From Enterococcus crotali (GTDB taxonomy: Bacteria > Bacillota > Bacilli > Lactobacillales > Enterococcaceae): a stretch of 64,000 nt of DNA. The DNA is taken from the NCBI RefSeq assembly GCF_000633635.1, contig NZ_AYPQ01000003.1, forward strand, positions 339,694-403,693, written 5' to 3'. The position numbers and the translations under genes were made by a program. Position 1 is the first letter of the stretch. The number at the start of each line of letters is the position of its first letter. The notes under the pieces are model-generated. The model was not told where the DNA came from, made no database searches, and was given only the letters and a program-made list of their open reading frames with translations. Of this stretch, positions 1 to 64,000 are shown piece after piece.

Positions 1-648
1 GGTGCCTTTGTCGGAGCCATGGCTGCAGCATTTGGTGTACTTGTTTTATCAGGGATCGGTGGACGAATGACATCTGTTAAATTGGTTTTGTCTGGTTCAG
101 TGATTGGGGCATTATGTAGTTCGGTTTCAAGTTTTATTGTTTATTTGGCAAATAATGCTGAAGGGATGAAGACAGTAACCTTTTGGGCAATGGGCAGCTT
201 AGCTTCTGCAAGTTGGAACAAATTAGGTGTTTTATCAGTTGTAGTTGTGTTGATTACTAGCTTCTTTTTGTTTCAGCATCGGATTTTGAATGTGATGTTG
301 TTAGGAGATGAAGCAGCGATTACTTTAGGCGTTCCGTTGGCAAAATATCGTCAGTTATATTTACTATTAGCGGCTCTTTTGACGGGAGTAATTGTAGCTT
401 ATTCGGGGATGATCGGCTTTGTCGGCTTGATCATTCCTCACATCGTGCGTGGTCTGATCGGCTCTGATCATAAACGATTATTACCGATCGTGGCATTATC
501 CGGAGCATTATTTATGATTTGGGCAGATGTGCTTTCTCGAATCATGATTCCAAACGTTGAGCTGCCGATCGGGATCATCACCTCAGTAATCGGTGCACCG
601 CTGTTCATCTACATCATTGTCAAAAAAGGCTACAATTTCGGAGGCTAG
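1..648 (+). CDS. Iron/siderophore ABC transporter permease (FecCD family), 5' truncated by window
   Basis: Membrane permease of an iron-chelate importer. The reading frame is open from base 1, so the true start lies upstream; the first internal ATG (base 19) is not a start. The visible ~215 residues are hydrophobic with several membrane spans. They contain the FecCD-type cytoplasmic coupling region (GDEAAITLGVPLAKYR) and the GLIIPHIVR segment typical of BtuC/FhuB/FecD permeases. The stop is 2 nt before the ATPase gene, so the two are translated as one operon with the binding protein that follows. The family is clear; the exact chelate is not determinable. Confidence 0.93.
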   Translation, partial: GAFVGAMAAAFGVLVLSGIGGRMTSVKLVLSGSVIGALCSSVSSFIVYLANNAEGMKTVTFWAMGSLASASWNKLGVLSVVVVLITSFFLFQHRILNVMLLGDEAAITLGVPLAKYRQLYLLLAALLTGVIVAYSGMIGFVGLIIPHIVRGLIGSDHKRLLPIVALSGALFMIWADVLSRIMIPNVELPIGIITSVIGAPLFIYIIVKKGYNFGG

Positions 649-650
649 CA

Positions 651-1415
651 ATGGAACTAAATGTAAACGACTTAGAAATCACGATCGGACAAGAGGCGAT
701 CGTTAAAAGTATTTCTTTTCAAACGCAAAAAAAGCAATTTGTTGGGATCATTGGCGCAAACGGCTGTGGTAAATCAACGATGCTTAAAGGAATCTACAAA
801 GGAATCAAACCAAAAGCTGGACGTGTCTTTTTAGATGAGTTGGACCTTTTAGCAGTTTCTGAAAAGAAAGTGGCGCAAAAATTAGGAGTGGTCAATCAAT
901 TCAATGAATTAAACTTTGATTTGAGTGTTTTTCAAATGGTCCTACTAGGAAGAACACCGCATAAAAAATTGTTAGAGTCCGACACTCAAGCAGACATCGA
1001 TATTGTTATGGATGCTTTAGTTAAAACCAACTTGGTCAATTACGCAGAGCGAAGTTTTTTATCTTTATCTGGTGGTGAAAAACAGCGAGTCATTTTAGCA
1101 CGAACGATCGCTCAACAACCTAGTTACATGATTTTAGATGAACCGACCAATCATTTGGATATTCGCTATCAATTGGAAATATTGAGCTGTGTGAAAAATC
1201 TAGAAATCGGTGTTTTGGCGGCGCTCCATGATTTGGAATTAGCAGCACATTATTGTGATTATATTTATGCGATGAAAGCAGGAAAAATCATCGCAGAAGG
1301 TAAACCAGAAGAATTGTTTACAGAACGATTGATTGAAGAGATTTATGGTGTTCATTGTACGATTTATAAAAATCCGGTGACGAATCGTTTAGGCTTCGCC
1401 TATTCTTTAGATTAG
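651..1415 (+). CDS. Iron/siderophore ABC transporter ATP-binding protein (FecE/FepC-like)
   Basis: Cytoplasmic ATPase that powers the FecCD permease upstream. The 254 residues carry Walker A (GANGCGKST, near residue 36), a Q-loop, the ABC signature LSGGEKQR, Walker B (MILDEPTNHLD) and the switch His in ALHDLELAAH. The length is normal for the family. It starts 2 nt after the permease stop and is followed 31-37 nt later by the substrate-binding lipoprotein, giving the order permease-ATPase-binding protein. Iron chelate is the likely substrate by family; heme or cobalamin cannot be excluded from sequence. Confidence 0.93.
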   Translation: MELNVNDLEITIGQEAIVKSISFQTQKKQFVGIIGANGCGKSTMLKGIYKGIKPKAGRVFLDELDLLAVSEKKVAQKLGVVNQFNELNFDLSVFQMVLLGRTPHKKLLESDTQADIDIVMDALVKTNLVNYAERSFLSLSGGEKQRVILARTIAQQPSYMILDEPTNHLDIRYQLEILSCVKNLEIGVLAALHDLELAAHYCDYIYAMKAGKIIAEGKPEELFTERLIEEIYGVHCTIYKNPVTNRLGFAYSLD

Positions 1416-1452
1416 TTACTGGATTTAAAATACATGAAGAGGATGCGTGAAA

Positions 1453-2460
1453 ATGAAAAAAGCATTTATTGTTAGTTTATTAAGTTTGGCTATTATCACG
1501 GGCTGCGGCCAAAAAGAACAAAAGGCAACTGAGAAGAATCAAAGTGAAGGTTATCCTGTGACTGTGCAAAACTTTACAAAGGCAGAAGGGGCAGAAAGCT
1601 GGCAAAAGAAAGAGCAAACGTTTGATAAAGCACCTGAAAAGGTGTTAGCCAATACACAACCAGCAGCAGAATTACTACTGCATTTAGGATTAAAAGATAA
1701 AATCGTTGGTGTAGGGGCTGTGTTTGGTGAACCAGATAAATCGGTTGAAAAAGAATTTAATGAATTGAACCACTTATCCACTGATTATATCGGCAAAGAA
1801 ATGGCTCTAAGTGTTGATCCAGATTTGGTTTATGGACGTGGCGGCTTGTTTGATAACCAAGATTGGGGTGTGGGAACGGTCGATACACTAAATGATATGG
1901 GCATCAAAACCTTTGTTTTAAACTCTTCTGTCACAGGAGGCACGTTTGAATCAGTTTACGATGATATCGATAATTTAGGAAAAGTATTCAACGTAAGTGA
2001 AAAAGCAGATGCGTTTAAAGCAGAGCTAAAGGAACGCCAAGCAACGGTTGATAAAAAGCTGACTAAAATTAAAGAGGATCAAACATTCGCTTATCTCCAC
2101 ACCTCAGATCCAGAAGAATTATACGTTTATCCAGCAAATAATGAAACGTTTTTCAATGATATTTTCAAAATGGTGAAACTAGACAATATTTTCAAAGATG
2201 AAAAAGGTGAAGTAAGTGTGGAGAAATTGATTGAAACAGATCCAGATGTCTTGATCGTAGCGGATTGGAGTACGATGAAAGGTGGAATTTCAGGGGAAAC
2301 AATGATCGATGCGGTACTGAAAAATCCTAAACTTTCAAGTATGAAGGCAATCAAAAACAAAAAAGTTTATGCCGTCGATTATAATTATATGTTCGGTTAC
2401 GGCTATCAATCGTTAGATGGAATCGAAAAATTAGCGGATGAGATGTATCCGGAAAAATAA
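1453..2460 (+). CDS. Iron-chelate ABC transporter substrate-binding lipoprotein
   Basis: Periplasmic-binding-protein-like lipoprotein (FecB/TroA-like fold) that would deliver an iron chelate to the permease upstream. The N-terminus is a lipoprotein signal ending in the lipobox ITGC, so Cys18 would be lipidated. The body has the motif PEKVLANTQPAAELLLHLGL near the start of the mature domain. I chose ATG 1453 because AGAGG at 1438-1442 is about 10 nt upstream; a GTG two codons earlier (1447) is the alternative. It is the last gene of the operon and is followed by a rho-independent terminator. Confidence 0.9.
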   Translation: MKKAFIVSLLSLAIITGCGQKEQKATEKNQSEGYPVTVQNFTKAEGAESWQKKEQTFDKAPEKVLANTQPAAELLLHLGLKDKIVGVGAVFGEPDKSVEKEFNELNHLSTDYIGKEMALSVDPDLVYGRGGLFDNQDWGVGTVDTLNDMGIKTFVLNSSVTGGTFESVYDDIDNLGKVFNVSEKADAFKAELKERQATVDKKLTKIKEDQTFAYLHTSDPEELYVYPANNETFFNDIFKMVKLDNIFKDEKGEVSVEKLIETDPDVLIVADWSTMKGGISGETMIDAVLKNPKLSSMKAIKNKKVYAVDYNYMFGYGYQSLDGIEKLADEMYPEK

Positions 2461-2469
2461 CCAAAGTAA

Positions 2470-2507
2470 CAGACACAACGCTGAAATGGTGATGTGTCTG
2501 TTTTTTT
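2470..2507 (+). terminator. Rho-independent terminator of the iron-uptake operon
   Basis: The 8-bp stem CAGACACA / TGTGTCTG is followed directly by a run of seven T. It starts 10 nt after the binding-protein stop. Confidence 0.9.
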
Positions 2508-2605
2508 ATTTTGAAATGTATGATAGTTTTTTCTTCTCTCGTATAGTAAAGTTGAAAAGAAGTCAGGCTTGAAAATAATAGATGAACGAGTAGAGGGTGA
2601 ATAAT

Positions 2606-2875
2606 TTGAAAAGAATCATTTGGGTTGCGTGGGGAGTTGTAACAGTCCTTATTTCGTACAGTCTATTAAGAATAATGACTGGGGCAAGTTCAATGGATTT
2701 TGCTGGTAAGGGCACCAGCATCTACCTTTTTATTTTAATGGTATATAGTGGAATAACGTTTCGCTTAGGAATAAAAAAGAACAAAAAGTGGTTTTATTAT
2801 TATCTTTTTCTAGTCTTGCTGTGTTTGGTTGTACCATTGCTATTGTTGTTGTATCTAAACTATTTTGGAAAATAA
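2606..2875 (+). CDS. Small hypothetical membrane protein
   Basis: About 89 residues, unrecognised. It shows three hydrophobic stretches: residues ~4-22, one around the LFILMVYSGITF segment, and a Leu-rich C-terminal span. A basic KKNKK linker lies between the last two, which suggests a small three-span membrane protein. TTG 2606 is preferred because AGAGGG (2592-2597) lies 8 nt upstream; the GTG at 2597 would overlap that Shine-Dalgarno. It stands alone between an operon terminator and the phosphonate-operon regulatory region. No function can be assigned. Confidence 0.55.
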   Translation: MKRIIWVAWGVVTVLISYSLLRIMTGASSMDFAGKGTSIYLFILMVYSGITFRLGIKKNKKWFYYYLFLVLLCLVVPLLLLLYLNYFGK

Positions 2876-3184
2876 AATGAGATGTGAGTAAGTATATTTT
2901 TTCATAATCATCTCATAAGATTAAAGTATAACAAAAGGTTCTGCGTAAATGAGCAATAACAATTAGTAATAAACGCTAGAAAACCCATAGAATAAAGGTT
3001 TATTTTACCTTTTTAACAAAAAGAATTATGAGGGAAAAATAAGCAAAAAATGAAAACTGGTCTAGAAAAAAGTCTAAATTATGCTATACTGATTTTAGCT
3101 TGGTCATTTGTTTTTAATGAAAAATTCAGTGGAATTTACTGAAAAGGATCAAGTGTTTGTACTATAGCTTGACATCAATAATAG
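2876..3184. other. Intergenic region, AT-rich, no gene seen
   Basis: No convincing ORF. It holds a weak AT-rich hairpin (AAAGGT/ACCTTT, 2994-3012, followed by T) that could end the small membrane-protein transcript. A second short inverted repeat (TTCAGT/ACTGAA, around 3126-3144) and an isolated -10-like TATACT near 3085 lack good partners. Confidence 0.4.
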
Positions 3185-3193
3185 AGAAGTGAG

Positions 3194-3266
3194 TTTCAGA
3201 AAATTTACACAAAGTTTACTTCTATATTATGAGAAATTTACACCATTAAAATACAATAGGTATAAC
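3194..3266 (+). promoter_or_regulatory. Promoter of the phosphonate operon with PhoP-box-like direct repeats
   Basis: A -35 TTTACA (3237-3242) and -10 TATAAC (3261-3266) are separated by 18 nt. TTTACA/TTTACT repeats begin at 3204, 3215 and 3237, that is 11 and 22 nt apart, with a degenerate TTTCA at 3194. Helically phased TT(A/C/T)ACA direct repeats are how Gram-positive PhoP boxes are organised, and the downstream genes take up and hydrolyse phosphorus compounds. PhoP control is an inference. A wobble-containing 12-bp hairpin (3185-3196 with 3212-3223) overlaps the repeats. Confidence 0.55.
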
Positions 3267-3324
3267 TAGAGCAGAGGAATGATCAACTGCTTTAGCAATG
3301 CCAAAATGCGAAGGGATGGAAAGA

Positions 3325-4254
3325 GTGAAAAAGAGAACGAAATTGTTAGGGTTGCTGTCTGTTATTGGTTTGAGTGTAGGGTTACTTACGGGGTGTGGTT
3401 CAGGTGGCGATAAAAAAGCTGCAGATGATACAAAACCGCTAGAATTACAATTTGTTCCAACCAACAACGATGGTTCGATGGAAGCAAAAGCGAAACCTTT
3501 CGCAAAATATTTAACTGAAAAATTAGGTCGCGATGTCAATGTTACCTTGGCGACAGATTATTCAACGATCGTTGAAGCGATGGCATCCGGCAAAGTTGAT
3601 ATTGGGATCATGCCACCATCAGCATATGTTCAAGCACGCAACCAAAAAGCCGCAACAGCGATTCTATCTTCTGAATTAGGTGCCTATAATCGTGAGACTG
3701 GGAAACCGGAAGCTGATAAGCTATCAAGCACGTTTAAAGGTGAAGTTCTTGTTCGCGCAGATAGTGGAATTGATTCGTTAAAAGAGTTAAAAGGCAAAAA
3801 AATCGCAAGCTTGAGTCCAAATTCAGCCAGTGGTTATATTTATCCAGTCGTTGAAATGAAAGAAGCAGGGATCGACCCGACAAAAGACGTTACCTTAACG
3901 ACTGTTAATGATATCCCAAGTGAGATCACAGCTGTCTTAAACGGTCAACAAGATGCTTGCTTTGTTTTTGAAGGGGCGCGTAATGTGTTTGCCTCGAAAT
4001 TTGAAAAAGACGACTTGTTTAAAGAGTTAAAAGTCTTATATTTAACAAAAGGCGATATTCCAAATGATGCCATCGCTGTTCAGCCGAAAATGGACAAAGA
4101 CTTACAAGCAAAAGTCAAAGAGGTTTTCTTGGCAATGCCTAAAGATACAGAAGGTGCAGAAGCGATGGCAATGTGGGGACATAAAGGCTACGTGGAAGCA
4201 GAAGATAAAAATTACGACACAGTTGAAGAATATACAGAAAAAGCAGCAGAGTAA
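3325..4254 (+). CDS. phnD: Phosphate/phosphite/phosphonate ABC transporter substrate-binding lipoprotein (PhnD)
   Basis: Lipoprotein that captures phosphonate, phosphite or a phosphate ester for import. It has a lipoprotein signal with lipobox LTGC (Cys24 from GTG 3325). The PhnD-family region follows: LQFVPTNNDGSMEAKAKPF early, the VDIGIMPPSAYV ligand-pocket segment, and the SASGYIYP loop. The frame is open back to ATG 3298, but GTG 3325 has GAAGGG 9 nt upstream and gives a normal signal peptide, so I use it. It heads a phnD-phnC-phnE-phnE operon and is separated from phnC by a structured spacer. Confidence 0.9.
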   Translation: MKKRTKLLGLLSVIGLSVGLLTGCGSGGDKKAADDTKPLELQFVPTNNDGSMEAKAKPFAKYLTEKLGRDVNVTLATDYSTIVEAMASGKVDIGIMPPSAYVQARNQKAATAILSSELGAYNRETGKPEADKLSSTFKGEVLVRADSGIDSLKELKGKKIASLSPNSASGYIYPVVEMKEAGIDPTKDVTLTTVNDIPSEITAVLNGQQDACFVFEGARNVFASKFEKDDLFKELKVLYLTKGDIPNDAIAVQPKMDKDLQAKVKEVFLAMPKDTEGAEAMAMWGHKGYVEAEDKNYDTVEEYTEKAAE

Positions 4255-4314
4255 AACGCTGCTACACTTGCGTGACGTTTAGAGGATGAAGCAAAACTAA
4301 ATAAACGGCGAAAG

Positions 4315-4408
4315 AAAAGCAGCTCCTTTGGAGATAAGCTGGAATTCACAAAAATTTGAAGAACTATTTTCGTGAATTCCTTCTTATTTCTCGGAGCTAA
4401 ACGCTTTT
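4315..4408 (+). other. Intercistronic nested stem-loop between phnD and phnC
   Basis: Three arm pairs nest inside one another: AAAAGC (4315-4320) with GCTTTT (4403-4408), AGCTCC (4321-4326) with GGAGCT (4393-4398), and GGAATTCAC (4341-4349) with GTGAATTCC (4372-4380). There is no strong T-run directly after the long inner stem. It probably protects the phnD 3' end or partly terminates, giving more binding protein than permease. That role is inferred. Confidence 0.6.
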
Positions 4409-4447
4409 ATCTCGACCTCTTGCTATTTTTTATTAAAAGGAGAAATC

Positions 4448-5212
4448 ATGATTCAGTTTGAAAATGTAACAAAAACCTATAATAATGGGGTCAAAGGGCT
4501 TAAAAATATTAATTTAACTATCAACGACGGTGAGTTTGTCTCTGTGATCGGCTTAAGTGGTGCAGGAAAAAGTACATTATTGCGCTCAATCAATCGTTTA
4601 AATGAAATCAGTGAAGGCAATATTACTATCGATGATGCTTCGATCACGAAAGCTAATAAAAGAGATTTACGCAGAATTCGTAGAAATATCGGAATGATTT
4701 TTCAGCACTTTAATTTAGTGAAAAAAAGTTCTGTTCAAAAAAATGTAATTTCAGGAAGATTAGGCTATTATTCAACATTTAAAAGTATTTTCGGAATTTT
4801 TTCAAAAGAAGATTACGCTTTAGTTAATGACGCTTTAGGCCGTGTTGGTTTAGCCGATAAGCTTCATTCAAGAAGCGATGAATTAAGTGGTGGACAACAA
4901 CAGCGAGTGTCGATCGCAAGAACATTGGTTCAGCAAGCATCGATCATTTTAGCGGATGAACCAGTTGCATCATTAGATCCGATCACGACGCAAAAAATCA
5001 TGAAAGACTTAAAGAAAATCAATCAAGAATTAAATCATACGGTAGTGATCAATCTGCACTCAGTCGATTTAGCTCGTGAATTTTCTAGTCGGATCATTGG
5101 TTTACGTGATGGAGAAGTGGTTTTTGATGGAACAGCAGAAGAGGCGACAGATGAGGTATTGACGAGTATTTATGGTGCGGATATCTTGAAGCAAACTGAA
5201 GGTGTTGCGTAA
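4448..5212 (+). CDS. phnC: Phosphonate ABC transporter ATP-binding protein (PhnC)
   Basis: ATPase subunit of the phosphonate-type importer. Of 254 residues, Walker A is GLSGAGKST (near 36), the signature is LSGGQQQR, Walker B is [11 protein letters not shown], and the switch-His segment is [10 protein letters not shown]. The length and the long insert between Walker A and signature match PhnC. AAAGGAG sits just before ATG 4448. The gene ends in an overlap (TAATG) with the first permease, indicating translational coupling. Confidence 0.93.
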
Positions 5213-5991
5213 TGAAGTTAAAAGATACGATTCACCGCGATTTATATAAGCATTTATTTATTGTAGCATTGGTTCTTTTGTGCGTGTATTCAAGTGCACG
5301 TGTGACGGGGGCCGAAATGGCGGATGTCTTTAATAACTTAGATCAGATGGGAATTTTCTTACAGCGTTTTCTTAGTCCTGATTGGAGTTATATCCCTAAA
5401 ATCATTGAACCGATGTTGAAAACAATTAAAATGTCAGTAGTGGGAACAACGCTTGGCGTAATTTTTGCTGTGCCCTTTGCATTTCTAGCAACAACAGTGG
5501 TGACTAGAAACTTTTTTATAACAACGATCATTCGATTTTTAATGAGTATTGTTCGGACGATTCCTAACTTATTGTTGGCTGCCTTATTTGTGGCGATGTT
5601 TGGGATCGGGGAATTTACAGGTGTCTTAACGATTGCTGTATTTACATTTGGAATGGTATCTCAGCTAGTCTATGAAGCAATTGAAACAATCGATCATGGA
5701 CCGATCGAAGCCGCTGAATCTGTTGGCGCGACAAAGAGCCAGATTGCATTTTGGTCGATTGCACCGCAAATATCGCACCAAATCGCTAGCTATTCTTTGT
5801 ATGCGTTTGAAGTCAATATTCGGGCGTCTACGATTTTAGGCTATGTTGGAGCTGGTGGGATCGGTGTGATTTTGAACTCTTCATTGAGTTTGATGCGCTA
5901 TGATCGTGTGTCGATCATTATTTTATCTATATTAGTTGTGGTGATCACGATCGATTGGATCAGTGAAATTATCAGAAAGAGGTTGGTATAA
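5212..5991 (+). CDS. phnE: Phosphonate ABC transporter permease (PhnE)
   Basis: Integral membrane permease of 259 residues. It has about six hydrophobic spans and the binding-protein-dependent permease EAA loop (EAAESVGATKSQIAFWSIAPQ region), followed by the GYVGAGGIG motif. The start codon overlaps the phnC stop, and the stop overlaps the start of the second PhnE. Two different PhnE-type permeases in tandem suggest a heterodimeric channel. Confidence 0.93.
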   Translation: MKLKDTIHRDLYKHLFIVALVLLCVYSSARVTGAEMADVFNNLDQMGIFLQRFLSPDWSYIPKIIEPMLKTIKMSVVGTTLGVIFAVPFAFLATTVVTRNFFITTIIRFLMSIVRTIPNLLLAALFVAMFGIGEFTGVLTIAVFTFGMVSQLVYEAIETIDHGPIEAAESVGATKSQIAFWSIAPQISHQIASYSLYAFEVNIRASTILGYVGAGGIGVILNSSLSLMRYDRVSIIILSILVVVITIDWISEIIRKRLV

Positions 5992-6770
5992 TGAGCATAA
6001 ATCGAAAGGTAAAAAGCTATTTGCCAATTATCGTTGTTTTAGCGATCATTCTTTATTCTGCAGCTGGTATCGACTATTCAGAAGCTGGGAATATGTCGTT
6101 TGATATGGTCAAATCTGTTCTTTCTGGATTGTTTCAACCAGATTGGGGATACGTTTATGATGGTAGCGGTGAGGATTTATTAAGCTTGTTACTATTAACC
6201 ATCGGGATTGCCTTTTTAGGGACAGTGATTGCGACTATTTTAGCTTTACCGTTAACGTTTATCAGTGCACACAACCTGTGGAAATCAAACACGATCGTCT
6301 CGAAAATCGGCAAGTTTATCTGTAACGTATTAAGAGCTTTTCCGGAACTTGTTTATGCCATCATTTTTGTGAAGATGGTAGGACCCGGACCGTTTGCAGG
6401 AGTTTTGGCAATCGGTGTTCATCAAATCGGTATGTTGGGTAAACTATATACAGAAGAAATCGAGTCGATGGATGAAGCACCAGTAGAATCGATGACAGCT
6501 GTGGGTGCTAATTTTTGGCAAACGATGTTTTATGCCCGTTTACCGCAGTTGATTCCAACATTTTTATCACTAGCATTGAATCACTTTGAAATAGCGGTTC
6601 GTAGTGCCGCAACGCTTGGGTTAGTTGGAGCAGGTGGGATTGGTGCACCAATGATTTTTGCGATTCAATCAAGAGCGTGGGATAAAGTTGGAATCATTTT
6701 GTTTGGGATCATTATTACAGTATTCTTGATCGATGCTGGAACTGGTTATTTACGTAAAAAATTACAGTAA
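5991..6770 (+). CDS. phnE: Phosphonate ABC transporter permease, second subunit (PhnE)
   Basis: Second PhnE-like permease, also 259 residues, with an EAA loop (ESMTAVGANFWQTMFYARLPQ region) and the GLVGAGGIGAP motif. It is clearly homologous to, but diverged from, the preceding gene, so it is an old duplication rather than a recent repeat. It overlaps that gene by TAATG-type coupling and is followed 17 nt later by a phosphoesterase gene, consistent with uptake coupled to hydrolysis. Confidence 0.92.
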   Translation: MSINRKVKSYLPIIVVLAIILYSAAGIDYSEAGNMSFDMVKSVLSGLFQPDWGYVYDGSGEDLLSLLLLTIGIAFLGTVIATILALPLTFISAHNLWKSNTIVSKIGKFICNVLRAFPELVYAIIFVKMVGPGPFAGVLAIGVHQIGMLGKLYTEEIESMDEAPVESMTAVGANFWQTMFYARLPQLIPTFLSLALNHFEIAVRSAATLGLVGAGGIGAPMIFAIQSRAWDKVGIILFGIIITVFLIDAGTGYLRKKLQ

Positions 6771-6787
6771 TTCGTGAGGATAGAAAA

Positions 6788-7984
6788 ATGGATAAAGTAA
6801 CGATTTTAAGTACAACAGATGTCCATGGTTTTTTGACAGCCGCAGCAAATGAAGAGAACGGTCTTTGTTCTCTTCCGGCGATTGCTGAAAATTATCATGC
6901 ACCGATTTTGATCGACAACGGTGATTTTTTAGTGGGTAGTCCTCAGACTACTTTTTTTAATACAACAATGGACATATCGCCATTGATTGAACTAGCCAAT
7001 ATCATTGGATTTGATGTAATGATTCCAGGAAATCATGATTTTGATTATGGAATCGATTTTCTGAAACATCAAGTTGCTGCGTTTAATGGAAAGTATCTTT
7101 GTGCGAATGTATTAGATATGTCAGATGAACTGATTTTTGAGCCATATACAATCATTGAACGTGGGAATCTAAAAGTTGGTGTAATTGGGGTGATCACGGG
7201 TGCAATGCCGCAGATTACTGATTATGAGCAAATCAAAGACCTAAAATTCATCGATGTGATCGAAAGTCTAAAACACTGGGTACCGATTGTAAGAGAACAA
7301 GTGGATGTATTGATTGTAAGCTACCATGGTGGAATCGAGCGAGATATGCTCACAGGTCAGCCCACACAATATGATACGGGAGAAGACCAGACCTATCGGA
7401 TAATCAGTGAGATAGCTGGAATCGATGGCCTGATTTGTGGACACCAGCATCGGGTAAACGCAGGTGTATTGAATGATACTGTGTTTGTGCAACCTGGCTA
7501 CCGTGGGAATTATATTGGAGAATTAACGTTTTCTATGCAAATGGGTCAAGTGATGAATAGAGTGGGCAGATTAATTGATACCAAGGCTTATCCAGTAAGG
7601 GGTTATCAGTTATATAATGAAGCCGACTATGAAAAGTGGCTAGAAAATAAACTCGATTTAAGTTTTTTCGATCAGTATATCGCTAAAAAAGTGCCGGGGA
7701 CATTTAACGCAGTGAAACTTCAAGGCACAACGATTGGCAGCTTTTTATCTAGTTTTAAGCCGCCATATACGCTTTCAACCTATCATATATCAAAAAATGA
7801 GATGGCTGAATTGTTATTAAAACATGAAGTTCAAGGAGTCAGATTAGAAAAAAATCAACTTCTGCCTGAGCAATTAGATTATCGTATAACGACCAATGTA
7901 CCACTCTTTCCAAGCTATCGTTTGGAAACAAATTATATCTATAATATTTTTGATGAATATATAGCTCGTGTGAATACATATTAA
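6788..7984 (+). CDS. Metallophosphoesterase/5'-nucleotidase-like protein with degenerate C-terminal domain
   Basis: Calcineurin-like phosphoesterase of the UshA/CpdB group, 398 residues. The dimetal motifs are all present: TTDVHG (near residue 10), DNGD, GNHDFDYG, SYHGG and GHQH. Full UshA-type proteins run about 450-550 residues with a C-terminal substrate domain. Here the last ~110 residues keep no YPY.N or aromatic stacking motif, unlike the next gene, so substrate recognition is probably altered. No signal peptide is seen, which implies cytoplasmic action on an imported phosphoester. It lies 17 nt after phnE with a good Shine-Dalgarno. Confidence 0.85.
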   Translation: MDKVTILSTTDVHGFLTAAANEENGLCSLPAIAENYHAPILIDNGDFLVGSPQTTFFNTTMDISPLIELANIIGFDVMIPGNHDFDYGIDFLKHQVAAFNGKYLCANVLDMSDELIFEPYTIIERGNLKVGVIGVITGAMPQITDYEQIKDLKFIDVIESLKHWVPIVREQVDVLIVSYHGGIERDMLTGQPTQYDTGEDQTYRIISEIAGIDGLICGHQHRVNAGVLNDTVFVQPGYRGNYIGELTFSMQMGQVMNRVGRLIDTKAYPVRGYQLYNEADYEKWLENKLDLSFFDQYIAKKVPGTFNAVKLQGTTIGSFLSSFKPPYTLSTYHISKNEMAELLLKHEVQGVRLEKNQLLPEQLDYRITTNVPLFPSYRLETNYIYNIFDEYIARVNTY

Positions 7985-8006
7985 TCGAGAAGTGAGGTGA
8001 AACGAG

Positions 8007-9532
8007 ATGAAACAACAACTAAAAATTTACTATACATCTGATGTCCATGGGTATTTATTCCCAACTAATTATGCCGATACGCAAGAAAAGGATATGGGGT
8101 TATTAAAATGTATCCCTAACTTTAAAAAAGATGAGAATACATTGATCATCGATGGCGGAGATATGCTTCAAGGTTCAGCGTTAGCAACCTACTGTCAAGA
8201 TCATCCAGAAGAAGGATTTCCTCAGGCTAAAGTATTGAATCATGCAGGGTATGATTTTGTCACATTAGGAAACCATGATGTCAATTATGGCACGAGCTAT
8301 TTATCTAAGTATTTAGAGTCACTAGATGCAGCTTGTGTTTGTGAGAACTTACTAGATAAAAGCAGCAATACAAAGAAGTTTCCGTGGATAATCAAAACGT
8401 TAGGTAACGGTTTAAAAGTGGGAATCGTTGGTATTGTGACCGATTATATCAATGTTTGGGAAAAAGCTGAAAACATCAAGGACATCATGATCACCAATCC
8501 GTTTATAGCTGCAAAAAAAGCATTAGACGAGGTCAAGCCGCAAGTTGATCTTACGATTTGCATTTATCATGGCGGGTTTGAAAGAGATGTAAGATCAGGG
8601 AAGCTCTTATCTAAAACAAGTGAAAACATTGGGTATAAAATCTGTGAAGAGCTTGATTTTGACTTGTTGTTGACAGGACATCAGCATTTATTGATTGAAG
8701 GACAGCTCTTACATGGTACTTATATTGTGCAGCCTTCATCCAATGCACTGAATTATTTTGAAATCGATATTGAAAAAGTGCAAAATAACATCGAAATAAC
8801 GTCAACAGTGGGGAAACCCACATCTACTCCAGACACGGAGTTAACGAGTCAACTACGGCCATTGGAAATGAACGTACAAAATTGGCTGGACCAAGCAATC
8901 GGAACATTGAACAGCGATGCATTAGCTGAAGAAAAGTTGGAAATGGCATTGAATGGAAGCCAGTTGTGGCCTTGATAGGGGAAGTTCAACTACAAGCCAG
9001 TAAAGCACAGATTGCAGTGGTTTCTTTAGCTAATACGTCTCCAGGTTTTCATAAGAATGTAACGATGAGAGACGTGATCGCAACCTATCCCTATACCAAT
9101 CAGCTGATTACATTAAAGATTACTGGGGCACAATTAAGACAGGTTATCGACAAAAATGCGGATTATTTTAGTTTAGATGAACAAAATAAAGTGATTATTT
9201 CGCCAAGTTATTTATATCCTAAAGTTGAACATTATCATTTTGACTTCTTTGTTGGGCTTGATTATACGATCGATCTTTGTGCAAAAGTGAGTAAGCGTGT
9301 AACGCGACTGTTGTACAACAATAAAATAGTTCAAGATACAGATGAATTTACGATTGCCTTAAGTGATTATCGTGCCAGTGGCGGTGGCGGATTCAAAACG
9401 TATCAGGAATGTCCTGTTATTGATGAAGGGGCAAAAGAAATTGTTGAACTGATCGTTGAGTATATTCAGTCAAATGAGGAGATTAAGATACCAAATAACC
9501 TGAACTATACAATCGATCATTCGTGTGTATAA
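8007..9532 (+). pseudogene. UshA-type bifunctional metallophosphatase/5'-nucleotidase, broken by a 1-nt frameshift
   Basis: Full-length UshA-like protein (~508 residues) split into two frames. The first part, to the TGA at 8973-8975, carries TSDVHG, DGGD, GNHDVNYG, YHGG and GHQH. The second, in the -1 frame, carries VALIGEVQL, the YPYTNQL motif and SDYRASGGGGF of the 5'-nucleotidase C domain. Adding one C at the CC of 8960-8961 restores the continuous reading NGSPVVALIGEVQ. No signal peptide is seen. It is the sixth gene of the phn operon, and its homology to the preceding gene suggests duplication. Without the shift only the catalytic domain would be made. It could be a sequencing error. Confidence 0.85.
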
Positions 9533-9585
9533 AAAGTTTTGATCATCTAGTCAGTACTGAAAAAGCTTTTTCGACAATAGACCTT

Positions 9586-9626
9586 AAAACCCGTACAATG
9601 CGTCTTTTCTGCAGTGTACGGGTTTT
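9586..9626. terminator. Bidirectional rho-independent terminator
   Basis: AAAACCCGTAC pairs with GTACGGGTTTT, with an A-tract on one side and a T-tract on the other. It serves the phn operon from the left and the minus-strand LysM gene from the right. Confidence 0.9.
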
Positions 9627-9670
9627 AATAGTTCGTCTGTTGAAAAAAATTATGTAGAGGAAAGTATTGC

Positions 9671-10210
9671 CTATTGTAAAGATAACACTTGTCCAATATA
9701 AACAGTTGAATCAGTTAAATTATTTTTTAGCATTAAATCTTGAACAGATATCTTGTTCTTTTCAGCAATTACAGAAAGCGTATCACCAGACTGAACTGTA
9801 TAAGAAGTTGCAGCAGGCGTTGATGCAGGTTCTGTCGAGCGCTCAGTTTGTTGTTCAGCACCCTCTGATGAAGGAGACGTTTGAACTGGTTGACTCGCAC
9901 TTTCAGCAGTTGAACTGGTTTCATTCGGGCTGCTTGGTTGGGTAGAACTTTCTCTTACAGGAACATTATGCTCTGTAGTGTTCGTAACAGCTGCTTGATT
10001 GGTCGGTTCTTGTCCTTTGTTAAGTTGGTTAACTTGTTTTTCGATATTGTTTAACTGTGTTTCTTGTTTAGAACTTGCTTGAACATTTAAAAATAGCAAT
10101 ACGCCCAATGCGAGTGTATTTATTAATAACAATAAAATAACAGTTACAATAGTAAATTTTGAGTCAGATGCTGGACGCTGTTGTTTACGTCTTGAATATT
10201 CTTCTTCCAA
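9671..10210 (-). CDS. LysM domain surface protein (SAG1386/EF1546 type)
   Basis: Membrane-anchored peptidoglycan-binding protein of 179 residues. A short cytoplasmic N-terminus rich in charged residues is followed by one membrane span (~21-43). Next is a Ser/Thr/Glu/Pro-rich wall-spanning linker with many TSS/PSS repeats. A C-terminal LysM (~135-179) begins YTVQSGDTLSVIAEKN and ends GQVLSL. The start is TTG with AAAGGAG about 10 nt upstream. The architecture matches the streptococcal/enterococcal SAG1386/EF1546 family, whose molecular role is not established. It is monocistronic. Confidence 0.85.
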   Translation of the reverse strand: MEEEYSRRKQQRPASDSKFTIVTVILLLLINTLALGVLLFLNVQASSKQETQLNNIEKQVNQLNKGQEPTNQAAVTNTTEHNVPVRESSTQPSSPNETSSTAESASQPVQTSPSSEGAEQQTERSTEPASTPAATSYTVQSGDTLSVIAEKNKISVQDLMLKNNLTDSTVYIGQVLSLQ

Positions 10211-10271
10211 AATAGTTTCACTCCTTTCATAACAAATTCACAATAGAAATACTGTGAAACAAAGCATCTCT

Positions 10272-10301
10272 AGTATATCATAATAGTATAGCACTCTCCA
10301 A
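10272..10301 (-). promoter_or_regulatory. Putative promoter of the LysM gene
   Basis: Read on the minus strand: TTGGAG (10301-10296), an 18-nt spacer, then TATACT (10277-10272), about 60 nt upstream of the TTG start. Confidence 0.45.
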
Positions 10302-10574
10302 CAGGAAAATAATAAGAGGGATTATCGACTATTATTTGTTAATAAAAAAAGAGAAATAAAAAAACGTTAAAAATTAAAAAAATTATCTATTATTAAATGA
10401 AGAATTGAATTGTAGAGCTGAATCGTTTTAATTAAACAAAAAAGTGTTTATTTTGTTTTTTAATTTAGAAAAATACATTTTTTTTTAATTCAACATTTTT
10501 TCCTACCGCAATAAATTTGATTTAAACTCAATCGTTTTAGTAAGCATTTCAATAGCTCGTTTAGTTGCCACAGC
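10302..10574. other. AT-rich intergenic region, no gene seen
   Basis: Very AT-rich, with several A- and T-runs around 10,340-10,500. No ORF, RNA motif or clear terminator for the xylR homologue could be supported. Confidence 0.4.
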
Positions 10575-11723
10575 TTAGTTAGTATATAGTTTCAGTTCTT
10601 TTATATTCAAAAAATTTTGACAGCATAAGGCAATTCCACCAAATAGAGTGGCTTGACTGCCTAATTTGCTATTTTGAATTTGAACATTTCTTGCAAAACG
10701 GCTAGTCAGATGAGTCTTGATCATGGATAGCAGTGCTGGGTTATTTCGATAAATAGAACTGTTGATCACAACGACTTCTGGATCGTACACCGTAAGAATG
10801 TTGTTGATTCCAATGCTAAGTAAAAAAGCATTGTCAGATAAGGCCGCAGCTGTTTTTTCATCATTGACCTCCACCAACTGTTGTACGATGGTGGAATCTA
10901 CGTACTCTAATTGTTTGATCGAAGCTAAATTCTCGTATAGAACAGTGTTTGAAGCGTATTGCTCTAAGCAACCATGATTGCCGCAAGGGCATTTTTTTCC
11001 ATTGGGATATAAAATAGAATGACCGATTTCACCGGCTTCTCCAAAATGGCCTTTTCTTAAGGTCCCTCCATCGACGATCCCAGCACCGATCCCACTATGA
11101 ATACTTAAACTAACCAGCGTTTTACTATCTAAAGAAAAAACGTATTCTCCAAGTGCAGCAAGGTTGGCTTCATTTTCGATAAAGATTGGAAATTCAAAGG
11201 AATGGGACAACTTATGATGAAGATCGATCGTATCTAAATCATAATAGGGGGTAAAAACGATCTCGTTTTTATTCACTACACCATGAACGGCTACACACAT
11301 TCCTACGATCAAGATATCGATGTTGACTGTTAATTCCTTGACACTTTGTTGCAGCAGGTCAATGACAGTTTCAGCTGAAACGACGATTCGTTTTTTCTGA
11401 ATAGTGACGACTTCTTCACCGTCTAAATAGGCGAGTGTCCCTTTCAAATAATCTACACCGATATCAAAAGATAAAATCACGGCAGCTTTGGGATTGAACT
11501 GCAGTAAAATCGGTTTTCTTCCTCCTAATGTGCTGGCGTTGCCAATTCCTGTTTCAAAGATAAGACCGTCATCTAACAAGGTTTTAGTAATAGAAGAAAC
11601 AGAAGCCTTATTCAAGCCGGTCAATACGGCTAGCTCTGCACGGGAAATATTTTTATGGTCAATGATTCCTTTTAAGATGAGTGATTCATTTTGCTCTCTG
11701 ATTTTATATTTGTTTACTACCAA
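10575..11723 (-). CDS. xylR: ROK-family xylose operon repressor (XylR)
   Basis: DNA-binding repressor that should release the xyl operator on binding xylose. It has 382 residues: an N-terminal winged helix-turn-helix (~16-70, with SRAELAVLTGLNKASVSSI), then a ROK sugar-binding domain. That domain keeps the zinc-site segment CPCGNHGCLEQYAS and the EI(G)H motif. TTG 11723 is chosen because AAGAGGTGG lies 5 nt upstream; the frame extends to 11774 without a better start, and 382 residues is normal for XylR. It is divergent from xylA with an operator between them. Confidence 0.88.
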   Translation of the reverse strand: MVVNKYKIREQNESLILKGIIDHKNISRAELAVLTGLNKASVSSITKTLLDDGLIFETGIGNASTLGGRKPILLQFNPKAAVILSFDIGVDYLKGTLAYLDGEEVVTIQKKRIVVSAETVIDLLQQSVKELTVNIDILIVGMCVAVHGVVNKNEIVFTPYYDLDTIDLHHKLSHSFEFPIFIENEANLAALGEYVFSLDSKTLVSLSIHSGIGAGIVDGGTLRKGHFGEAGEIGHSILYPNGKKCPCGNHGCLEQYASNTVLYENLASIKQLEYVDSTIVQQLVEVNDEKTAAALSDNAFLLSIGINNILTVYDPEVVVINSSIYRNNPALLSMIKTHLTSRFARNVQIQNSKLGSQATLFGGIALCCQNFLNIKELKLYTN

Positions 11724-11758
11724 TTTATCCACCTCTTTATTAAATATAATAAAATGTT

Positions 11759-11796
11759 TGAAAGCGCTTGACAACTAAATTCAATTGTTTTATATT
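11759..11796 (+). promoter_or_regulatory. xylA promoter with overlapping cre-like site
   Basis: TTGACA (11768-11773), a 17-nt spacer and TATATT (11791-11796) form a near-consensus promoter. TGAAAGCGCTT (11759-11769) is a good left part of a CcpA cre box running into the -35; its right half is imperfect. Catabolite repression by CcpA is inferred. Confidence 0.75.
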
Positions 11797-11805
11797 CTTT
11801 ATGTA

Positions 11806-11830
11806 AGTTAGTTTAACTTACTAACTAACT
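11806..11830 (+). promoter_or_regulatory. Putative XylR operator
   Basis: The inverted repeat AGTTAGT (11806-11812) / ACTAACT (11820-11826, repeated at 11824-11830) lies just downstream of the -10 and before xylA. Position and the GTTAGT/ACTAAC arms resemble xyl operators bound by ROK-type XylR. Confidence 0.7.
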
Positions 11831-11860
11831 AGAAGCAAGTCATTTATGGGAGGAATTTAG

Positions 11861-13168
11861 ATGAATTATTTTCCACAAGTAGAAAAGGTTTTATATGAAG
11901 GTCCTAACTCAAAGAATATGTTTGCGTTTCGTCATTACAAGTCAGATGAAGTGGTCTTAGGAAAAACGATGAAAGAACATTTACGATTTGCAGTCGCTTA
12001 TTGGCATACGATGACTCAAGATGGTTCAGAACCATTTGGTAAACCTGTGAATCTTCGTTCGTGGGAAGTAAGTGATCCTATGGAAACCGCGAAAAATAGA
12101 GTCGCAGCTTTTTTTGAATTATTAGTTAAATTGGATGTGGAATACTTTTGTTTTCATGATGTGGATATTGCACCAGAAGGGGATTCGTTAGAAGAGTTTT
12201 TCACTAATCTAGATGAGCTGACGGATTTAATCAAGGTGAAAATGAATGAAACCGGTATCAAATTGTTATGGAACACAGCGAATATGTTTTCAGACCCACG
12301 TTTTACAAATGGGGCAGCTTCTTCTAATAATGCTGAAGTCTTTGCTTATGCGGCAGCTCAGGTCAAAAAGGGTTTAGATATCAGTAAAAAGCTTGGTGGT
12401 AAAAACTATGTTTTCTGGGGTGGGCGTGAAGGTTATGAGTCATTATTAAATACGGATATGCAATTAGAGCAAGATAATATCGCTCGTTTGTTTAAAATGG
12501 CAGTCGCGTATGCTAAAAAAATCGATCATGACGTTCAATTTCTCATTGAACCAAAACCAAAAGAGCCAACCAAACATCAATACGATTTCGATGCTGCAAC
12601 AGCGATGGCTTTTTTACAAAAATACGATTTAACGGATGCGTTCAAGTTAAACTTAGAAGCAAATCATGCAACTTTAGCTGGACATACGTTTGAACATGAA
12701 TTAACGGTAGCTCGTTGCTATGATGCGTTAGGATCGATCGATGCCAATCAAGGGGATATGTTACTAGGTTGGGATACAGACGAGTTTCCAACGAATATTT
12801 ATGATACAACTTTAGCGATGTATGAAATTCTTGAAAATGGTGGGATCGCTCCTGGCGGAATTAATTTTGACTCAAAAGTTCGGCGCTCTTCATTTGAAAT
12901 GGACGATCTACTCTTAGCTCATATTGCTGGGATGGATACCTTTGCGCGTGGACTAAAAGCTGCCGCTAAACTAAAAGAAGATCGCTTTTTTGATGAATTA
13001 AAAGAGCAGCGCTACGCTTCTTACCATACAGGGATCGGCGCTAAAATCCTTGAAAACCAAACCGATTTAGAGACGCTTACAACATATGCTTTAGCACATG
13101 ACGATGTCACCTTGGAATCTAGCCACTTGGAATATGTTAAGTCACGTTTAAACGACTATTTAGTCTAA
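11861..13168 (+). CDS. xylA: Xylose isomerase
   Basis: Cytoplasmic enzyme interconverting D-xylose and D-xylulose with two divalent metals. It has 435 residues, the usual group II length. Visible signatures are [12 protein letters not shown] (catalytic His and metal region), [40 protein letters not shown] and [17 protein letters not shown]. The start ATG has GGGAGGA 6-7 nt upstream. It is the first gene of the xyl operon and is divergent from xylR. Confidence 0.97.
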
Positions 13169-13188
13169 GAAAAAGGAGCGGGATAAGA

Positions 13189-14475
13189 ATGAAACGGAGT
13201 AAACTTATTTTTTCAGCAACAGTTTTAACAACAGCAGGGCTATTGTTAAGTGCATGCAGCGGAGGTAGTTCTAGTTCGAGTTCAAAAGAGCAAGCCGTAG
13301 TAGATGTGTTCAATATCAAAGTTGAAACAAAAGATCAGCTGGATGAGTTAGCGAAAAAATATGAGTCCAGCCATGACGATGTAAAAATCAATGTGACAAC
13401 TGTGGGCGGTGGACAAGATGCTAATGCAGCATTACAGTCGAAGTTTTCTTCAGGGGATGAGCCTAGTGTTTTTCTTTTGGGTGGGTTAGCTGATGTGGAA
13501 AAATGGGGAGATAGTTTAGCGGATTTAAGTGATACAACGTTAGCTAAAACTGCAATCGACGGAACATTAGATGGCGCAACAAAAGATGGGAAAGTTTACG
13601 GCTTACCAATGAATATTGAAGGGTTTGGGTTCTTGATCAATAAAGAGTTATTTAAAAAAGCCGGTGTCGATGTTGACAAAATAAAATCGTATCAAGATTT
13701 TGAAAAAGCAGTCAAAACGTTAGATAGTAAAAAGGACAGCTTAGAAATGAAAGCGGTTTTTGGTTTTAGTGCTAAGGAATTTTGGGTAGTCAGTCAGTAC
13801 AGTACTCATTTTGTGTCACCGGAATTTGATGACAATTTACAAAAAGTTTATGATGCAAAAAATATTGAGTTTAAATATGGTGATCAATTTAAAAAATATA
13901 CAGATTTGATCAATAAATACAATGTGCAGCCAATTTTATCGTTGGATTACAGTACATCTGTCGAGGAAGACTTTGCTAATGATCAAGTAGCGATCGTTCA
14001 TCAAGGTAACTGGATCGTGCCGACATTGAATAGTTTAGATCCAGAATTTACGAAGGAAAAACTTGGTATTTTACCTCTTTACGTCAAAGATGATACCGAT
14101 GGCAAAATCGCCGCAGGAGCGCCTTGGTATTGGGGTGTCAATAAAAATAAAGAGGAGAAAGTCGTTCAAGCTAGTAAAGACTTTTTAGAGTGGTTATATA
14201 CAGATGAGGAGGCGATGAAAGTTGTAACCGACGAGATGGAATTCATCCCGGCCTATACCAACTTCTCATCAGATTCGATCAGTGACCCGACATCAAAAGA
14301 GATTTTCAATTATCTATCAGATGGTAAAGTCGTACCTTGGGCACACAATCAATATCCAGATGGCTTTTCTCAAACACAATTTTATCCTGAATTCCAAAAA
14401 TATTTGAATGGTGATATTTCCTGGGATGAGTTAATGACAAAAGGAAAAGAAGCTTGGGCTGAAGATCGGAAGTAA
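13189..14475 (+). CDS. Sugar (xyloside) ABC transporter substrate-binding lipoprotein
   Basis: Extracellular solute-binding protein family 1 (CUT1 importer), 428 residues. The lipoprotein signal ends in LSAC (Cys23), followed by a Gly/Ser linker. It lies 20 nt after xylA and ahead of two MalF/MalG-type permeases. With the alpha-xylosidase and beta-glycosidase downstream, it most likely binds xylo-oligosaccharides, isoprimeverose-like or other xylosides. That substrate is an inference from context. Confidence 0.88.
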   Translation: MKRSKLIFSATVLTTAGLLLSACSGGSSSSSSKEQAVVDVFNIKVETKDQLDELAKKYESSHDDVKINVTTVGGGQDANAALQSKFSSGDEPSVFLLGGLADVEKWGDSLADLSDTTLAKTAIDGTLDGATKDGKVYGLPMNIEGFGFLINKELFKKAGVDVDKIKSYQDFEKAVKTLDSKKDSLEMKAVFGFSAKEFWVVSQYSTHFVSPEFDDNLQKVYDAKNIEFKYGDQFKKYTDLINKYNVQPILSLDYSTSVEEDFANDQVAIVHQGNWIVPTLNSLDPEFTKEKLGILPLYVKDDTDGKIAAGAPWYWGVNKNKEEKVVQASKDFLEWLYTDEEAMKVVTDEMEFIPAYTNFSSDSISDPTSKEIFNYLSDGKVVPWAHNQYPDGFSQTQFYPEFQKYLNGDISWDELMTKGKEAWAEDRK

Positions 14476-14487
14476 TTCAGACGCTAA

Positions 14488-14542
14488 AAGAAAGTTGAGA
14501 CAAAGAAATAGGGTTAAAATTACTTCTTGTCTCTTCTTTCTT
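14488..14542 (+). other. Intercistronic stem-loop after the sugar-binding-protein gene
   Basis: AAGAAAG-TT-GAGACAA (14488-14503) pairs with TTGTCTC-TT-CTTTCTT (14527-14542): 14 base pairs with one internal TT/TT mismatch. No T-run follows, so it more likely stabilises the upstream mRNA (excess binding protein) than terminates. Confidence 0.65.
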
Positions 14543-14572
14543 GATACATAAAGGCTGAGGAGGGAATCTTAT

Positions 14573-15436
14573 ATGAGTAATAAGTCAAAATCTTTTTGGT
14601 TGTTCTTAGCACCTAGTTTGATCGGGATGGCGGTCGTGTTGTTTATTCCGCTGATTACAGGTGTTTACTATTCAATGACTGATTGGAACGGAATCAAGAT
14701 CGAGCAGTTTTTAGGGGTCGAGAATTATGTGCATGCGTTTAAGGATGAACGTTTTTTAAATAGTATTTGGTTTACGACTAAATTTTCTGTAGTAGCTATT
14801 TTATTAGTGAATGTGATTGGTTTAGGGTTGGCGTTGTTAGTTACCCAAAAAGCCGACAAATTGAATAACGTATTTCGAACGGTTTTCTTTATGCCAAATT
14901 TGATTGGTGGGATTATTTTAGGATTTATTTGGCAGTTTATTTTTATTAAAGCGTTCGCAGCAATTGGTGATGCGACAGGAATCGAGTTTTTTAAAGGCTG
15001 GCTTTCAACGACGAATACGGGCTTTTGGGGCTTAGTGATTTTATTTGTATGGCAAATGAGCGGCTATATCATGATCATCTATATTTCGTTTATCAATAAT
15101 ATTCCAGATGAATTGATTGAAGCGGCCGATATTGATGGCGCAACTGCATGGCAGACATTCTGGAAAATCAAGTTTCCGATGTTGGCACCAGCATTTACTG
15201 TGAGCTTGTTTTTGACCTTATCGAATGCGTTTAAAATCTATGACCAAAACTTAGCATTAACAGCAGGCGGTCCGTTTGATTCGACGCAAATGGTTGCGAT
15301 GAATATTGTAAATGAGGCTTTTGCGGTAAGAAATATGGGGTATGCCCAAGCAAAAGCTGTGATTTTCTTAGTGATCATTGCTGTGATTTCTGTCGTGCAG
15401 ATCAGCATCACCAGAAAACGGGAGGTTGACCTATGA
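14573..15436 (+). CDS. Sugar ABC transporter permease (MalF-type)
   Basis: Integral membrane subunit of the CUT1 sugar importer, 287 residues with six hydrophobic spans. The N-terminal span is followed by the YYSMTDWNG periplasmic motif. The EAA loop reads EAADIDGATAWQTFWKIKFP and contacts the ATPase. Its stop overlaps the start of the second permease by 4 nt. No ATPase gene is encoded in the cluster, so a shared MsmK/UgpC-type ATPase elsewhere must be used. Confidence 0.92.
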   Translation: MSNKSKSFWLFLAPSLIGMAVVLFIPLITGVYYSMTDWNGIKIEQFLGVENYVHAFKDERFLNSIWFTTKFSVVAILLVNVIGLGLALLVTQKADKLNNVFRTVFFMPNLIGGIILGFIWQFIFIKAFAAIGDATGIEFFKGWLSTTNTGFWGLVILFVWQMSGYIMIIYISFINNIPDELIEAADIDGATAWQTFWKIKFPMLAPAFTVSLFLTLSNAFKIYDQNLALTAGGPFDSTQMVAMNIVNEAFAVRNMGYAQAKAVIFLVIIAVISVVQISITRKREVDL

Positions 15437-16256
15437 GCAAGCAGAAAAAGAGAAAGGCACTCTGGATCAAGATTGCTGGTATTGCGCTCATCTTGTTGTG
15501 GTTATATCCCTTTTATTTGATTGTTGTTAACTCGTTTAAAACAAAATCAGAAATTTTTAAAAATACATTGAATGTCCCGCAAAACTTTACAACAGAGAAT
15601 TATCCAGTCGCTTTTGAAAAGTTGGATTTTTTTAGAAGTGCGTTTAATTCAATCATGATCACAGCGATTTCCTTATTTGTGATTGTTATCTGTACATCGA
15701 TGGCGGCTTATGCGTTGTCTAGAAATAAGAGTAAATTGAGTAACACTTTGTATTTTGTGATTGCTATTGGTTTATTGATTCCTTTTCAAGCAATCATGAT
15801 TCCCTTGGTCTCATTTTTTGGAAAAGCTAATATGTTGAATCGCCCAGGGTTGATCATTATGTATCTTGGGTTAGCCAGTAGTATGGCCATTTTCTTGTAT
15901 TTTGGTGCATTGAGAAGTATTCCGCAATCCTTGGATGAAGCAGCGACGATCGATGGGGCCTCCAAGTTTCAAATTTATTGGTACATTATTTTACCGTTGT
16001 TAAAACCAACCACAGTTACGGTGATCGTACTGAATGCGATTTGGTTTTGGAATGATTATTTATTGCCTTCGTTAGTAATCAACAAGGAAGGGATGTACAC
16101 GATTCCTTTGAAGATGTTTTATTTCTTCGGACAATATTCAAAACAATGGCATTTAGCTTAGCGGCACTGTTTATAGCGATCGTGCCGATCATTATTCTTT
16201 ATGTATTCCTGCAAAAATATATTATTAAAGGTATTTCGGATGGTGCTGTTAAGTAA
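15433..16256 (+). pseudogene. Sugar ABC transporter permease (MalG-type), broken by a 1-nt frameshift near its 3' end
   Basis: Second CUT1 permease with six spans and EAA loop EAATIDGASKFQIYWYIILP. The frame stops at TAG (16159-16161) after residue 242. The missing C-terminus (ALFIAIVPIIILYVFLQKY... to the typical IISGISDGAVK-like end, here IIKGISDGAVK) continues in the next frame to 16256. Restoring one T in CTTAG (about 16157-16160) rejoins the reading as WHLALAALFIAIVP. The truncated protein would lose the last membrane span and the conserved C-terminus, so the importer would probably be inactive. A sequencing error is an alternative. Confidence 0.87.
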
Positions 16257-16267
16257 AAAGATTGAAT

Positions 16268-16383
16268 GAGCTTGTTTAGCTTCACGGGCTAGCACTTCGG
16301 AAAAAAGATAAATTATAAATGAGGCAAAAACCACCTCAGTCATAATTTTCTATTTTTCTGTCAAGGCTAAACGAGCCTGCTCA
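16268..16383 (+). other. Intercistronic nested stem-loop before the alpha-xylosidase
   Basis: GCTTGTTTAGC (16270-16280) pairs with GCTAAACGAGC (16366-16376). Nested inside, AATTAT..TGAGG (16311-16324) pairs with CCTCA..ATAATT (16334-16347). It resembles the phnD-phnC spacer in organisation, again inside an ABC-importer operon. The role is unknown; mRNA processing or differential expression is plausible. Confidence 0.55.
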
Positions 16384-16405
16384 GCTTTTAAATTAGGAGG
16401 ATTCT

Positions 16406-20145
<3,740 letters not shown>

Positions 20146-20173
20146 TCAACAGGACTGAAAAGAATAATTTAAT

Positions 20174-20220
20174 AGGCTGGACCAAAGCTCAGTGAGTTTT
20201 AGCCAGCCTGTTTTAGTTTT
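20174..20220 (+). terminator. Rho-independent terminator after the GH1 gene
   Basis: AGGCTGG / CCAGCCT with an inner AAAGCTCA/TGAGTTTT extension, followed by a T-rich tract. It probably separates the glycosidase transcript from xylB, at least partly. Confidence 0.7.
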
Positions 20221-20228
20221 CGAAAAAA

Positions 20229-20242
20229 TGTAAACGCTATTA
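20229..20242 (+). promoter_or_regulatory. cre-like site upstream of xylB
   Basis: TGTAAACGCTATTA matches the CcpA cre consensus TGWAANCGNTNWCA except for T at the position before the final A. It lies 28 nt before the xylB start. A convincing -35 was not found. Confidence 0.6.
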
Positions 20243-20269
20243 TTTTGTAATCTAGAAAGGTGGAACGAT

Positions 20270-21768
20270 ATGTCATATGTAATTGGAATCGATCTTGGAA
20301 CAGGGTCGGTCAAAGGCTTAGTGGTAGATCGAAATGGAGAAGTTGTTTTAGAAGCTGCTGCCCCCTATCCTTCGATCCATTCACAAAAAGGCTATAGCGA
20401 ACAAGATCCAGCAGAATGGTTGAATGGAACAAAGAATGTTCTGAAGCAATTAATCACTAAGAAGCCTGAACTGAAAGAACAATTGGAAGCCATTAGTTTT
20501 TCAGGACAGATGCATAGCTTAGTTTTATTAGACGAAAATCAGCAGCCAATAAGAAATGCCATCCTTTGGAATGACGTTAGAACAACAAAGCAATGTAAAG
20601 AAATTACTGAAAAACTTGGTGATCGATTAGTAGAGAAAACTAAAAACCTAGCTTTAGAAGGGTTTACGTTGCCTAAGATACTATGGGTCAAAGAGCATGA
20701 ACCTGATAACTGGGCTAAAGCGAAACATTTTTTATTACCAAAAGATTATTTAGCATTGCAGCTAACTGGGAATTTACAGATGGAGTATTCAGATGCTGCT
20801 GGGACATTATTGTTGAATGTTATGGAAAAAAAATGGGATATGGAAAGTGCGGATGTTTTTGATATTCCTCGTGACATGTTTCCAAAATTAGTTTCCTCAT
20901 TAGAAAATGTAGGGCAAATCAAGCATTCCCTTCGGGCAGAATTAGGACTCAAAACAGTGGTCAATGTGTTTGCTGGCGGAGCTGACAACGCCTGTGCTGC
21001 GTTGGGGGCTGGAATTGTTACGGAAAACCGCGGTTTATGCAGCATTGGCACATCGGGCGTTTTTTTGGCTTATGAAGGAAACCAGGCGAAAGATTACCAT
21101 GGAAAACTCCATTTCTTCAATCACGTCATTCCTGATACATACTATTCAATGGGCGTAACCTTGGCGGCAGGGCAAAGTTTAACTTGGTTTAAAGAAACAT
21201 TTGCAAAAGAGCAGACCTTTGAGCAATTGCTAGAAAGTGGTAAAGACAGTAGCATTGGGGCAAATGGTTTGTTATTTACACCTTATATTATGGGAGAGCG
21301 GACGCCGCATATCGATAGCAAAATCAGAGGTAGTTTTATTGGCATGGATGCAAGTCACACCATCAATGATTTTACACGGGCCGTTTTAGAAGGCATTATC
21401 TTTTCATTAAAAGATACCCAAATGTTGATGGATGAAAATGCTGGGAAAGAATTTGAAGAAATCGTTTCAGTTGGCGGAGGGGCGAAAAGCGAATTGTGGC
21501 TACAGATTCAAGCAGATATCTTCAATACCAAAATCGTAACTTTAAAAACCGAACAGGGTCCAGGCCTTGGCGCAGCATGCTTGCGGCAGTTGGTGTTGGC
21601 TGGTTTGATACGCTAAAAGATTGTGTAGAGCAGTTTGTTGTCTATGAAAAAGAATACTCTCCTGATCCAAAAGCGGCTGAGAGCTATCAAGACTTCTATA
21701 AATTGTATCATCAAGTATATGCGCAAACAAAAGAACTTTGTGAGCAACTGAATGAATTAGAACAATAA
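20270..21768 (+). pseudogene. xylB: Xylulokinase, broken by a 1-nt frameshift
   Basis: FGGY-family kinase phosphorylating D-xylulose to xylulose 5-phosphate. N-terminal GIDLGTGSVKGLVVD (phosphate loop), SGQMHSLVLLD and the catalytic-Asp segment AGGADNACAALGAGI are intact. The frame exits after GPGLGAA at about 21576-21580 and ends at 21616. The remaining ~60 residues (LAAVGVGWFDTLKDCVEQF onwards) continue in the -1 frame to 21768. Adding one A to GCATGC gives GLGAAMLAAVGVGW, the expected family reading. Loss of the last domain would probably abolish activity. A sequencing error is an alternative. A good GGTGG-type Shine-Dalgarno precedes ATG 20270. Confidence 0.9.
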
Positions 21769-21785
21769 TTGGTAGGAGGAAAGAA

Positions 21786-22655
21786 ATGAATATACTTGCA
21801 TTTGACATTGGTGGTAGTGCTGTAAAATACGGGATTTGGCAGGAGAATCAGCTTGTATGTCAGCAGTCACTTCCACTACCTTCTGATTGGGAGACAATGA
21901 AACATACGTTAAAACATATTTTTGAGGAGAATAGCAGTAATTTGCCACTTCAAGGGGTTGCCTTCAGTGCGCCTGGTGTAGTCGATGATCAAAATGGGGA
22001 AATTCGTGGTGTGAGTGCGGTTCCTTATATCCATCATTTTCCAATCAAAAATGAATTAAACGCTCTATTTGGTGTCCCTGTTTCATTGGAAAATGATGCG
22101 AATTGTGCCGCCTTAGCAGAAGTTTGGCTAGGGGCTGCCAGTGATGTAGAAAATTCAGTCTTTTTTGTGATCGGTACAGGGATAGGTGGAGCAATCGTGA
22201 TCGATCGTAAATTGGTCAAAGGCCGAAATCTTTTCGGCGGTGAGTTTGGTTATATGGCATTGAATGAGTCTGCTTCGTTGAGTGAGATGGGGAGTGTTGT
22301 CAAAAGTGTTAAAAAATATAATCGCCTCAAGGGAACTCAGATCAATGGGCATAACTTATTTGAACTAGCAGAGCAAGGGGATGAACTGGCTATCCAATTA
22401 ACAACAACGTTTTATGTTGGCGTTGCTAGAGGTATTTACAACTTATTAGTTTGCTTTGATCCAGGTAGAATCGTTATTGGCGGTGGGGTATCCGCCAATA
22501 AACAATTAATTTCAAACATTGATCGACAGCTACAGCGACTATTATTAGCAAATGCCGTGACAGAATTAGAGTATGAACTCGTTGCATGCCAGTTTGGGAA
22601 TGATGCGAACTTGATAGGAGCGGTCTATCATTTTATAGAAACCTATCAAAAATAA
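21786..22655 (+). CDS. ROK-family sugar kinase
   Basis: Cytoplasmic sugar kinase of 289 residues. It carries AFDIGGSAVKYG (ATP phosphate loop), SAPGVVD, the catalytic ENDANCAALAE segment, and GTGIGGAIVIDRKLVKG. The Cys-rich zinc motif of most ROK kinases is absent: the region after GGEFGYM reads ALNESASLSEMG. That is seen in BglK/N-acetylmannosamine-kinase-like branches. It lies 17 nt after xylB with AGGAGGA before ATG. It may phosphorylate glucose or a beta-glucoside released by the GH1 enzyme; this is inferred. Confidence 0.85.
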   Translation: MNILAFDIGGSAVKYGIWQENQLVCQQSLPLPSDWETMKHTLKHIFEENSSNLPLQGVAFSAPGVVDDQNGEIRGVSAVPYIHHFPIKNELNALFGVPVSLENDANCAALAEVWLGAASDVENSVFFVIGTGIGGAIVIDRKLVKGRNLFGGEFGYMALNESASLSEMGSVVKSVKKYNRLKGTQINGHNLFELAEQGDELAIQLTTTFYVGVARGIYNLLVCFDPGRIVIGGGVSANKQLISNIDRQLQRLLLANAVTELEYELVACQFGNDANLIGAVYHFIETYQK

Positions 22656-22676
22656 ATCGATCGAAATTAAAACAAA

Positions 22677-22790
22677 AGTGTTACACTCTGAGAACTAATT
22701 AGAGTCTGCTTCTGCGACCACCGTTTATTCGGATTCTGGGTGGTTGGAGTTGTAACGCACATCATTATGATCCAGCCACCTCTAATCTTA
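22677..22790. other. Structured intergenic element with mutually exclusive stems
   Basis: GGTGGTTGGA (22739-22748) can pair with TCCAGCCACC (22771-22780): ten pairs, one G-T. The same GGTGG can instead pair with upstream CCACC (22718-22722). An outer pair GTG-TTACA (22678-22685) with TGTAA-CG-CAC (22751-22760) and a CTCT/AGAG hairpin are also possible. No known riboswitch consensus was recognised. A -10-like TATAAT (22863-22868) lies downstream, so the element is probably not the leader of the oxidoreductase gene. It could be a 3' UTR, an sRNA or an interspersed repeat. Confidence 0.4.
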
Positions 22791-22927
22791 GTATGTTTTC
22801 ATTAAGTTTAGAAGGATGATGAGTACAACAGCCTATCATATGCACTTTATTCACTCCCTTGCTATAATTAAAGTAATCGATTCATTATGATAAATCTTGA
22901 GTAAGCTGAAATAAGGAGGATATCCCA

Positions 22928-24259
22928 ATGGAAAATCTTGATGTAATCATCATCGGTAGTGGACCCGGCGGTATGGCAGCCGCTTATGACTTAGTTGCTG
23001 AAGGGAGAAAAGTAGCGGTAGTAGAAGCTGATCTTTGGGGCGGAACGTGTCCAAATCGTGGCTGTGATCCAAAAAAGGTTCTTTATGGTGCTGTCGAAGC
23101 GAAAGAAAAACTGGCGCAATTGAAGAATCATGGATTTGAGACGATTCCGAAAATCAATTGGCCAGAGTTGATGGCCTTTAAAGAAACATTCACTGAACCA
23201 GTACCAGTCGAACAAAAACAAGGATTGGTCAGCGCAGGCATCCAAACGATCACTGGAAAAGCCGTTTTTAAAGATAAGCATACAATCACAGTGGAAAATC
23301 AAGACTATCAGGCAAGTCAGTTTATCTTAGCAACAGGGCAACGATCTGCAATCTTGGATATTCCCGGAAAAGAGCACTTTGGAACAAGTACTGATTTTCT
23401 AAGCATGAAAGAATTACCTAAATCAATCGTGTTTGTTGGTGGTGGTTATATTTCTCTTGAGCTTGCGAATATCGCCAATAGCAGTGGAAGTGACGTTCAT
23501 TTAGTGCATCACAATGAGCGGCCGTTAAAAGGATTTGATGAAGCGTTGACGAAAGAATTGATTGAGAATCTTAAAAAACGAGGGATTCATTTTCATTTTA
23601 ATGAGTCAGCAGAATCTATTTCAAAACAAGGTACACAATATAATGTCACTCTGACGGGAAAAGGCTCATTGCTGGCAGATCGAGTATTTTGTGCAACAGG
23701 GCGCATTCCTAATGTAGAAGAATTAAACTTGGAAACAATCGGTGTTGATTATACTCGCAAAGGAATCGCCGTCAATGATCATTTACAAACGACTGTAGAT
23801 AATATTTATGCATTAGGAGATTGCTTAGCGAAAAACAGACCGAAACTAACACCAGTTGCTAGTCTTGAAGGAAGTTATCTGGCCAAACTGCTTAGCGGAA
23901 CGACAAATGAAGCTATTCAGTATCCTGAAATTCCAACCATTATTTTCAGCTCACCTAAACTAGCACAAGTTGGGTTAAAAGAGGACGAGGCTTTAGATAA
24001 TGAAAAATACAAACAACAAACGGTAGATTTATCTCAATGGTTTACCTATAAACACCTCAATGAACCATTAGTCAAAGCTAAGATCATCACGGACAAAGAA
24101 ACGGGACTATTGGTTGGAGCGACTGTTTTAGGCAATGAAGCAGACCAACTGATCAATTTGTTTACATTGATGATCAATCAAAAAATGACTTCTGACAAGA
24201 TCAACGAAATGATCATGCTCTATCCAACTGTTTCAAGTGATCTGAGCTACTTATATTAA
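22928..24259 (+). CDS. FAD-dependent pyridine nucleotide-disulfide oxidoreductase (glutathione reductase-like)
   Basis: Flavoprotein of 443 residues. An FAD Rossmann motif (IIIGSGPGGMAAAYD) is at residues 7-21. The redox-active pair Cys41/Cys46 sits in GGTCPNRGCDPKK. The NAD(P) site is VFVGGGYISLELA, followed by the second FAD motif IYALGDC and a C-terminal dimerisation domain. The C-x4-C spacing fits glutathione reductase/dihydrolipoamide dehydrogenase. No 2-oxoacid dehydrogenase genes are adjacent, so a thiol-redox role is more likely. The C-terminal His-x4-Glu expected of disulfide reductases is not apparent: the end reads MIMLYPTVSSDLSYLY, so disulfide specificity is uncertain. AGGAGG precedes ATG. 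Confidence 0.85.
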   Translation: MENLDVIIIGSGPGGMAAAYDLVAEGRKVAVVEADLWGGTCPNRGCDPKKVLYGAVEAKEKLAQLKNHGFETIPKINWPELMAFKETFTEPVPVEQKQGLVSAGIQTITGKAVFKDKHTITVENQDYQASQFILATGQRSAILDIPGKEHFGTSTDFLSMKELPKSIVFVGGGYISLELANIANSSGSDVHLVHHNERPLKGFDEALTKELIENLKKRGIHFHFNESAESISKQGTQYNVTLTGKGSLLADRVFCATGRIPNVEELNLETIGVDYTRKGIAVNDHLQTTVDNIYALGDCLAKNRPKLTPVASLEGSYLAKLLSGTTNEAIQYPEIPTIIFSSPKLAQVGLKEDEALDNEKYKQQTVDLSQWFTYKHLNEPLVKAKIITDKETGLLVGATVLGNEADQLINLFTLMINQKMTSDKINEMIMLYPTVSSDLSYLY

Positions 24260-24264
24260 ATTTT

Positions 24265-24307
24265 AGCTGTAAACAAACGATTTGTGGTCTGTTTACAGCT
24301 TTTTTTA
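24265..24307 (+). terminator. Rho-independent terminator
   Basis: AGCTGTAAACA pairs with TGTTTACAGCT and is followed by T6, just after the oxidoreductase stop. Confidence 0.92.
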
Positions 24308-24325
24308 TTTTGAATAAATTAACTA

Positions 24326-24409
24326 TTGACTTGATGGAAGGTCTAAGCAATAATAGGATAATTATATTAAAAAACAACTATTCATCTGATCAATAAATTT
24401 TATTTATCA
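24326..24409 (+). promoter_or_regulatory. Putative promoter and palindromic operator of the MFS gene
   Basis: TTGACT (24326-24331), 17 nt, AATAAT (24349-24354). Downstream, a near-perfect 23-bp palindrome begins TGATCAATAAA (24387) and ends TTTATCA (24409), with two mismatched position pairs. It could bind a repressor of the transporter; the regulator is unknown. Confidence 0.4.
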
Positions 24410-24511
24410 ATTGCATGAAAATAAAGCATTAGATATTATAAAGATTTATTCTTAAACTATAGATAGTGAAACATTGAACAAGGTTGAATTTTAACAGCTA
24501 GGAGAATGGCA

Positions 24512-25774
24512 ATGGAAACGAAGAAAAAAAATTATACCCCTTTGATTGGCTCTTTATATACAAATTTTATATTTCAGGGTATGGCGGCGATTATTTTATC
24601 ACAAAATCTTCATGCTTTGATGAATAGTTGGCAGGCGACTGTTCAACAAGTGACATTAGTTATCAGTGGTATCGGGTTGGGCCGAGTACTGATTTTGTAT
24701 TTTGCTGGTTACTTTTCAGATAGGTTTGGTCGGAAGAAAACAGTGCAGTTGGGTATTATCAGTTATTTGATTTTCTTCATTGGAATCTTACTTAGTCAAA
24801 ACTATTTACAAGGGCTCTTTTTTGCCTTATTTGCTGGGTTTAGTAACGCGTTTTTAGATACGAGTACTTATCCAACTTTAATGGAAGCTTACCCAAATGA
24901 AAAAGATAATAGTTCTCTTAGTGTGTTGAACAAGGCGTTTATTTCTTTAGGACAGTTTATTTTACCGTTGCTTACAAGATTTATGTTGGATCATGAGATT
25001 TATTACGGGCTTGTTTTTATCGGATGTGCATTGGGCTTATTTCTTAATTTACTGTACATTTCTAGGCTGGGTTTCCCTGAAAGAACAACGCTTAAGGAAA
25101 CGTCGTCACAAGTAGTTGATGAAAACGAAGCAACAGTAAAAGTCAAGCAGCCGCTATTTAAAGTGGAAGGTCTAGCGTTGTTGGTTTTTAGTTTCACTTG
25201 TGTTTCAACGTTTAATATTTTTATTTTATGGGTACCTTCTTTTGCGGAATCATTGAATCTTATGAACCATTCAAATAGTTTAGTTCTGGTCAGTGCTTAC
25301 AGTATTGGTTCCTTTGCATCTGTATTTTTGACGTCATTGATCGTAAAACGTGGTGTTGCACCAACTTTATTACTAGTCTGGTGTACCTTGATTTCATTGT
25401 TCTTATTGATCGGCATGACGCTCTTCCCAAGTGTTCCAATGTTTTTAGTTGGTTCGATCGGTATCGGTGTTTTTGCTGCAGGAGGAATTTGGCAGTTGGG
25501 ACTAGCCGTGTTACTGGAGCTGTTTTCTAAAGGGAAAGGAAGAATCACCAGCTACTATTCGATTGCTACATCGGTTTCGGTGATGATCATACCTTATATC
25601 ACAGGTCAGTTGGAGAAAATAAATGTGTCGATGATTTTTGGACTGAATATTGTGTTGACGGCAATCGGCGTTGTTGCAGCAGTGATCATCCGCTATCGTT
25701 ATAAGAAAGTAACCAGTGACTGGCAAGAGAGAAAAGAAGAAATTGTAAAATTAAAAGAGCTCGTAGATCAATAA
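24512..25774 (+). CDS. MFS transporter
   Basis: Twelve-span major facilitator of about 420 residues. The loop 2-3 motif reads GYFSDRFGRKK, the canonical MFS signature. A charged central loop (residues ~190-215) separates the two halves. ATG 24512 is preferred over ATG 24506 because AGGAG (24500-24504) lies 7 nt before it. It stands alone between two terminators. The substrate is unknown; sugar, organic acid or drug export are all possible. Confidence 0.85.
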   Translation: METKKKNYTPLIGSLYTNFIFQGMAAIILSQNLHALMNSWQATVQQVTLVISGIGLGRVLILYFAGYFSDRFGRKKTVQLGIISYLIFFIGILLSQNYLQGLFFALFAGFSNAFLDTSTYPTLMEAYPNEKDNSSLSVLNKAFISLGQFILPLLTRFMLDHEIYYGLVFIGCALGLFLNLLYISRLGFPERTTLKETSSQVVDENEATVKVKQPLFKVEGLALLVFSFTCVSTFNIFILWVPSFAESLNLMNHSNSLVLVSAYSIGSFASVFLTSLIVKRGVAPTLLLVWCTLISLFLLIGMTLFPSVPMFLVGSIGIGVFAAGGIWQLGLAVLLELFSKGKGRITSYYSIATSVSVMIIPYITGQLEKINVSMIFGLNIVLTAIGVVAAVIIRYRYKKVTSDWQERKEEIVKLKELVDQ

Positions 25775-25776
25775 AT

Positions 25777-25815
25777 AAAAAAAGTATGCTTGAATGTTGA
25801 GCATACTTTTTATTT
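25777..25815. terminator. Bidirectional rho-independent terminator
   Basis: AAAAAAAGTATGCT pairs with AGCATACTTTTT between the convergent MFS gene and the minus-strand transporter gene. Confidence 0.9.
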
Positions 25816-25826
25816 GACGTTTGATG

Positions 25827-26996
25827 TTATCCAATTAAATTAACCAAGATCCCAGTAATGAAAACAGAGGTGATCGTCACGGTAGAAAACCCGGCAATGA
25901 CCATTTTGGGTAAAATTTGACCTTCGATCAAGGCAATCTCTTCAGGTGTTCCATTGATACTTTTCGCTGCTTCCTGACTTAAAATCATCGTACCAGGGAA
26001 GCCGTATAATGAGGTCAAACCAATGGCAATCGACATAGATAAGCTATAACCAAGGAACTTCCCGGCGATTGCGGCAAATAATACATTTCCTGTGACTCCG
26101 ACTAAGAATGAAAGTGTCAGAGGCAAAATCAATTCAATCAAATCATGAATAGAAATCGTTGCTAATGGACCGAAAATAATGATTAGAATAGCTAACATCA
26201 TCAAGCCGTATGCATCAATACCATTTAAGATATTTGGTTTAAAAATGTTCAATTCTCTTAATGCGATCCCGAATAACAAACAAAGGATAAAGGTATTGAT
26301 CATACCGTTTGTTAAATTATTAACGAATGTTGCTAGTAAAACAGTCACCCCAACAACAAATAGTGTACCTGCTGTTGTATGAAAAAGCTCAGGTAAACGT
26401 GTTTTCTTCGTTTCTTTTTCTTCAACTTTTTCAGCGCTAGCAAAAGCGGCTGGATTTGCTTGGTATTCTTGGTGTAATCGATTTGCTTCTTTTCTTAAAA
26501 TCAGTGAGGTCAGTGGAAACCCGATCAATCCTTGAAACGCAGAAATCAAAACGGGTAAAACAGCAACAGACAATAAACCAGCGGCAATTACAGCGTCTTG
26601 AACCATGATGATCGAAATCGTACCGCCGGAAATCGCGCCGATAGCCGCAATTGCATAGCTTTGATCTTCAAATAAAGGACCAACAAGCAATAATGCTGCG
26701 ACAATTCCCAATGTTGCAGCAACTCCGATTAAAAACGTCCGCCACTGTTGTTTGAATTCTTTTAAACTGATCGTTGTCCCAAGGTGGACTAAAATAAATC
26801 CGACTACAGTTGTACCTAAGGCTAATAAGGAAGAACTAGGCAACAGATCTTCTGGAAATAAGTTCGTTTTAAAACCAATCAAGAAGATCAATGAGGCAAT
26901 CAATAAGGTCGAAAGTAGTGATTTTGTCTTTTTAGAAATATAATCACTGACCGTCCAAACAAGCATAATAATCGTAAAAGCTAACACAGAATTCAT
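25827..26996 (-). CDS. Multipass membrane transporter of uncertain family
   Basis: A 389-residue, highly hydrophobic protein with about ten membrane spans. A hydrophilic central loop (around residues 175-200, rich in Glu/Lys) lies between two halves. Each half has a Gly-rich re-entrant-like segment (GAIGAISGGTISIIMVQDA and GLTSLYGFPGTMIL). This two-fold layout is reminiscent of GltS-like or similar sodium symporters, but I do not recognise the family firmly. It is the last gene of a minus-strand operon with a peptidase and a YitT protein, so transport of an amino acid or peptide is a reasonable guess. Confidence 0.65.
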   Translation of the reverse strand: MNSVLAFTIIMLVWTVSDYISKKTKSLLSTLLIASLIFLIGFKTNLFPEDLLPSSSLLALGTTVVGFILVHLGTTISLKEFKQQWRTFLIGVAATLGIVAALLLVGPLFEDQSYAIAAIGAISGGTISIIMVQDAVIAAGLLSVAVLPVLISAFQGLIGFPLTSLILRKEANRLHQEYQANPAAFASAEKVEEKETKKTRLPELFHTTAGTLFVVGVTVLLATFVNNLTNGMINTFILCLLFGIALRELNIFKPNILNGIDAYGLMMLAILIIIFGPLATISIHDLIELILPLTLSFLVGVTGNVLFAAIAGKFLGYSLSMSIAIGLTSLYGFPGTMILSQEAAKSINGTPEEIALIEGQILPKMVIAGFSTVTITSVFITGILVNLIG

Positions 26997-27028
26997 AATT
27001 TTTGCACTCCTTTTTTAATAGGTTATTT

Positions 27029-27874
27029 TTATTGAATAGGATGATATGTAAAGCCTAAACCGTGAACTTCAGCAACATTTGAAACAATGACAAATGAGGT
27101 CGGATCGATCCGATCAATGGTTTGCATAACTGCAGGGTACTCACTGTTTGAACTGACGATCATCAGCATCTGGTTTTCCTGTTGTGTTTTGCCACCAGTA
27201 ACATTGAATAACGTGATCCCACGATTGACGGTTTGCAGTAATTCGTCTTTTATTTCAGTTGTTTTATCCTGACTAAAAATCAAAATGGATTTCCTTCGTT
27301 TCACGCCTGTTTCGATATAAGTCATGACAATGGATGTAACGATGATTGATAGTATCGCAAACAGAAATGATTCAACCCCAAAAATGAAAACATTCAGTAA
27401 GACGATAAAAGCATCTGTTACCAGTAGACCTGTCGAGGTATTGATATGCCAATATTTTTGTAAAATCAGTGGTGGAATCGTCGTTCCGCCGCTGGATGCA
27501 CCGATTTTATACAGGATCGCAACGCCAATACCAAAAATGGCACTGCCGAAAAGAACAGAAAGTAAGCGATCGGAGGTCACCATTATTTCAGGGACGATAG
27601 CTAGAAAAAATGGGAACAGCAAACTGCCGATCAATGTATTGAAAAACACTTTTTTTCCTAAAAAGATGATCGTCAAAAGAAGCATCAAACAATTCAAAGC
27701 TAGAACAACAATCGACCGATCAATTGCAAAAGCAGCTTCTGCCAAAATACCTAATCCACTCACGCCGCCTGCTGCAATTTGGTGAGGACCTAAAAACATA
27801 TTGATCGAAACACTAAGCAGCAAGACTGCGAGAATAATTAATAGAATATTTTGACCTTTACGCAGCGCAGCCAT
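27029..27874 (-). CDS. YitT family membrane protein (DUF161/DUF2179)
   Basis: A 281-residue protein with five to six N-terminal membrane spans (SINMFLGPHQIAAGGVSGLG is characteristic). A C-terminal soluble DUF2179 domain of ~80 residues contains RGITLFNVTGGKT and a final GLGFTYHPI. Function in the family is not established; transport has been suggested. Its ATG overlaps the stop of the upstream peptidase gene by one base, so it is translationally coupled. Confidence 0.88.
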   Translation of the reverse strand: MAALRKGQNILLIILAVLLLSVSINMFLGPHQIAAGGVSGLGILAEAAFAIDRSIVVLALNCLMLLLTIIFLGKKVFFNTLIGSLLFPFFLAIVPEIMVTSDRLLSVLFGSAIFGIGVAILYKIGASSGGTTIPPLILQKYWHINTSTGLLVTDAFIVLLNVFIFGVESFLFAILSIIVTSIVMTYIETGVKRRKSILIFSQDKTTEIKDELLQTVNRGITLFNVTGGKTQQENQMLMIVSSNSEYPAVMQTIDRIDPTSFVIVSNVAEVHGLGFTYHPIQ

Positions 27875-29010
27875 TATACTGAACCTTTAGAAGCTTCGTT
27901 GTCAGGCATTTCATTCACGATAGCCAAGGCCAACTCGACTGATTTAAGCATTTCAGCTACAGGAATATACTCATTGACTGTGTGGATTTCTTCATAACCA
28001 ATCGAGAGATTTAATGTAGGCTTGCCATGAGCATTAAAAATATTAGCGTCACTGCCGCCACCGCTGATTTCAGGTGTGAAAGTACGGCCGATCTTAGTTG
28101 CTGCAGCTTTTGCGATTCTAACTGGATCAGAATCATCCGCTAGATGAAAGCCAGTTGCCTTTTGATCGACTGAAAGAGTGAATGTGCCGCCATGTTGTGA
28201 AGAGGCAGTTTTGAATTCTTTCTCTAAAGTAGTAAGGAAATCGCGGGCTTTTTCATCAGAGATCGACCGTACTTCGCCTTTGATCGTCAACTGTTCCATC
28301 ACAACATTGATTCCTGCGCCGCCGTTGATTTTTCCGATGTTTGAAGTAGTATGCTCATCTAAGCGACCAAAAGGAATGTCTTCAAGTGCTTTTTGTGCAA
28401 TCGTGAATGCTGAGATTCCCTTTTCTGGTTCTAAACCGGCGTGAGCCGCTTTCCCAGTTATTTCAATGTCAAACATATATAAGAAGGGGCTGGCAATGAT
28501 CCCATTTCCTACAGCGCCAGAGTTATCAAGGACATACCCAAAGGTTGAATCGATCAAGGACATATCCAAGGCCGCAGCTCCGATCAAACCAATTTCTTCA
28601 CCAGGAGAAAAGACGAACTCGATCGGCCCTGTTTCAATCTTATTTTCATTGATTGTTTCGATCATTTCTAAAAGAATGGCAATACCTGCTTTATTGTCGG
28701 CAGCTAAAATCGTTTCATCTTTAGAGTAGAGAATGTCGTTTTTTTCGATCACCTTGATGCCTTCCCCAGGCTCTACAGTATCTACATGGCAAGAAAAGAA
28801 AATCGGTTGTTTGTTCAAGTTTCCTTTGTATTTAGCAATCAAATTATTTGAGCCAAGTTTAGTTGTTTTCATTGAATCATCTTCTGTGACAGCTAAACCT
28901 AGTGTAGAAAGTTTCTGACTTAACAACTGGACAAATGCCCCTTCTTTTCCAGAAACAGAATCTACTTCTACCAACTCTGTAAAGGTTCTAATCAATCTTT
29001 GCTTATTCAT
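27874..29010 (-). CDS. M20-family metallopeptidase (peptidase T-like)
   Basis: Cytoplasmic zinc aminopeptidase-like enzyme of 378 residues. Motifs include VDSVSGKEG near the N-terminus, FFSCHVDTVEPG (metal His/Asp), AADNKAGIAILLEM, the catalytic and metal pair SPGEEIGLIGA, and ISGGGSDANIFNAHG with the late metal region. These fit the M20/M25/M40 peptidase T-like (PepT, YqjE) group. It is followed by YitT and a transporter and preceded by a 69-residue protein in one operon. The substrate is probably a small peptide or N-acyl amino acid. Confidence 0.88.
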   Translation of the reverse strand: MNKQRLIRTFTELVEVDSVSGKEGAFVQLLSQKLSTLGLAVTEDDSMKTTKLGSNNLIAKYKGNLNKQPIFFSCHVDTVEPGEGIKVIEKNDILYSKDETILAADNKAGIAILLEMIETINENKIETGPIEFVFSPGEEIGLIGAAALDMSLIDSTFGYVLDNSGAVGNGIIASPFLYMFDIEITGKAAHAGLEPEKGISAFTIAQKALEDIPFGRLDEHTTSNIGKINGGAGINVVMEQLTIKGEVRSISDEKARDFLTTLEKEFKTASSQHGGTFTLSVDQKATGFHLADDSDPVRIAKAAATKIGRTFTPEISGGGSDANIFNAHGKPTLNLSIGYEEIHTVNEYIPVAEMLKSVELALAIVNEMPDNEASKGSV

Positions 29011-29038
29011 TTAAAACATCCTTTCTTATTTAAAAACA

Positions 29039-29248
29039 TTATTCTGTGACCATCCAAACTTCATCGATCAATTTGATTCGATGTAATTTAAAATCTTCTA
29101 ACAAAGAGATATGAGCAATTATTTTTTCCATGGCAAGCTCTTCATTTGGTTCCATCGAAACAAATTGCTTTGCTATCGTTTCGCCATGTTTATTCAAAAG
29201 CTTAGCTTCAAAAAGATATCCGTAAGAAAAGTACTGCTCGATTTTCAT
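29039..29248 (-). CDS. Small conserved-looking hypothetical protein
   Basis: A 69-residue soluble protein, unrecognised. It has an alternating charged/hydrophobic pattern and no membrane span or Cys. AAGGAGG lies 7 nt before the ATG, a very strong Shine-Dalgarno. It is the first gene of the minus-strand peptidase operon, 28 nt before the peptidase. A GGGCT/AGCCC hairpin in the leader (29279-29293) sits just upstream of the ribosome binding site. Function unknown. Confidence 0.65.
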   Translation of the reverse strand: MKIEQYFSYGYLFEAKLLNKHGETIAKQFVSMEPNEELAMEKIIAHISLLEDFKLHRIKLIDEVWMVTE

Positions 29249-29670
29249 TTCTAAACCTCCTTATCATAAAAGCGAGGAGGGCTCGTCCAGCCCCCACAGC
29301 TAGATAACATACGGTAACAACATTCCGCTCCGCTACACCTTGTACTTTTCAGCATCAGTTTATTTTTTTCTTGTTTTCTATATCACAAAGTTACCATGAG
29401 TAAGGGGCAGAAATGAATGGCAAAAAAAGTGCAAAACTGAACTTTTTTGTCATTTGATTATTTTAATTTAAGTAGAAATCAAGTATGACAAGGGATTGGG
29501 CAGGATACTGAATAAGAAGTGACAATATTTTCCTTGAAAGTGAAAAAAATGCCTGTATTCTTGTTTTTTTATCCGCTATTATAATGAATAAATAAGTTGT
29601 TTATCCAAGGAAACTCAAATTTATACTAGCATTTGAATTAAAAACTACTGTTATTTAAAAGGAGAAAATC
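29249..29670. other. Intergenic region between divergent genes
   Basis: It contains the leader hairpin of the minus-strand operon and, near cls, a perfect TATAAT (29580-29585) with no good -35. The rest is AT-rich with no ORF or RNA element that I can support. Confidence 0.4.
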
Positions 29671-31170
29671 ATGAATCCATTATTTCGTCGATTTAGCATT
29701 GTTTTATTTGTTCTCATTATCACAATAGGTATTCTTTTTATGTTTTTACCTCAATTTATTTGGGGCATTCTAACTTTGTTTGAAGCGCTGTCGATTTTGT
29801 TAAGTATGTATATTGTATTTAAAAGAAACGATGTAACTAGTGTAAAAGTTGCTTGGGTGCTTACGTTGTATTTTCTTCCGATCATTGGTTTGTTCATCTA
29901 TCTATTCTTTGGACGATCAAATTTAAAAAGCAATCTCGTACAACAGAAAGAGCAAGAGACTTTGGTTCATTATGTGCAAAGTATCAATAGAAACCAAGAA
30001 GTAGGATCAGTAAGTTTGTTGGAAGAAAGAAATGAGCGCTTATCTGGAAAGGCAGTGCTAAGTGGAAACGAATTTGATGTACTAACTGATGGGGAAGAGA
30101 CGTTTTCAGCTATTTTTGAAAGGTTAAATCAAGCAGAGGATCATATTCATTTGTTTTATTTTATAATCAAGGAAGATCAACTTGCAGAGCAACTTAGAAA
30201 AATCTTGATCAAAAAAGCCGCTGAAGGTGTCAAAGTTCGCTTTGGGGTGGATGGCTTAGGCTCTATAAAACTATCCAATGAGTATTTGGAGTCATTAAGA
30301 ATGGCCAAGATCGAGGTAGAAATTTTTAATCCGATCCGTTCGTTTTATCATCTTTCGAGAGCAAATTGGCGTAACCATAGAAAAGTGATTGTTATTGATG
30401 GAAAAGTCGGTTTTATAGGAGGATTGAATATAGGGAATGAATATCTAGGCATCACCCCTAAATTTTCACATTGGCGAGATACACATTTACAAATCACAGG
30501 ACCCTTAGTAACACAATTACAGGAAAGTTTTTTATATGATTGGCTGTATATGAAAAATAGTTCTGGAAGTGCCAATGTATTTCTATCTGAACGGTATTTT
30601 CCAGAGATGAGCGTCGGTAATGATACGGGACAAGTGATATACGGTGGACCTTATGATCAAGAGCGAGTGGTTCGGGATGTTCTGTTTAATTTGATCGATT
30701 CAGCAAAGGAAAAAGTCTCGATTGCCAGTCCGTACTTTGTTCCAGATGATGAAATGTTGGCGTTACTTAGAAGAGTTGCTCGTAATGGCGTCAAGGTTGA
30801 AGTGATCATTCCAGGAAAAGGTGACCGTAAATTATCTTATTATGGCAATGATTTTTACCTCGAGACACTGGTCAGTGCAGGGATCGATGTTTATAAATAT
30901 GATGATGCAGCTTTTTTACACTGTAAAGTAATGATTATTGATGAGGAGGTAGCGACAATCGGCTCCACAAATTTTGATATCCGTAGTTTTGATATCAATC
31001 ATGAAGTCTCAGCTATTTTGTATAATGGTCAAGCAATTCATAGACTAGTAGAAAATTTTAAAAGAGATCGAGACAATTCAAAGAAAATCACACTTCGTGA
31101 ATTAGCACAAAGAAGTACCTGGAAAAAAATCAAAGGGAAAATTTGTGGTTTGTTTGCCCCATTATTATAA
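29671..31170 (+). CDS. cls: Cardiolipin synthase
   Basis: Membrane phospholipase-D-superfamily enzyme condensing phosphatidylglycerols into cardiolipin. It has 499 residues: two N-terminal membrane spans (~8-28, 35-55) and a third around 65-80. Two HKD-type domains follow, NHRKVIVIDGKVGFIGGLN and HCKVMIIDEEVATIGSTN. Length and order match bacterial Cls. AAAGGAG precedes ATG. It is monocistronic. Cardiolipin synthases in enterococci are known for links to daptomycin tolerance; nothing here shows a mutation. Confidence 0.93.
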   Translation: MNPLFRRFSIVLFVLIITIGILFMFLPQFIWGILTLFEALSILLSMYIVFKRNDVTSVKVAWVLTLYFLPIIGLFIYLFFGRSNLKSNLVQQKEQETLVHYVQSINRNQEVGSVSLLEERNERLSGKAVLSGNEFDVLTDGEETFSAIFERLNQAEDHIHLFYFIIKEDQLAEQLRKILIKKAAEGVKVRFGVDGLGSIKLSNEYLESLRMAKIEVEIFNPIRSFYHLSRANWRNHRKVIVIDGKVGFIGGLNIGNEYLGITPKFSHWRDTHLQITGPLVTQLQESFLYDWLYMKNSSGSANVFLSERYFPEMSVGNDTGQVIYGGPYDQERVVRDVLFNLIDSAKEKVSIASPYFVPDDEMLALLRRVARNGVKVEVIIPGKGDRKLSYYGNDFYLETLVSAGIDVYKYDDAAFLHCKVMIIDEEVATIGSTNFDIRSFDINHEVSAILYNGQAIHRLVENFKRDRDNSKKITLRELAQRSTWKKIKGKICGLFAPLL

Positions 31171-31207
31171 TGGACTAATCATATTTACCGTGTTTTAAAA
31201 GCACTCA

Positions 31208-31216
31208 TGCTATACT
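31208..31216 (+). promoter_or_regulatory. Extended -10 promoter of the Mga-like gene
   Basis: TGCTATACT (TG-n-TATACT) lies 50 nt before the ATG; no good -35 is visible, as is common for extended -10 promoters. Confidence 0.5.
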
Positions 31217-31266
31217 ATTACAAACGAGTGTAACAAAGAGAACGACACTTCCAAGGGGGCAAAAAC

Positions 31267-32748
31267 ATGCGTAAATTGTATATGGATTTAGTCACAGATA
31301 AAAAAGCGATCCGGTTGATTCATTTGATTTATTTTTTAGCGGATACCTCTGATCTACTAACAATGGAAGATGTTGCTGCAAACCTGGGTGTGACGAAGAA
31401 AACGTTAAAGAGCGATTTAGCATTATTGCAGGAATACAGTCCTGAAATAGACGGCTTTGTGCAAGTAAAAAAAGAAACGATTATTTTTAATCGGGATAGT
31501 ACGTATACTATTGAAGAAATCTTATCAGATATTATTGACCAGCAACCGCTTTTTACATTACTTAGCGCTCTTTTAGACGGTGAAGAATATTCGATCGAAA
31601 CTTGGTGTGAGCGAATATGGTTGTCGGAACGAACATTAAGGCGTTATCTGCCTAATTTGACGGAAGTGTTAGAACGATACAATCTGACCTTACAGTTATC
31701 GCCTTTCTTAGCCCTAATTGGTGAAGAATCGAGTATTAGATATTTATACTTTGATTACACAAGTCAGCGTGGCTGGCGAGAAGAAGATGTTCACTTGGAT
31801 AAAATGATCCAAAAGTTTTATTACGAATTTCAAGAGTCTTTCTTGAATCAATATCAACGCGTGTTAACATTAGATGCTAATCGGGTAAAACTATGGCACC
31901 ATGTTATTTTACAAAGGGTCACGAAGCACTTATTTATCCCACCGAGAACAGACATAAAGCAAAAATATCCAATGACAGAGCGTTTTGATGTATTCTCTGA
32001 AATTTATGATCAGTTAATGAAAAAATATTTTTCTATTGAAAATATACCTTATGAAGAACATATTTATGCCTATGTTGTAACGTTGGCCAGTGTGATTTAT
32101 TTGCCTCCAGAAGGTGAAATCTATTCAATCAACCTTACTCGTAAACATTCATATGAAAATAAGTACAATACGGTTTTTGATTTTAATGGAAGTTTCCCGC
32201 TTGATCCTTTGAGAAGCAAGGAGATGTATCATTGTGTGAATTCATTTTTGGAAAATCTAAGTTTGCTTTCAAGAGTAACACCACTCTTTCAGCGTAATTC
32301 ATATGAGCTGAATCAATATGCGCAAACAGAGTTTCCTGAAATGTATCAAGCGTGTTTATCTAAATTAAAACAAGTAACATTAGCGCATGATGCACCACTA
32401 GTATATCCAGAAGATATTGCAACGAATCTGAGTTTGCTTTTCAGCTCTTATTTGATTGATACGACTATTGAAAATAACAAAAAGATTCTTTTAAGTATTT
32501 CTGGAGAAGCTTGTTATGTCCAACATTTGATCGCTTTGTTGAAAAAAAGAATCCCAGGGAATTTTGATATTGTTTGGGTATTTAATGAAAAGATTAATGA
32601 AGACTATGTAAAAAAAGAAGCAATCGATGTGATTATTTATAATCATGTAATGTTGATCCCAATCGACGGCTGCTTGAATATCAAAGTTTCTCAGTTCCCG
32701 GCAACAGGAGAATTAGAACGATTGACGAAAAAGTTATTCGAGCTTTAA
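31267..32748 (+). CDS. Mga-type helix-turn-helix transcriptional regulator
   Basis: A 493-residue DNA-binding regulator. The N-terminal winged HTH (~15-60, with MEDVAANLGVTKKTLKSDL) is followed by a second HTH (~95-135, with RIWLSERTLRRYLPNL). A long central PRD-like region and a C-terminal EIIB-like Rossmann end (KILLSISGEACYVQHLIALL onward) complete the protein. This is the architecture of Mga/AtxA-like regulators, in which PRD histidines can be phosphorylated by the PTS. It is convergent with the M20/MFS operon, so its target is not evident. Confidence 0.82.
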   Translation: MRKLYMDLVTDKKAIRLIHLIYFLADTSDLLTMEDVAANLGVTKKTLKSDLALLQEYSPEIDGFVQVKKETIIFNRDSTYTIEEILSDIIDQQPLFTLLSALLDGEEYSIETWCERIWLSERTLRRYLPNLTEVLERYNLTLQLSPFLALIGEESSIRYLYFDYTSQRGWREEDVHLDKMIQKFYYEFQESFLNQYQRVLTLDANRVKLWHHVILQRVTKHLFIPPRTDIKQKYPMTERFDVFSEIYDQLMKKYFSIENIPYEEHIYAYVVTLASVIYLPPEGEIYSINLTRKHSYENKYNTVFDFNGSFPLDPLRSKEMYHCVNSFLENLSLLSRVTPLFQRNSYELNQYAQTEFPEMYQACLSKLKQVTLAHDAPLVYPEDIATNLSLLFSSYLIDTTIENNKKILLSISGEACYVQHLIALLKKRIPGNFDIVWVFNEKINEDYVKKEAIDVIIYNHVMLIPIDGCLNIKVSQFPATGELERLTKKLFEL

Positions 32749-32764
32749 ACATAGAGTTAGAACG

Positions 32765-32801
32765 AAAAAGACGAGAGTGCTTTTCCATCTCGTCTTTTTT
32801 G
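32765..32801. terminator. Bidirectional rho-independent terminator
   Basis: AAAAAGACGAGA pairs with TCTCGTCTTTTT between the convergent Mga-like and M20 genes. Confidence 0.92.
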
Positions 32802-32807
32802 TTCTAT

Positions 32808-33953
32808 TTAGTTTAAAAATTGTTTTGCAATGTTTTCGTTGATCGTGATCATTTGGTAAAAGTCATTGATGTTCACAAATTCATTAGGTTGATGTGCATA
32901 TTTTGTTTCCCCAGGACCTAAAATCAAAATAGGCAATTCTTTTTTTACACGTTCAAATTGAGAACCGTCAGTATATCCTGTCATACCGAATGTATTTGCC
33001 GTTTTACCAGTAACGTCAGAAACAACTTTTTGGGTTAGTACAGTGAATGGATCGTCAAGTTCAGTTTTCATAGAAGGTAAATCATTGATGAACTCGATCT
33101 CTGCTTTAAAATCAGGAACGGTTGCTGTTAATTTATCCAGCATCTCTTTAAATTGTTGTTTTAATTCAGAATGATTTTGGGCTTTGATCGTCCGAATGTC
33201 GATTTCTACGGTACATTTATCGGGAACAACATTGGTTCCGTTACCACCATTGATAATATCTAAGCTGGAAGTTGAGGCACCTACTAAGTCATCTACAGAT
33301 TGAGAGAAATCAAAGGTTTCTTTAAAGGCATTCAAAACTAAAAGCATATGTTCGATCGCATTCACTCCTTGATCGGGCATTGAGCCATGAGCTGTTTTTC
33401 CGTAAGTTGTAATACGAGGCCATAAGGCACCTTTGTGAGCCACGCCAATCTCAACATTTGTAGGTTCACCGATCACTAATGCATCTAAATCATCTGCATA
33501 GCCTTTATCAACTAATTGACCAGAGCCGATAGCGCTCGTTTCTTCTCCAACAGTTGCTAAAAGTTTGATGGTTCCTTTAAAATTCGAGCCTGCTTCTTTT
33601 AAACGAATCATCGCAACAACTGCTGCAATCAAACCTGACTTCATATCACAGGTTCCGCGTCCATAGAGTAAACCATCTTTTTCAATTGCCGCAAAGGGAT
33701 CTTCATCCCAAGGAATCTCACCCACAGGAACAACGTCCATATGTCCAGAAAAACCTAGAACAGGACCTGCTTCATTGCCTTTTAGCGTTGCAACGAATTG
33801 ATTTCGTCCCTCGCTATATTCTACTTGCTCACAAGGAATCCCATGTTTTTCAAAAAGGGCTTGTAGTTTATCTGCAACTAATTTTTCTTTTCCTAAAATA
33901 CTTTTGATTTGAACGACTTCTTTTAATAATTGTAATGCGTCTTGATTATCCAT
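32808..33953 (-). CDS. M20-family deacylase (ArgE/DapE-like)
   Basis: Dizinc amidohydrolase of 381 residues. Motifs in order are GFSGHMDVVPVG (metal His, Asp), LYGRGTCDMKSG, VGEETSAIGSG (catalytic Glu and metal ligand), GEPTNVEIGVAHKG, and GYTDGSQF. This is the ArgE/DapE/acetylornithine-deacetylase pattern; the exact N-acyl substrate is unknown. No lysine or arginine biosynthesis genes are adjacent, so peptide or N-acyl-amino-acid scavenging is likely. It is the last gene of an operon with an MFS transporter and a second M20 enzyme. Confidence 0.88.
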   Translation of the reverse strand: MDNQDALQLLKEVVQIKSILGKEKLVADKLQALFEKHGIPCEQVEYSEGRNQFVATLKGNEAGPVLGFSGHMDVVPVGEIPWDEDPFAAIEKDGLLYGRGTCDMKSGLIAAVVAMIRLKEAGSNFKGTIKLLATVGEETSAIGSGQLVDKGYADDLDALVIGEPTNVEIGVAHKGALWPRITTYGKTAHGSMPDQGVNAIEHMLLVLNAFKETFDFSQSVDDLVGASTSSLDIINGGNGTNVVPDKCTVEIDIRTIKAQNHSELKQQFKEMLDKLTATVPDFKAEIEFINDLPSMKTELDDPFTVLTQKVVSDVTGKTANTFGMTGYTDGSQFERVKKELPILILGPGETKYAHQPNEFVNINDFYQMITINENIAKQFLN

Positions 33954-33966
33954 GAATGCTCTCTCC

Positions 33967-35367
33967 TTATACTTGTTTTTCTTTTGGAATAATAAATACG
34001 ATTGACCCTAAGGCTAAAACACAGAAAAGAATATTTGTCAGTAAACCGAATGTCGCTCCTTGAGTATAATTTCCTCCAGTACTAAGGCCGTTATAAACTG
34101 CAGCAGAAATGGCTACTCCTAATGCTCCGCCAAGAGAGCTGGCCATTTTATAAATACCGGAAGCGACGCCGGCTTTTTCATTTGGTACACTGGAGATCGC
34201 TGTGTCTGTAGAGGGTGTCGCATACATGCCAAGTCCCATTCCGAATAAACTATAACCAATAAAAACTAAGACGAAATAGGCAGTGCCTGTAACCATTGTT
34301 AACGCCATCAAACCAACACCTGTTCCAGAAAGAATCGTGCCCCATAACATTGGTTTTTTCGCGCCGATTGTTTGCAATAATTTTTCACCGATTCGAATCG
34401 TGATCAAAACCAGACACAAGTAACCGATCGATAACATTCCTGTTTTAGCAGAAGAAAGGCCGCGTCCTTGTTGAACATACGTATTGATAACGATCAAGGT
34501 GCCGGCCACAGCATTCAACAAGAAATTAGAAATCGTTGCACCAAGATAACCACGGTTTTCAAATAAAGAAAACTCAACAAAACTATTGTCGATCGCTTGT
34601 TCTACTTTATAAAAAGCAATCAGTCCTAAGATCACGACTACGGCTAAAATAAGCACGACTGGACTTGTCCAACCTAATTCAGATCCTTTAGAAACAACAA
34701 CGTTTAAAGCAACCATTGAAACGATAAATAAAAGTAACCCAATTGAGTCAAATTTACTATTGCTATTACTTACGACCTTACTTTCAGGTGTACCAAAGAT
34801 CAATAACGCACTACAAATCGAAACAATGATTGAAAAAATAAAGACATACCGCCAGCCTAAAGAACTAGCAATGGCGCCACCAAAGAACGAACATAAACCA
34901 GAGCCACCCCAAGAACCGATCGACCAATAACTTAGTGCTCGTTGACGGTCTTTGCCTTCATAATATGTTTTAACTAAGGCCATTGTTGCAGGCATGATAC
35001 AAGCAGCTGATAATCCTTGTAAAATACGACCACCGATAAATAAAATAGGTCCGTGTGCAATGACTAAAGCTGCTGAACCGATAACACTTAAAATAAGTCC
35101 AATATATGTTAATTTCATTCTGCCTAATTTATCCGCTAGACCACCGGCTACGACGATAAAAATACCAGAGAATAAACCAGTCATGGAGATTCCTATGTTT
35201 AAAACGCCAGAAGAAACACCTAAATCACTTTGTACGGCTGGCGCCATATTTAGTAAAGATTGAGCAAACAGCCAATAAGTCAAAACGCTTAACACGATGC
35301 CTATCAGTAATTTGTTTGTCCCTTTATATGTTGCAGCCTCTGCTGCTGTATGTGTTGTTGCTTTCAT
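33967..35367 (-). CDS. MFS transporter (DHA2/EmrB-like, 14 spans)
   Basis: A 466-residue membrane protein with about 14 hydrophobic spans. The DHA2-type N-terminal motif is GLADKLGRMKLTYIG. A GRILQGLSAACIMPATMALV segment corresponds to motif C of drug:proton antiporters. It lies between two M20 amidohydrolases with 2-13 nt spacing, so export or uptake of an N-acyl amino acid or its product is an attractive but unproven role. Confidence 0.87.
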   Translation of the reverse strand: MKATTHTAAEAATYKGTNKLLIGIVLSVLTYWLFAQSLLNMAPAVQSDLGVSSGVLNIGISMTGLFSGIFIVVAGGLADKLGRMKLTYIGLILSVIGSAALVIAHGPILFIGGRILQGLSAACIMPATMALVKTYYEGKDRQRALSYWSIGSWGGSGLCSFFGGAIASSLGWRYVFIFSIIVSICSALLIFGTPESKVVSNSNSKFDSIGLLLFIVSMVALNVVVSKGSELGWTSPVVLILAVVVILGLIAFYKVEQAIDNSFVEFSLFENRGYLGATISNFLLNAVAGTLIVINTYVQQGRGLSSAKTGMLSIGYLCLVLITIRIGEKLLQTIGAKKPMLWGTILSGTGVGLMALTMVTGTAYFVLVFIGYSLFGMGLGMYATPSTDTAISSVPNEKAGVASGIYKMASSLGGALGVAISAAVYNGLSTGGNYTQGATFGLLTNILFCVLALGSIVFIIPKEKQV

Positions 35368-35369
35368 GA

Positions 35370-36566
35370 TTAAACTCCTTCAGATAAATAATGTAAAACA
35401 GCTGCACCCATTGATTTTGCAGCAATCAATAAACAATCTTCATCAATATAAAATTTGGGATGATGGTGTGGATACATTGGTGTTCCTTCTTTATGCGCAC
35501 CAACGAAAAAGAAACAGCTTGGTCGCTCTTTAGCATAATAAGCAAAATCTTCAGAAGGGGTTTGTGGTCCACACTCAACTAATTGCTTCACTTCTGGAAT
35601 TTGCGCTTCATTCAATGCTTTAGCAACCATTTCAGTAGTTTTAGCATCGTTGACACAGACTGGGTAATCATTAGCGTAATCAAGTTCATAGCGGATGCCA
35701 AATGTTTGACAGATGCCGTCTAGAATTTGTTTGAATTCTTTTTCTACGATGGCGCGAGTTTCTTCTTTCATGATCCGTACATCGCCTTCAAGCGTCACAG
35801 AATCTTTGATAACATTGGCTGAACCTTTGCCGTCAAATGAACCGATTGTGACTGTTGCAGTATCGAAAGGATCAATTCTACGACTAACGATCGTTTGGAC
35901 AGCAGTGACAAATTGAGAAGCCGCTACGATCGTATCATTGGCATCTTGTGGCGTTGAACCGTGTCCGCCTTTTCCTTGCATCACGACTTTAAATGTTGCC
36001 CGACCAGTGTGAACAGGACCCGAATGATAAAGAACATCGCCAAGTGGCATCAAACTCATCACGTGAATTCCTAACACATGATCCACGCCGTCTAAACAAC
36101 CAGCTTCAATCATCCCTTTAGCGCCACCTGGCGGTACTTCTTCGGCAGGTTGGTGGATCACACGAATCGTGCCGGCTAATTGATCTTTTAATTCAATCAG
36201 GGAGTCAGCCAAAATCATCATATAAGCTGTGTGTCCATCGTGTCCGCAGGCGTGCATGACATTTGGCGTTTTTGAAGCAAATAGCAAACCAGTATCCTCT
36301 TGGATCGGCAACGCATCAAAATCTGCCCGAATCGCTAAGAAAGGCCCTTTTTTGCCACCATGAATGTCGACTAAAATACCATTACCACCGCCTACATTTG
36401 TTTGAACCTCACAGTCTTTTCCAGCGTAAAAATCAGCGATGTATTTTGCTGTTTCTGTTTCGTGAAAAGATAGTTCTGGATTCTCATGAAAATGTCGACG
36501 AATCTTGATCATATCTGCTTCTTTTTGTTTAAGTTTTGTAAATAATTGTGTCCGTAAATCATCCAT
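35370..36566 (-). CDS. M20-family amidohydrolase (HipO/IAA-amino acid hydrolase-like)
   Basis: A 398-residue enzyme of the M20D group. It carries IRADFDALPIQEDTGL, the metal-binding MHACGHDGHTA, the catalytic HQPAEEVPPGGAKGMI and GIHVMS. The C-terminal TPSEDFAYYAKERPSCFFFVGA region is typical for hippurate and N-acyl-amino-acid hydrolases. It is the promoter-proximal gene of the minus-strand trio. Divergent from it lies the AraC-GH39 gene. Confidence 0.9.
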   Translation of the reverse strand: MDDLRTQLFTKLKQKEADMIKIRRHFHENPELSFHETETAKYIADFYAGKDCEVQTNVGGGNGILVDIHGGKKGPFLAIRADFDALPIQEDTGLLFASKTPNVMHACGHDGHTAYMMILADSLIELKDQLAGTIRVIHQPAEEVPPGGAKGMIEAGCLDGVDHVLGIHVMSLMPLGDVLYHSGPVHTGRATFKVVMQGKGGHGSTPQDANDTIVAASQFVTAVQTIVSRRIDPFDTATVTIGSFDGKGSANVIKDSVTLEGDVRIMKEETRAIVEKEFKQILDGICQTFGIRYELDYANDYPVCVNDAKTTEMVAKALNEAQIPEVKQLVECGPQTPSEDFAYYAKERPSCFFFVGAHKEGTPMYPHHHPKFYIDEDCLLIAAKSMGAAVLHYLSEGV

Positions 36567-36715
36567 TTAAAATGCTCCTTTCAAATACACTACATATTCT
36601 ATGCTTAATTAAAAACTTCACAATGCTAGAAATTTCTAAATTTAAGAAGTCACTTTTAGACTATAGCGATTGGAAAATAAAAGACTATCAAACGGACAAT
36701 ATTTTCCTATTTAAG

Positions 36716-36724
36716 TGCTATAAT
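36716..36724 (+). promoter_or_regulatory. Extended -10 promoter of the AraC-GH39 gene
   Basis: TGCTATAAT, a perfect extended -10, lies 30 nt before the chosen ATG 36755; the -35 is poor. Confidence 0.55.
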
Positions 36725-36754
36725 GAGAAAGAAATAAACAAAAGAGGGAAAAAA

Positions 36755-39093
36755 ATGATTGTAAATGAAAATTATCAGATCGATTATCAACAGTTGCAGA
36801 TCGAAGAAAGTGCATTTTGCAAAGAAACGGCTATTTTGATCGTTTTAAAAGGCAGTATGTGTATAACTATAGAAGAAATAACAGATCAAATAAGCTCGGG
36901 GGAATTAGTCGTAATCAATACAGGAGATCATTTTCTTTTGACTCCTGATAGAGCACAAAGCTGTTCTTATTTGAAATTAAGTATCAATAGTGTGTTCTTC
37001 GCCGCTCAATTTCCTGCGTTTTTCTATACACACTTTGACTGTAGACCTATCCAAAAAGAACACGGAAAGATGCATGCAATCGCTGCTTTAAGAAGACAGG
37101 TTGCTGAATTATGTTTAGTTGAGTTTAATGAGGACCCTTCAAAACGACTTAAAATCACTTTATTTTTAACGCAAATCATCTTATCTCTTGTCCAACATTT
37201 TCAAAGAGAGGAAGTCACAGCGTATCATCCTTCTGACAATCAAAAATTAAGAGAGATTTTAGAATATATCGAAGAGCATTACCACGAAGGAATTTTATTA
37301 TCAGATGCGGCAGAACAATTTTTTATGTCGGAATCCTCGTTGTCGAAGTTTTTTAAGAAGGAAACGGGAGACTACTTTTCTCACTATGTGCGTACAGTTT
37401 GTGTTAAGCATAGTTTGTCCGAGCTGCTATACACGAAAAAAAGTGTGGAACAAATTGCCTTGGACAATGGGTTTAGCAATAGTAAGACCTATCGTCAACA
37501 CTTTAAAAAAGTTTTTAACGATTCCCCCACTAGCTATCGGTCATCTCACATAACGGAATCGAAAATACCGCAGAAAAGTAAGCAAGCTGTCAAAGTAACT
37601 GAGCTTCAAATCAAAGAAATCTTAGTACCGTTGTACAGTTATATGCAAATGGGGCTGGAGGAGTCACGCCCATCAGAATTAACAATAAAGACGAAGCAAC
37701 TGCATATTACGAAGGGGCAAATTGAGTCTGAGTATTTGAAAAAAGACATAATCATTCATGTTGGTTCGTGGGAAGCTTTAGCATCTAGGAAAATCCAAAC
37801 AGAAATTCTGGATATAAAGAAACAAATTGGAATCAAGTATATTAGTATCCAATCATTATTCACACAAATCCCTTTATCTGTACAGATTCATCAGGAGGCT
37901 GGGATGAATTCCTTTCCTGCCTTTGAGCAATGGGACTATATTTTGGCCTTTTTAGAAGAGGCACAGCTGGGTATCTTTTTTCAGTTATCACTTGGGGAAT
38001 TTAAACAACTTAATGGTAGAGTAAAAGACATTTGTCTTAAGTTTTTTCAACATATTCAAAATAAATTTGGCACCAAAATGACTGAGCAATGGAAGGTCAA
38101 TTGTCTATTTAAAAGTCAAAATCTTGCTGATTATTATTCTGAATTTCTAGAGGTGAAAAAGGGCTTATTTGAGGTTTCGCCTAAAATAGAAGTAGCGCAG
38201 AAATTCCTTTGCCAGACCCATTCTTTGAGCAAAAAGACTCAGAGCAAACACGATTTTTTTGTGAGACGATTGCGATAAACAGTGATTTTCTGTCCTTTTC
38301 TGCAGAGCCTAACTATGTATTTCAAAATTTAGACAGCCCTTTTCCAGATTTGAAAAATTATCATCAATACGTGCTGAATAAAACCTTGCATATCAAGCAC
38401 GTTTTGAAAGAATATGACATTCAACTACCATTGTATCTTACGGAATGGAACACATTGACTGGGATGACGAGAAATAGTAATGGCACATTCTTTAGAGGAG
38501 CGATTATTTTAAAAGATCTCTTAATGCTGGACACCTTAGTAGATGGTTTCGGTTTTTGGTTGAATATTGAATTGTATGAAAAACAGACACAAGATCGGCC
38601 GTTAAAAAATGATGGTTTAGAACTACTTCATTTTTATAGTGGGAAAAGACCTGTCTATTTTTGTTTATGGTTAGCTAGAAGAATAGCAGGATCAGTTTTA
38701 GCTCAAGGGGAAGAATATTTATTGACCTATCTGGACGGGAAGTATCAGCTGTTATTGTTGAATACAAATTATTTTGATCCTCATCTTTCTTCAGAGGAAG
38801 CGTTTCTGAAAAGTCAGGCAGTGGCTTTTGAAATAGAATTAACAAATGTTGAACCAGGCAACTATCAAATTAAGCAAATCGACTTTAACCGGCATAATGG
38901 CGCATTGTTTTATACGTATGAAGAGTTTCATAATGCAGATACACTTGATTTAGAGACGCAAAAATATGTTGTAGAGGGAACGCGACCGAAGATAAAGGTT
39001 TTTGATACTCAAATTAATGATATCTTTAACTATTATGCAACGCTAGATACGAATGGCATTGTACTACTAGAATTAACGCCAATTTTAGGATAA
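36755..39093 (+). pseudogene. AraC-type regulator fused to a GH39-like domain, broken by a 1-nt frameshift
   Basis: About 780 residues if joined. The N-terminal cupin-like sensor (~1-150) is followed by an AraC double HTH (~165-265, with LSDAAEQFFMSESSLSKFFK and IALDNGFSNSKTYRQHFKK) and a GH39-type barrel (~290-770). The first frame runs to 38278 but drifts to nonsense after ~38205; the GH39 continues in the -1 frame from LPDPFFEQKD at 38209. One extra T in CCTTTG restores AQKFLLPDPFFEQ. The nucleophile motif LTEWN is present, but the acid/base segment (usually WNEP) reads WKVNCLF, so the barrel is probably a sugar sensor. ATG 36755 has AGAGGG 6 nt upstream. Confidence 0.82.
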
Positions 39094-39173
39094 ATCAAAG
39101 GTCGTTTCCTTGACGAAAACTATCCTACTAGCTAGTATTTAGTTAGACAGGTAACTTGAGAGGGAGAAGTAAA

Positions 39174-39647
39174 ATGAGTATTTATGATTATCAAGTGAAA
39201 ACAACAAATGATGAGACTGTTTCGATGGAAGAGTATCGGGGAAAAGTGCTCCTGATCGTAAATACAGCGACGGGCTGCGGGTTTACACCTCAATATGAAG
39301 GACTAGAAGAGTTATATAAAAAATACCGTGAACAAGGCCTAGAAATTTTAGATTTTCCGTGCAATCAATTTGGACACCAAGCACCTGGTACGAATCAAGA
39401 AATTAGTGATTTTTGCCAATTGACGTATCAAACGACGTTTCAAACGTTTGGGAAAATCGATGTAAATGGTGAACAGACTGATCCATTGTATGATTATTTA
39501 AAAGGTGAAAAAGGTGGGCTGTTGGGTGGTGCGATCAAGTGGAACTTTACTAAGTTTTTAGTAGATCGTGAAGGCAATGTGGTCAAACGCTTTGCACCAA
39601 CTGTTGAACCAGAAAAAATTGCTGGAGATATTGAAAAACTGTTATAA
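39174..39647 (+). CDS. Glutathione peroxidase-like thiol peroxidase
   Basis: Cytoplasmic peroxidase of 157 residues. The peroxidatic Cys35 is in NTATGCGFTPQY (Cys in place of selenocysteine). FPCNQFGHQAPG carries the second conserved Cys and Gln, and WNFTKFLVDREG carries the catalytic Trp/Asn. The Cys in FPCNQ is typical of forms that use thioredoxin rather than glutathione. ATG 39174 with AGGGAG upstream is the start. It is monocistronic with a strong terminator. Confidence 0.93.
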   Translation: MSIYDYQVKTTNDETVSMEEYRGKVLLIVNTATGCGFTPQYEGLEELYKKYREQGLEILDFPCNQFGHQAPGTNQEISDFCQLTYQTTFQTFGKIDVNGEQTDPLYDYLKGEKGGLLGGAIKWNFTKFLVDREGNVVKRFAPTVEPEKIAGDIEKLL

Positions 39648-39723
39648 GTAATACTTTTTCAGTTCTTGATATCAATAATCATCTCATAGTATTATGGTTT
39701 TGCTAAGAAAGAACATAAAGAGC

Positions 39724-39761
39724 AAGCTCCTGGAGAATTCGACTCTCCAGGAGCTTTTTTT
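39724..39761 (+). terminator. Strong rho-independent terminator
   Basis: A 13-bp stem (39724-39736 with 39744-39756, core GCTCCTGGAGA/TCTCCAGGAGC) with a 7-nt loop and T7. Confidence 0.95.
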
Positions 39762-39977
39762 GACTAATGTAACCATATCTACTGTTACTTCTTGTACTTA
39801 TTATTCAGCAATACTCAAATAATGACAGTAAATTCACTTTTACGGATGTTTTGGCTTGGAATAAATTGAAACCCCTTACCAGTATAAAGATCGTATAAAG
39901 AACCAACCCCAACTTTAACACTATCTTTATATAAAATTTGATATCCTAATCTCATCAAATGAAGGAGAGGAATTTTG

Positions 39978-40058
39978 ATGACGATTATTACTGGAATTAT
40001 CGCAGGATTACTGCTTATTTATTTATTTTACCAACTACTTTGGGGGGATCAACAGTGA
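39978..40058 (+). CDS. kdpF: KdpF, small potassium-ATPase subunit
   Basis: A 26-residue single-span peptide ([20 protein letters not shown], then LWGDQQ) directly ahead of kdpA, where KdpF is always found. It stabilises the KdpABC complex in the membrane. GGAGAGG lies 8 nt before ATG 39978. Its stop overlaps the GTG start of kdpA (GTGA), so the two are coupled. It is too short for routine gene calling. Confidence 0.88.
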
Positions 40059-41737
40059 GTGCAATCATTATCCAACAAGCTATCTTTTTCATCATCTTGC
40101 TCGGCCTAGCCGTTCCGTTAGGTTTTTATATCCATAAAGTGATGACCAATCAAAAAACGATCCTGACAAAAATCATTAGTCCAATCGAAACAAAAATCTA
40201 TCACTTTTTAGGAACACCAGCGCAAAAAGAAATGACAGCCAAACAATATGGATCGAGCGTTTTATTTTTTAGCTTCTTTTCACTTATTATCTTGATGGCG
40301 ATGCTTATGTCACAAGGTTTTTTACCATTAAATCCAGAAAACCTACCAGGAACGAGCCTATCACTTGCCTTCAATACAGCTGCTAGCTTTGTGACAAATA
40401 CAAACTGGCAAGCGTATGCTGGTGAAGATACGTTATCGATCTTTACACAAGCCTTTGGGCTGACGGTTCAAAACTTTGTTTCTGCAGGTGTTGGGATTGC
40501 GGTATTATTTGTTTTACTTCGTGGGTTCACGAATCGGACAACGAAGCAGATCGGCAATTTTTGGCAAGATTTAACGAAAATCATTTTATATGTCTTGTTG
40601 CCGCTTTCTTTTGTCGCATCCTTACTATTGATTTCTCAAGGCGTTGTTCAAACCTTTGCTGGTTCAGTTGAAACGACCAGTTTAGAATTAGGTCAAAAAA
40701 TCTTTTTACCCTTAGGAACAGTTGCTAGTCAAGTAGCGATCAAACAATTAGGGACAAACGGTGGAGGCTATTTTGGCGCTAACTCCGCCCATCCATTTGA
40801 AAATCCTAATTTAATCAGTAACTTTATTGAAAATATTTCCATACTCTTAATTCCAGCAGCGTTGATTGTAGCTTTCGGTCTATTTGTGAAAGATTGGAAA
40901 CAAGGTAGAACGATCATGATCGTTTCACTAGGATTTTTGATTGCAGCCTTGATAGGTGTGACGTTAAGTGAATATTACGGACCGCAATTCAGTCATGTAA
41001 TCGGTCAAATGAATATGGAAGGCAAAGAAACACGTTTTGGTGTTGGCTGGTCTGCTCTTTGGGCAGTTAGCACGACGGCCGCATCTAATGGTTCTATCAA
41101 TGCGATGTTGGATAGTTTTACACCACTTGGTGGGTTGATTCCAATGTTCTTGATGCAGTTGGGTGAAATCATCTTTGGTGGTGCTGGCAGTGGCCTTTAC
41201 GGGATGATCGTTTTCATCTTGCTAGCCATTTTTATTGCTGGTCTGTTGGTGGGAAGAACACCAGAATATTTAGGGAAAAAAATTGAACCTTTCGATATGA
41301 AAATGGCTTGTCTAGTGATTTTGACCCCATTATTGCTGACATTGCTGGGAACGATGTTGTTTATTTTGAACCCTCAAGCAATGTCATGGTTGACCAATCA
41401 AGGACCGCATGGTTTTTCTGAGGTTCTCTACGCTTTTTCTTCTTTGGCTAACAATAATGGTAGTGCTTTTGCTGGCTTAACGACTGATACGACATTCTTG
41501 AATGTATTGGGAGGGATCATTATGATTCTTTCCCGATTTATCCCGATGGTGGCTGTCATCTATTTAGCTTCCAATTTAGGGAAAAAGAAAATCGTAGCGA
41601 CAGGATCAGGAACGCTATCAACTACAAACGCAACATTTGTTACGATGTTGATCATTGTGATTTTAGTCATCGGAGCCTTAAGTTTCTTGCCGTCTATGGC
41701 ATTAGGACCGATTGCAGAACACTTTATGACAAAATAA
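40055..41737 (+). CDS. kdpA: Potassium-transporting ATPase, K+-binding subunit A
   Basis: Channel-like subunit of the high-affinity K+ pump, about 560 residues with about ten spans. Selectivity-filter regions include [45 protein letters not shown] and [11 protein letters not shown]. The start is taken as GTG 40055, giving the family's usual 557-560 residues. The frame is open further back to 39959, but that extension would run through kdpF in another frame. Confidence 0.95.
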
Positions 41738-41756
41738 AGTAAAGAAGGGGAAACCA

Positions 41757-43817
41757 GTGAAAAATACACAAAATAAGCGCCACGTTTATCTTGATGCAGT
41801 TCGTTCATCTTTTAAAAAGTTGGCACCAAACATTCAAATCAAAAATCCAGTCATGTTAGTTGTTTATCTGGGTGCGATTTTAACAACGATTTTATATGTG
41901 CTAACCTTTTTTGGATATACAGATGCAAAACCATTCTTTATCTTAGCCATTACTATTATTTTATGGCTAACGATTTTATTCGCTAATTTTGCTGAAGCGA
42001 TCGCTGAAGGCCGCGGAAAAGCGCAAGCGGAAAGTTTAAAGCAAGCGAAAAAAGATGTCATAGCGCATAAAGTTGCTTCAATAGAAGACGCGAAAACAAA
42101 AAAATTCATGGAAATAAAATCATCAGAATTGAAAAAAGGGGATCTCGTTTATGTAGCAGTCAACGAACAAATTCCGATGGACGGTGACGTGATCGATGGT
42201 GCAGCATCTGTTGACGAAAGTGCCATCACAGGAGAATCAGCACCAGTAATCCGTGAATCTGGTGGTGACCGCAGTGCGGTTACTGGAGGTACAACGGTCG
42301 TTTCTGATTATTTAGTGATCAAAGTGACCGCTGAAAATGGCGAATCCTTCTTAGATAAAATGATTTCCATGGTTGAAGGGACCGAACGGAAAAAAACACC
42401 GAATGAAATCGGTCTGCAAATTATTTTGATCATGTTGACGATCATCTTTTTAGTTGTTTCTGCAACCTTATTGCCGTTCACCAAATTCTCAAGTGAACTT
42501 GTAGGAAACGGTTCTGCATTAGCCTTAACAACGATTATCGCATTATTGGTTTGCTTAGCACCGACGACGATCGGCGCCTTGGTTTCTTCTATTGGTATCG
42601 CTGGAATGAGCCGATTAAACAAAGAAAATGTCATTGCGATGAGTGGACGTGCAATTGAAGCCGCTGGCGATGTAGATATTTTATTATTAGATAAAACAGG
42701 AACAATCACGTTAGGTAACCGTCGCGCAAGTGAGTTTATTCCAGTCGCAGGTATCAGTGAATTTGACTTAGCCGATGCAGCTCAATTATCTTCATTAGCC
42801 GATGAAACAGCTGAAGGACGCAGTATCGTTATTCTAGCGAAAGAAAAATTTGATATTCGCGGCCGTGAATTAAATCAGGTAGAAGTCGAATTCATCGAAT
42901 TTACAGCAAAAACCAGAATGAGCGGTATCAATTATCAAGGGGATGAAATCCGTAAAGGCGCAGCTGATACAATGAAAAAATATGTGGAAGAAAAAGGCAA
43001 TCGCTATCCTGAAGAATGTGATACCATCGTACAGCGAGTAGCCAATGAAGGCGGCACACCTTTAGTTGTGGTTAAAAATAATCAAGTTTTCGGCGTAATC
43101 TACTTAAAAGATATCGTCAAAAATGGTGTGAAAGAAAAATTTGAAGATATGCGTAAAATGGGAATCAAAACAATCATGATCACAGGGGATAATCCAATGA
43201 CAGCCGCTGCAATTGCCGCCGAGGCGGGTGTAGACGATTTTCTAGCAGAAGCAACGCCAGAAAATAAAATGAGTTTGATCCGTGATTATCAAGAAAAAGG
43301 ACACTTAGTCGCAATGACAGGTGATGGCACCAATGATGCGCCGGCATTGGCTCAGGCGGATGTTGCTGTTGCCATGAATACAGGCACACAAGCGGCCAAA
43401 GAAGCTGGAAATATGATTGATCTAGATTCTAGCCCAACCAAATTGATCAGTATTGTAAAAATCGGGAAACAATTATTGATGACACGTGGTGCATTGACAA
43501 CGTTTAGTATCGCTAATGATATTGCAAAATATTTTGCGATCATTCCAGTCTTGTTTTTCAGTATTTATCCAGCGTTAGATGCCTTGAACATCATGAAACT
43601 GACAAACCCAACTACAGCGATTTTATCTGCGATCATCTACAATGCTTTTATTATTGTAGCGTTGATTCCCTTAGCATTAAAAGGTGTTTCATATAAAGAA
43701 AAACCAGCAAGTAAAATTTTAAGTCACAACTTATTAGTTTATGGATTAGGCGGTGTCGTAGCACCGTTTATCGCGATTAAACTAATCGATATCGTGTTGA
43801 CATTTATTTTGTATTGA
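41757..43817 (+). CDS. kdpB: Potassium-transporting ATPase, ATP-binding subunit B (P-type)
   Basis: Catalytic P-type ATPase subunit, 686 residues. It has the phosphorylated Asp in [13 protein letters not shown], the actuator TGES loop (AITGESAPV), the hinge [10 protein letters not shown], and the [14 protein letters not shown] segment. The start is GTG with AAGGGG 8 nt upstream, 19 nt after kdpA. Confidence 0.97.
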
Positions 43818-43890
43818 CGGAATAATCCAACAGTAAATGGTACACGATATTGAAAAATTGTTGCTCATTTTTTATAGGAGAAGAGGACAT

Positions 43891-44421
43891 ATGAAAAAAA
43901 TAATGATTGCTTCATTAAAAAGTATTTTGATCTTTACCATACTCTGTGGAGTGGTATACACTGCAGCCGTTACAGCAGTCGGACAAGTTTTATTTCCAAC
44001 TCAAGCTAACGGTAGTTTGATCAAAGAACAAAAAACGGATAACCCAGTTATCCTAGGTTCAAAATTGATTGGACAGTCTTTTACAGAAGAAAAATATTTA
44101 CATGGACGCCCTGTTCAGGTCAGCCAATTATCTCCCGTTTCCAAGGAACAAAAAGCTCGTGTAGAAGAACGAGTACAAAATGCTGAGACAAAAGAAGTTC
44201 CTATTGAGCTGGTCACGGCTTCTGCCAGCGGTGTTGATCCTGAGATTTCGCTAGAAGCCGCAATGACTCAAGTGGAGCGCATCGCTGTGGCCAGAAATAT
44301 GAAAAACACGCAAGTCCGTGCTATAATCAAACAAAATACTACTGGACTTAAAATCGGACTAGTTGATTCAAAACGTGTGAACGTACTAGGAGTCAATCGA
44401 TTATTAGATAAGTCTGAATAA
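43891..44421 (+). CDS. kdpC: Potassium-transporting ATPase subunit C
   Basis: Single-span accessory subunit, 176 residues. The membrane span is near residues 10-32, followed by a conserved extracytoplasmic region with VLGSKLIGQSF and HGRP. The C-terminus contains VDPEISLEAAMTQ, VERIAVARN and VNVLGVNRLLD. ATG 43891 with AGGAGAAGAGG upstream is clearly the start, although the frame is open to 43837. Confidence 0.95.
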   Translation: MKKIMIASLKSILIFTILCGVVYTAAVTAVGQVLFPTQANGSLIKEQKTDNPVILGSKLIGQSFTEEKYLHGRPVQVSQLSPVSKEQKARVEERVQNAETKEVPIELVTASASGVDPEISLEAAMTQVERIAVARNMKNTQVRAIIKQNTTGLKIGLVDSKRVNVLGVNRLLDKSE

Positions 44422-44465
44422 CTGTTAGAAATCAGAAGTAAATGATACTCCATTTCAAGCATATT

Positions 44466-44495
44466 CCATTCTAAGAGGTAAACCGCTTAGAATGG
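44466..44495 (+). other. Hairpin between kdpC and kdpD
   Basis: CCATTCTAAG (44466-44475) pairs perfectly with CTTAGAATGG (44486-44495), loop of 10 nt, no T-run. Probably an mRNA processing or stability element setting kdpDE below kdpFABC; that role is inferred. Confidence 0.6.
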
Positions 44496-44559
44496 AAGGT
44501 CTTAGATGTTGGCGTGAAACACTTCTGCTCTAATCTATGAATAAAGGATGGCATAACAA

Positions 44560-47214
44560 GTGGAAGATGAACGCTTAGATCCAGAGCACCTATTAGAAAA
44601 ATGGAAGAAAAACGAACAAAGCCTGAGGTCTGGTCGACTGAAGGTTTTCTTCGGTTATGCGGCAGGAGTAGGGAAAACATATGCCATGTTAAAAGAAGCT
44701 CACGAACAACTTGCAGAAGGCAAGAGCGTTTTAGTAGGCTATGTAGAACCCCATGCTCGCCCAGAAACGGAAGCGTTAGTAGCTGGTTTACCTACATTAC
44801 CAACGAAACCATACGAATATAAAGGCATCACGATCAATGAGTTTGATGTGGACGCTGCCTTAAAAGCACAAGCAGAAATTATTCTAGTCGACGAACTAGC
44901 GCATACAAATGCAATCGGTGCTAGAAATAGAAAAAGATATCAAGATATTGAAGAACTATTAAAGGCTGGTATCGATGTCTATACAACCGTTAATGTTCAA
45001 CATATTGAAAGTCTAAACGACGTAGTGGAGCAAGTCACCGGCATCCATATTTCTGAAACGGTACCAGATACATTTTTTGAAACGAGTGCATTAAAAGTCG
45101 TAGATATTGAAACCGAAGAATTATTGGAGCGGTTAAAACAAGGAAAAATTTATCATTCAGAAAATGCTAAAAAAGCGATGGCTAATTTTTTTAAATCCGA
45201 TAATTTAACTTTACTAAGAGGGTTAGCGATCCGCAAGGCCTCAGATCATATCAATACAACCAATCAGCAAGAAACACAAAAGAATACAGGTATCCATTCT
45301 AAATTACTAACGATCATCGATGAAAAAAATCCTGATATGACAAAAAAATGTTTGCGTTGGACCGCTCGTCTGGCTCAAGCGCTAGGTACAGAATGGATCG
45401 CCTTAGAAATTTTGGAAGATATGTCTGAGCATTCTGAGTCTGATAATTCTAAATTAGCAACAAAACTTGGTGGCGAAGTGGTCACCTTAGAAAGTGACAA
45501 TCAACGAGAAACGATCATTCAATATGTAAAAATGCGTGGTGTGACAGATCTCGTAATGGGCAAGGTCATCAAGCGCTCGCGTTTTATCCGTCTGTATCGA
45601 CCAGATTTAGAAGACGAACTTGTTTCCTTTATTCCAGATGTGGATATTCATTTAGTTCCTTATCAATCATCTAAGTATTTATTAAACAACTATACTACTA
45701 AGAAAAAGAATTTGAAAAGTATTTTTACATGGAAAGATTTTTATATGACCTTAGGGTTGTTGGCCATCGCTACACTGCTATCTGAGTTAGGTTCCTATTA
45801 TCATATTGGGGATCAAAATTTGATTTTGATTTATATTTTGTTTGTTTTGCTGGTGGCCCGGGTAACCACAGGATATTTATGGGCAGCTTTAGCCTCAATT
45901 GCCAGTGTATTGATGTTCAATTGGTTTTTTGTAGAGCCGCTTTATTCACTGACGGTGTACAAACAAGGCTATCCAGTGACGCTGATCTTTATGCTTTTAG
46001 TGGCATTATTGGTCAGCAATTTGATGATGCAGATCAAAAAACAAGCCTTTTATGCAATGAAACGTGAACATCAGCTAGAAATCTTATATGAACTGAATAA
46101 AAAGTACCTAGTGACCCATGATCAAAAAGAAATCTTGTCGACAACCGCTGAATATTTATCAAATATGTTGGATCGAGAAGTAGTTTTGTATGGCGAACAA
46201 GAAGTGAAAAATCCCGTGGGAGCGCCAATTAAAGGACCATTAAGAAGTCTAGAAGAGCTAGCTGTTGCTAATTGGGTTTTTGTAAATCAAAAAGAAGCAG
46301 GCTATGGGACAGATACATTGATGGGAGCGAAAGCTCTTTATTTACCTGTGTTATCAAATGGCGTTACATTAGCTGTGATCGGAATCGAAAAAAGCAAAGA
46401 AAATCCAATCACAGATGAAATCATCAGCTTTTTAGAATTGATTTCTACTCAACTTTCTCTGGCAATCGAACAAAATAAATTAACGTCAGAGCGTCAGCAA
46501 ATTTTATTTGAAAGTGAAAAAGAACGGATGCGTGGGAATTTATTACGAGCAATTTCTCATGATTTGCGTACACCTTTGACTGGGATTTCTGGTTCAGTTG
46601 AAACGATTCTAAATGATCGTGAAACTGCAAAACTTCCAGAAGAAACCAAGCGTAAACTCCTTACAGGGATCAAAGAGGATGCAGATTGGCTAATTCGGAT
46701 GGTTGAAAACTTACTATCAATTACTCGTATCAATGAAGAGACCATGAAGGTTGCAAAAAGCAAAGAAGCCGCAGAAGAAGTGGTTTCTACAGCTATTCAG
46801 CGCATCAGAAAAAGTTATCCAGATAGTGAAATCAATGTAACTTTACCAGAGGAGTTTGTGCTAGTACCGATGGACTCGATCTTAATCGAGCAAGTGCTAT
46901 TTAACTTGATGGAAAATGCAATTAGACATTCAAATAGTGATTCTGCAATTTTTGTGACTGTTTCTTTAAATGAAAAAGAAATCACATTTGAAATAGCTGA
47001 TCAAGGAAAGGGTTTGACCGCAGAGCAACTCAAACTGTTGTTTAGCGGGATGACCAAACAAAGTACGCCAGTGGATTCTAAGAGCGGAATGGGAATTGGT
47101 TTATCTATTGTAAAAACGATCATCATGGCACACGACGGAACGCTGACTGCTGGGAATAGACCTCAAGGAGGAGCGAGTTTTACATTCACTTTACCACTGG
47201 AGCGAAAGGAGTAG
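44560..47214 (+). CDS. kdpD: Sensor histidine kinase KdpD
   Basis: Membrane sensor kinase, 884 residues. The N-terminal KdpD domain has a Walker-like GYAAGVGKTYAML (~30-42), and a USP-like domain follows (~245-370). Four membrane spans (~395-485) and a GAF-like region come next. The kinase core has phospho-His667 in RAISHDLRTPLTG, N-box NLMENAIRHS and G-box MGIGLSIVK. The start is GTG with AAAGGA 11 nt upstream. It senses low K+ or osmotic/c-di-AMP signals and phosphorylates KdpE. Confidence 0.95.
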   Translation: MEDERLDPEHLLEKWKKNEQSLRSGRLKVFFGYAAGVGKTYAMLKEAHEQLAEGKSVLVGYVEPHARPETEALVAGLPTLPTKPYEYKGITINEFDVDAALKAQAEIILVDELAHTNAIGARNRKRYQDIEELLKAGIDVYTTVNVQHIESLNDVVEQVTGIHISETVPDTFFETSALKVVDIETEELLERLKQGKIYHSENAKKAMANFFKSDNLTLLRGLAIRKASDHINTTNQQETQKNTGIHSKLLTIIDEKNPDMTKKCLRWTARLAQALGTEWIALEILEDMSEHSESDNSKLATKLGGEVVTLESDNQRETIIQYVKMRGVTDLVMGKVIKRSRFIRLYRPDLEDELVSFIPDVDIHLVPYQSSKYLLNNYTTKKKNLKSIFTWKDFYMTLGLLAIATLLSELGSYYHIGDQNLILIYILFVLLVARVTTGYLWAALASIASVLMFNWFFVEPLYSLTVYKQGYPVTLIFMLLVALLVSNLMMQIKKQAFYAMKREHQLEILYELNKKYLVTHDQKEILSTTAEYLSNMLDREVVLYGEQEVKNPVGAPIKGPLRSLEELAVANWVFVNQKEAGYGTDTLMGAKALYLPVLSNGVTLAVIGIEKSKENPITDEIISFLELISTQLSLAIEQNKLTSERQQILFESEKERMRGNLLRAISHDLRTPLTGISGSVETILNDRETAKLPEETKRKLLTGIKEDADWLIRMVENLLSITRINEETMKVAKSKEAAEEVVSTAIQRIRKSYPDSEINVTLPEEFVLVPMDSILIEQVLFNLMENAIRHSNSDSAIFVTVSLNEKEITFEIADQGKGLTAEQLKLLFSGMTKQSTPVDSKSGMGIGLSIVKTIIMAHDGTLTAGNRPQGGASFTFTLPLERKE

Positions 47215-47219
47215 AGAAA

Positions 47220-47906
47220 ATGGCGACGATTTTGATTATTGAAGATGATGATGTGATTGCTGAATTTATGGGGGCAGTTTTAGAAAAAGAGAAGCATACG
47301 ATCCACTTAGCGCATTCAGCGTTAGAGGGCTTATCGACATTTCGGATGTGGACGATGGATTTGATTTTACTTGATTTAGGCTTGCCAGACCAAGATGGGA
47401 TCGAAGTCTTGAAGAAAATCCGCGAAACATCCTCGATACCAATTATTATTATTTCAGCCCGTGATCATGAAAATAATAAGGTCGAAGCGCTGGATCTGGG
47501 TGCAGATGATTACATTACAAAACCCTTTGGCACACCTGAATTGCTTGCTAGAATTAGAACAGCCTTAAGGCACGCTACAAATAATGCCAGTCCTGAAACG
47601 GAACTGAAGAAAGTCACTAATGGGGATTTATGCATCGATATAGAACATCACACCGTCAGTAAACAAGGGCGAGTGATCCATCTAACACCTAACGAATATA
47701 AGATCATCCAAGTTCTTGGTGAAAATATTGGAAAAGTACTGACACATACTTACATTTCTCAAAAAGTTTGGGGACCGTACAGTAATGAAAGCCAAACACT
47801 TCGAGTCAATATGTCAAATATTCGCAAGAAAATCGAGGATAATCCGGTTGAACCAGAGTATATTTTAACAGAAATCGGGATTGGGTATCGCATGTTGGAA
47901 AAATAG
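47220..47906 (+). CDS. kdpE: Response regulator KdpE
   Basis: OmpR-family regulator of 228 residues. The receiver domain has acidic EDDD at 8-11, phospho-acceptor Asp52 in LLDLGLPDQDG, and Lys in DYITKPFG. A C-terminal winged helix (~130-228) has LTPNEYKIIQVLGEN. It lies 5 nt after kdpD and activates kdpFABC. Confidence 0.96.
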   Translation: MATILIIEDDDVIAEFMGAVLEKEKHTIHLAHSALEGLSTFRMWTMDLILLDLGLPDQDGIEVLKKIRETSSIPIIIISARDHENNKVEALDLGADDYITKPFGTPELLARIRTALRHATNNASPETELKKVTNGDLCIDIEHHTVSKQGRVIHLTPNEYKIIQVLGENIGKVLTHTYISQKVWGPYSNESQTLRVNMSNIRKKIEDNPVEPEYILTEIGIGYRMLEK

Positions 47907-47978
47907 CGTGAATCACATGCTGAAGATCAAAGAGTGGTAAAATAAGGAGTATCAATGTAGATAGACGGAGGGGAGAAA

Positions 47979-49109
47979 ATGAATATTGTCACAGCTATTG
48001 ACTCTATGAAAGGCTCGTTATCCAGTATTGAAGCGAATCAAATTGTTGCAAAGATCTTTAAGGAACAAGGACATGCAGTGAAAGAAGTAGCTATCGCAGA
48101 TGGTGGTGAAGGAACGGTCACAGCTGTTGTAAAAAATGGCGCCGGGCAGAAAATATCTGCACAAGTAAAAGCGTTAGATGGACAGCTAGTCACAGTTGAT
48201 TTTGGCTGGTTTGACTCAGAAAAATTAGCTGTGATCGAATCCGCCTCAGCTTCAGGGATTCACTATTTAGACGGAACGGAAAAGACCCATCCTTCAAATA
48301 CGTCTTCTTATGGTACAGGAGAGCTGATTTTGGCAGCCATGGATCAAGGGGCTAAAACGATTGTTATCGGATTGGGCGGAACAGGGACAGTCGATGGTGG
48401 AATTGGTTTATTAAGTGCTTTAGGGCTTAGATTTTTTGATCAAGCGGGACAACTATTGCCAGCTAAAGGAAGCAGCTTAGAAAAAATCACTCATTTTTCA
48501 GATGAATGTTTGGACCCACGTTTGGCAGAAATCACTTTTTTGATTGCATCTGATGTCACGAGCCCATTATTAGGTGATTCAGGGGCCGTTTACATGTTTG
48601 GCCGCCAAAAAGGTTTAACAGAAAATGAAGTAGACAGATATGAATGTGGCATGAAGAACTATCAAGAAGTAGTGAGCGGAACCTTAAATTCTTTTGTAGG
48701 AGATGGTGCAGCTGGGGGATTGGGCTTTGCTATCAGAGTGTTTCTAAAAGGAACCGTGCACTCCGGGTTTGAGTTTATTTCAGCACAAGTAGATTTAGAA
48801 AATGCAATCAAACACGCTGATTTAGTCATTACTGGCGAAGGGCAGATGGATGATCAAAGCCTTCAAGGAAAAGTCCCGATTGGAATTGGCCGGATTGCCC
48901 AAAAATATAATGTACCAGTGATCGCATTCGTAGGTAGTTTTAAGGGGGACCAAAGACGATTCAGTGAAGAAGGCGTTTCAGTGGTCATCCCCATCATTGA
49001 TCATATAACAACATTGGATGAAGCGATGAGCGAAGCCAAAACAAACTTAGAAAAATCAGTGAAGCGTACATTAGATATATTAGTACTGATGAAAGAATCT
49101 GAGAAATAG
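47979..49109 (+). CDS. Glycerate kinase
   Basis: Glycerate kinase type 1 (GarK/GlxK), 376 residues, phosphorylating D-glycerate. It begins IVTAIDSMKGSLSSIEANQI and has EVAIADGGEGTVTA, IVIGLGGTGTVDGGIGLLSALG and VITGEGQMDDQSLQGKVPIGI, all diagnostic. GGAGGGGAG precedes ATG. It stands alone between kdpE and an ABC exporter, with its own terminator. Confidence 0.94.
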   Translation: MNIVTAIDSMKGSLSSIEANQIVAKIFKEQGHAVKEVAIADGGEGTVTAVVKNGAGQKISAQVKALDGQLVTVDFGWFDSEKLAVIESASASGIHYLDGTEKTHPSNTSSYGTGELILAAMDQGAKTIVIGLGGTGTVDGGIGLLSALGLRFFDQAGQLLPAKGSSLEKITHFSDECLDPRLAEITFLIASDVTSPLLGDSGAVYMFGRQKGLTENEVDRYECGMKNYQEVVSGTLNSFVGDGAAGGLGFAIRVFLKGTVHSGFEFISAQVDLENAIKHADLVITGEGQMDDQSLQGKVPIGIGRIAQKYNVPVIAFVGSFKGDQRRFSEEGVSVVIPIIDHITTLDEAMSEAKTNLEKSVKRTLDILVLMKESEK

Positions 49110-49140
49110 TTCAATTTATTTTTGTTATAAAAAGTAATAT

Positions 49141-49185
49141 AAAACAACACTTGTTAGCGCTAACAGCTGATGGGTGTTGTTTTTT
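49141..49185 (+). terminator. Rho-independent terminator with a cre-like palindrome in the loop
   Basis: AAAACAACAC pairs with GTGTTGTTTT, followed by more T. The loop holds the perfect palindrome TGTTAGCGCTAACA (49152-49165), one mismatch from the cre consensus. Confidence 0.85.
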
Positions 49186-49356
49186 ATCCATCTTAAGTCC
49201 GTAAAATATAGGTCTTAGGTACCATGACAAGTTCGTTGAATTACCGCAAAATAGTAAGAGAAAGAAGCAGGAAGGAGTAAATGAAAAAGAAAAATTAGGT
49301 TTGTAAAATAACAATGGAATGTGTAACAAAGTGATAGAATTAATGGAGGGGAAAGC

Positions 49357-50037
49357 ATGTCTGTAATTGAAGCAAGAAACATAAAGAAAAGCTACGGCCG
49401 TAATGAATCAAAATTTGATGCATTAAAAGGCGTGGATTTAAAAATAGAAGAAGGTGAATCGGTTGCGATCATCGGAAAAAGTGGATCAGGTAAATCGACC
49501 TTTATGCATATTTTAGCATTACTAGATAAACCGACATCTGGTGAAATTTTACTGAATAACCAAGATGTAACGAGTATTGGTAAAAAAGAATTAGACAAGA
49601 CAAGAAACAAACAGTTTGGATTTGTGTTTCAGCAATTTTTCATGAATTCGAAAGATACAGTACTAAATAATGTCATGTTACCACTAAAAATCGGTGGTAT
49701 TTCAAATGGTAAACGCAAAGAAATGGCACTTGAAGCGCTAAAAGCGGTTGAATTAGACGATAAAATCAATAACAAAGCCAACAATCTATCTGGTGGTCAA
49801 AAGCAACGAGTGTGTATTGCGCGAGCGTTGGTCAATAATCCTAAAATCATTTTTGCAGATGAACCAACAGGAAATCTAGATTCAACCACAGGGGATAAAA
49901 TCGAGCAGCTATTATTTGATTTAAATAAAGAAAAAGGGATCACACTGATCATCGTCACTCATGATCCAGAACTTGCCGCACGTTGTGATCGTCAAATCCA
50001 TGTGCGTGACGGATTAATTGTAGGAGGGGACGAGTAG
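49357..50037 (+). CDS. ABC transporter ATP-binding protein (MacB/LolD-like)
   Basis: A 226-residue ATPase with Walker A GKSGSGKST, signature LSGGQKQR, Walker B IIFADEPTGNLDS and switch region IVTHDPELAAR. These are the marks of the MacB/LolCDE/SalX exporter class. GGAGGGG precedes ATG. It ends one base before the permease start. Such pairs export or sense peptides or envelope-active compounds; no two-component system is adjacent. Confidence 0.92.
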   Translation: MSVIEARNIKKSYGRNESKFDALKGVDLKIEEGESVAIIGKSGSGKSTFMHILALLDKPTSGEILLNNQDVTSIGKKELDKTRNKQFGFVFQQFFMNSKDTVLNNVMLPLKIGGISNGKRKEMALEALKAVELDDKINNKANNLSGGQKQRVCIARALVNNPKIIFADEPTGNLDSTTGDKIEQLLFDLNKEKGITLIIVTHDPELAARCDRQIHVRDGLIVGGDE

Positions 50038-51321
50038 ATGAAATTTAGTGATATTTTAAAATCAGCTAGTTCAAATTTAATGCGCAATAAAGGGCGGACG
50101 ATATTAACGATCGTAGCCATTTTTATAGGAGCCTTTACCATTTCGCTGACAACAGGTGTTAATATTGGGGTCAATGATTATATTGATAAACAAGTTGGCA
50201 GTGTTGGTGGAGAAAATCAAATCATGATCCAACCTAAAATGACTGGTGGACCAAGTGAAGATGGCGAGCCACAAAAATATGATGAAGACAAAAAAACAAG
50301 CTCGATGCAGCAACAAGAAGCATTAGATAGCAAAGATCTTGATAAAATCAAAGCGATCAAAGGAATCGAAAATGCAGAAGCAATGCAATCTGTTGCGATA
50401 AGTTATATTTCGGGAAAGAATAACGAAAAATATGTCTTTTCTGCAATGCCGATTCTAGAGGAATTAAGTGTCGATCTTGAAGCAGGGAAGGCAGCAGATC
50501 AAAATAGTTCAGAGTTTCAAATCAATTTAGCACCAGAGTATGTAAAAGCTTTAGGTTACAAATCAAGCGAAGAAGCCATTGGTAAAACAGTTAAAATTGC
50601 GGCACCTTCTACTGCTACTGGAGAAGAAAAAGTAGTTGAAGCGACTATTGTTGGTGTACGTAATACGAGCTTGATCCAAGGCGGAATGTCTCTTTTGAAC
50701 CGTTCACTTGTTGATGAAATCTCAAAAATCAACGAAGAAGGATTACCAGAAACGATGACTGGACAATACGGTTTGATCATGGGTGAAATGAGTAAAGATG
50801 TAACAAAAGCAGAAATCGCTGATGTAAAAGAACGTTTAGATAAAGCAGGTTATGCGGGACAAACCGTTGAAGACCAAATCGGCATGATCAGAAACGTGAT
50901 CAATGCGATCACAGGTGTTTTAACAATGTTTGGTGCCATTGCGTTATTAGCTGCAAGTTTTGGGATCATCAACACATTGTATATGTCAGTCCAAGAACGT
51001 ACGAGAGAAATTGGCTTGATGAAAGCGATGGGACTTAGCAGCGGCAAAGTCTTCACGATTTTCAGTGTGGAAGCAGCGTTGATCGGATTTTTAGGTTCCC
51101 TTTTAGGTATTTTAGGGGCAGTTGGTGCAGGTGCGTTGATCAATCAAATTGCAGCTGACTCATTCTTGAAATCATTAACCGGCTTTACCTTGATCCAATT
51201 TTCAGCCTCTTCATCTGCAGTGATCATTCTAGTCATCATGGGAATCGCATTCCTTGCAGGAACATTGCCAGCTAGAAGAGCAGCGAAATTAGATCCAATT
51301 GAGTCATTACGTTATGAATAA
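50038..51321 (+). CDS. ABC transporter permease (MacB/FtsX family)
   Basis: A 427-residue permease with the four-span MacB layout: one N-terminal span (~20-42), a large extracytoplasmic domain (~45-280), and three C-terminal spans. The conserved cytoplasmic loop is TREIGLMKAMGLSSGKVF, and the end LPARRAAKLDPIESLRYE is a family hallmark. The start has GGAGGGG upstream within the ATPase 3' end. The substrate is unknown. Confidence 0.92.
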   Translation: MKFSDILKSASSNLMRNKGRTILTIVAIFIGAFTISLTTGVNIGVNDYIDKQVGSVGGENQIMIQPKMTGGPSEDGEPQKYDEDKKTSSMQQQEALDSKDLDKIKAIKGIENAEAMQSVAISYISGKNNEKYVFSAMPILEELSVDLEAGKAADQNSSEFQINLAPEYVKALGYKSSEEAIGKTVKIAAPSTATGEEKVVEATIVGVRNTSLIQGGMSLLNRSLVDEISKINEEGLPETMTGQYGLIMGEMSKDVTKAEIADVKERLDKAGYAGQTVEDQIGMIRNVINAITGVLTMFGAIALLAASFGIINTLYMSVQERTREIGLMKAMGLSSGKVFTIFSVEAALIGFLGSLLGILGAVGAGALINQIAADSFLKSLTGFTLIQFSASSSAVIILVIMGIAFLAGTLPARRAAKLDPIESLRYE

Positions 51322-51334
51322 ACGTTAAACGATG

Positions 51335-51368
51335 AGAACAAAGCATTTATTGCTTTGTTCTTATTTTT
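51335..51368 (+). terminator. Rho-independent terminator
   Basis: AGAACAAAGCA pairs with TGCTTTGTTCT with a 5-nt loop, then a T-rich tract. Confidence 0.9.
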
Positions 51369-51448
51369 GTAAGCATATTTTTTACCTAAATAAACGATAA
51401 GGAGTATACTAAATGCACATTTAGTTGAAAAATGGAGGAATCATAACT

Positions 51449-52390
51449 ATGAAAGCAGTAGTCATCAATCAATATGGCAGTAAAGAAGAATTAACCGAAC
51501 AAGACGTGACCTTACCTGAATTGAAAGAACATCAAGTACTTGTCAAAGAGCATGCAACATCGATCAATCCGATCGACTGGAAATTAAGAGAAGGCTATTT
51601 AAAACAAATGTTTGACTGGCCGTTCCCAATTATTTTAGGGTGGGATGTCGCTGGTGTTATCACAGAAGTCGGTAGTGCCGTGACTGACTGGAAAGTTGGC
51701 GATAAAGTTTTCGCTCGTCCGGAAACAACACGTTTTGGAACGTATGCAGAAGAAACGATCGTTGATGATAACTTATTAGCGAAAATTCCAGACAACATCA
51801 GCTTTGAAGAAGCAGCGGCTGTTCCTTTAGCTGGATTAACAGCGTTACAAGCACTTTTTGATCATGGAAAACTTCAAAAAGGTGAAAAAGTCTTGATCCA
51901 TGCTGGAGCTGGTGGTGTAGGAACGTATGCGATCCAATTAGCGAAACAAGCTGGGGCTTATGTCATTACGACTGCTAGCGAAAAAAATCATGAATTACTT
52001 AAAAAGCTAGGGGCAGATGAAGTGATCGATTATCATACGACAAACTTTGCTGACGTGTTAACAGATATTGATCTAGTCTTTGATACGATGGGTGGCGATG
52101 TCCAAAAAGCAAGTTTCTCTGTGCTAAAACCAAATACAGGCCGTTTAATTTCAATCGTTGGGATTGCGGACGAAGCGTTGGCTAAAGAAAAAAATATTAC
52201 AGCTGAAAGCATCTGGCTTCAAACAAATGGAAAACAATTACAAGAAATTGCAGATTTAATGGCTTCTGGCAAAGTGATCTCAGTTGTTGGTGAAGTTTTC
52301 CCATTTTCTAGACAAGGTGTTTATGATGCGCATGCCTTGAGTGAAACGCATCATGCAGTTGGGAAAATCGTTGTGAAAATGGCCGATTAG
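51449..52390 (+). CDS. NADP-dependent quinone oxidoreductase-like protein (zinc-free MDR family)
   Basis: Medium-chain dehydrogenase/reductase of 313 residues. The N-terminal GroES-like domain has GWDVAGVITEVGS. The cofactor site is HAGAGGVGTYAIQLAKQAGA, the AxxGVG-type motif of quinone reductases. Structural-zinc cysteines are lacking. The ATG at 51449 has GGAGG upstream; the frame is open to 51425. It probably reduces quinones or enones, fitting the electrophile-defence genes further right, though it is not adjacent to them. Confidence 0.88.
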   Translation: MKAVVINQYGSKEELTEQDVTLPELKEHQVLVKEHATSINPIDWKLREGYLKQMFDWPFPIILGWDVAGVITEVGSAVTDWKVGDKVFARPETTRFGTYAEETIVDDNLLAKIPDNISFEEAAAVPLAGLTALQALFDHGKLQKGEKVLIHAGAGGVGTYAIQLAKQAGAYVITTASEKNHELLKKLGADEVIDYHTTNFADVLTDIDLVFDTMGGDVQKASFSVLKPNTGRLISIVGIADEALAKEKNITAESIWLQTNGKQLQEIADLMASGKVISVVGEVFPFSRQGVYDAHALSETHHAVGKIVVKMAD

Positions 52391-52429
52391 GCTGCTTTTT
52401 CAACTATTCATTTGGATTCAAAGGGACTT

Positions 52430-52466
52430 AGACATAACTCAAGGAGTTACGTCTAAGTCCCTTTTT
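52430..52466. terminator. Bidirectional rho-independent terminator
   Basis: AAAGGGACTTAGAC-A-TAACTC pairs with GAGTTA-C-GTCTAAGTCCCTTT, followed by T on the plus side and preceded by A. It sits between the convergent MDR and LysR genes. Confidence 0.93.
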
Positions 52467-52472
52467 TAATGT

Positions 52473-53363
52473 TTACACTTTTGAAAAATAGTCTAAAATA
52501 CTACTTAAAACAAATTTTTCCACATTCAAATAATTTTTTTTCTTCTGTCTACAAACCGTTACTTTCCACGACAACGGATGATGCATTCGGACTGCCCTAT
52601 AATCTCTTTCTTGGATAAAATCCTTAACTGGAGCAGGTAAAATGGTCAAAAATGGTGTATCAAATGTTGTTTTTAACAATAGATCCCAGGCCCCAGATTG
52701 AATTTTGACTGCTGGTTTTAAATTTAATTTTTCAAAATAGCTCATAACCAGATGATGAATCATAAACGTATCATTAAATAATGCCAACGGCTCTTTGGCT
52801 AGTTCCTCCCAAGAAATAAATTCCTGTTCAGCGTACTTGTTGTTGATACTCATGAATGCATATAATTCGTCTTCGACTAAAGTATGTTCTTCAATATTTG
52901 TTAGTTCGGTCGGCTGCAGCAAGATCGCTAAATCAATTTCATTCACCAACAGCATCTTTTTCAATTCATAAGCTCCTTCTTCAATAATATTGATTTTAAT
53001 CTCTGGGTGCTCAAGAATAAATTTAGATAAAAAATTAGCAAAAACTAATGAAAGAATCAATGGAGGAATCCCAATCGTGATAGTGCCTTTCAAAAAGCGA
53101 TTTTTCTCTTCCAATTGCTTCATCATTTCTTCATACGTGGTAATAACTTCAAGGGCCTGTTCATAAAACATTTCGCCAACGGTCGTTAATGAGGATAGCT
53201 TCCCTTGATTGCGGACGAATAATTCTACGTTTTCTTCTTCTTCAAACGTCTTGATCATTTTACTCAATGCTGGTTGGGACAGATGGATTTTCTTTGCGGC
53301 AGCAGATAAATTATTATCTGAATCAACGATCGTAACGAAGTATTTCAATTGTTTAATATCCAA
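52473..53363 (-). CDS. LysR-type transcriptional regulator
   Basis: A 296-residue LTTR. The N-terminal winged HTH (~1-60) reads KYFVTIVDSDNNLSAAAKKIHLSQPALSKMI. A co-inducer binding domain (~90-290) follows. It is divergent from the CoA-transferase/thiolase operon, and an inverted repeat sits where LTTRs bind. It therefore most likely activates that operon on binding its substrate or an intermediate; the ligand is unknown. Confidence 0.9.
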   Translation of the reverse strand: MDIKQLKYFVTIVDSDNNLSAAAKKIHLSQPALSKMIKTFEEEENVELFVRNQGKLSSLTTVGEMFYEQALEVITTYEEMMKQLEEKNRFLKGTITIGIPPLILSLVFANFLSKFILEHPEIKINIIEEGAYELKKMLLVNEIDLAILLQPTELTNIEEHTLVEDELYAFMSINNKYAEQEFISWEELAKEPLALFNDTFMIHHLVMSYFEKLNLKPAVKIQSGAWDLLLKTTFDTPFLTILPAPVKDFIQERDYRAVRMHHPLSWKVTVCRQKKKNYLNVEKFVLSSILDYFSKV

Positions 53364-53408
53364 AATAAATGCCCTCCAAAAAGTGTTTCTTTTTACTAAC
53401 TATTTTAT

Positions 53409-53431
53409 ACCTATAACTTTAACATATAGGT
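53409..53431 (+). promoter_or_regulatory. Putative LysR-type operator
   Basis: ACCTATA (53409-53415), 9 nt, TATAGGT (53425-53431) is a perfect inverted repeat. Its centre (53420) is about 64 nt before the predicted transcription start of the operon, the classic LTTR recognition-site position. Confidence 0.65.
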
Positions 53432-53449
53432 GATATGAAAATAAAGTCT

Positions 53450-53477
53450 TAGACATAGATCGATAGAATGATATTAT
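53450..53477 (+). promoter_or_regulatory. Putative promoter of the acetoacetate operon
   Basis: TAGACA (53450-53455), 16-nt spacer, TATTAT (53472-53477), each one mismatch from consensus. The sub-optimal spacing is typical of an activator-dependent promoter. Confidence 0.55.
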
Positions 53478-53528
53478 AGAGCTATGAAAGAAATGCAACC
53501 GTTTTATTTTAAGTTGTTGGAGGTAGTT

Positions 53529-54197
53529 ATGAAAAGGATAAATAAAGAAGAATTGATAAATTATATTCATACCGGTGACACAATTATGATTGGAGGATTT
53601 ATGTCTGTTGGGATTCCTGAGACTGCTATCGATCAACTTGTTCAAACGGATATTGAAAATTTAACGATCATAGCAAATGATACGGGGGTTTTAGCTGGAG
53701 AAGATCAGAGTAACCTTGGTGTCGGTCATTTATTATTGCATCGAAAAGTTGACAAAGTTATTGCTTCTCATATCGGGATGAATGCAGAAACAGGACGACA
53801 AATGATCAGTGAAGAAATAGCTGTAGAGTTGATTCCTCAAGGAACACTGGCTGAAAAAATCCATGCTGGTGGCTCTGGCTTAGGTGGTTTTTTAACCCCA
53901 ACAGGCGTTGGAACGATTGTTGAAGAGGGCAAAGAAATAATCGAGATCGATGGCCGAAAGTATCTTTTAGAAATGCCGCTTAAAGCAGATGTAGCATTGA
54001 TCAAAGCACATAAGGCAGACGAGTTAGGCAATCTTGTTTACCAACAAGCAGCCCGTAATTTTAATCCTGTCATGGCACTTGCTGCTGACACTGTGATTGT
54101 AGAAGTCGATGAAATCGTAAAAGCTGGTGAATTAGACCCAGAAGCAATCGTTACACCGTTTGTAGTTATTGATAAAATTTTGGTGAAGGAGCAGTAG
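53529..54197 (+). CDS. atoD: Acetoacetate:acyl-CoA transferase subunit A (AtoD-like)
   Basis: Alpha subunit of a family I CoA-transferase, about 222 residues. It has the CoA-binding GGFMSVGIPE near the N-terminus and the GSGLGGFLTPTGVGT signature, followed by LPLKAD-like LEMPLKADVALIKA. The start is ATG 53529 with TTGGAGG 5 nt upstream; the frame is open to 53484. With subunit B it moves CoA from an acyl-CoA onto acetoacetate. First gene of the operon. Confidence 0.9.
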   Translation: MKRINKEELINYIHTGDTIMIGGFMSVGIPETAIDQLVQTDIENLTIIANDTGVLAGEDQSNLGVGHLLLHRKVDKVIASHIGMNAETGRQMISEEIAVELIPQGTLAEKIHAGGSGLGGFLTPTGVGTIVEEGKEIIEIDGRKYLLEMPLKADVALIKAHKADELGNLVYQQAARNFNPVMALAADTVIVEVDEIVKAGELDPEAIVTPFVVIDKILVKEQ

Positions 54198-54199
54198 TC

Positions 54200-54880
54200 A
54201 TGCAGCAGAAACAGTTGTCATTAAAAGAAAAAATTACCCAAAGAGTCGCACAAGAATTAAAGGATGGCGACGTTGTCAATTTAGGGATTGGGATGCCTAC
54301 ACTAGTTTCAAATTATATTGATCCTGATATCACCGTTTTTCTGCAATCGGAAAATGGCGTGGTGGGTATCGACAAGCCTTCTGAAAATCAAGAAACATCA
54401 ACCTTAGTCAATGCTGGTGGGGCGCCAGCAGGAATTATCAAAGGCGGCGCGTTTATTGATAGTTTAACATCATTTTCACTGATTCGAGGTGGACATATCG
54501 ATATCACCGTTTTAGGCGGACTACAAGTAGATCAAAAAGGGAATTTAGCCAATTGGATGATTCCAGGAAAGTTAATTCCAGGAATGGGTGGTGCAATGGA
54601 CCTTGTTGCAGGCGCTAAAAAAGTGATTATTGCAATGGAGCATACAACGAAGAAGAATGAGGCGAAAATCCTAAAAGAATGTTTATTGCCACTGACAGCA
54701 AGTGGTGTGGTATCGATGATCGTTACAGAGCTAGCCGTTTTTGAATTTATCGAGGGACAATTAACCTTGATCGAACTTTGCGACGGAAGTACTTTAAAGG
54801 AGATCAAAGCAAAAACAGAGGCTGATTTTGCTATCAGCACGTCATTGCTTGAGGAAAAAGGAGAGGGAGTTGTTTTATGA
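54200..54880 (+). CDS. atoA: Acetoacetate:acyl-CoA transferase subunit B (AtoA-like)
   Basis: Beta subunit of 226 residues carrying the catalytic Glu51 in LQSENGVVG, the family's thioester-forming residue, with the upstream NLGIGMPTLV segment and the later GGHIDITVLGGLQVD. It lies 2 nt after subunit A and overlaps the thiolase start by 4 nt (ATGA). Confidence 0.92.
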   Translation: MQQKQLSLKEKITQRVAQELKDGDVVNLGIGMPTLVSNYIDPDITVFLQSENGVVGIDKPSENQETSTLVNAGGAPAGIIKGGAFIDSLTSFSLIRGGHIDITVLGGLQVDQKGNLANWMIPGKLIPGMGGAMDLVAGAKKVIIAMEHTTKKNEAKILKECLLPLTASGVVSMIVTELAVFEFIEGQLTLIELCDGSTLKEIKAKTEADFAISTSLLEEKGEGVVL

Positions 54881-56067
54881 AAGAAGTCGTGATCGTATCC
54901 GCAATGAGGACCCCAATTGGGAGCTTCGGCGGTTCACTTGCACAATTTTCAGCTGTTGATTTAGGTGTCAAGGCAGTGGAAGGAGTCCTTGAAAAAGCAG
55001 GTATTGCCAAAGAATTGATTGAAGAAGTGATTATCGGTAATGTTTTATCAGCGGGTAAAGGTCAAAATGTTGCTCGTCAAATTGCTGTAAATGCGGGTAT
55101 TCCTTTCACTGTTCCTGCATCGACTGTGGGTAATGTGTGTGGTTCGGGGCTAAAAGCTGTGATCAATGGCGCCCAAGCAATTTTGTCAGGAGATCGGGAA
55201 GTTGTGTTAGTGGGCGGTAGTGAAAGCATGAGTCAGGCAGGCTATGTTTCATCTGATAGCCGTTGGGGGTTACGAATGGGTCATGGTCAGTTAACGGATA
55301 CGATTTTATCCGATGGGTTGACGGATGCTTTTTCTGGGATTCATATGGGCATCACCGCTGAGAATTTGGCGGTGCAATTTAACATTACACGAGCAGAACA
55401 AGATGCGTTTGCGTTAAGTAGTCAGGAAAAAGCCTTAAAAGCAATTGAGGAACATGCCTTTGACGAACAGATCGTTCCGATAACGATCCCTAGAAAAAAA
55501 CAGGACCCTTTGATCATGATGGCAGATGAAGGACCTCGAGCTGGGTTATCTATTGAAAAGTTAGGTCAATTAAAATCAGCCTTCAAAGAACAAGGAACGG
55601 TTACAGCAGGCAATGCATCAGGCATTAATGACGGTGCTGCGATGATGCTCTTAATGAGTAAAGAAAAAGCAGAATTACTTGGTATTTCCTACATGGCAAC
55701 AATCAAAGGCTATGCGTTTGAAGGGGTAGATCCAACAATCATGGGCTATGGACCTGTAGTTTCAACAAAAAAAGTACTACAAAAAACAGGACTGACAATT
55801 GAAGCAATTGATTTAGTTGAGTCAAATGAAGCATTTGCTGCACAATCGTTGACTGTTGCAAAAGAACTAAATTTAGATTTAGAAAAAACGAATATTCACG
55901 GCGGTGCGATCGCTTTAGGCCATCCAATCGGCGCTTCAGGAGCCAGAATTTTAACGACTTTATTGTATGGATTAGAGGAGACACAATCAAAAATGGGCTT
56001 GGCAACACTGTGTGTTGGCGGCGGTATGGGTGTGTCGATGATTGTTGAAAGAAGGGAGTCTAGATAA
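54877..56067 (+). CDS. atoB: Acetyl-CoA acetyltransferase (thiolase)
   Basis: A 396-residue thiolase cleaving acetoacetyl-CoA with CoA to two acetyl-CoA. The nucleophile Cys88 is in TVGNVCGSGLKAV. NEAFAAQSL, the His in GGAIALGHPIGASGAR, and the second catalytic Cys in LCVGGGMG are all present. It overlaps subunit B and the next permease gene by 1-4 nt, so it is tightly coupled. The direction is presumed catabolic from context. Confidence 0.94.
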   Translation: MKEVVIVSAMRTPIGSFGGSLAQFSAVDLGVKAVEGVLEKAGIAKELIEEVIIGNVLSAGKGQNVARQIAVNAGIPFTVPASTVGNVCGSGLKAVINGAQAILSGDREVVLVGGSESMSQAGYVSSDSRWGLRMGHGQLTDTILSDGLTDAFSGIHMGITAENLAVQFNITRAEQDAFALSSQEKALKAIEEHAFDEQIVPITIPRKKQDPLIMMADEGPRAGLSIEKLGQLKSAFKEQGTVTAGNASGINDGAAMMLLMSKEKAELLGISYMATIKGYAFEGVDPTIMGYGPVVSTKKVLQKTGLTIEAIDLVESNEAFAAQSLTVAKELNLDLEKTNIHGGAIALGHPIGASGARILTTLLYGLEETQSKMGLATLCVGGGMGVSMIVERRESR

Positions 56068-57383
56068 TGGACATTTTGGCAATTGTTGGAGTTATATTTG
56101 CTACTGGATTGATCATTTATCTGTCACTCAAAGGTGTGAATATTTTAGTGATTTCCCCTTTGTGCGCGTTGCTTGTAATGTTGACGAACCAGATGCCGAT
56201 TTTGGATAGTCTGTTAAAAGGACCCAATTCTTATATGGGCGGCTTATCTGGATTTGTTGCCTCTTTCTTTATTATTTTCCTGCTGGGATCAGTTTTGGCA
56301 AAATACATTGAAGAAAGTGGTGCCGCAAACTCCATCGCAAATGGTATTCTAAAATTAACAGGAACTGAAAAACCGTATTCTGTATTAGTAGCTATTTTTC
56401 TAATGAGCTTATTATTGACATACGGTGGTGTGAGCCTGTTTGTGGTGCTTTTTGCAGTCGTTCCTTTAGCTAGAAACTTGTTTGAAAAACTAAATATTCC
56501 TTGGCGCTTGATCATCACTCCATATTTTCTTGGCGTTGCGACTGTCACGATGACCATGATGCCAGGAACCCCGGCTATTCAAAATGTTATTCCTACAATG
56601 ACATTAGGGACAACACTAACGGCGGCACCAATGTTAGGAATTGTAGCATCGATCGTTGTAACGATCTGGGGTTTATGGTGTATGAAAAGAGAACTGAAAA
56701 CGGCCTTGAATAATGGTGAAACATTCGATCCAAAATATTCAAAAAAAGAAGATCAAAAAGAACAGAAAAATAGTCCAAGTTTATTTTTAAGTTTGCTTCC
56801 TTTAGTCACATTGATCATCATCATTTTTGTTGGAAGCTTCCTTAAAATCGGAAATATCATTATACCGGCTTTGACAGTATCGATCATTGTTTCTGGTCTT
56901 GCCTTTCATAAATATATAGACAGTCATAAGCAAGTGTTGAATTTAGGTGCTACGGGCGCAGTTTCACCAACGATTTTTTCAGCGTCAGCAGTTGGTTTTG
57001 GATCTGTAGTCGCTTCGGCAGCAGGCTTTCAAACGATTTTAGCAGGTATTCAAAGTATTCCAGGGAATCCTTTGCTTAGTTTATCGATTTTAACTGGTGC
57101 AATGGCTGGTGTAACAGGTTCCTCTTCGGGTGCTTTAGGTATTGTGATGAATAATTTTGTTCAGCCTTATGTGGACATGGGGATTGATCCTGCAATTATT
57201 CACCGGATGTCTGCCATTGCTTCAGGCGTATTGACTTGTTTACCGCAATGCGGTGCGCTGTTGTCAATGTATGCTCTGACCGGTTTGACACATAAAGAAA
57301 CCTATAAAAATTTATTTATTTCTGTAGTAGTAGGAAGTTTTATCGCGTTTATCGCAGCATTTATTTTAGCTGTTTTATTTTAG
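56067..57383 (+). CDS. GntP-family permease
   Basis: A 438-residue membrane protein with about 12 spans and family motifs. These include GLSGFVASFFIIFLLGSVLAK, the TYGGVSLFVVLF segment, TMMPGTPAIQN, and the late TGSSSGALGIVMNNF and LPQCGAL. GntP members carry gluconate, hydroxybutyrate and similar hydroxy- or keto-acids with protons. Its start overlaps the thiolase stop, so it most likely imports the substrate of this pathway. Confidence 0.88.
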   Translation: MDILAIVGVIFATGLIIYLSLKGVNILVISPLCALLVMLTNQMPILDSLLKGPNSYMGGLSGFVASFFIIFLLGSVLAKYIEESGAANSIANGILKLTGTEKPYSVLVAIFLMSLLLTYGGVSLFVVLFAVVPLARNLFEKLNIPWRLIITPYFLGVATVTMTMMPGTPAIQNVIPTMTLGTTLTAAPMLGIVASIVVTIWGLWCMKRELKTALNNGETFDPKYSKKEDQKEQKNSPSLFLSLLPLVTLIIIIFVGSFLKIGNIIIPALTVSIIVSGLAFHKYIDSHKQVLNLGATGAVSPTIFSASAVGFGSVVASAAGFQTILAGIQSIPGNPLLSLSILTGAMAGVTGSSSGALGIVMNNFVQPYVDMGIDPAIIHRMSAIASGVLTCLPQCGALLSMYALTGLTHKETYKNLFISVVVGSFIAFIAAFILAVLF

Positions 57384-57447
57384 TAAAAGGAAGTATCTTT
57401 GGGCGCACGAGCTAGTCATTACGCTTTTAAAATAAGGAGGAAACAAC

Positions 57448-58218
57448 ATGAAATTTATCGATTTAAGTACAACTATTGAAAGTGATTTGCCATCTGATCC
57501 AGTGGGGATGATCCCTGAGATCAAATACAAGGATCATAAGGACAGCATCGATTATATGCTGAGCTTTTTCGGAACCGCAACAACAGAAGATCTTCCAGAA
57601 GGGTTAGCTTGGGCATTAGAAGATGTTTCTTTGACTACGCATGCGGGAACGCATTTAGATGCACCGTATCATTATCACCCAACAATGAATAATGGCCAAA
57701 GAGCTTGGACAATTGACGAAGTTCCTTTAGAATGGTGTTATGGCGATGGTGTAGTAGTTGATTTTACGGACAAACCTGATGGATCTGCCGCTACGATCGA
57801 AGATTTTGAAAAAGAGTTTGCACGCTTAAACTATACATTGAAACCTGGGGATATCGTTTTAGTCAATACAGGTGCGTCAAAAAAATGGGGGACGATCGAT
57901 TATCTTTCAGCAGGGTGTGGCATGGGTCGTGAGGTTACTTTGTGGCTGATCGATCAAGGGATTCATGTGATGGGAACCGATGCTTGGAGTTGGGATCGAC
58001 CACTGAAAATCGTTGGGAAAGAATTTGATGAAACAGGCGATAAAAGTATTATTTGGGAAGGGCATTTTGCTGGTATTGAAAAAGCATATTGCCATATAGA
58101 AAAACTGGCAAATCTAGATCAAGTACCAGCAACAGGATTTAAATTCAGTTGTTTCCCTGTAAAATTAAAAGCAGCAAGCGCAGGCTGGATTAGAGCTGTC
58201 GCAATGATTGAGGAATAG
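57448..58218 (+). CDS. Cyclase family hydrolase (kynurenine formamidase-like)
   Basis: Metal-dependent hydrolase of the cyclase family (PF04199), 256 residues. The signature THAGTHLDAPYHY supplies metal-binding His and Asp. Other marks are IDLSTTIES at the N-terminus and GDIVLVNTGASKKWG. Known members hydrolyse N-formylkynurenine, cyclic amides or isatin. Here it sits between a permease and a beta-keto acid cleavage enzyme, so it probably opens an amide or lactone of the imported compound. GGAGGA precedes ATG. Confidence 0.86.
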   Translation: MKFIDLSTTIESDLPSDPVGMIPEIKYKDHKDSIDYMLSFFGTATTEDLPEGLAWALEDVSLTTHAGTHLDAPYHYHPTMNNGQRAWTIDEVPLEWCYGDGVVVDFTDKPDGSAATIEDFEKEFARLNYTLKPGDIVLVNTGASKKWGTIDYLSAGCGMGREVTLWLIDQGIHVMGTDAWSWDRPLKIVGKEFDETGDKSIIWEGHFAGIEKAYCHIEKLANLDQVPATGFKFSCFPVKLKAASAGWIRAVAMIEE

Positions 58219-58234
58219 AAAGGCTTTGATAAAA

Positions 58235-59065
58235 TTGAAAAATAAAGTAATCATTACAGTTGCTACTACAGGCGGCTATACAACAAAAGAACATAACCCT
58301 AATGTCCCATTGACTCCTATGGAAATTGCAGAAGAAGTCTATAAATGTTACCAAGCAGGAGCAGCAATTGCTCATATTCATGTCAGAGATGACGAGGGTA
58401 ACCCTACGATGGATTTTGAGAAATTCAAAGAAACAGTCGATTTGATCAGAGCAAAATGTGATATTGTTATCAACATCACGACTTCTGGCGGTACAGGATT
58501 TAATGATGATGAACGAATGAAACCATTTGTTGAATTATTACCTGAAATCGCAAGCTATGATTGCGGGACGATGAATTGGCAGCATACGACTGTATTTGAA
58601 AACAATCCACTATTTTTAGAAAAACTAGGGAAAAAAATGCAGGAAGTCAATGTTAAACCAGAAATTGAAGTATTTGATCCTGGTATGCTGTACAATGCAC
58701 TATATTATGCCAAAAAAGGGATTCTTACAGAACCGCTTCATTTTCAATTTGTATTAGGAGCACCTGGTGGGATTGCGGCAACAGTCGAAAATCTAGTCTA
58801 TCTAAAAAGTTTACTGCCGGAAAATGCTACATGGAGCGCTTTTGGTATCGGTAAAGAAAGCACACCGATTCTAATGACAACATTAGCGCTTGGTGGACAT
58901 GTTCGGGTCGGCATGGAAGATAATAGTTATCTATTTAAAGGCCAGTTAGCGAAATCAAATGTTGAGTTTGTAGAGCGGGCAAAAACGTTGATCGCTGAAT
59001 TAGGGAAAGAAGTTGCTACGCCTGATGAAGCAAGAGCAGCATTAGGTCTTACGAAAAAAGTTTAA
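58235..59065 (+). CDS. Beta-keto acid cleavage enzyme (BKACE, DUF849 family)
   Basis: Zinc-dependent enzyme condensing a beta-keto acid with acetyl-CoA to give acetoacetate and an acyl-CoA. Kce of lysine fermentation is the founding member. It has about 276 residues, with NKVIITVATTGGYTT at the N-terminus, metal-binding AHIHVRDDEGNP, and EIEVFDPGML. Later motifs are FVLGAPGG and GHVRVGMEDN. No ATG is available; TTG 58235 gives the family N-terminus, and TTG 58226 is an alternative closer to AAAGG (58218-58222). Last gene of the operon. Confidence 0.88.
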   Translation: MKNKVIITVATTGGYTTKEHNPNVPLTPMEIAEEVYKCYQAGAAIAHIHVRDDEGNPTMDFEKFKETVDLIRAKCDIVINITTSGGTGFNDDERMKPFVELLPEIASYDCGTMNWQHTTVFENNPLFLEKLGKKMQEVNVKPEIEVFDPGMLYNALYYAKKGILTEPLHFQFVLGAPGGIAATVENLVYLKSLLPENATWSAFGIGKESTPILMTTLALGGHVRVGMEDNSYLFKGQLAKSNVEFVERAKTLIAELGKEVATPDEARAALGLTKKV

Positions 59066-59069
59066 TCCG

Positions 59070-59123
59070 AAACAAATAAACCATCATCGACAAAATAATC
59101 TGTTGATGATGGCTTATTTGTTT
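59070..59123. terminator. Bidirectional rho-independent terminator
   Basis: AAACAAATAA-A-CCATCATC-G-ACA pairs with TGT-T-GATGATGG-C-TTATTTGTTT. It overlaps the last codons of the convergent ArsR gene. Confidence 0.88.
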
Positions 59124-59422
59124 GCTTTTCCTGCCCTGAAGCGGACCAATTCTAATAGTCCAGGTAATTCTTGCTGGATGTAGTCTTGATTTAAAACATA
59201 GGTCTTAGTGGTCCCTGTCTTGATTTCTTGAATCAATTGAGCATCTTTAAGGAGTTTTATATGGTGAGATAAGGTAGATTTTACAATATTGTATTTTTCT
59301 GACGTTATCCTTTTCTCACCGTCGATCAGCAAACAAGTAACGATATTCAAACGGATCGGATCACTAACGGCTTGCAGTGCTTGAAGAACAGGATCATTGT
59401 TGTTAGTCATTTTATTTTTCAT
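59114..59422 (-). CDS. ArsR-family winged-helix repressor
   Basis: About 102 residues. The winged HTH reads LQALQAVSDPIRLNIVTCLL and YNIVKSTLSHHIKLLKDAQLI, classic ArsR. Only one Cys is present, so the usual metal-binding Cys pair is missing; it may instead sense an electrophile or organic ligand. A perfect extended -10 (TGTTATAAT) ends about 7 nt before the ATG at 59422, with no Shine-Dalgarno, suggesting a leaderless mRNA. It is divergent from the nitroreductase gene, with an inverted repeat between them. Confidence 0.83.
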   Translation of the reverse strand: MKNKMTNNNDPVLQALQAVSDPIRLNIVTCLLIDGEKRITSEKYNIVKSTLSHHIKLLKDAQLIQEIKTGTTKTYVLNQDYIQQELPGLLELVRFRAGKANK

Positions 59423-59449
59423 AAACCGATTATAACACAAACTTTCTAC

Positions 59450-59478
59450 TTTACATATTGCTGAGAGAGTGCTATATT
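59450..59478 (+). promoter_or_regulatory. Promoter of the nitroreductase-DUF1304 operon
   Basis: TTTACA (59450-59455), 17 nt, TATATT (59473-59478) with TGC ahead of the -10. Confidence 0.8.
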
Positions 59479-59484
59479 TTTAAT

Positions 59485-59502
59485 GTTCGAAAATAATCGA
59501 AC
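59485..59502. promoter_or_regulatory. Putative ArsR-type operator
   Basis: The perfect inverted repeat GTTCGA-AAATAA-TCGAAC lies at the predicted transcription start, ideal for repression by the divergent ArsR protein. Confidence 0.7.
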
Positions 59503-59525
59503 TAAAGAAGGAAATGAGGGATATT

Positions 59526-60164
59526 ATGGAAAACACATATAGAGAAAATAATTTTGAGACGATCATGAAAGGTAGGAGATCAGTTCGTAACTACGATCCT
59601 GCAGTTAAAATCAGTCATGAGGAAATGGAGCAAATCATCAATGATACAGTGAAAGCACCGTCTTCAGTAAACATGCAACCATGGCGTTTTACGGTTGTTG
59701 AAAGTGAGGCAGGCAAAGCAACCTTAGCTCCTCTTGTTCGTTTTAATAAATTACAAAATGACACATCAGCTGCGATGATCGTAATTTTCGGTGATTTAAA
59801 TAGCTTTGAACATGCTGAAAAAATTTACGGTACAGCTGTTGAACAAAATCTAATGCCGCAAGAAGTCAAAGAGCGTCAATTAGAAGTATTGAGTCCGTTA
59901 TTTGAACAAATGTCAACAGAGGACAAAAAAGAAATGGCAACGATCGATGGCGCCCTAGCTGCGATGAACCTGATGCTAGTTGCCAGAGCGTATGGCTATG
60001 ATACAAATCCAATCGGTGGCTTTGAGCGTGAACAAATCGCTGAAGCACTAGGCATGGATAAAGAGCGTTATTATCCAGTTATGATCGTTTCAATTGGTAA
60101 AGCTAACGAAGAAGGCTATCATTCTTATCGCTTACCTGCAACTGATATCACAACTTGGAAATAG
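59526..60164 (+). CDS. Nitroreductase family protein
   Basis: FMN-dependent reductase of 212 residues. The N-terminal KGRRSVRNYDPAVKIS and APSSVNMQPWRF bind FMN phosphate and ring, and a C-terminal GGFEREQIAEALG follows. It probably reduces nitroaromatics or quinones with NAD(P)H. ATG 59526 has GAGGG upstream; the frame extends to 59514. It heads an operon with a DUF1304 membrane protein and is likely repressed by the divergent ArsR protein. Confidence 0.9.
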   Translation: MENTYRENNFETIMKGRRSVRNYDPAVKISHEEMEQIINDTVKAPSSVNMQPWRFTVVESEAGKATLAPLVRFNKLQNDTSAAMIVIFGDLNSFEHAEKIYGTAVEQNLMPQEVKERQLEVLSPLFEQMSTEDKKEMATIDGALAAMNLMLVARAYGYDTNPIGGFEREQIAEALGMDKERYYPVMIVSIGKANEEGYHSYRLPATDITTWK

Positions 60165-60176
60165 GAGGAGAAGCTC

Positions 60177-60542
60177 ATGCATATTATTCCGTTAGTATTA
60201 GCTGTGATCGTAGCGCTTGAACATTATTACATTTTATATTTAGAAATGTTTCAAACGACATCTCCTGCAGCACAACGTAGCTTTGGATTGGATAAAGCAT
60301 TTTTGGATGATCCAAGAGTCCAAACGTTATTCAAAAATCAAGGACTATACAACGGCTTTTTAGCTACTGGAATTTTATGGGGCGCATTTTTTGCCGTTAA
60401 TAGTTGGAGCGTGGTAACGTTCTTCATCATTTGTGTGGTTGTTGCGGCAGTATATGGCGGGCTGACATCCTCCAAATCGATTTTGATAAAACAAGGGATT
60501 CCAGCAATTATTACTTTGATTACACTACTGATTTTTAGATAA
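60177..60542 (+). CDS. DUF1304 family membrane protein
   Basis: A 121-residue protein with four hydrophobic spans. The N-terminal VALEHYYILYLEMF and the internal LFKNQGLYNGFLATGI segments are the hallmark of DUF1304. The function is uncharacterised. It lies 12 nt after the nitroreductase with GGAGGAG before ATG, so the two act together, probably in tolerance to a quinone or nitro compound. Confidence 0.85.
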   Translation: MHIIPLVLAVIVALEHYYILYLEMFQTTSPAAQRSFGLDKAFLDDPRVQTLFKNQGLYNGFLATGILWGAFFAVNSWSVVTFFIICVVVAAVYGGLTSSKSILIKQGIPAIITLITLLIFR

Positions 60543-60547
60543 TGAAG

Positions 60548-60588
60548 AAAAAGTTTGAGGCAAGAAATCCCTTGTTTTAGACTTTTTT
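60548..60588 (+). terminator. Rho-independent terminator
   Basis: AAAAAGTTTGAGGCAAG pairs along its length (with G-T wobbles) with CTTGTTTTAGACTTTTT around a 6-nt loop, ending in T6. Confidence 0.75.
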
Positions 60589-60630
60589 CTTTTATTTTGA
60601 AAAAAACTTATAAAAAGTAAGTCAAAATTC

Positions 60631-60659
60631 TTTACTTACTTTTAGTAAGGCGATATACT
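60631..60659 (+). promoter_or_regulatory. Promoter and operator of the nitroreductase-CatE operon
   Basis: TTTACT (60631-60636), 17 nt, TATACT (60654-60659). A perfect inverted repeat, CTTACT-TTT-AGTAAG (60635-60649), occupies the spacer, with another AGTAAG half-site at 60615-60620. TACT/AGTA arms resemble operators of HxlR/MarR-type quinone sensors such as YodB; no such regulator gene is in the window. Confidence 0.65.
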
Positions 60660-60706
60660 ATGCAAGTAATCTAAAAACTAATTGAAATCGAAAAGGAGCA
60701 ATACAC

Positions 60707-61303
60707 ATGACAGAATTTATCCAAGCATTAAAAAAACGCCGTTCAATCTACGCTTTAGGAGATAACCTACCACAATCACAAGAAGAAATCACAGCTTTGG
60801 TGAAAGAAATCGTTAGAGAAAGTCCTTCATCTTTTAACTCACAAACACAACGCGTGGTTTTCTTATTCGGAGATGCACACAAAAAATTATGGTCAATCAC
60901 AGAAGAAGCTTTGAAACCTTTAACACCTGCAGAAGCTTTCCCAAATACACAAGCAAAATTACAAAGCTTTGCAGCTGGATACGGTACATTACTTTTCTTT
61001 GAAGATATGGATATCGTTAAAAACCTACAAGAACAATTTGAACTATACGCAGATAACTTCCCAGTATGGTCAGAACAAGCAAGTGGTTTGACTCAAGCCA
61101 ATGTTTGGACTGCCTTAGCACAAGAAAATATTGGTGCAAATTTACAACATTACAATCCAGTCATCGATGAAGCTGTAGCAAAAGAATGGTCTATTCCTAG
61201 CCAATGGAAATTAAGAGCACAACTTGTTTTCGGTTCGATCGAAGCGCCAGCTGGCGAAAAAGAATACATGGAAGATAGCGCACGTTTCTTAGAATTTAAC
61301 TAA
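60707..61303 (+). CDS. Nitroreductase family protein (Frm2/Hbn1-like)
   Basis: A 198-residue FMN reductase. It has KKRRSIYALGDNLP at the N-terminus, ESPSSFNSQTQRVVFLFG for FMN binding, and QANVWTALAQENIGANLQHYN, the sequence pattern of the fatty-acid-repressed Frm2/Hbn1 branch. AAAGGAG precedes ATG. It forms an operon with the CatE-like VOC gene and differs clearly from the nitroreductase at 59526. Confidence 0.9.
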   Translation: MTEFIQALKKRRSIYALGDNLPQSQEEITALVKEIVRESPSSFNSQTQRVVFLFGDAHKKLWSITEEALKPLTPAEAFPNTQAKLQSFAAGYGTLLFFEDMDIVKNLQEQFELYADNFPVWSEQASGLTQANVWTALAQENIGANLQHYNPVIDEAVAKEWSIPSQWKLRAQLVFGSIEAPAGEKEYMEDSARFLEFN

Positions 61304-61328
61304 TAGCGAGCAAATGGAGGAGAGAAGC

Positions 61329-62171
61329 ATGTACACATTACCTAAAGAAACGATTGTAAAACAAGTAAAATTGAAAGTAAAAAATCTCGATGTTATGACG
61401 GAATTTTATACGCAGATGATTGGACTTGTTTTACTGAAAAAAGAACAAAACACAGCTTTTTTAGGTGCACAAGAATCTTCTGAGGCAATCATCGTTCTGG
61501 AAGAACTTGTTGATCCTGTAGTGAAAGATAAAACGACTGGATTGTATCATACGGCTTTTCTCTTACCTTCTCGCAAAGATCTAGGCAATAGCTTATTATG
61601 GCTACTACAAAACAATGTTGAGGTCGGTGCGGCTGATCATGGATACAGCGAAGCAATCTATTTGAGCGATCCAGAAGGCAATGGTATCGAAATCTATCGA
61701 GATAAACCGATGACTGAATGGGATATTCGAGCAGATGGAGAAATCATTGGTGTGACGGAAGAGCTAGATGGAGATGCTGTAGTCGGAGAAGCAGATGGTC
61801 AGTGGTTAGGCATGGCGCCAGGCTCAAGAATTGGGCATGTCCATTTACAAGTCGCAGATTTAGATGAGACGGAGAAGTTTTATGAGCAACTTGGGTTTGC
61901 TTTGAAGTCTAATTTTGGTAGACAAGCTAAATTCTTTGCAGCGGGTGGTTATCATCATCATATTGGAACGAATATTTGGAATGGCCGTAACGTAGATTTG
62001 ATTGGTGAAAATCAGTTAGGATTAGCATGGTATACATTCCAGTTGCCGTCTAAAGATGAGTTTGAGTTGTTTGTTGAACAGCTGGATGAAGCATCTGTTG
62101 AGTATGCGAATGTTAATGAGCAGGTAGTGATTCAAGATCCGAATGGGATGCAGATTAGATTTGGATATTAA
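61329..62171 (+). CDS. VOC family protein (catechol 2,3-dioxygenase-like, CatE-type)
   Basis: About 280 residues made of two vicinal-oxygen-chelate modules (~8-125 and ~170-275). Metal-ligand positions are visible: YHTAFLLPS and the Glu in GNGIEIYRD in the first module, HVHLQVADL and the YHHHIGTNIWNGR segment in the second. Length and layout match Bacillus CatE, an extradiol dioxygenase induced by catechol and quinones. ATG 61329 has GGAGGAGAG upstream. It lies 25 nt after the nitroreductase. Confidence 0.88.
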   Translation: MYTLPKETIVKQVKLKVKNLDVMTEFYTQMIGLVLLKKEQNTAFLGAQESSEAIIVLEELVDPVVKDKTTGLYHTAFLLPSRKDLGNSLLWLLQNNVEVGAADHGYSEAIYLSDPEGNGIEIYRDKPMTEWDIRADGEIIGVTEELDGDAVVGEADGQWLGMAPGSRIGHVHLQVADLDETEKFYEQLGFALKSNFGRQAKFFAAGGYHHHIGTNIWNGRNVDLIGENQLGLAWYTFQLPSKDEFELFVEQLDEASVEYANVNEQVVIQDPNGMQIRFGY

Positions 62172-62178
62172 TTTGGGA

Positions 62179-62209
62179 AAGTCAACTTCTTAGAGGTTGG
62201 CTTTTTTTG
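62179..62209 (+). terminator. Rho-independent terminator
   Basis: AAAGTCAACTT pairs with AGGTTGGCTTT (with wobbles) and is followed by further T, 8 nt after the CatE-like stop. Confidence 0.88.
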
Positions 62210-62303
62210 TTTTGATTTGTAAAATTAGCAAGTCGTAAGGGTAGGGAATATGGGGGGGGATTAAAAACGACGGTTTTAAGAAAGAAGAAAGGATGAACAA
62301 ATA

Positions 62304-62483
62304 TTGATAAATTTTATAATAGGAATGGTAGTTGGTAGTTTTGGTAGCATTTTAATTCTGCTGTTTTTTCAGGGAACATATAAAGGTGATCATACTTGGA
62401 AAATGAAATGTGATAGACAATATTTAGAAAATCAAAAAGAACCTGCTTTGCGCTCACAAAGCAGATCTAAAAGCAACAAATAA
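62304..62483 (+). CDS. Small membrane-anchored protein (DUF3789-like)
   Basis: A 59-residue protein from TTG 62304, with AAAGGA (62288-62293) 10 nt upstream. An N-terminal span (INFIIGMVVGSFGSILILLFF) is followed by a short polar, basic tail ending in a Ser/Lys-rich stretch. The layout resembles DUF3789 proteins, small products common on phages and conjugative elements; that match is from memory. It is followed by a perfect inverted repeat. Function unknown. Confidence 0.55.
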   Translation: MINFIIGMVVGSFGSILILLFFQGTYKGDHTWKMKCDRQYLENQKEPALRSQSRSKSNK

Positions 62484-62502
62484 AACGTACTACCGTATTC
62501 TT

Positions 62503-62535
62503 TGCTACTAATTTAATATAACAAAATTAGTAGCA
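62503..62535. terminator. Perfect 12-bp inverted repeat, possible terminator
   Basis: TGCTACTAATTT (62503-62514), 9 nt, AAATTAGTAGCA (62524-62535). Only a weak T-rich tract follows, so it could be a terminator or an operator for the next gene. Confidence 0.5.
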
Positions 62536-62579
62536 TTGTTCAATTAGGTAAAAAAGATGGTTTTTAGGAGAGGTGAAAA

Positions 62580-62921
62580 ATGAAAGAGAAAGTTCTGTAT
62601 GAACCAGTGAAAGAATGGCTGCTAAATGAAGTAGGCTGTGAAAATGTGTATCCTGAAATTTCAGATGCTGATGTTCTCGGAATTTCAGGAAGCACTAATA
62701 TAATTGTAGAACTAAAAACTAGATTTTCCTTTAAGTTGCTAGAGCAGGCAGAGGAACGCTTGCAATACGCACAGTATGTCTATATAGCTGTTCCTTATCC
62801 TAAAAGTAGTGGGTTTAGTAAACCATTAGAAGAACGGCTATTAACTGAAGGGTATTCGTCTATTGTGCCAAATAAGTCGAAAGAAATTTTGCCATTTAAA
62901 TTAAAAAGTGACAGGAGCTAG
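62580..62921 (+). CDS. Small protein with PD-(D/E)XK nuclease-like motif
   Basis: A 113-residue soluble protein. Asp31 in DADVLG, then IIVELKT supplying Glu44 and Lys46, and Gln56 in LLEQAEERL, with QYVYIAVP as the next strand, reproduce the D...ExK...Q layout of the PD-(D/E)XK (Mrr/VRR-type) fold. It is too short to carry more than the core. AGGAGAGG lies 6 nt before ATG. It could be a nuclease, a nuclease-fold immunity or regulatory protein, or a remnant of a larger phage protein. No partner methylase is nearby. Confidence 0.6.
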   Translation: MKEKVLYEPVKEWLLNEVGCENVYPEISDADVLGISGSTNIIVELKTRFSFKLLEQAEERLQYAQYVYIAVPYPKSSGFSKPLEERLLTEGYSSIVPNKSKEILPFKLKSDRS

Positions 62922-63000
62922 TACTAGTTGTTTTTTAGAGTAAATTTTGAAAGGAAACTAACTCTATAGATAAGCTGATATCCAACTTTAAAACTAAGAA

Positions 63001-63064
63001 ATATTATGCAAATAAGCATAATATCAATACTTCTATTTACAAATAATTGGAATAATGTTATTTT
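63001..63064 (+). promoter_or_regulatory. Palindromic operator and promoter of the secreted-protein gene
   Basis: ATATTATGC (63001-63009), 6 nt, GCATAATAT (63016-63024) is a perfect 9-bp inverted repeat. TTTACA (63036-63041), 17 nt, TATTTT (63059-63064) form a fair promoter just downstream, 49 nt before the ATG. Confidence 0.5.
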
Positions 63065-63112
63065 TTTATTAAGTATAGCGCTTACTTTAATAAAAATATG
63101 GAGGTTCATTGA

Positions 63113-63736
63113 ATGTTTAAAAAATCAAAATTTCTATGTCTTATTGCTGGAATATTCATGGGATTAATTCCATTAGCAACTTCGAGTAGTTATGTTTATG
63201 CTAACGAAACTTATAAACAAAGTTTAAATGAGACACAAAAAGTTGTAGATGAACAATTAAAAAAAATGGAAAATATGACTCTTGAAGAGAAAGAAGCTGA
63301 AGTCAATCGTTTATTAAAACAATACGATGGAATGACTGTAACTTTATATACTTCAGGTAATCCAATACTTAGAAATGCTCAACCTTCTACGGGAATTAAA
63401 GTCATTAATGGAGGAATGAATTTCTTTGCATACAATAAAGCAGGAATAAATAAATTGGCTAATCTTTTTGGTCAACTTTCGTTCGCTGAAGGAGCTTCAG
63501 GAGGCGCATCAGGTATGGCTGCTATTATTGCGGGTGCTCTAGGAGTTGCTACAGCAGCAACAGCAGGATTAGCAGCTATAATAGCAGCTATGGGAGCGTA
63601 TGCTTTCCAACAGTTTGCAGATGCTAACAAAGTAATGCGTGAACATGAAAAAGCAGGGCATTCCAAAGCAGGTGTAAGGATTACCTTTACAGAGGTTCTT
63701 GATATTACTAATATGGGAATTAATGCTTATGGATAA
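63113..63736 (+). CDS. Secreted protein with glycine-zipper hydrophobic domain, unknown function
   Basis: A 207-residue protein. The signal peptide (1-30) probably cleaves after SYVYA. A Lys/Glu-rich amphipathic helix region (~35-72) and a mixed region (~73-125) follow. Residues ~127-167 form an Ala/Gly-rich hydrophobic hairpin (GASGGASGMAAIIAGALG and on) with GxxxG repeats, then a polar tail. The layout suggests a secreted membrane-inserting protein, possibly bacteriocin- or toxin-like, but I recognise no family. GGAGG lies 8 nt before ATG. The following small membrane gene overlaps its stop. Confidence 0.65.
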   Translation: MFKKSKFLCLIAGIFMGLIPLATSSSYVYANETYKQSLNETQKVVDEQLKKMENMTLEEKEAEVNRLLKQYDGMTVTLYTSGNPILRNAQPSTGIKVINGGMNFFAYNKAGINKLANLFGQLSFAEGASGGASGMAAIIAGALGVATAATAGLAAIIAAMGAYAFQQFADANKVMREHEKAGHSKAGVRITFTEVLDITNMGINAYG

Positions 63737-63890
63737 AAAAATTCAAGGGATATTATTTTTAATTGTAATTACTATTCTTATTACTTTTCTATTCCTTGTG
63801 ACGCATAACCGAAGTGGTTATGCGTCATTGCTCTTTTATATTTTTGCACCAATCATAAGCTATTTTGTTGGTAAAAATAACGGAAAGTAA
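63729..63890 (+). CDS. Small two-span membrane protein, possible immunity partner
   Basis: A 53-residue protein from ATG 63729, overlapping the previous stop (ATGGATAA), so translation is probably coupled. Two hydrophobic spans (~7-24 and ~32-48) are joined by a short HNRSG loop, and the C-terminus is basic. Size and position are like bacteriocin immunity proteins. An 11-bp hairpin lies inside the coding region (63800-63826), which is odd and leaves some doubt that the ORF is translated. Confidence 0.45.
   Translation: MDKKIQGILFLIVITILITFLFLVTHNRSGYASLLFYIFAPIISYFVGKNNGK
63800..63826 (+). other. Strong hairpin inside the small membrane ORF
   Basis: GACGCATAACC (63800-63810), loop GAAGT, GGTTATGCGTC (63816-63826), perfect 11 bp. 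The T-rich stretch begins several bases later, so it is a weak terminator candidate. Confidence 0.55.
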
Positions 63891-63945
63891 TATATAACAA
63901 ACAAAAAAGTTTTTAGGCAAATAAAAAGACAAAAGGAGTTTTTTT

Positions 63946-64000
63946 ATGAAAAGAAAATTAACTGTTTTTATATCTATCTCATTATTGTTAGTTACAACGG
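63946..64000 (+). CDS. Start of a probable exported protein, cut by the window end
   Basis: ATG 63946 has AAAGGAG 8 nt upstream. The 18 visible residues (MKRKLTVFISISLLLVTT) look like a signal peptide. Nothing more can be said; it may belong with the secreted-protein locus to its left. Confidence 0.55.
   Translation, partial: MKRKLTVFISISLLLVTT

Follow-up and report, generated by a model that had tools for sequence, protein, structure and literature searches.

The six-gene operon described here lies in a window of 64,000 nucleotides from Enterococcus crotali (the window being the whole stretch of DNA that was analysed) and is read as a catabolic route for a small cyclic acid built of three acetate units, a reading to which we assign a probability of roughly 0.55. 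The keto acid released from the ring is probably 3,5-dioxohexanoate (triacetate), an assignment that is well supported, since the beta-keto acid cleavage enzyme (BKACE) of the operon falls in the clade of the phloroglucinol-pathway enzyme. On the best reading, the operon modifies the published triacetate pathway, with a subfamily of cyclase-family enzymes (Cyc) taking over from enzymes of the known route.

Organization of the operon and its control region

Six open reading frames on the + strand occupy positions 53484-59065 in the order CtfA-CtfB-Thl-GntP-Cyc-BKACE, and not with GntP first, as the first-pass annotation had listed them. CtfA and CtfB are 2 bases apart and GntP and Cyc 64 bases, CtfB overlaps Thl by 4 bases, Thl overlaps GntP by 1 base and Cyc overlaps BKACE by up to 11 bases. 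Every Pfam domain (CoA_trans twice, Thiolase_N/C, GntP_permease, Cyclase and BKACE) scores above its own cut-off. This spacing, these domains and the recurrence of the set in four other genomes confirm the earlier description of six tightly coupled genes with a LysR regulator; the operon exists as a gene unit.

The 3-oxoacid CoA-transferase is encoded by CtfA (subunit A, 53529..54197; PF01144; TIGR02429, 225.6 bits, cut-off 128.5) and CtfB (subunit B, 54200..54880; TIGR02428, 297.4, cut-off 243.55), and CtfA scores 302.2 bits against the AtoD equivalog model NF007394, below its cut-off of 315. The CtfA frame opens at 53484, and its predicted start is most likely 53529, which has GGAGG 5 bases upstream and is preferred because 53484 lies only 7 bases past the end of a -10-like box. 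They are followed by an acetyl-CoA acetyltransferase (thiolase, Thl; 54877..56067; TIGR01930, 472.9, cut-off 240.55) and by a GntP-family permease (56067..57383; PF02447, 41.6 bits, cut-off 22.5), which stands far below the cut-off of the gluconate symporter model TIGR00791 (32.2 against 292.75) and is the probable importer of an anionic substrate. The last two genes encode Cyc, a cyclase-family (PF04199) metal hydrolase and the proposed ring opener (57448..58218; Cyclase domain, 132 bits), and BKACE, a probable triacetate acetoacetate-lyase (58208..59065; PF05853, 360 bits, cut-off 24.8), for which TTG starts are available at 58208, 58226 and 58235.

The divergent LysR-family gene (52473..53363, - strand; PF00126 and PF03466 above cut-off) adjoins the operon in all four other copies fetched, and its product is a probable activator. 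Between them lies the palindrome ACCTATA-N9-TATAGGT (53409..53431), read from the sequence, exact in four of the five aligned promoters and one base off per arm in the fifth (L020); by the general rules for LysR boxes it is the probable operator. Its first base, 53409, is the start that the first-pass annotation had given to the operon. Promoter-like hexamers (TAGACA / TATTAT, spacer 16, 10/12 consensus matches) occupy 53450..53477 on the + strand; the hexamer match is weak alone, as the region holds 30 such matches against 21.4 +/- 4.8 in shuffles, and most bases of the element are invariant across the five aligned rows. A cre-like site, TGCAACCGTTTTAT (53494..53507, + strand), matches the cre consensus imperfectly, its TGnAAnCGnTTTA is invariant in 5/5 aligned rows, and it may possibly mediate catabolite repression by CcpA. 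Behind BKACE, a computed stem search placed a terminator-like hairpin of 12 pairs (59081..59112, + strand), which has the longest stem among 6 such sites (5.2 +/- 2.5 in shuffles).

A BKACE is present in 4 of the 22 genomes of the genus. The full set with LysR was found in three genomes of the same genus (G014, G021, G017) and in one of another family (G139); this recurrence, with different flanking genes in G139, indicates that the grouping is more than chance.

The cleavage enzyme and its probable substrate

The known triacetate route uses phloroglucinol reductase (PGR), dihydrophloroglucinol cyclohydrolase (DPGC) and a dehydrogenase (TfD) (PMC10470551). Seven BKACEs from phloroglucinol-type genomes share 60.5-68.6% identity with the window BKACE, against 44.3-49.1% for 30 loci above the cut-off of the lysine-fermentation (Kce) model. 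A DPGC gene lies on the same stretch as six of the seven; in the genome of the remaining one, G785, PGR and TfD are on another contig. In the tree, the five operon copies and these seven enzymes share a 17-row clade with support 100/100, and another 100/100 branch splits the Kce rows from the other named groups, with one unnamed distant row (L211) falling on the Kce side. The published BKACE of the clade cleaves triacetate to acetoacetate and acetoacetyl-CoA (PMC10470551).

The zinc ligands, whose loss would have told against the first-pass annotation, are present (H56, H58, E237). Like Kce, with which it shares the family, the window BKACE also has the catalytic residues: R233, D238 and E154 match Arg226, Asp231 and Glu143 of Kce, which together with His46, His48 and Glu230 fill the zinc-binding and catalytic roles there. 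Unlike Kce, it has Tyr24 at the aligned position of the Kce-specific Glu14, which binds the 5-amino group; this position is Glu in 30/30 Kce-model rows and in 2y7d, Trp in the seven phloroglucinol-type BKACEs, and Tyr in the operon copies except one, which has Phe. The difference from the Trp of the characterised enzyme may count against triacetate as substrate.

The Kce model NF052387 gives the window BKACE its best NCBIfam score, 337.9 bits, yet this is below the cut-off of 382. Its score against NF053538, the model named for 3,5-dioxohexanoate, is far below the cut-off (238.7 against 430) because it sits on another BKACE branch. When 11 further Cyc-linked BKACEs were scanned with NF053538, four passed, all from a second branch that adjoins Cyc (L068, 540; L075, 512; L117, 552; L227, 523 bits); five fell 18-37 bits below, L041 scored 235, and L116, which is without the first zinc histidine, had no listed match. 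It is quite likely, judging from clade and residues, that the window BKACE would act on triacetate, and its acyl-CoA product is probably acetoacetyl-CoA.

The cyclase-family enzyme and its neighbours

The fold test places Cyc in the cyclase family (PF04199), and its metal motif HxGTHxDxPxH (columns 65, 67, 69, 71, 73 and 75) is conserved in 86/86 Cyc rows. Cyc belongs to another subfamily than DPGC (23-28% identity): the position of DPGC Trp20 is Asp in 86/86 Cyc rows and Trp in 7/7 DPGC rows, and the window enzyme has Asp17 and Val19 in place of the Trp20 and Tyr22 that occur in all seven and hold dihydrophloroglucinol in DPGC (PMC10470551). Identity to Mn-dependent isatin hydrolases (4M8D, 5NNA) and kynurenine formamidase (4COG), whose substrates differ, is 20-27%. 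In several phyla, members of the Cyc subfamily carry no annotation more specific than 'cyclase family protein'.

Fumarylacetoacetases are known to hydrolyse triacetate. Among 85 Cyc-subfamily loci, a BKACE is near in 23, a fumarylacetoacetate-hydrolase-family gene in 19, and both in none (5.1 expected; hypergeometric 0.001, a figure that ignores the relatedness of the loci); the partner switches six times on the Cyc tree, three of these being forced by supported branches. Cyc may also have another role, as neither partner is near in 43/85 loci and Cyc occurs without the remaining operon genes in Enterococcus relatives. A TetR-Cyc-MFS-BKACE module is found in the insect-gut Entomohabitans (followed there by thiolase and CtfAB), Gilliamella and Zophobihabitans and on plasmid 1 of Paracoccus denitrificans, and a TRAP-Cyc-BKACE arrangement in other alphaproteobacteria. 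Of these linked carriers, TRAP DctM scores above cut-off, and for the Gilliamella MFS an aromatic acid/H+ symport model gives the top score (217 bits, below the cut-off of 418.55). It is fairly probable that Cyc would yield triacetate directly.

Proposed pathway and its relation to known systems

In the proposed pathway, GntP would take up the anionic ring compound, and Cyc, as a metal-dependent enzyme of isatin-hydrolase / kynurenine-formamidase fold, would convert ring and water directly to 3,5-dioxohexanoate. BKACE, as triacetate acetoacetate-lyase, would form acetoacetate and acetoacetyl-CoA from triacetate and acetyl-CoA, CtfAB would pass CoA from acetyl-CoA onto acetoacetate, and thiolase would split both acetoacetyl-CoA molecules. 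The net reaction would be ring compound + H2O + 2 CoA -> 2 acetyl-CoA + acetate, with zero redox steps. We infer these catalytic steps and the substrate; gene identities, clade, residues and genome context are observed. The earlier idea of a self-contained keto-acid route with Cyc feeding BKACE is thus supported, and the separate acyl-CoA branch that it included is not needed, since both BKACE products end as acetyl-CoA.

The most likely ring compound, at a little under even odds, is triacetic acid lactone (4-hydroxy-6-methyl-2-pyrone), which the data do not separate from other rings that open to triacetate. This lactone is acidic (pKa near 5) and would therefore suit carriers of the GntP, TRAP and aromatic-acid types. 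Its hydrolysis is the activity of triacetate-lactonase (EC 3.1.1.38), described from dehydroacetate-degrading microbes, for which we know of no sequence; the reaction is the same as that proposed for Cyc, and the link between them would be by inference.

As for known systems, the E. coli ato operon (AtoDA, AtoE, AtoB) likewise leads from acetoacetate to acetyl-CoA by CoA-transferase and thiolase; unlike it, the window operon also encodes a ring opener and an enzyme that cleaves triacetate, and GntP replaces AtoE. The first-pass annotation knew of no described enterococcal pathway with this set. A related phloroglucinol pathway has been published in Clostridium scatologenes, with the cluster PGR-DPGC-TfD-TAL plus thiolase and CtfAB (PMC10470551). 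In like clusters of Clostridia genomes, with which the comparison was made, a BKACE of the triacetate-lyase clade likewise accompanies a cyclase-family enzyme, and thiolase (53-60% identity) and CtfA/CtfB (46-62% identity) have counterparts in the window; unlike these clusters, the window operon contains neither PGR nor TfD, its carrier is GntP and its regulator LysR.

Alternative readings

Opening of another ring by Cyc (a longer 6-alkyl-4-hydroxy-2-pyrone, a nitrogen analogue or a tetronate/tetramate), followed by cleavage of another beta-keto acid, is doubtful, although BKACEs are described as promiscuous (PMC4922564) and a characterised member takes beta-ketohexanoate, beta-ketopentanoate, 5-hydroxy-beta-ketohexanoate and 3,5-dioxohexanoate (PMC11961710), and although xanthine-dehydrogenase-type subunits adjoin BKACE and Cyc in Agrobacterium (L116). 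The operon has no outlet for a different acyl-CoA product, triacetate employs all six genes with none to spare, and both Cyc-adjoining BKACE branches indicate 3,5-dioxohexanoate. It is unlikely that Cyc hydrolyses phloroglucinol, through its triketo tautomer, to triacetate, so that reductase and dehydrogenase are unneeded, and distinctly improbable that it would thus open the aromatic ring by water alone (no oxygen, reduction or CoA activation) on a redox-neutral path to acetyl-CoA. Phloroglucinol is barely charged at pH 7, and the linked carriers come from mostly acid-transporting families; aromaticity would have to be lost without reduction, for which we know of no precedent. The residues that hold dihydrophloroglucinol are missing, and a search for phloretin hydrolase, made without a positive control, gave no match in the window's genome. 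Hydrolysis of 1,3,5-cyclohexanetrione is nevertheless expected to give triacetate, BKACE, thiolase and CtfAB have counterparts in phloroglucinol clusters, and a C-C bond of dihydrophloroglucinol is already cleaved by a cyclase-family enzyme (PMC10470551).

It is very unlikely that the genome carries a reductase and a dehydrogenase at other loci and uses them to reach triacetate from phloroglucinol along the known route. At a threshold of 1e-5, TfD is without a match in six genomes (that of the window, G017, G021, G139, G400 and G401), while matches of 3-hydroxyacyl-CoA-dehydrogenase type occur in two module genomes (G014, 32%; G399, 35%). PGR was not found in the window's genome, where the best match is a gluconate 5-dehydrogenase above its own cut-off; the PGR types are only 36-39% identical to each other, and a distant one could escape among the 14 short-chain dehydrogenase matches. 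Cyc is the single DPGC match in that genome, and the neighbourhood of the G139 operon showed nothing resembling PGR or TfD. A lysine-fermentation Kce module, which the first-pass annotation had also set aside, is favoured by the top-scoring family model and is nevertheless extremely improbable: the score is below the cut-off, Glu14 is absent, the enzyme lies outside the Kce group of the tree, and lysine 2,3-aminomutase (TIGR03820), the one gene searched for among the lysine genes that the first-pass annotation called absent (kdd, kal, kam), has no match in the whole genome of the window, the model having matched in 8 of 14 control genomes (above cut-off in 4).

Implications

Catabolism of a three-acetate ring through triacetate, if true, would be a short and redox-neutral way to gain ATP from a polyketide lactone and would provide a candidate gene for triacetate lactonase. 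The probable triacetate lyases scored in this clade (the window BKACE, L158, L206 and L041) all match the lysine-fermentation model best, which constitutes an annotation trap. The same reading would explain part of a Cyc subfamily whose annotation is generic.

Organization and distribution of the operon

The operon lies on the + strand of the window and is compact, comprising the genes for CtfA and CtfB (the subunits of a 3-oxoacid CoA-transferase, CtfAB), a thiolase, a GntP permease, Cyc (a PF04199 cyclase-family hydrolase) and BKACE (a beta-keto acid cleavage enzyme), while a LysR gene is located upstream of CtfA, divergent from the operon. The six-gene, LysR-linked operon described in the first-pass annotation is real, with all of its genes and the divergent regulator identified. 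The palindrome ACCTATA-N9-TATAGGT (53409-53431) is exact in four of the five copies of the operon and has one mismatch per arm in the fifth; it is accompanied by promoter-like hexamers in the intergenic region (53450-53477) and by a cre-like site (53494-53507) whose core is invariant in all five copies. These elements may be read as a LysR operator, a promoter and a catabolite-repression site, respectively. A terminator-like hairpin is present 3' of BKACE.

LysR and all six genes occur together in five regions: the window and genomes G014, G017, G021 and G139. The last belongs to another family and the genes flanking its copy differ, which suggests transfer. Within the genus, 4 of the 22 genomes have BKACE; Cyc was found in 12 of 395 genomes of the order sample (at 1e-20), although G021, which carries the operon, is absent from the listed order matches for Cyc. 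Among the copies, Cyc, BKACE and GntP are 85-98% identical and CtfA, CtfB and thiolase 72-95%; the former trio is more alike in every copy, except in G017, where thiolase ties with Cyc. In the stretches fetched from six genomes (G070, G169, G304, G374, G307 and G181), Cyc adjoins no other gene of the set. It is split in G168 (C41:48570-49323) and reduced to a fragment in G335 (C1:854448-854636), which suggests decay of the gene in some relatives. The nearest named relatives of Cyc among the matches listed are those of Enterococcus villorum (68%) and an E. faecium plasmid (69%). On the E. faecium plasmid pDMEA1 (L112), from fermented soybean, Cyc (69%) adjoins a partition gene and lacks the other operon genes. 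Given these partnerless genes, the role of Cyc in some hosts may be a different one, such as detoxification.

Comparison with the phloroglucinol pathway

In the accessible text on phloroglucinol degradation by Clostridium scatologenes, a reductase (PGR), a dihydrophloroglucinol cyclohydrolase of the cyclase family (DPGC) and a dehydrogenase (TfD) lead to triacetate (3,5-dioxohexanoate), which a BKACE, triacetate acetoacetate-lyase, converts with acetyl-CoA to acetoacetate and acetoacetyl-CoA; thiolase and CtfAB act next (PMC10470551). The same text places Trp20 and Tyr22 in the DPGC pocket, and a Trp in the BKACE at the position of Glu14 in Kce, the BKACE of lysine fermentation (PMC10470551). 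The clusters compared here are chosen Clostridia candidates found by search, in place of the C. scatologenes sequences. Cyc-like matches occur in 42 of 391 Clostridia genomes (at 1e-8), and seven stretches (L158-L161 and L202-L204) encode a cyclase of 311-312 residues with W20 and Y22. PGR, TfD, BKACE, thiolase and CtfAB are complete in L158, L159, L202 and L203, and also in L161 if a TfD at its edge is counted; L160 and L204 have only part of the set within the stretch read.

Cyc lacks both Trp20 and Tyr22 and was rejected as an ordinary DPGC. Triacetate could also come from phloroglucinol by the complete known pathway, if its missing genes lay at other sites of the genome, and a distant PGR could be missed, since PGRs from different clusters are only 36-39% identical; this explanation is nevertheless disfavoured, because TfD has no match in the genome at 1e-5, the best PGR match is a gluconate 5-dehydrogenase, above that model's cut-off, and the sole DPGC match is Cyc itself. 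With PGR, TfD and a separate DPGC not found, triacetate should arise by a different step, for which Cyc is the one operon enzyme left.

Identity of the BKACE

The window BKACE shares 60.5-68.6% identity with seven BKACEs of phloroglucinol-type genomes (the seventh, G785, has its remaining pathway genes on other contigs) and 63-64% with those of three insect-gut gammaproteobacteria, as against 44.3-49.1% with 30 loci above the Kce model cut-off. In a tree of 67 rows, which leaves out the too distant L087_15708 and the BKACE of phloroglucinol cluster G551 (L160), overlapped by the ORF caller, a 17-row clade (100/100) unites the five operon copies with the gamma rows and the seven phloroglucinol-type rows. 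It also includes the long row L124, and within it the operon copies are not cleanly separated from the phloroglucinol rows. At position 14, all 30 Kce-model rows and 2y7d have Glu and all seven phloroglucinol-type rows have Trp; the operon copies and gamma rows have Tyr or Phe. The window enzyme keeps the zinc ligands and catalytic residues on the alignment. Lysine fermentation, already set aside in the first-pass annotation, was rejected: Glu14 is absent, the Kce score is below the cut-off, the protein lies outside the Kce group in the tree, and no lysine 2,3-aminomutase was found in the genome. By clade and residue, the window BKACE is best read as a putative triacetate lyase.

Other BKACE loci differ in their surroundings. 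At L206:7248-10502 (G425), the genes next to a BKACE 71% identical to that of the window encode a short-chain fatty acid transporter of the AtoE type and a TfD-like dehydrogenase (34%); no adjoining cyclase gene was seen, and the locus may serve to take up an already opened 3-hydroxy-5-oxo acid. In three Clostridia loci (L207, L208 and L209), BKACEs 41-45% identical, with Val at position 14, lie next to a gene resembling an aminotransferase and, by look, a carrier of the TRAP type, with CtfAB in L208; these would represent a further BKACE pathway.

Neighbors of Cyc in other genomes

Within 5 kb of Cyc, a BKACE is present in 23 of 85 loci, a fumarylacetoacetate hydrolase (FAH)-family gene in 19 (PF01557 in the single representative scanned), both in none and neither in 43, absent partners being over-counted because a contig end lies less than 400 bases from Cyc on one side in eight loci (L033, L035, L036, L050, L051, L053, L104 and L105). 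The loci are the best 80 of at least 588 plus five plasmid regions (L113-L117) hand-picked from 216 records; L112 and the later L227, with a BKACE, stand outside the tally. By chance 5.1 overlaps were expected (P 0.001 assuming independent loci, which these are not), and the Cyc tree shows six switches between the two labels, of which supported branches require three. Keto acids are the substrates of both partner families, and fumarylacetoacetases hydrolyse 3,5-dioxo acids, triacetate included. The carriers near Cyc are of the TRAP (24 loci), MFS (5), branched-chain-type ABC (14, by look, as a similarity cluster) and, in the window, GntP types.

In alphaproteobacteria, including Paracoccus denitrificans plasmid 1, the BKACE adjoining Cyc comes from a second, distant branch. 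Those of L068, L075, L117 and L227 score 540, 512, 552 and 523 with NF053538, a model named for 3,5-dioxohexanoate (cut-off 430); that of L116, unlike the other alphaproteobacterial BKACEs scanned, has no listed match, and five from delta-type, Clostridia and Syntrophomonadaceae loci score 393-412, below the cut-off. According to the accessible text, the acids accepted by BKACE15 of P. denitrificans include 3,5-dioxohexanoate (PMC11961710); the Cyc-linked protein is a relative of BKACE15, not the same protein. The BKACE of gamma L041 belongs to the window's branch, and in L038 a window-type Cyc is followed directly by a Trp-type BKACE. Position 14 is mostly Ile or Val in the second branch and Trp in L038, and all 23 Cyc-linked BKACEs lack Glu14 (for some, the residue was read by eye in the N-terminal sequence). 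The strongest argument that the product of Cyc is triacetate is that two BKACE branches, both pointing to triacetate, are tied to the same Cyc.

Some loci have additional genes. On Agrobacterium tumefaciens pAt1D1609a (L116), a BKACE-thioesterase-Cyc trio, in which the first zinc histidine of the BKACE is replaced by Ala in the alignment, lies beside xanthine-dehydrogenase-type subunits, a TRAP carrier, a dioxygenase and a maleylacetate reductase. Nine of the 85 loci (L067, L072, L073, L074, L077, L090, L099, L107 and L117) have an SMP-30/gluconolactonase-family gene close to Cyc, a possible second lactonase step. In an Oscillospiraceae MAG (L042:5600-11677), Cyc is flanked by two old-yellow-enzyme-type flavin oxidoreductases, the first assigned by Pfam and the second by look, possibly for an ene-reduction ahead of ring opening. 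Cyc-like genes (36-41%) in L027 (G181, same order) and L168 (G769, Clostridia) each stand beside two ketosynthase-like genes, with AcpS-like or SRPBCC-like genes also near, by look; these are perhaps small polyketide clusters, in which cyclase-family enzymes may catalyse ring closure in place of ring opening.

Proposed pathway and candidate substrate

Judged from gene content and relationships, the operon probably encodes a triacetate pathway whose entry enzyme differs from that of the known route. Cyc would hydrolyse a ring to triacetate, which BKACE would convert with acetyl-CoA to acetoacetate and acetoacetyl-CoA; CtfAB would then transfer CoA from acetyl-CoA to acetoacetate, giving acetoacetyl-CoA and acetate, and thiolase would cleave the two acetoacetyl-CoA with two CoA to four acetyl-CoA. 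The net yield per ring would be two acetyl-CoA and one acetate, with no redox step, and acetate kinase could give up to 2 ATP.

Other rings were considered and set aside. The 3-oxoadipate enol-lactone was suggested by the likeness of CtfAB to 3-oxoacid transferases, but the NF053568 score is 234 (cut-off 350); with ascorbate-type lactones the keto acid bears a 2-hydroxyl and acetoacetate is not expected; deoxyribonate lactone would require a dehydrogenase. The simplest ring from which a single hydrolysis yields triacetate is triacetic acid lactone. To our knowledge no sequence is assigned to triacetate lactonase activity (EC 3.1.1.38), and a literature search found none. The lactone is natural, being described in the accessible text as an ant gland content, together with dehydroacetate and phloroglucinol (PMC6804081). 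The operon has a candidate substrate that is open to direct test.
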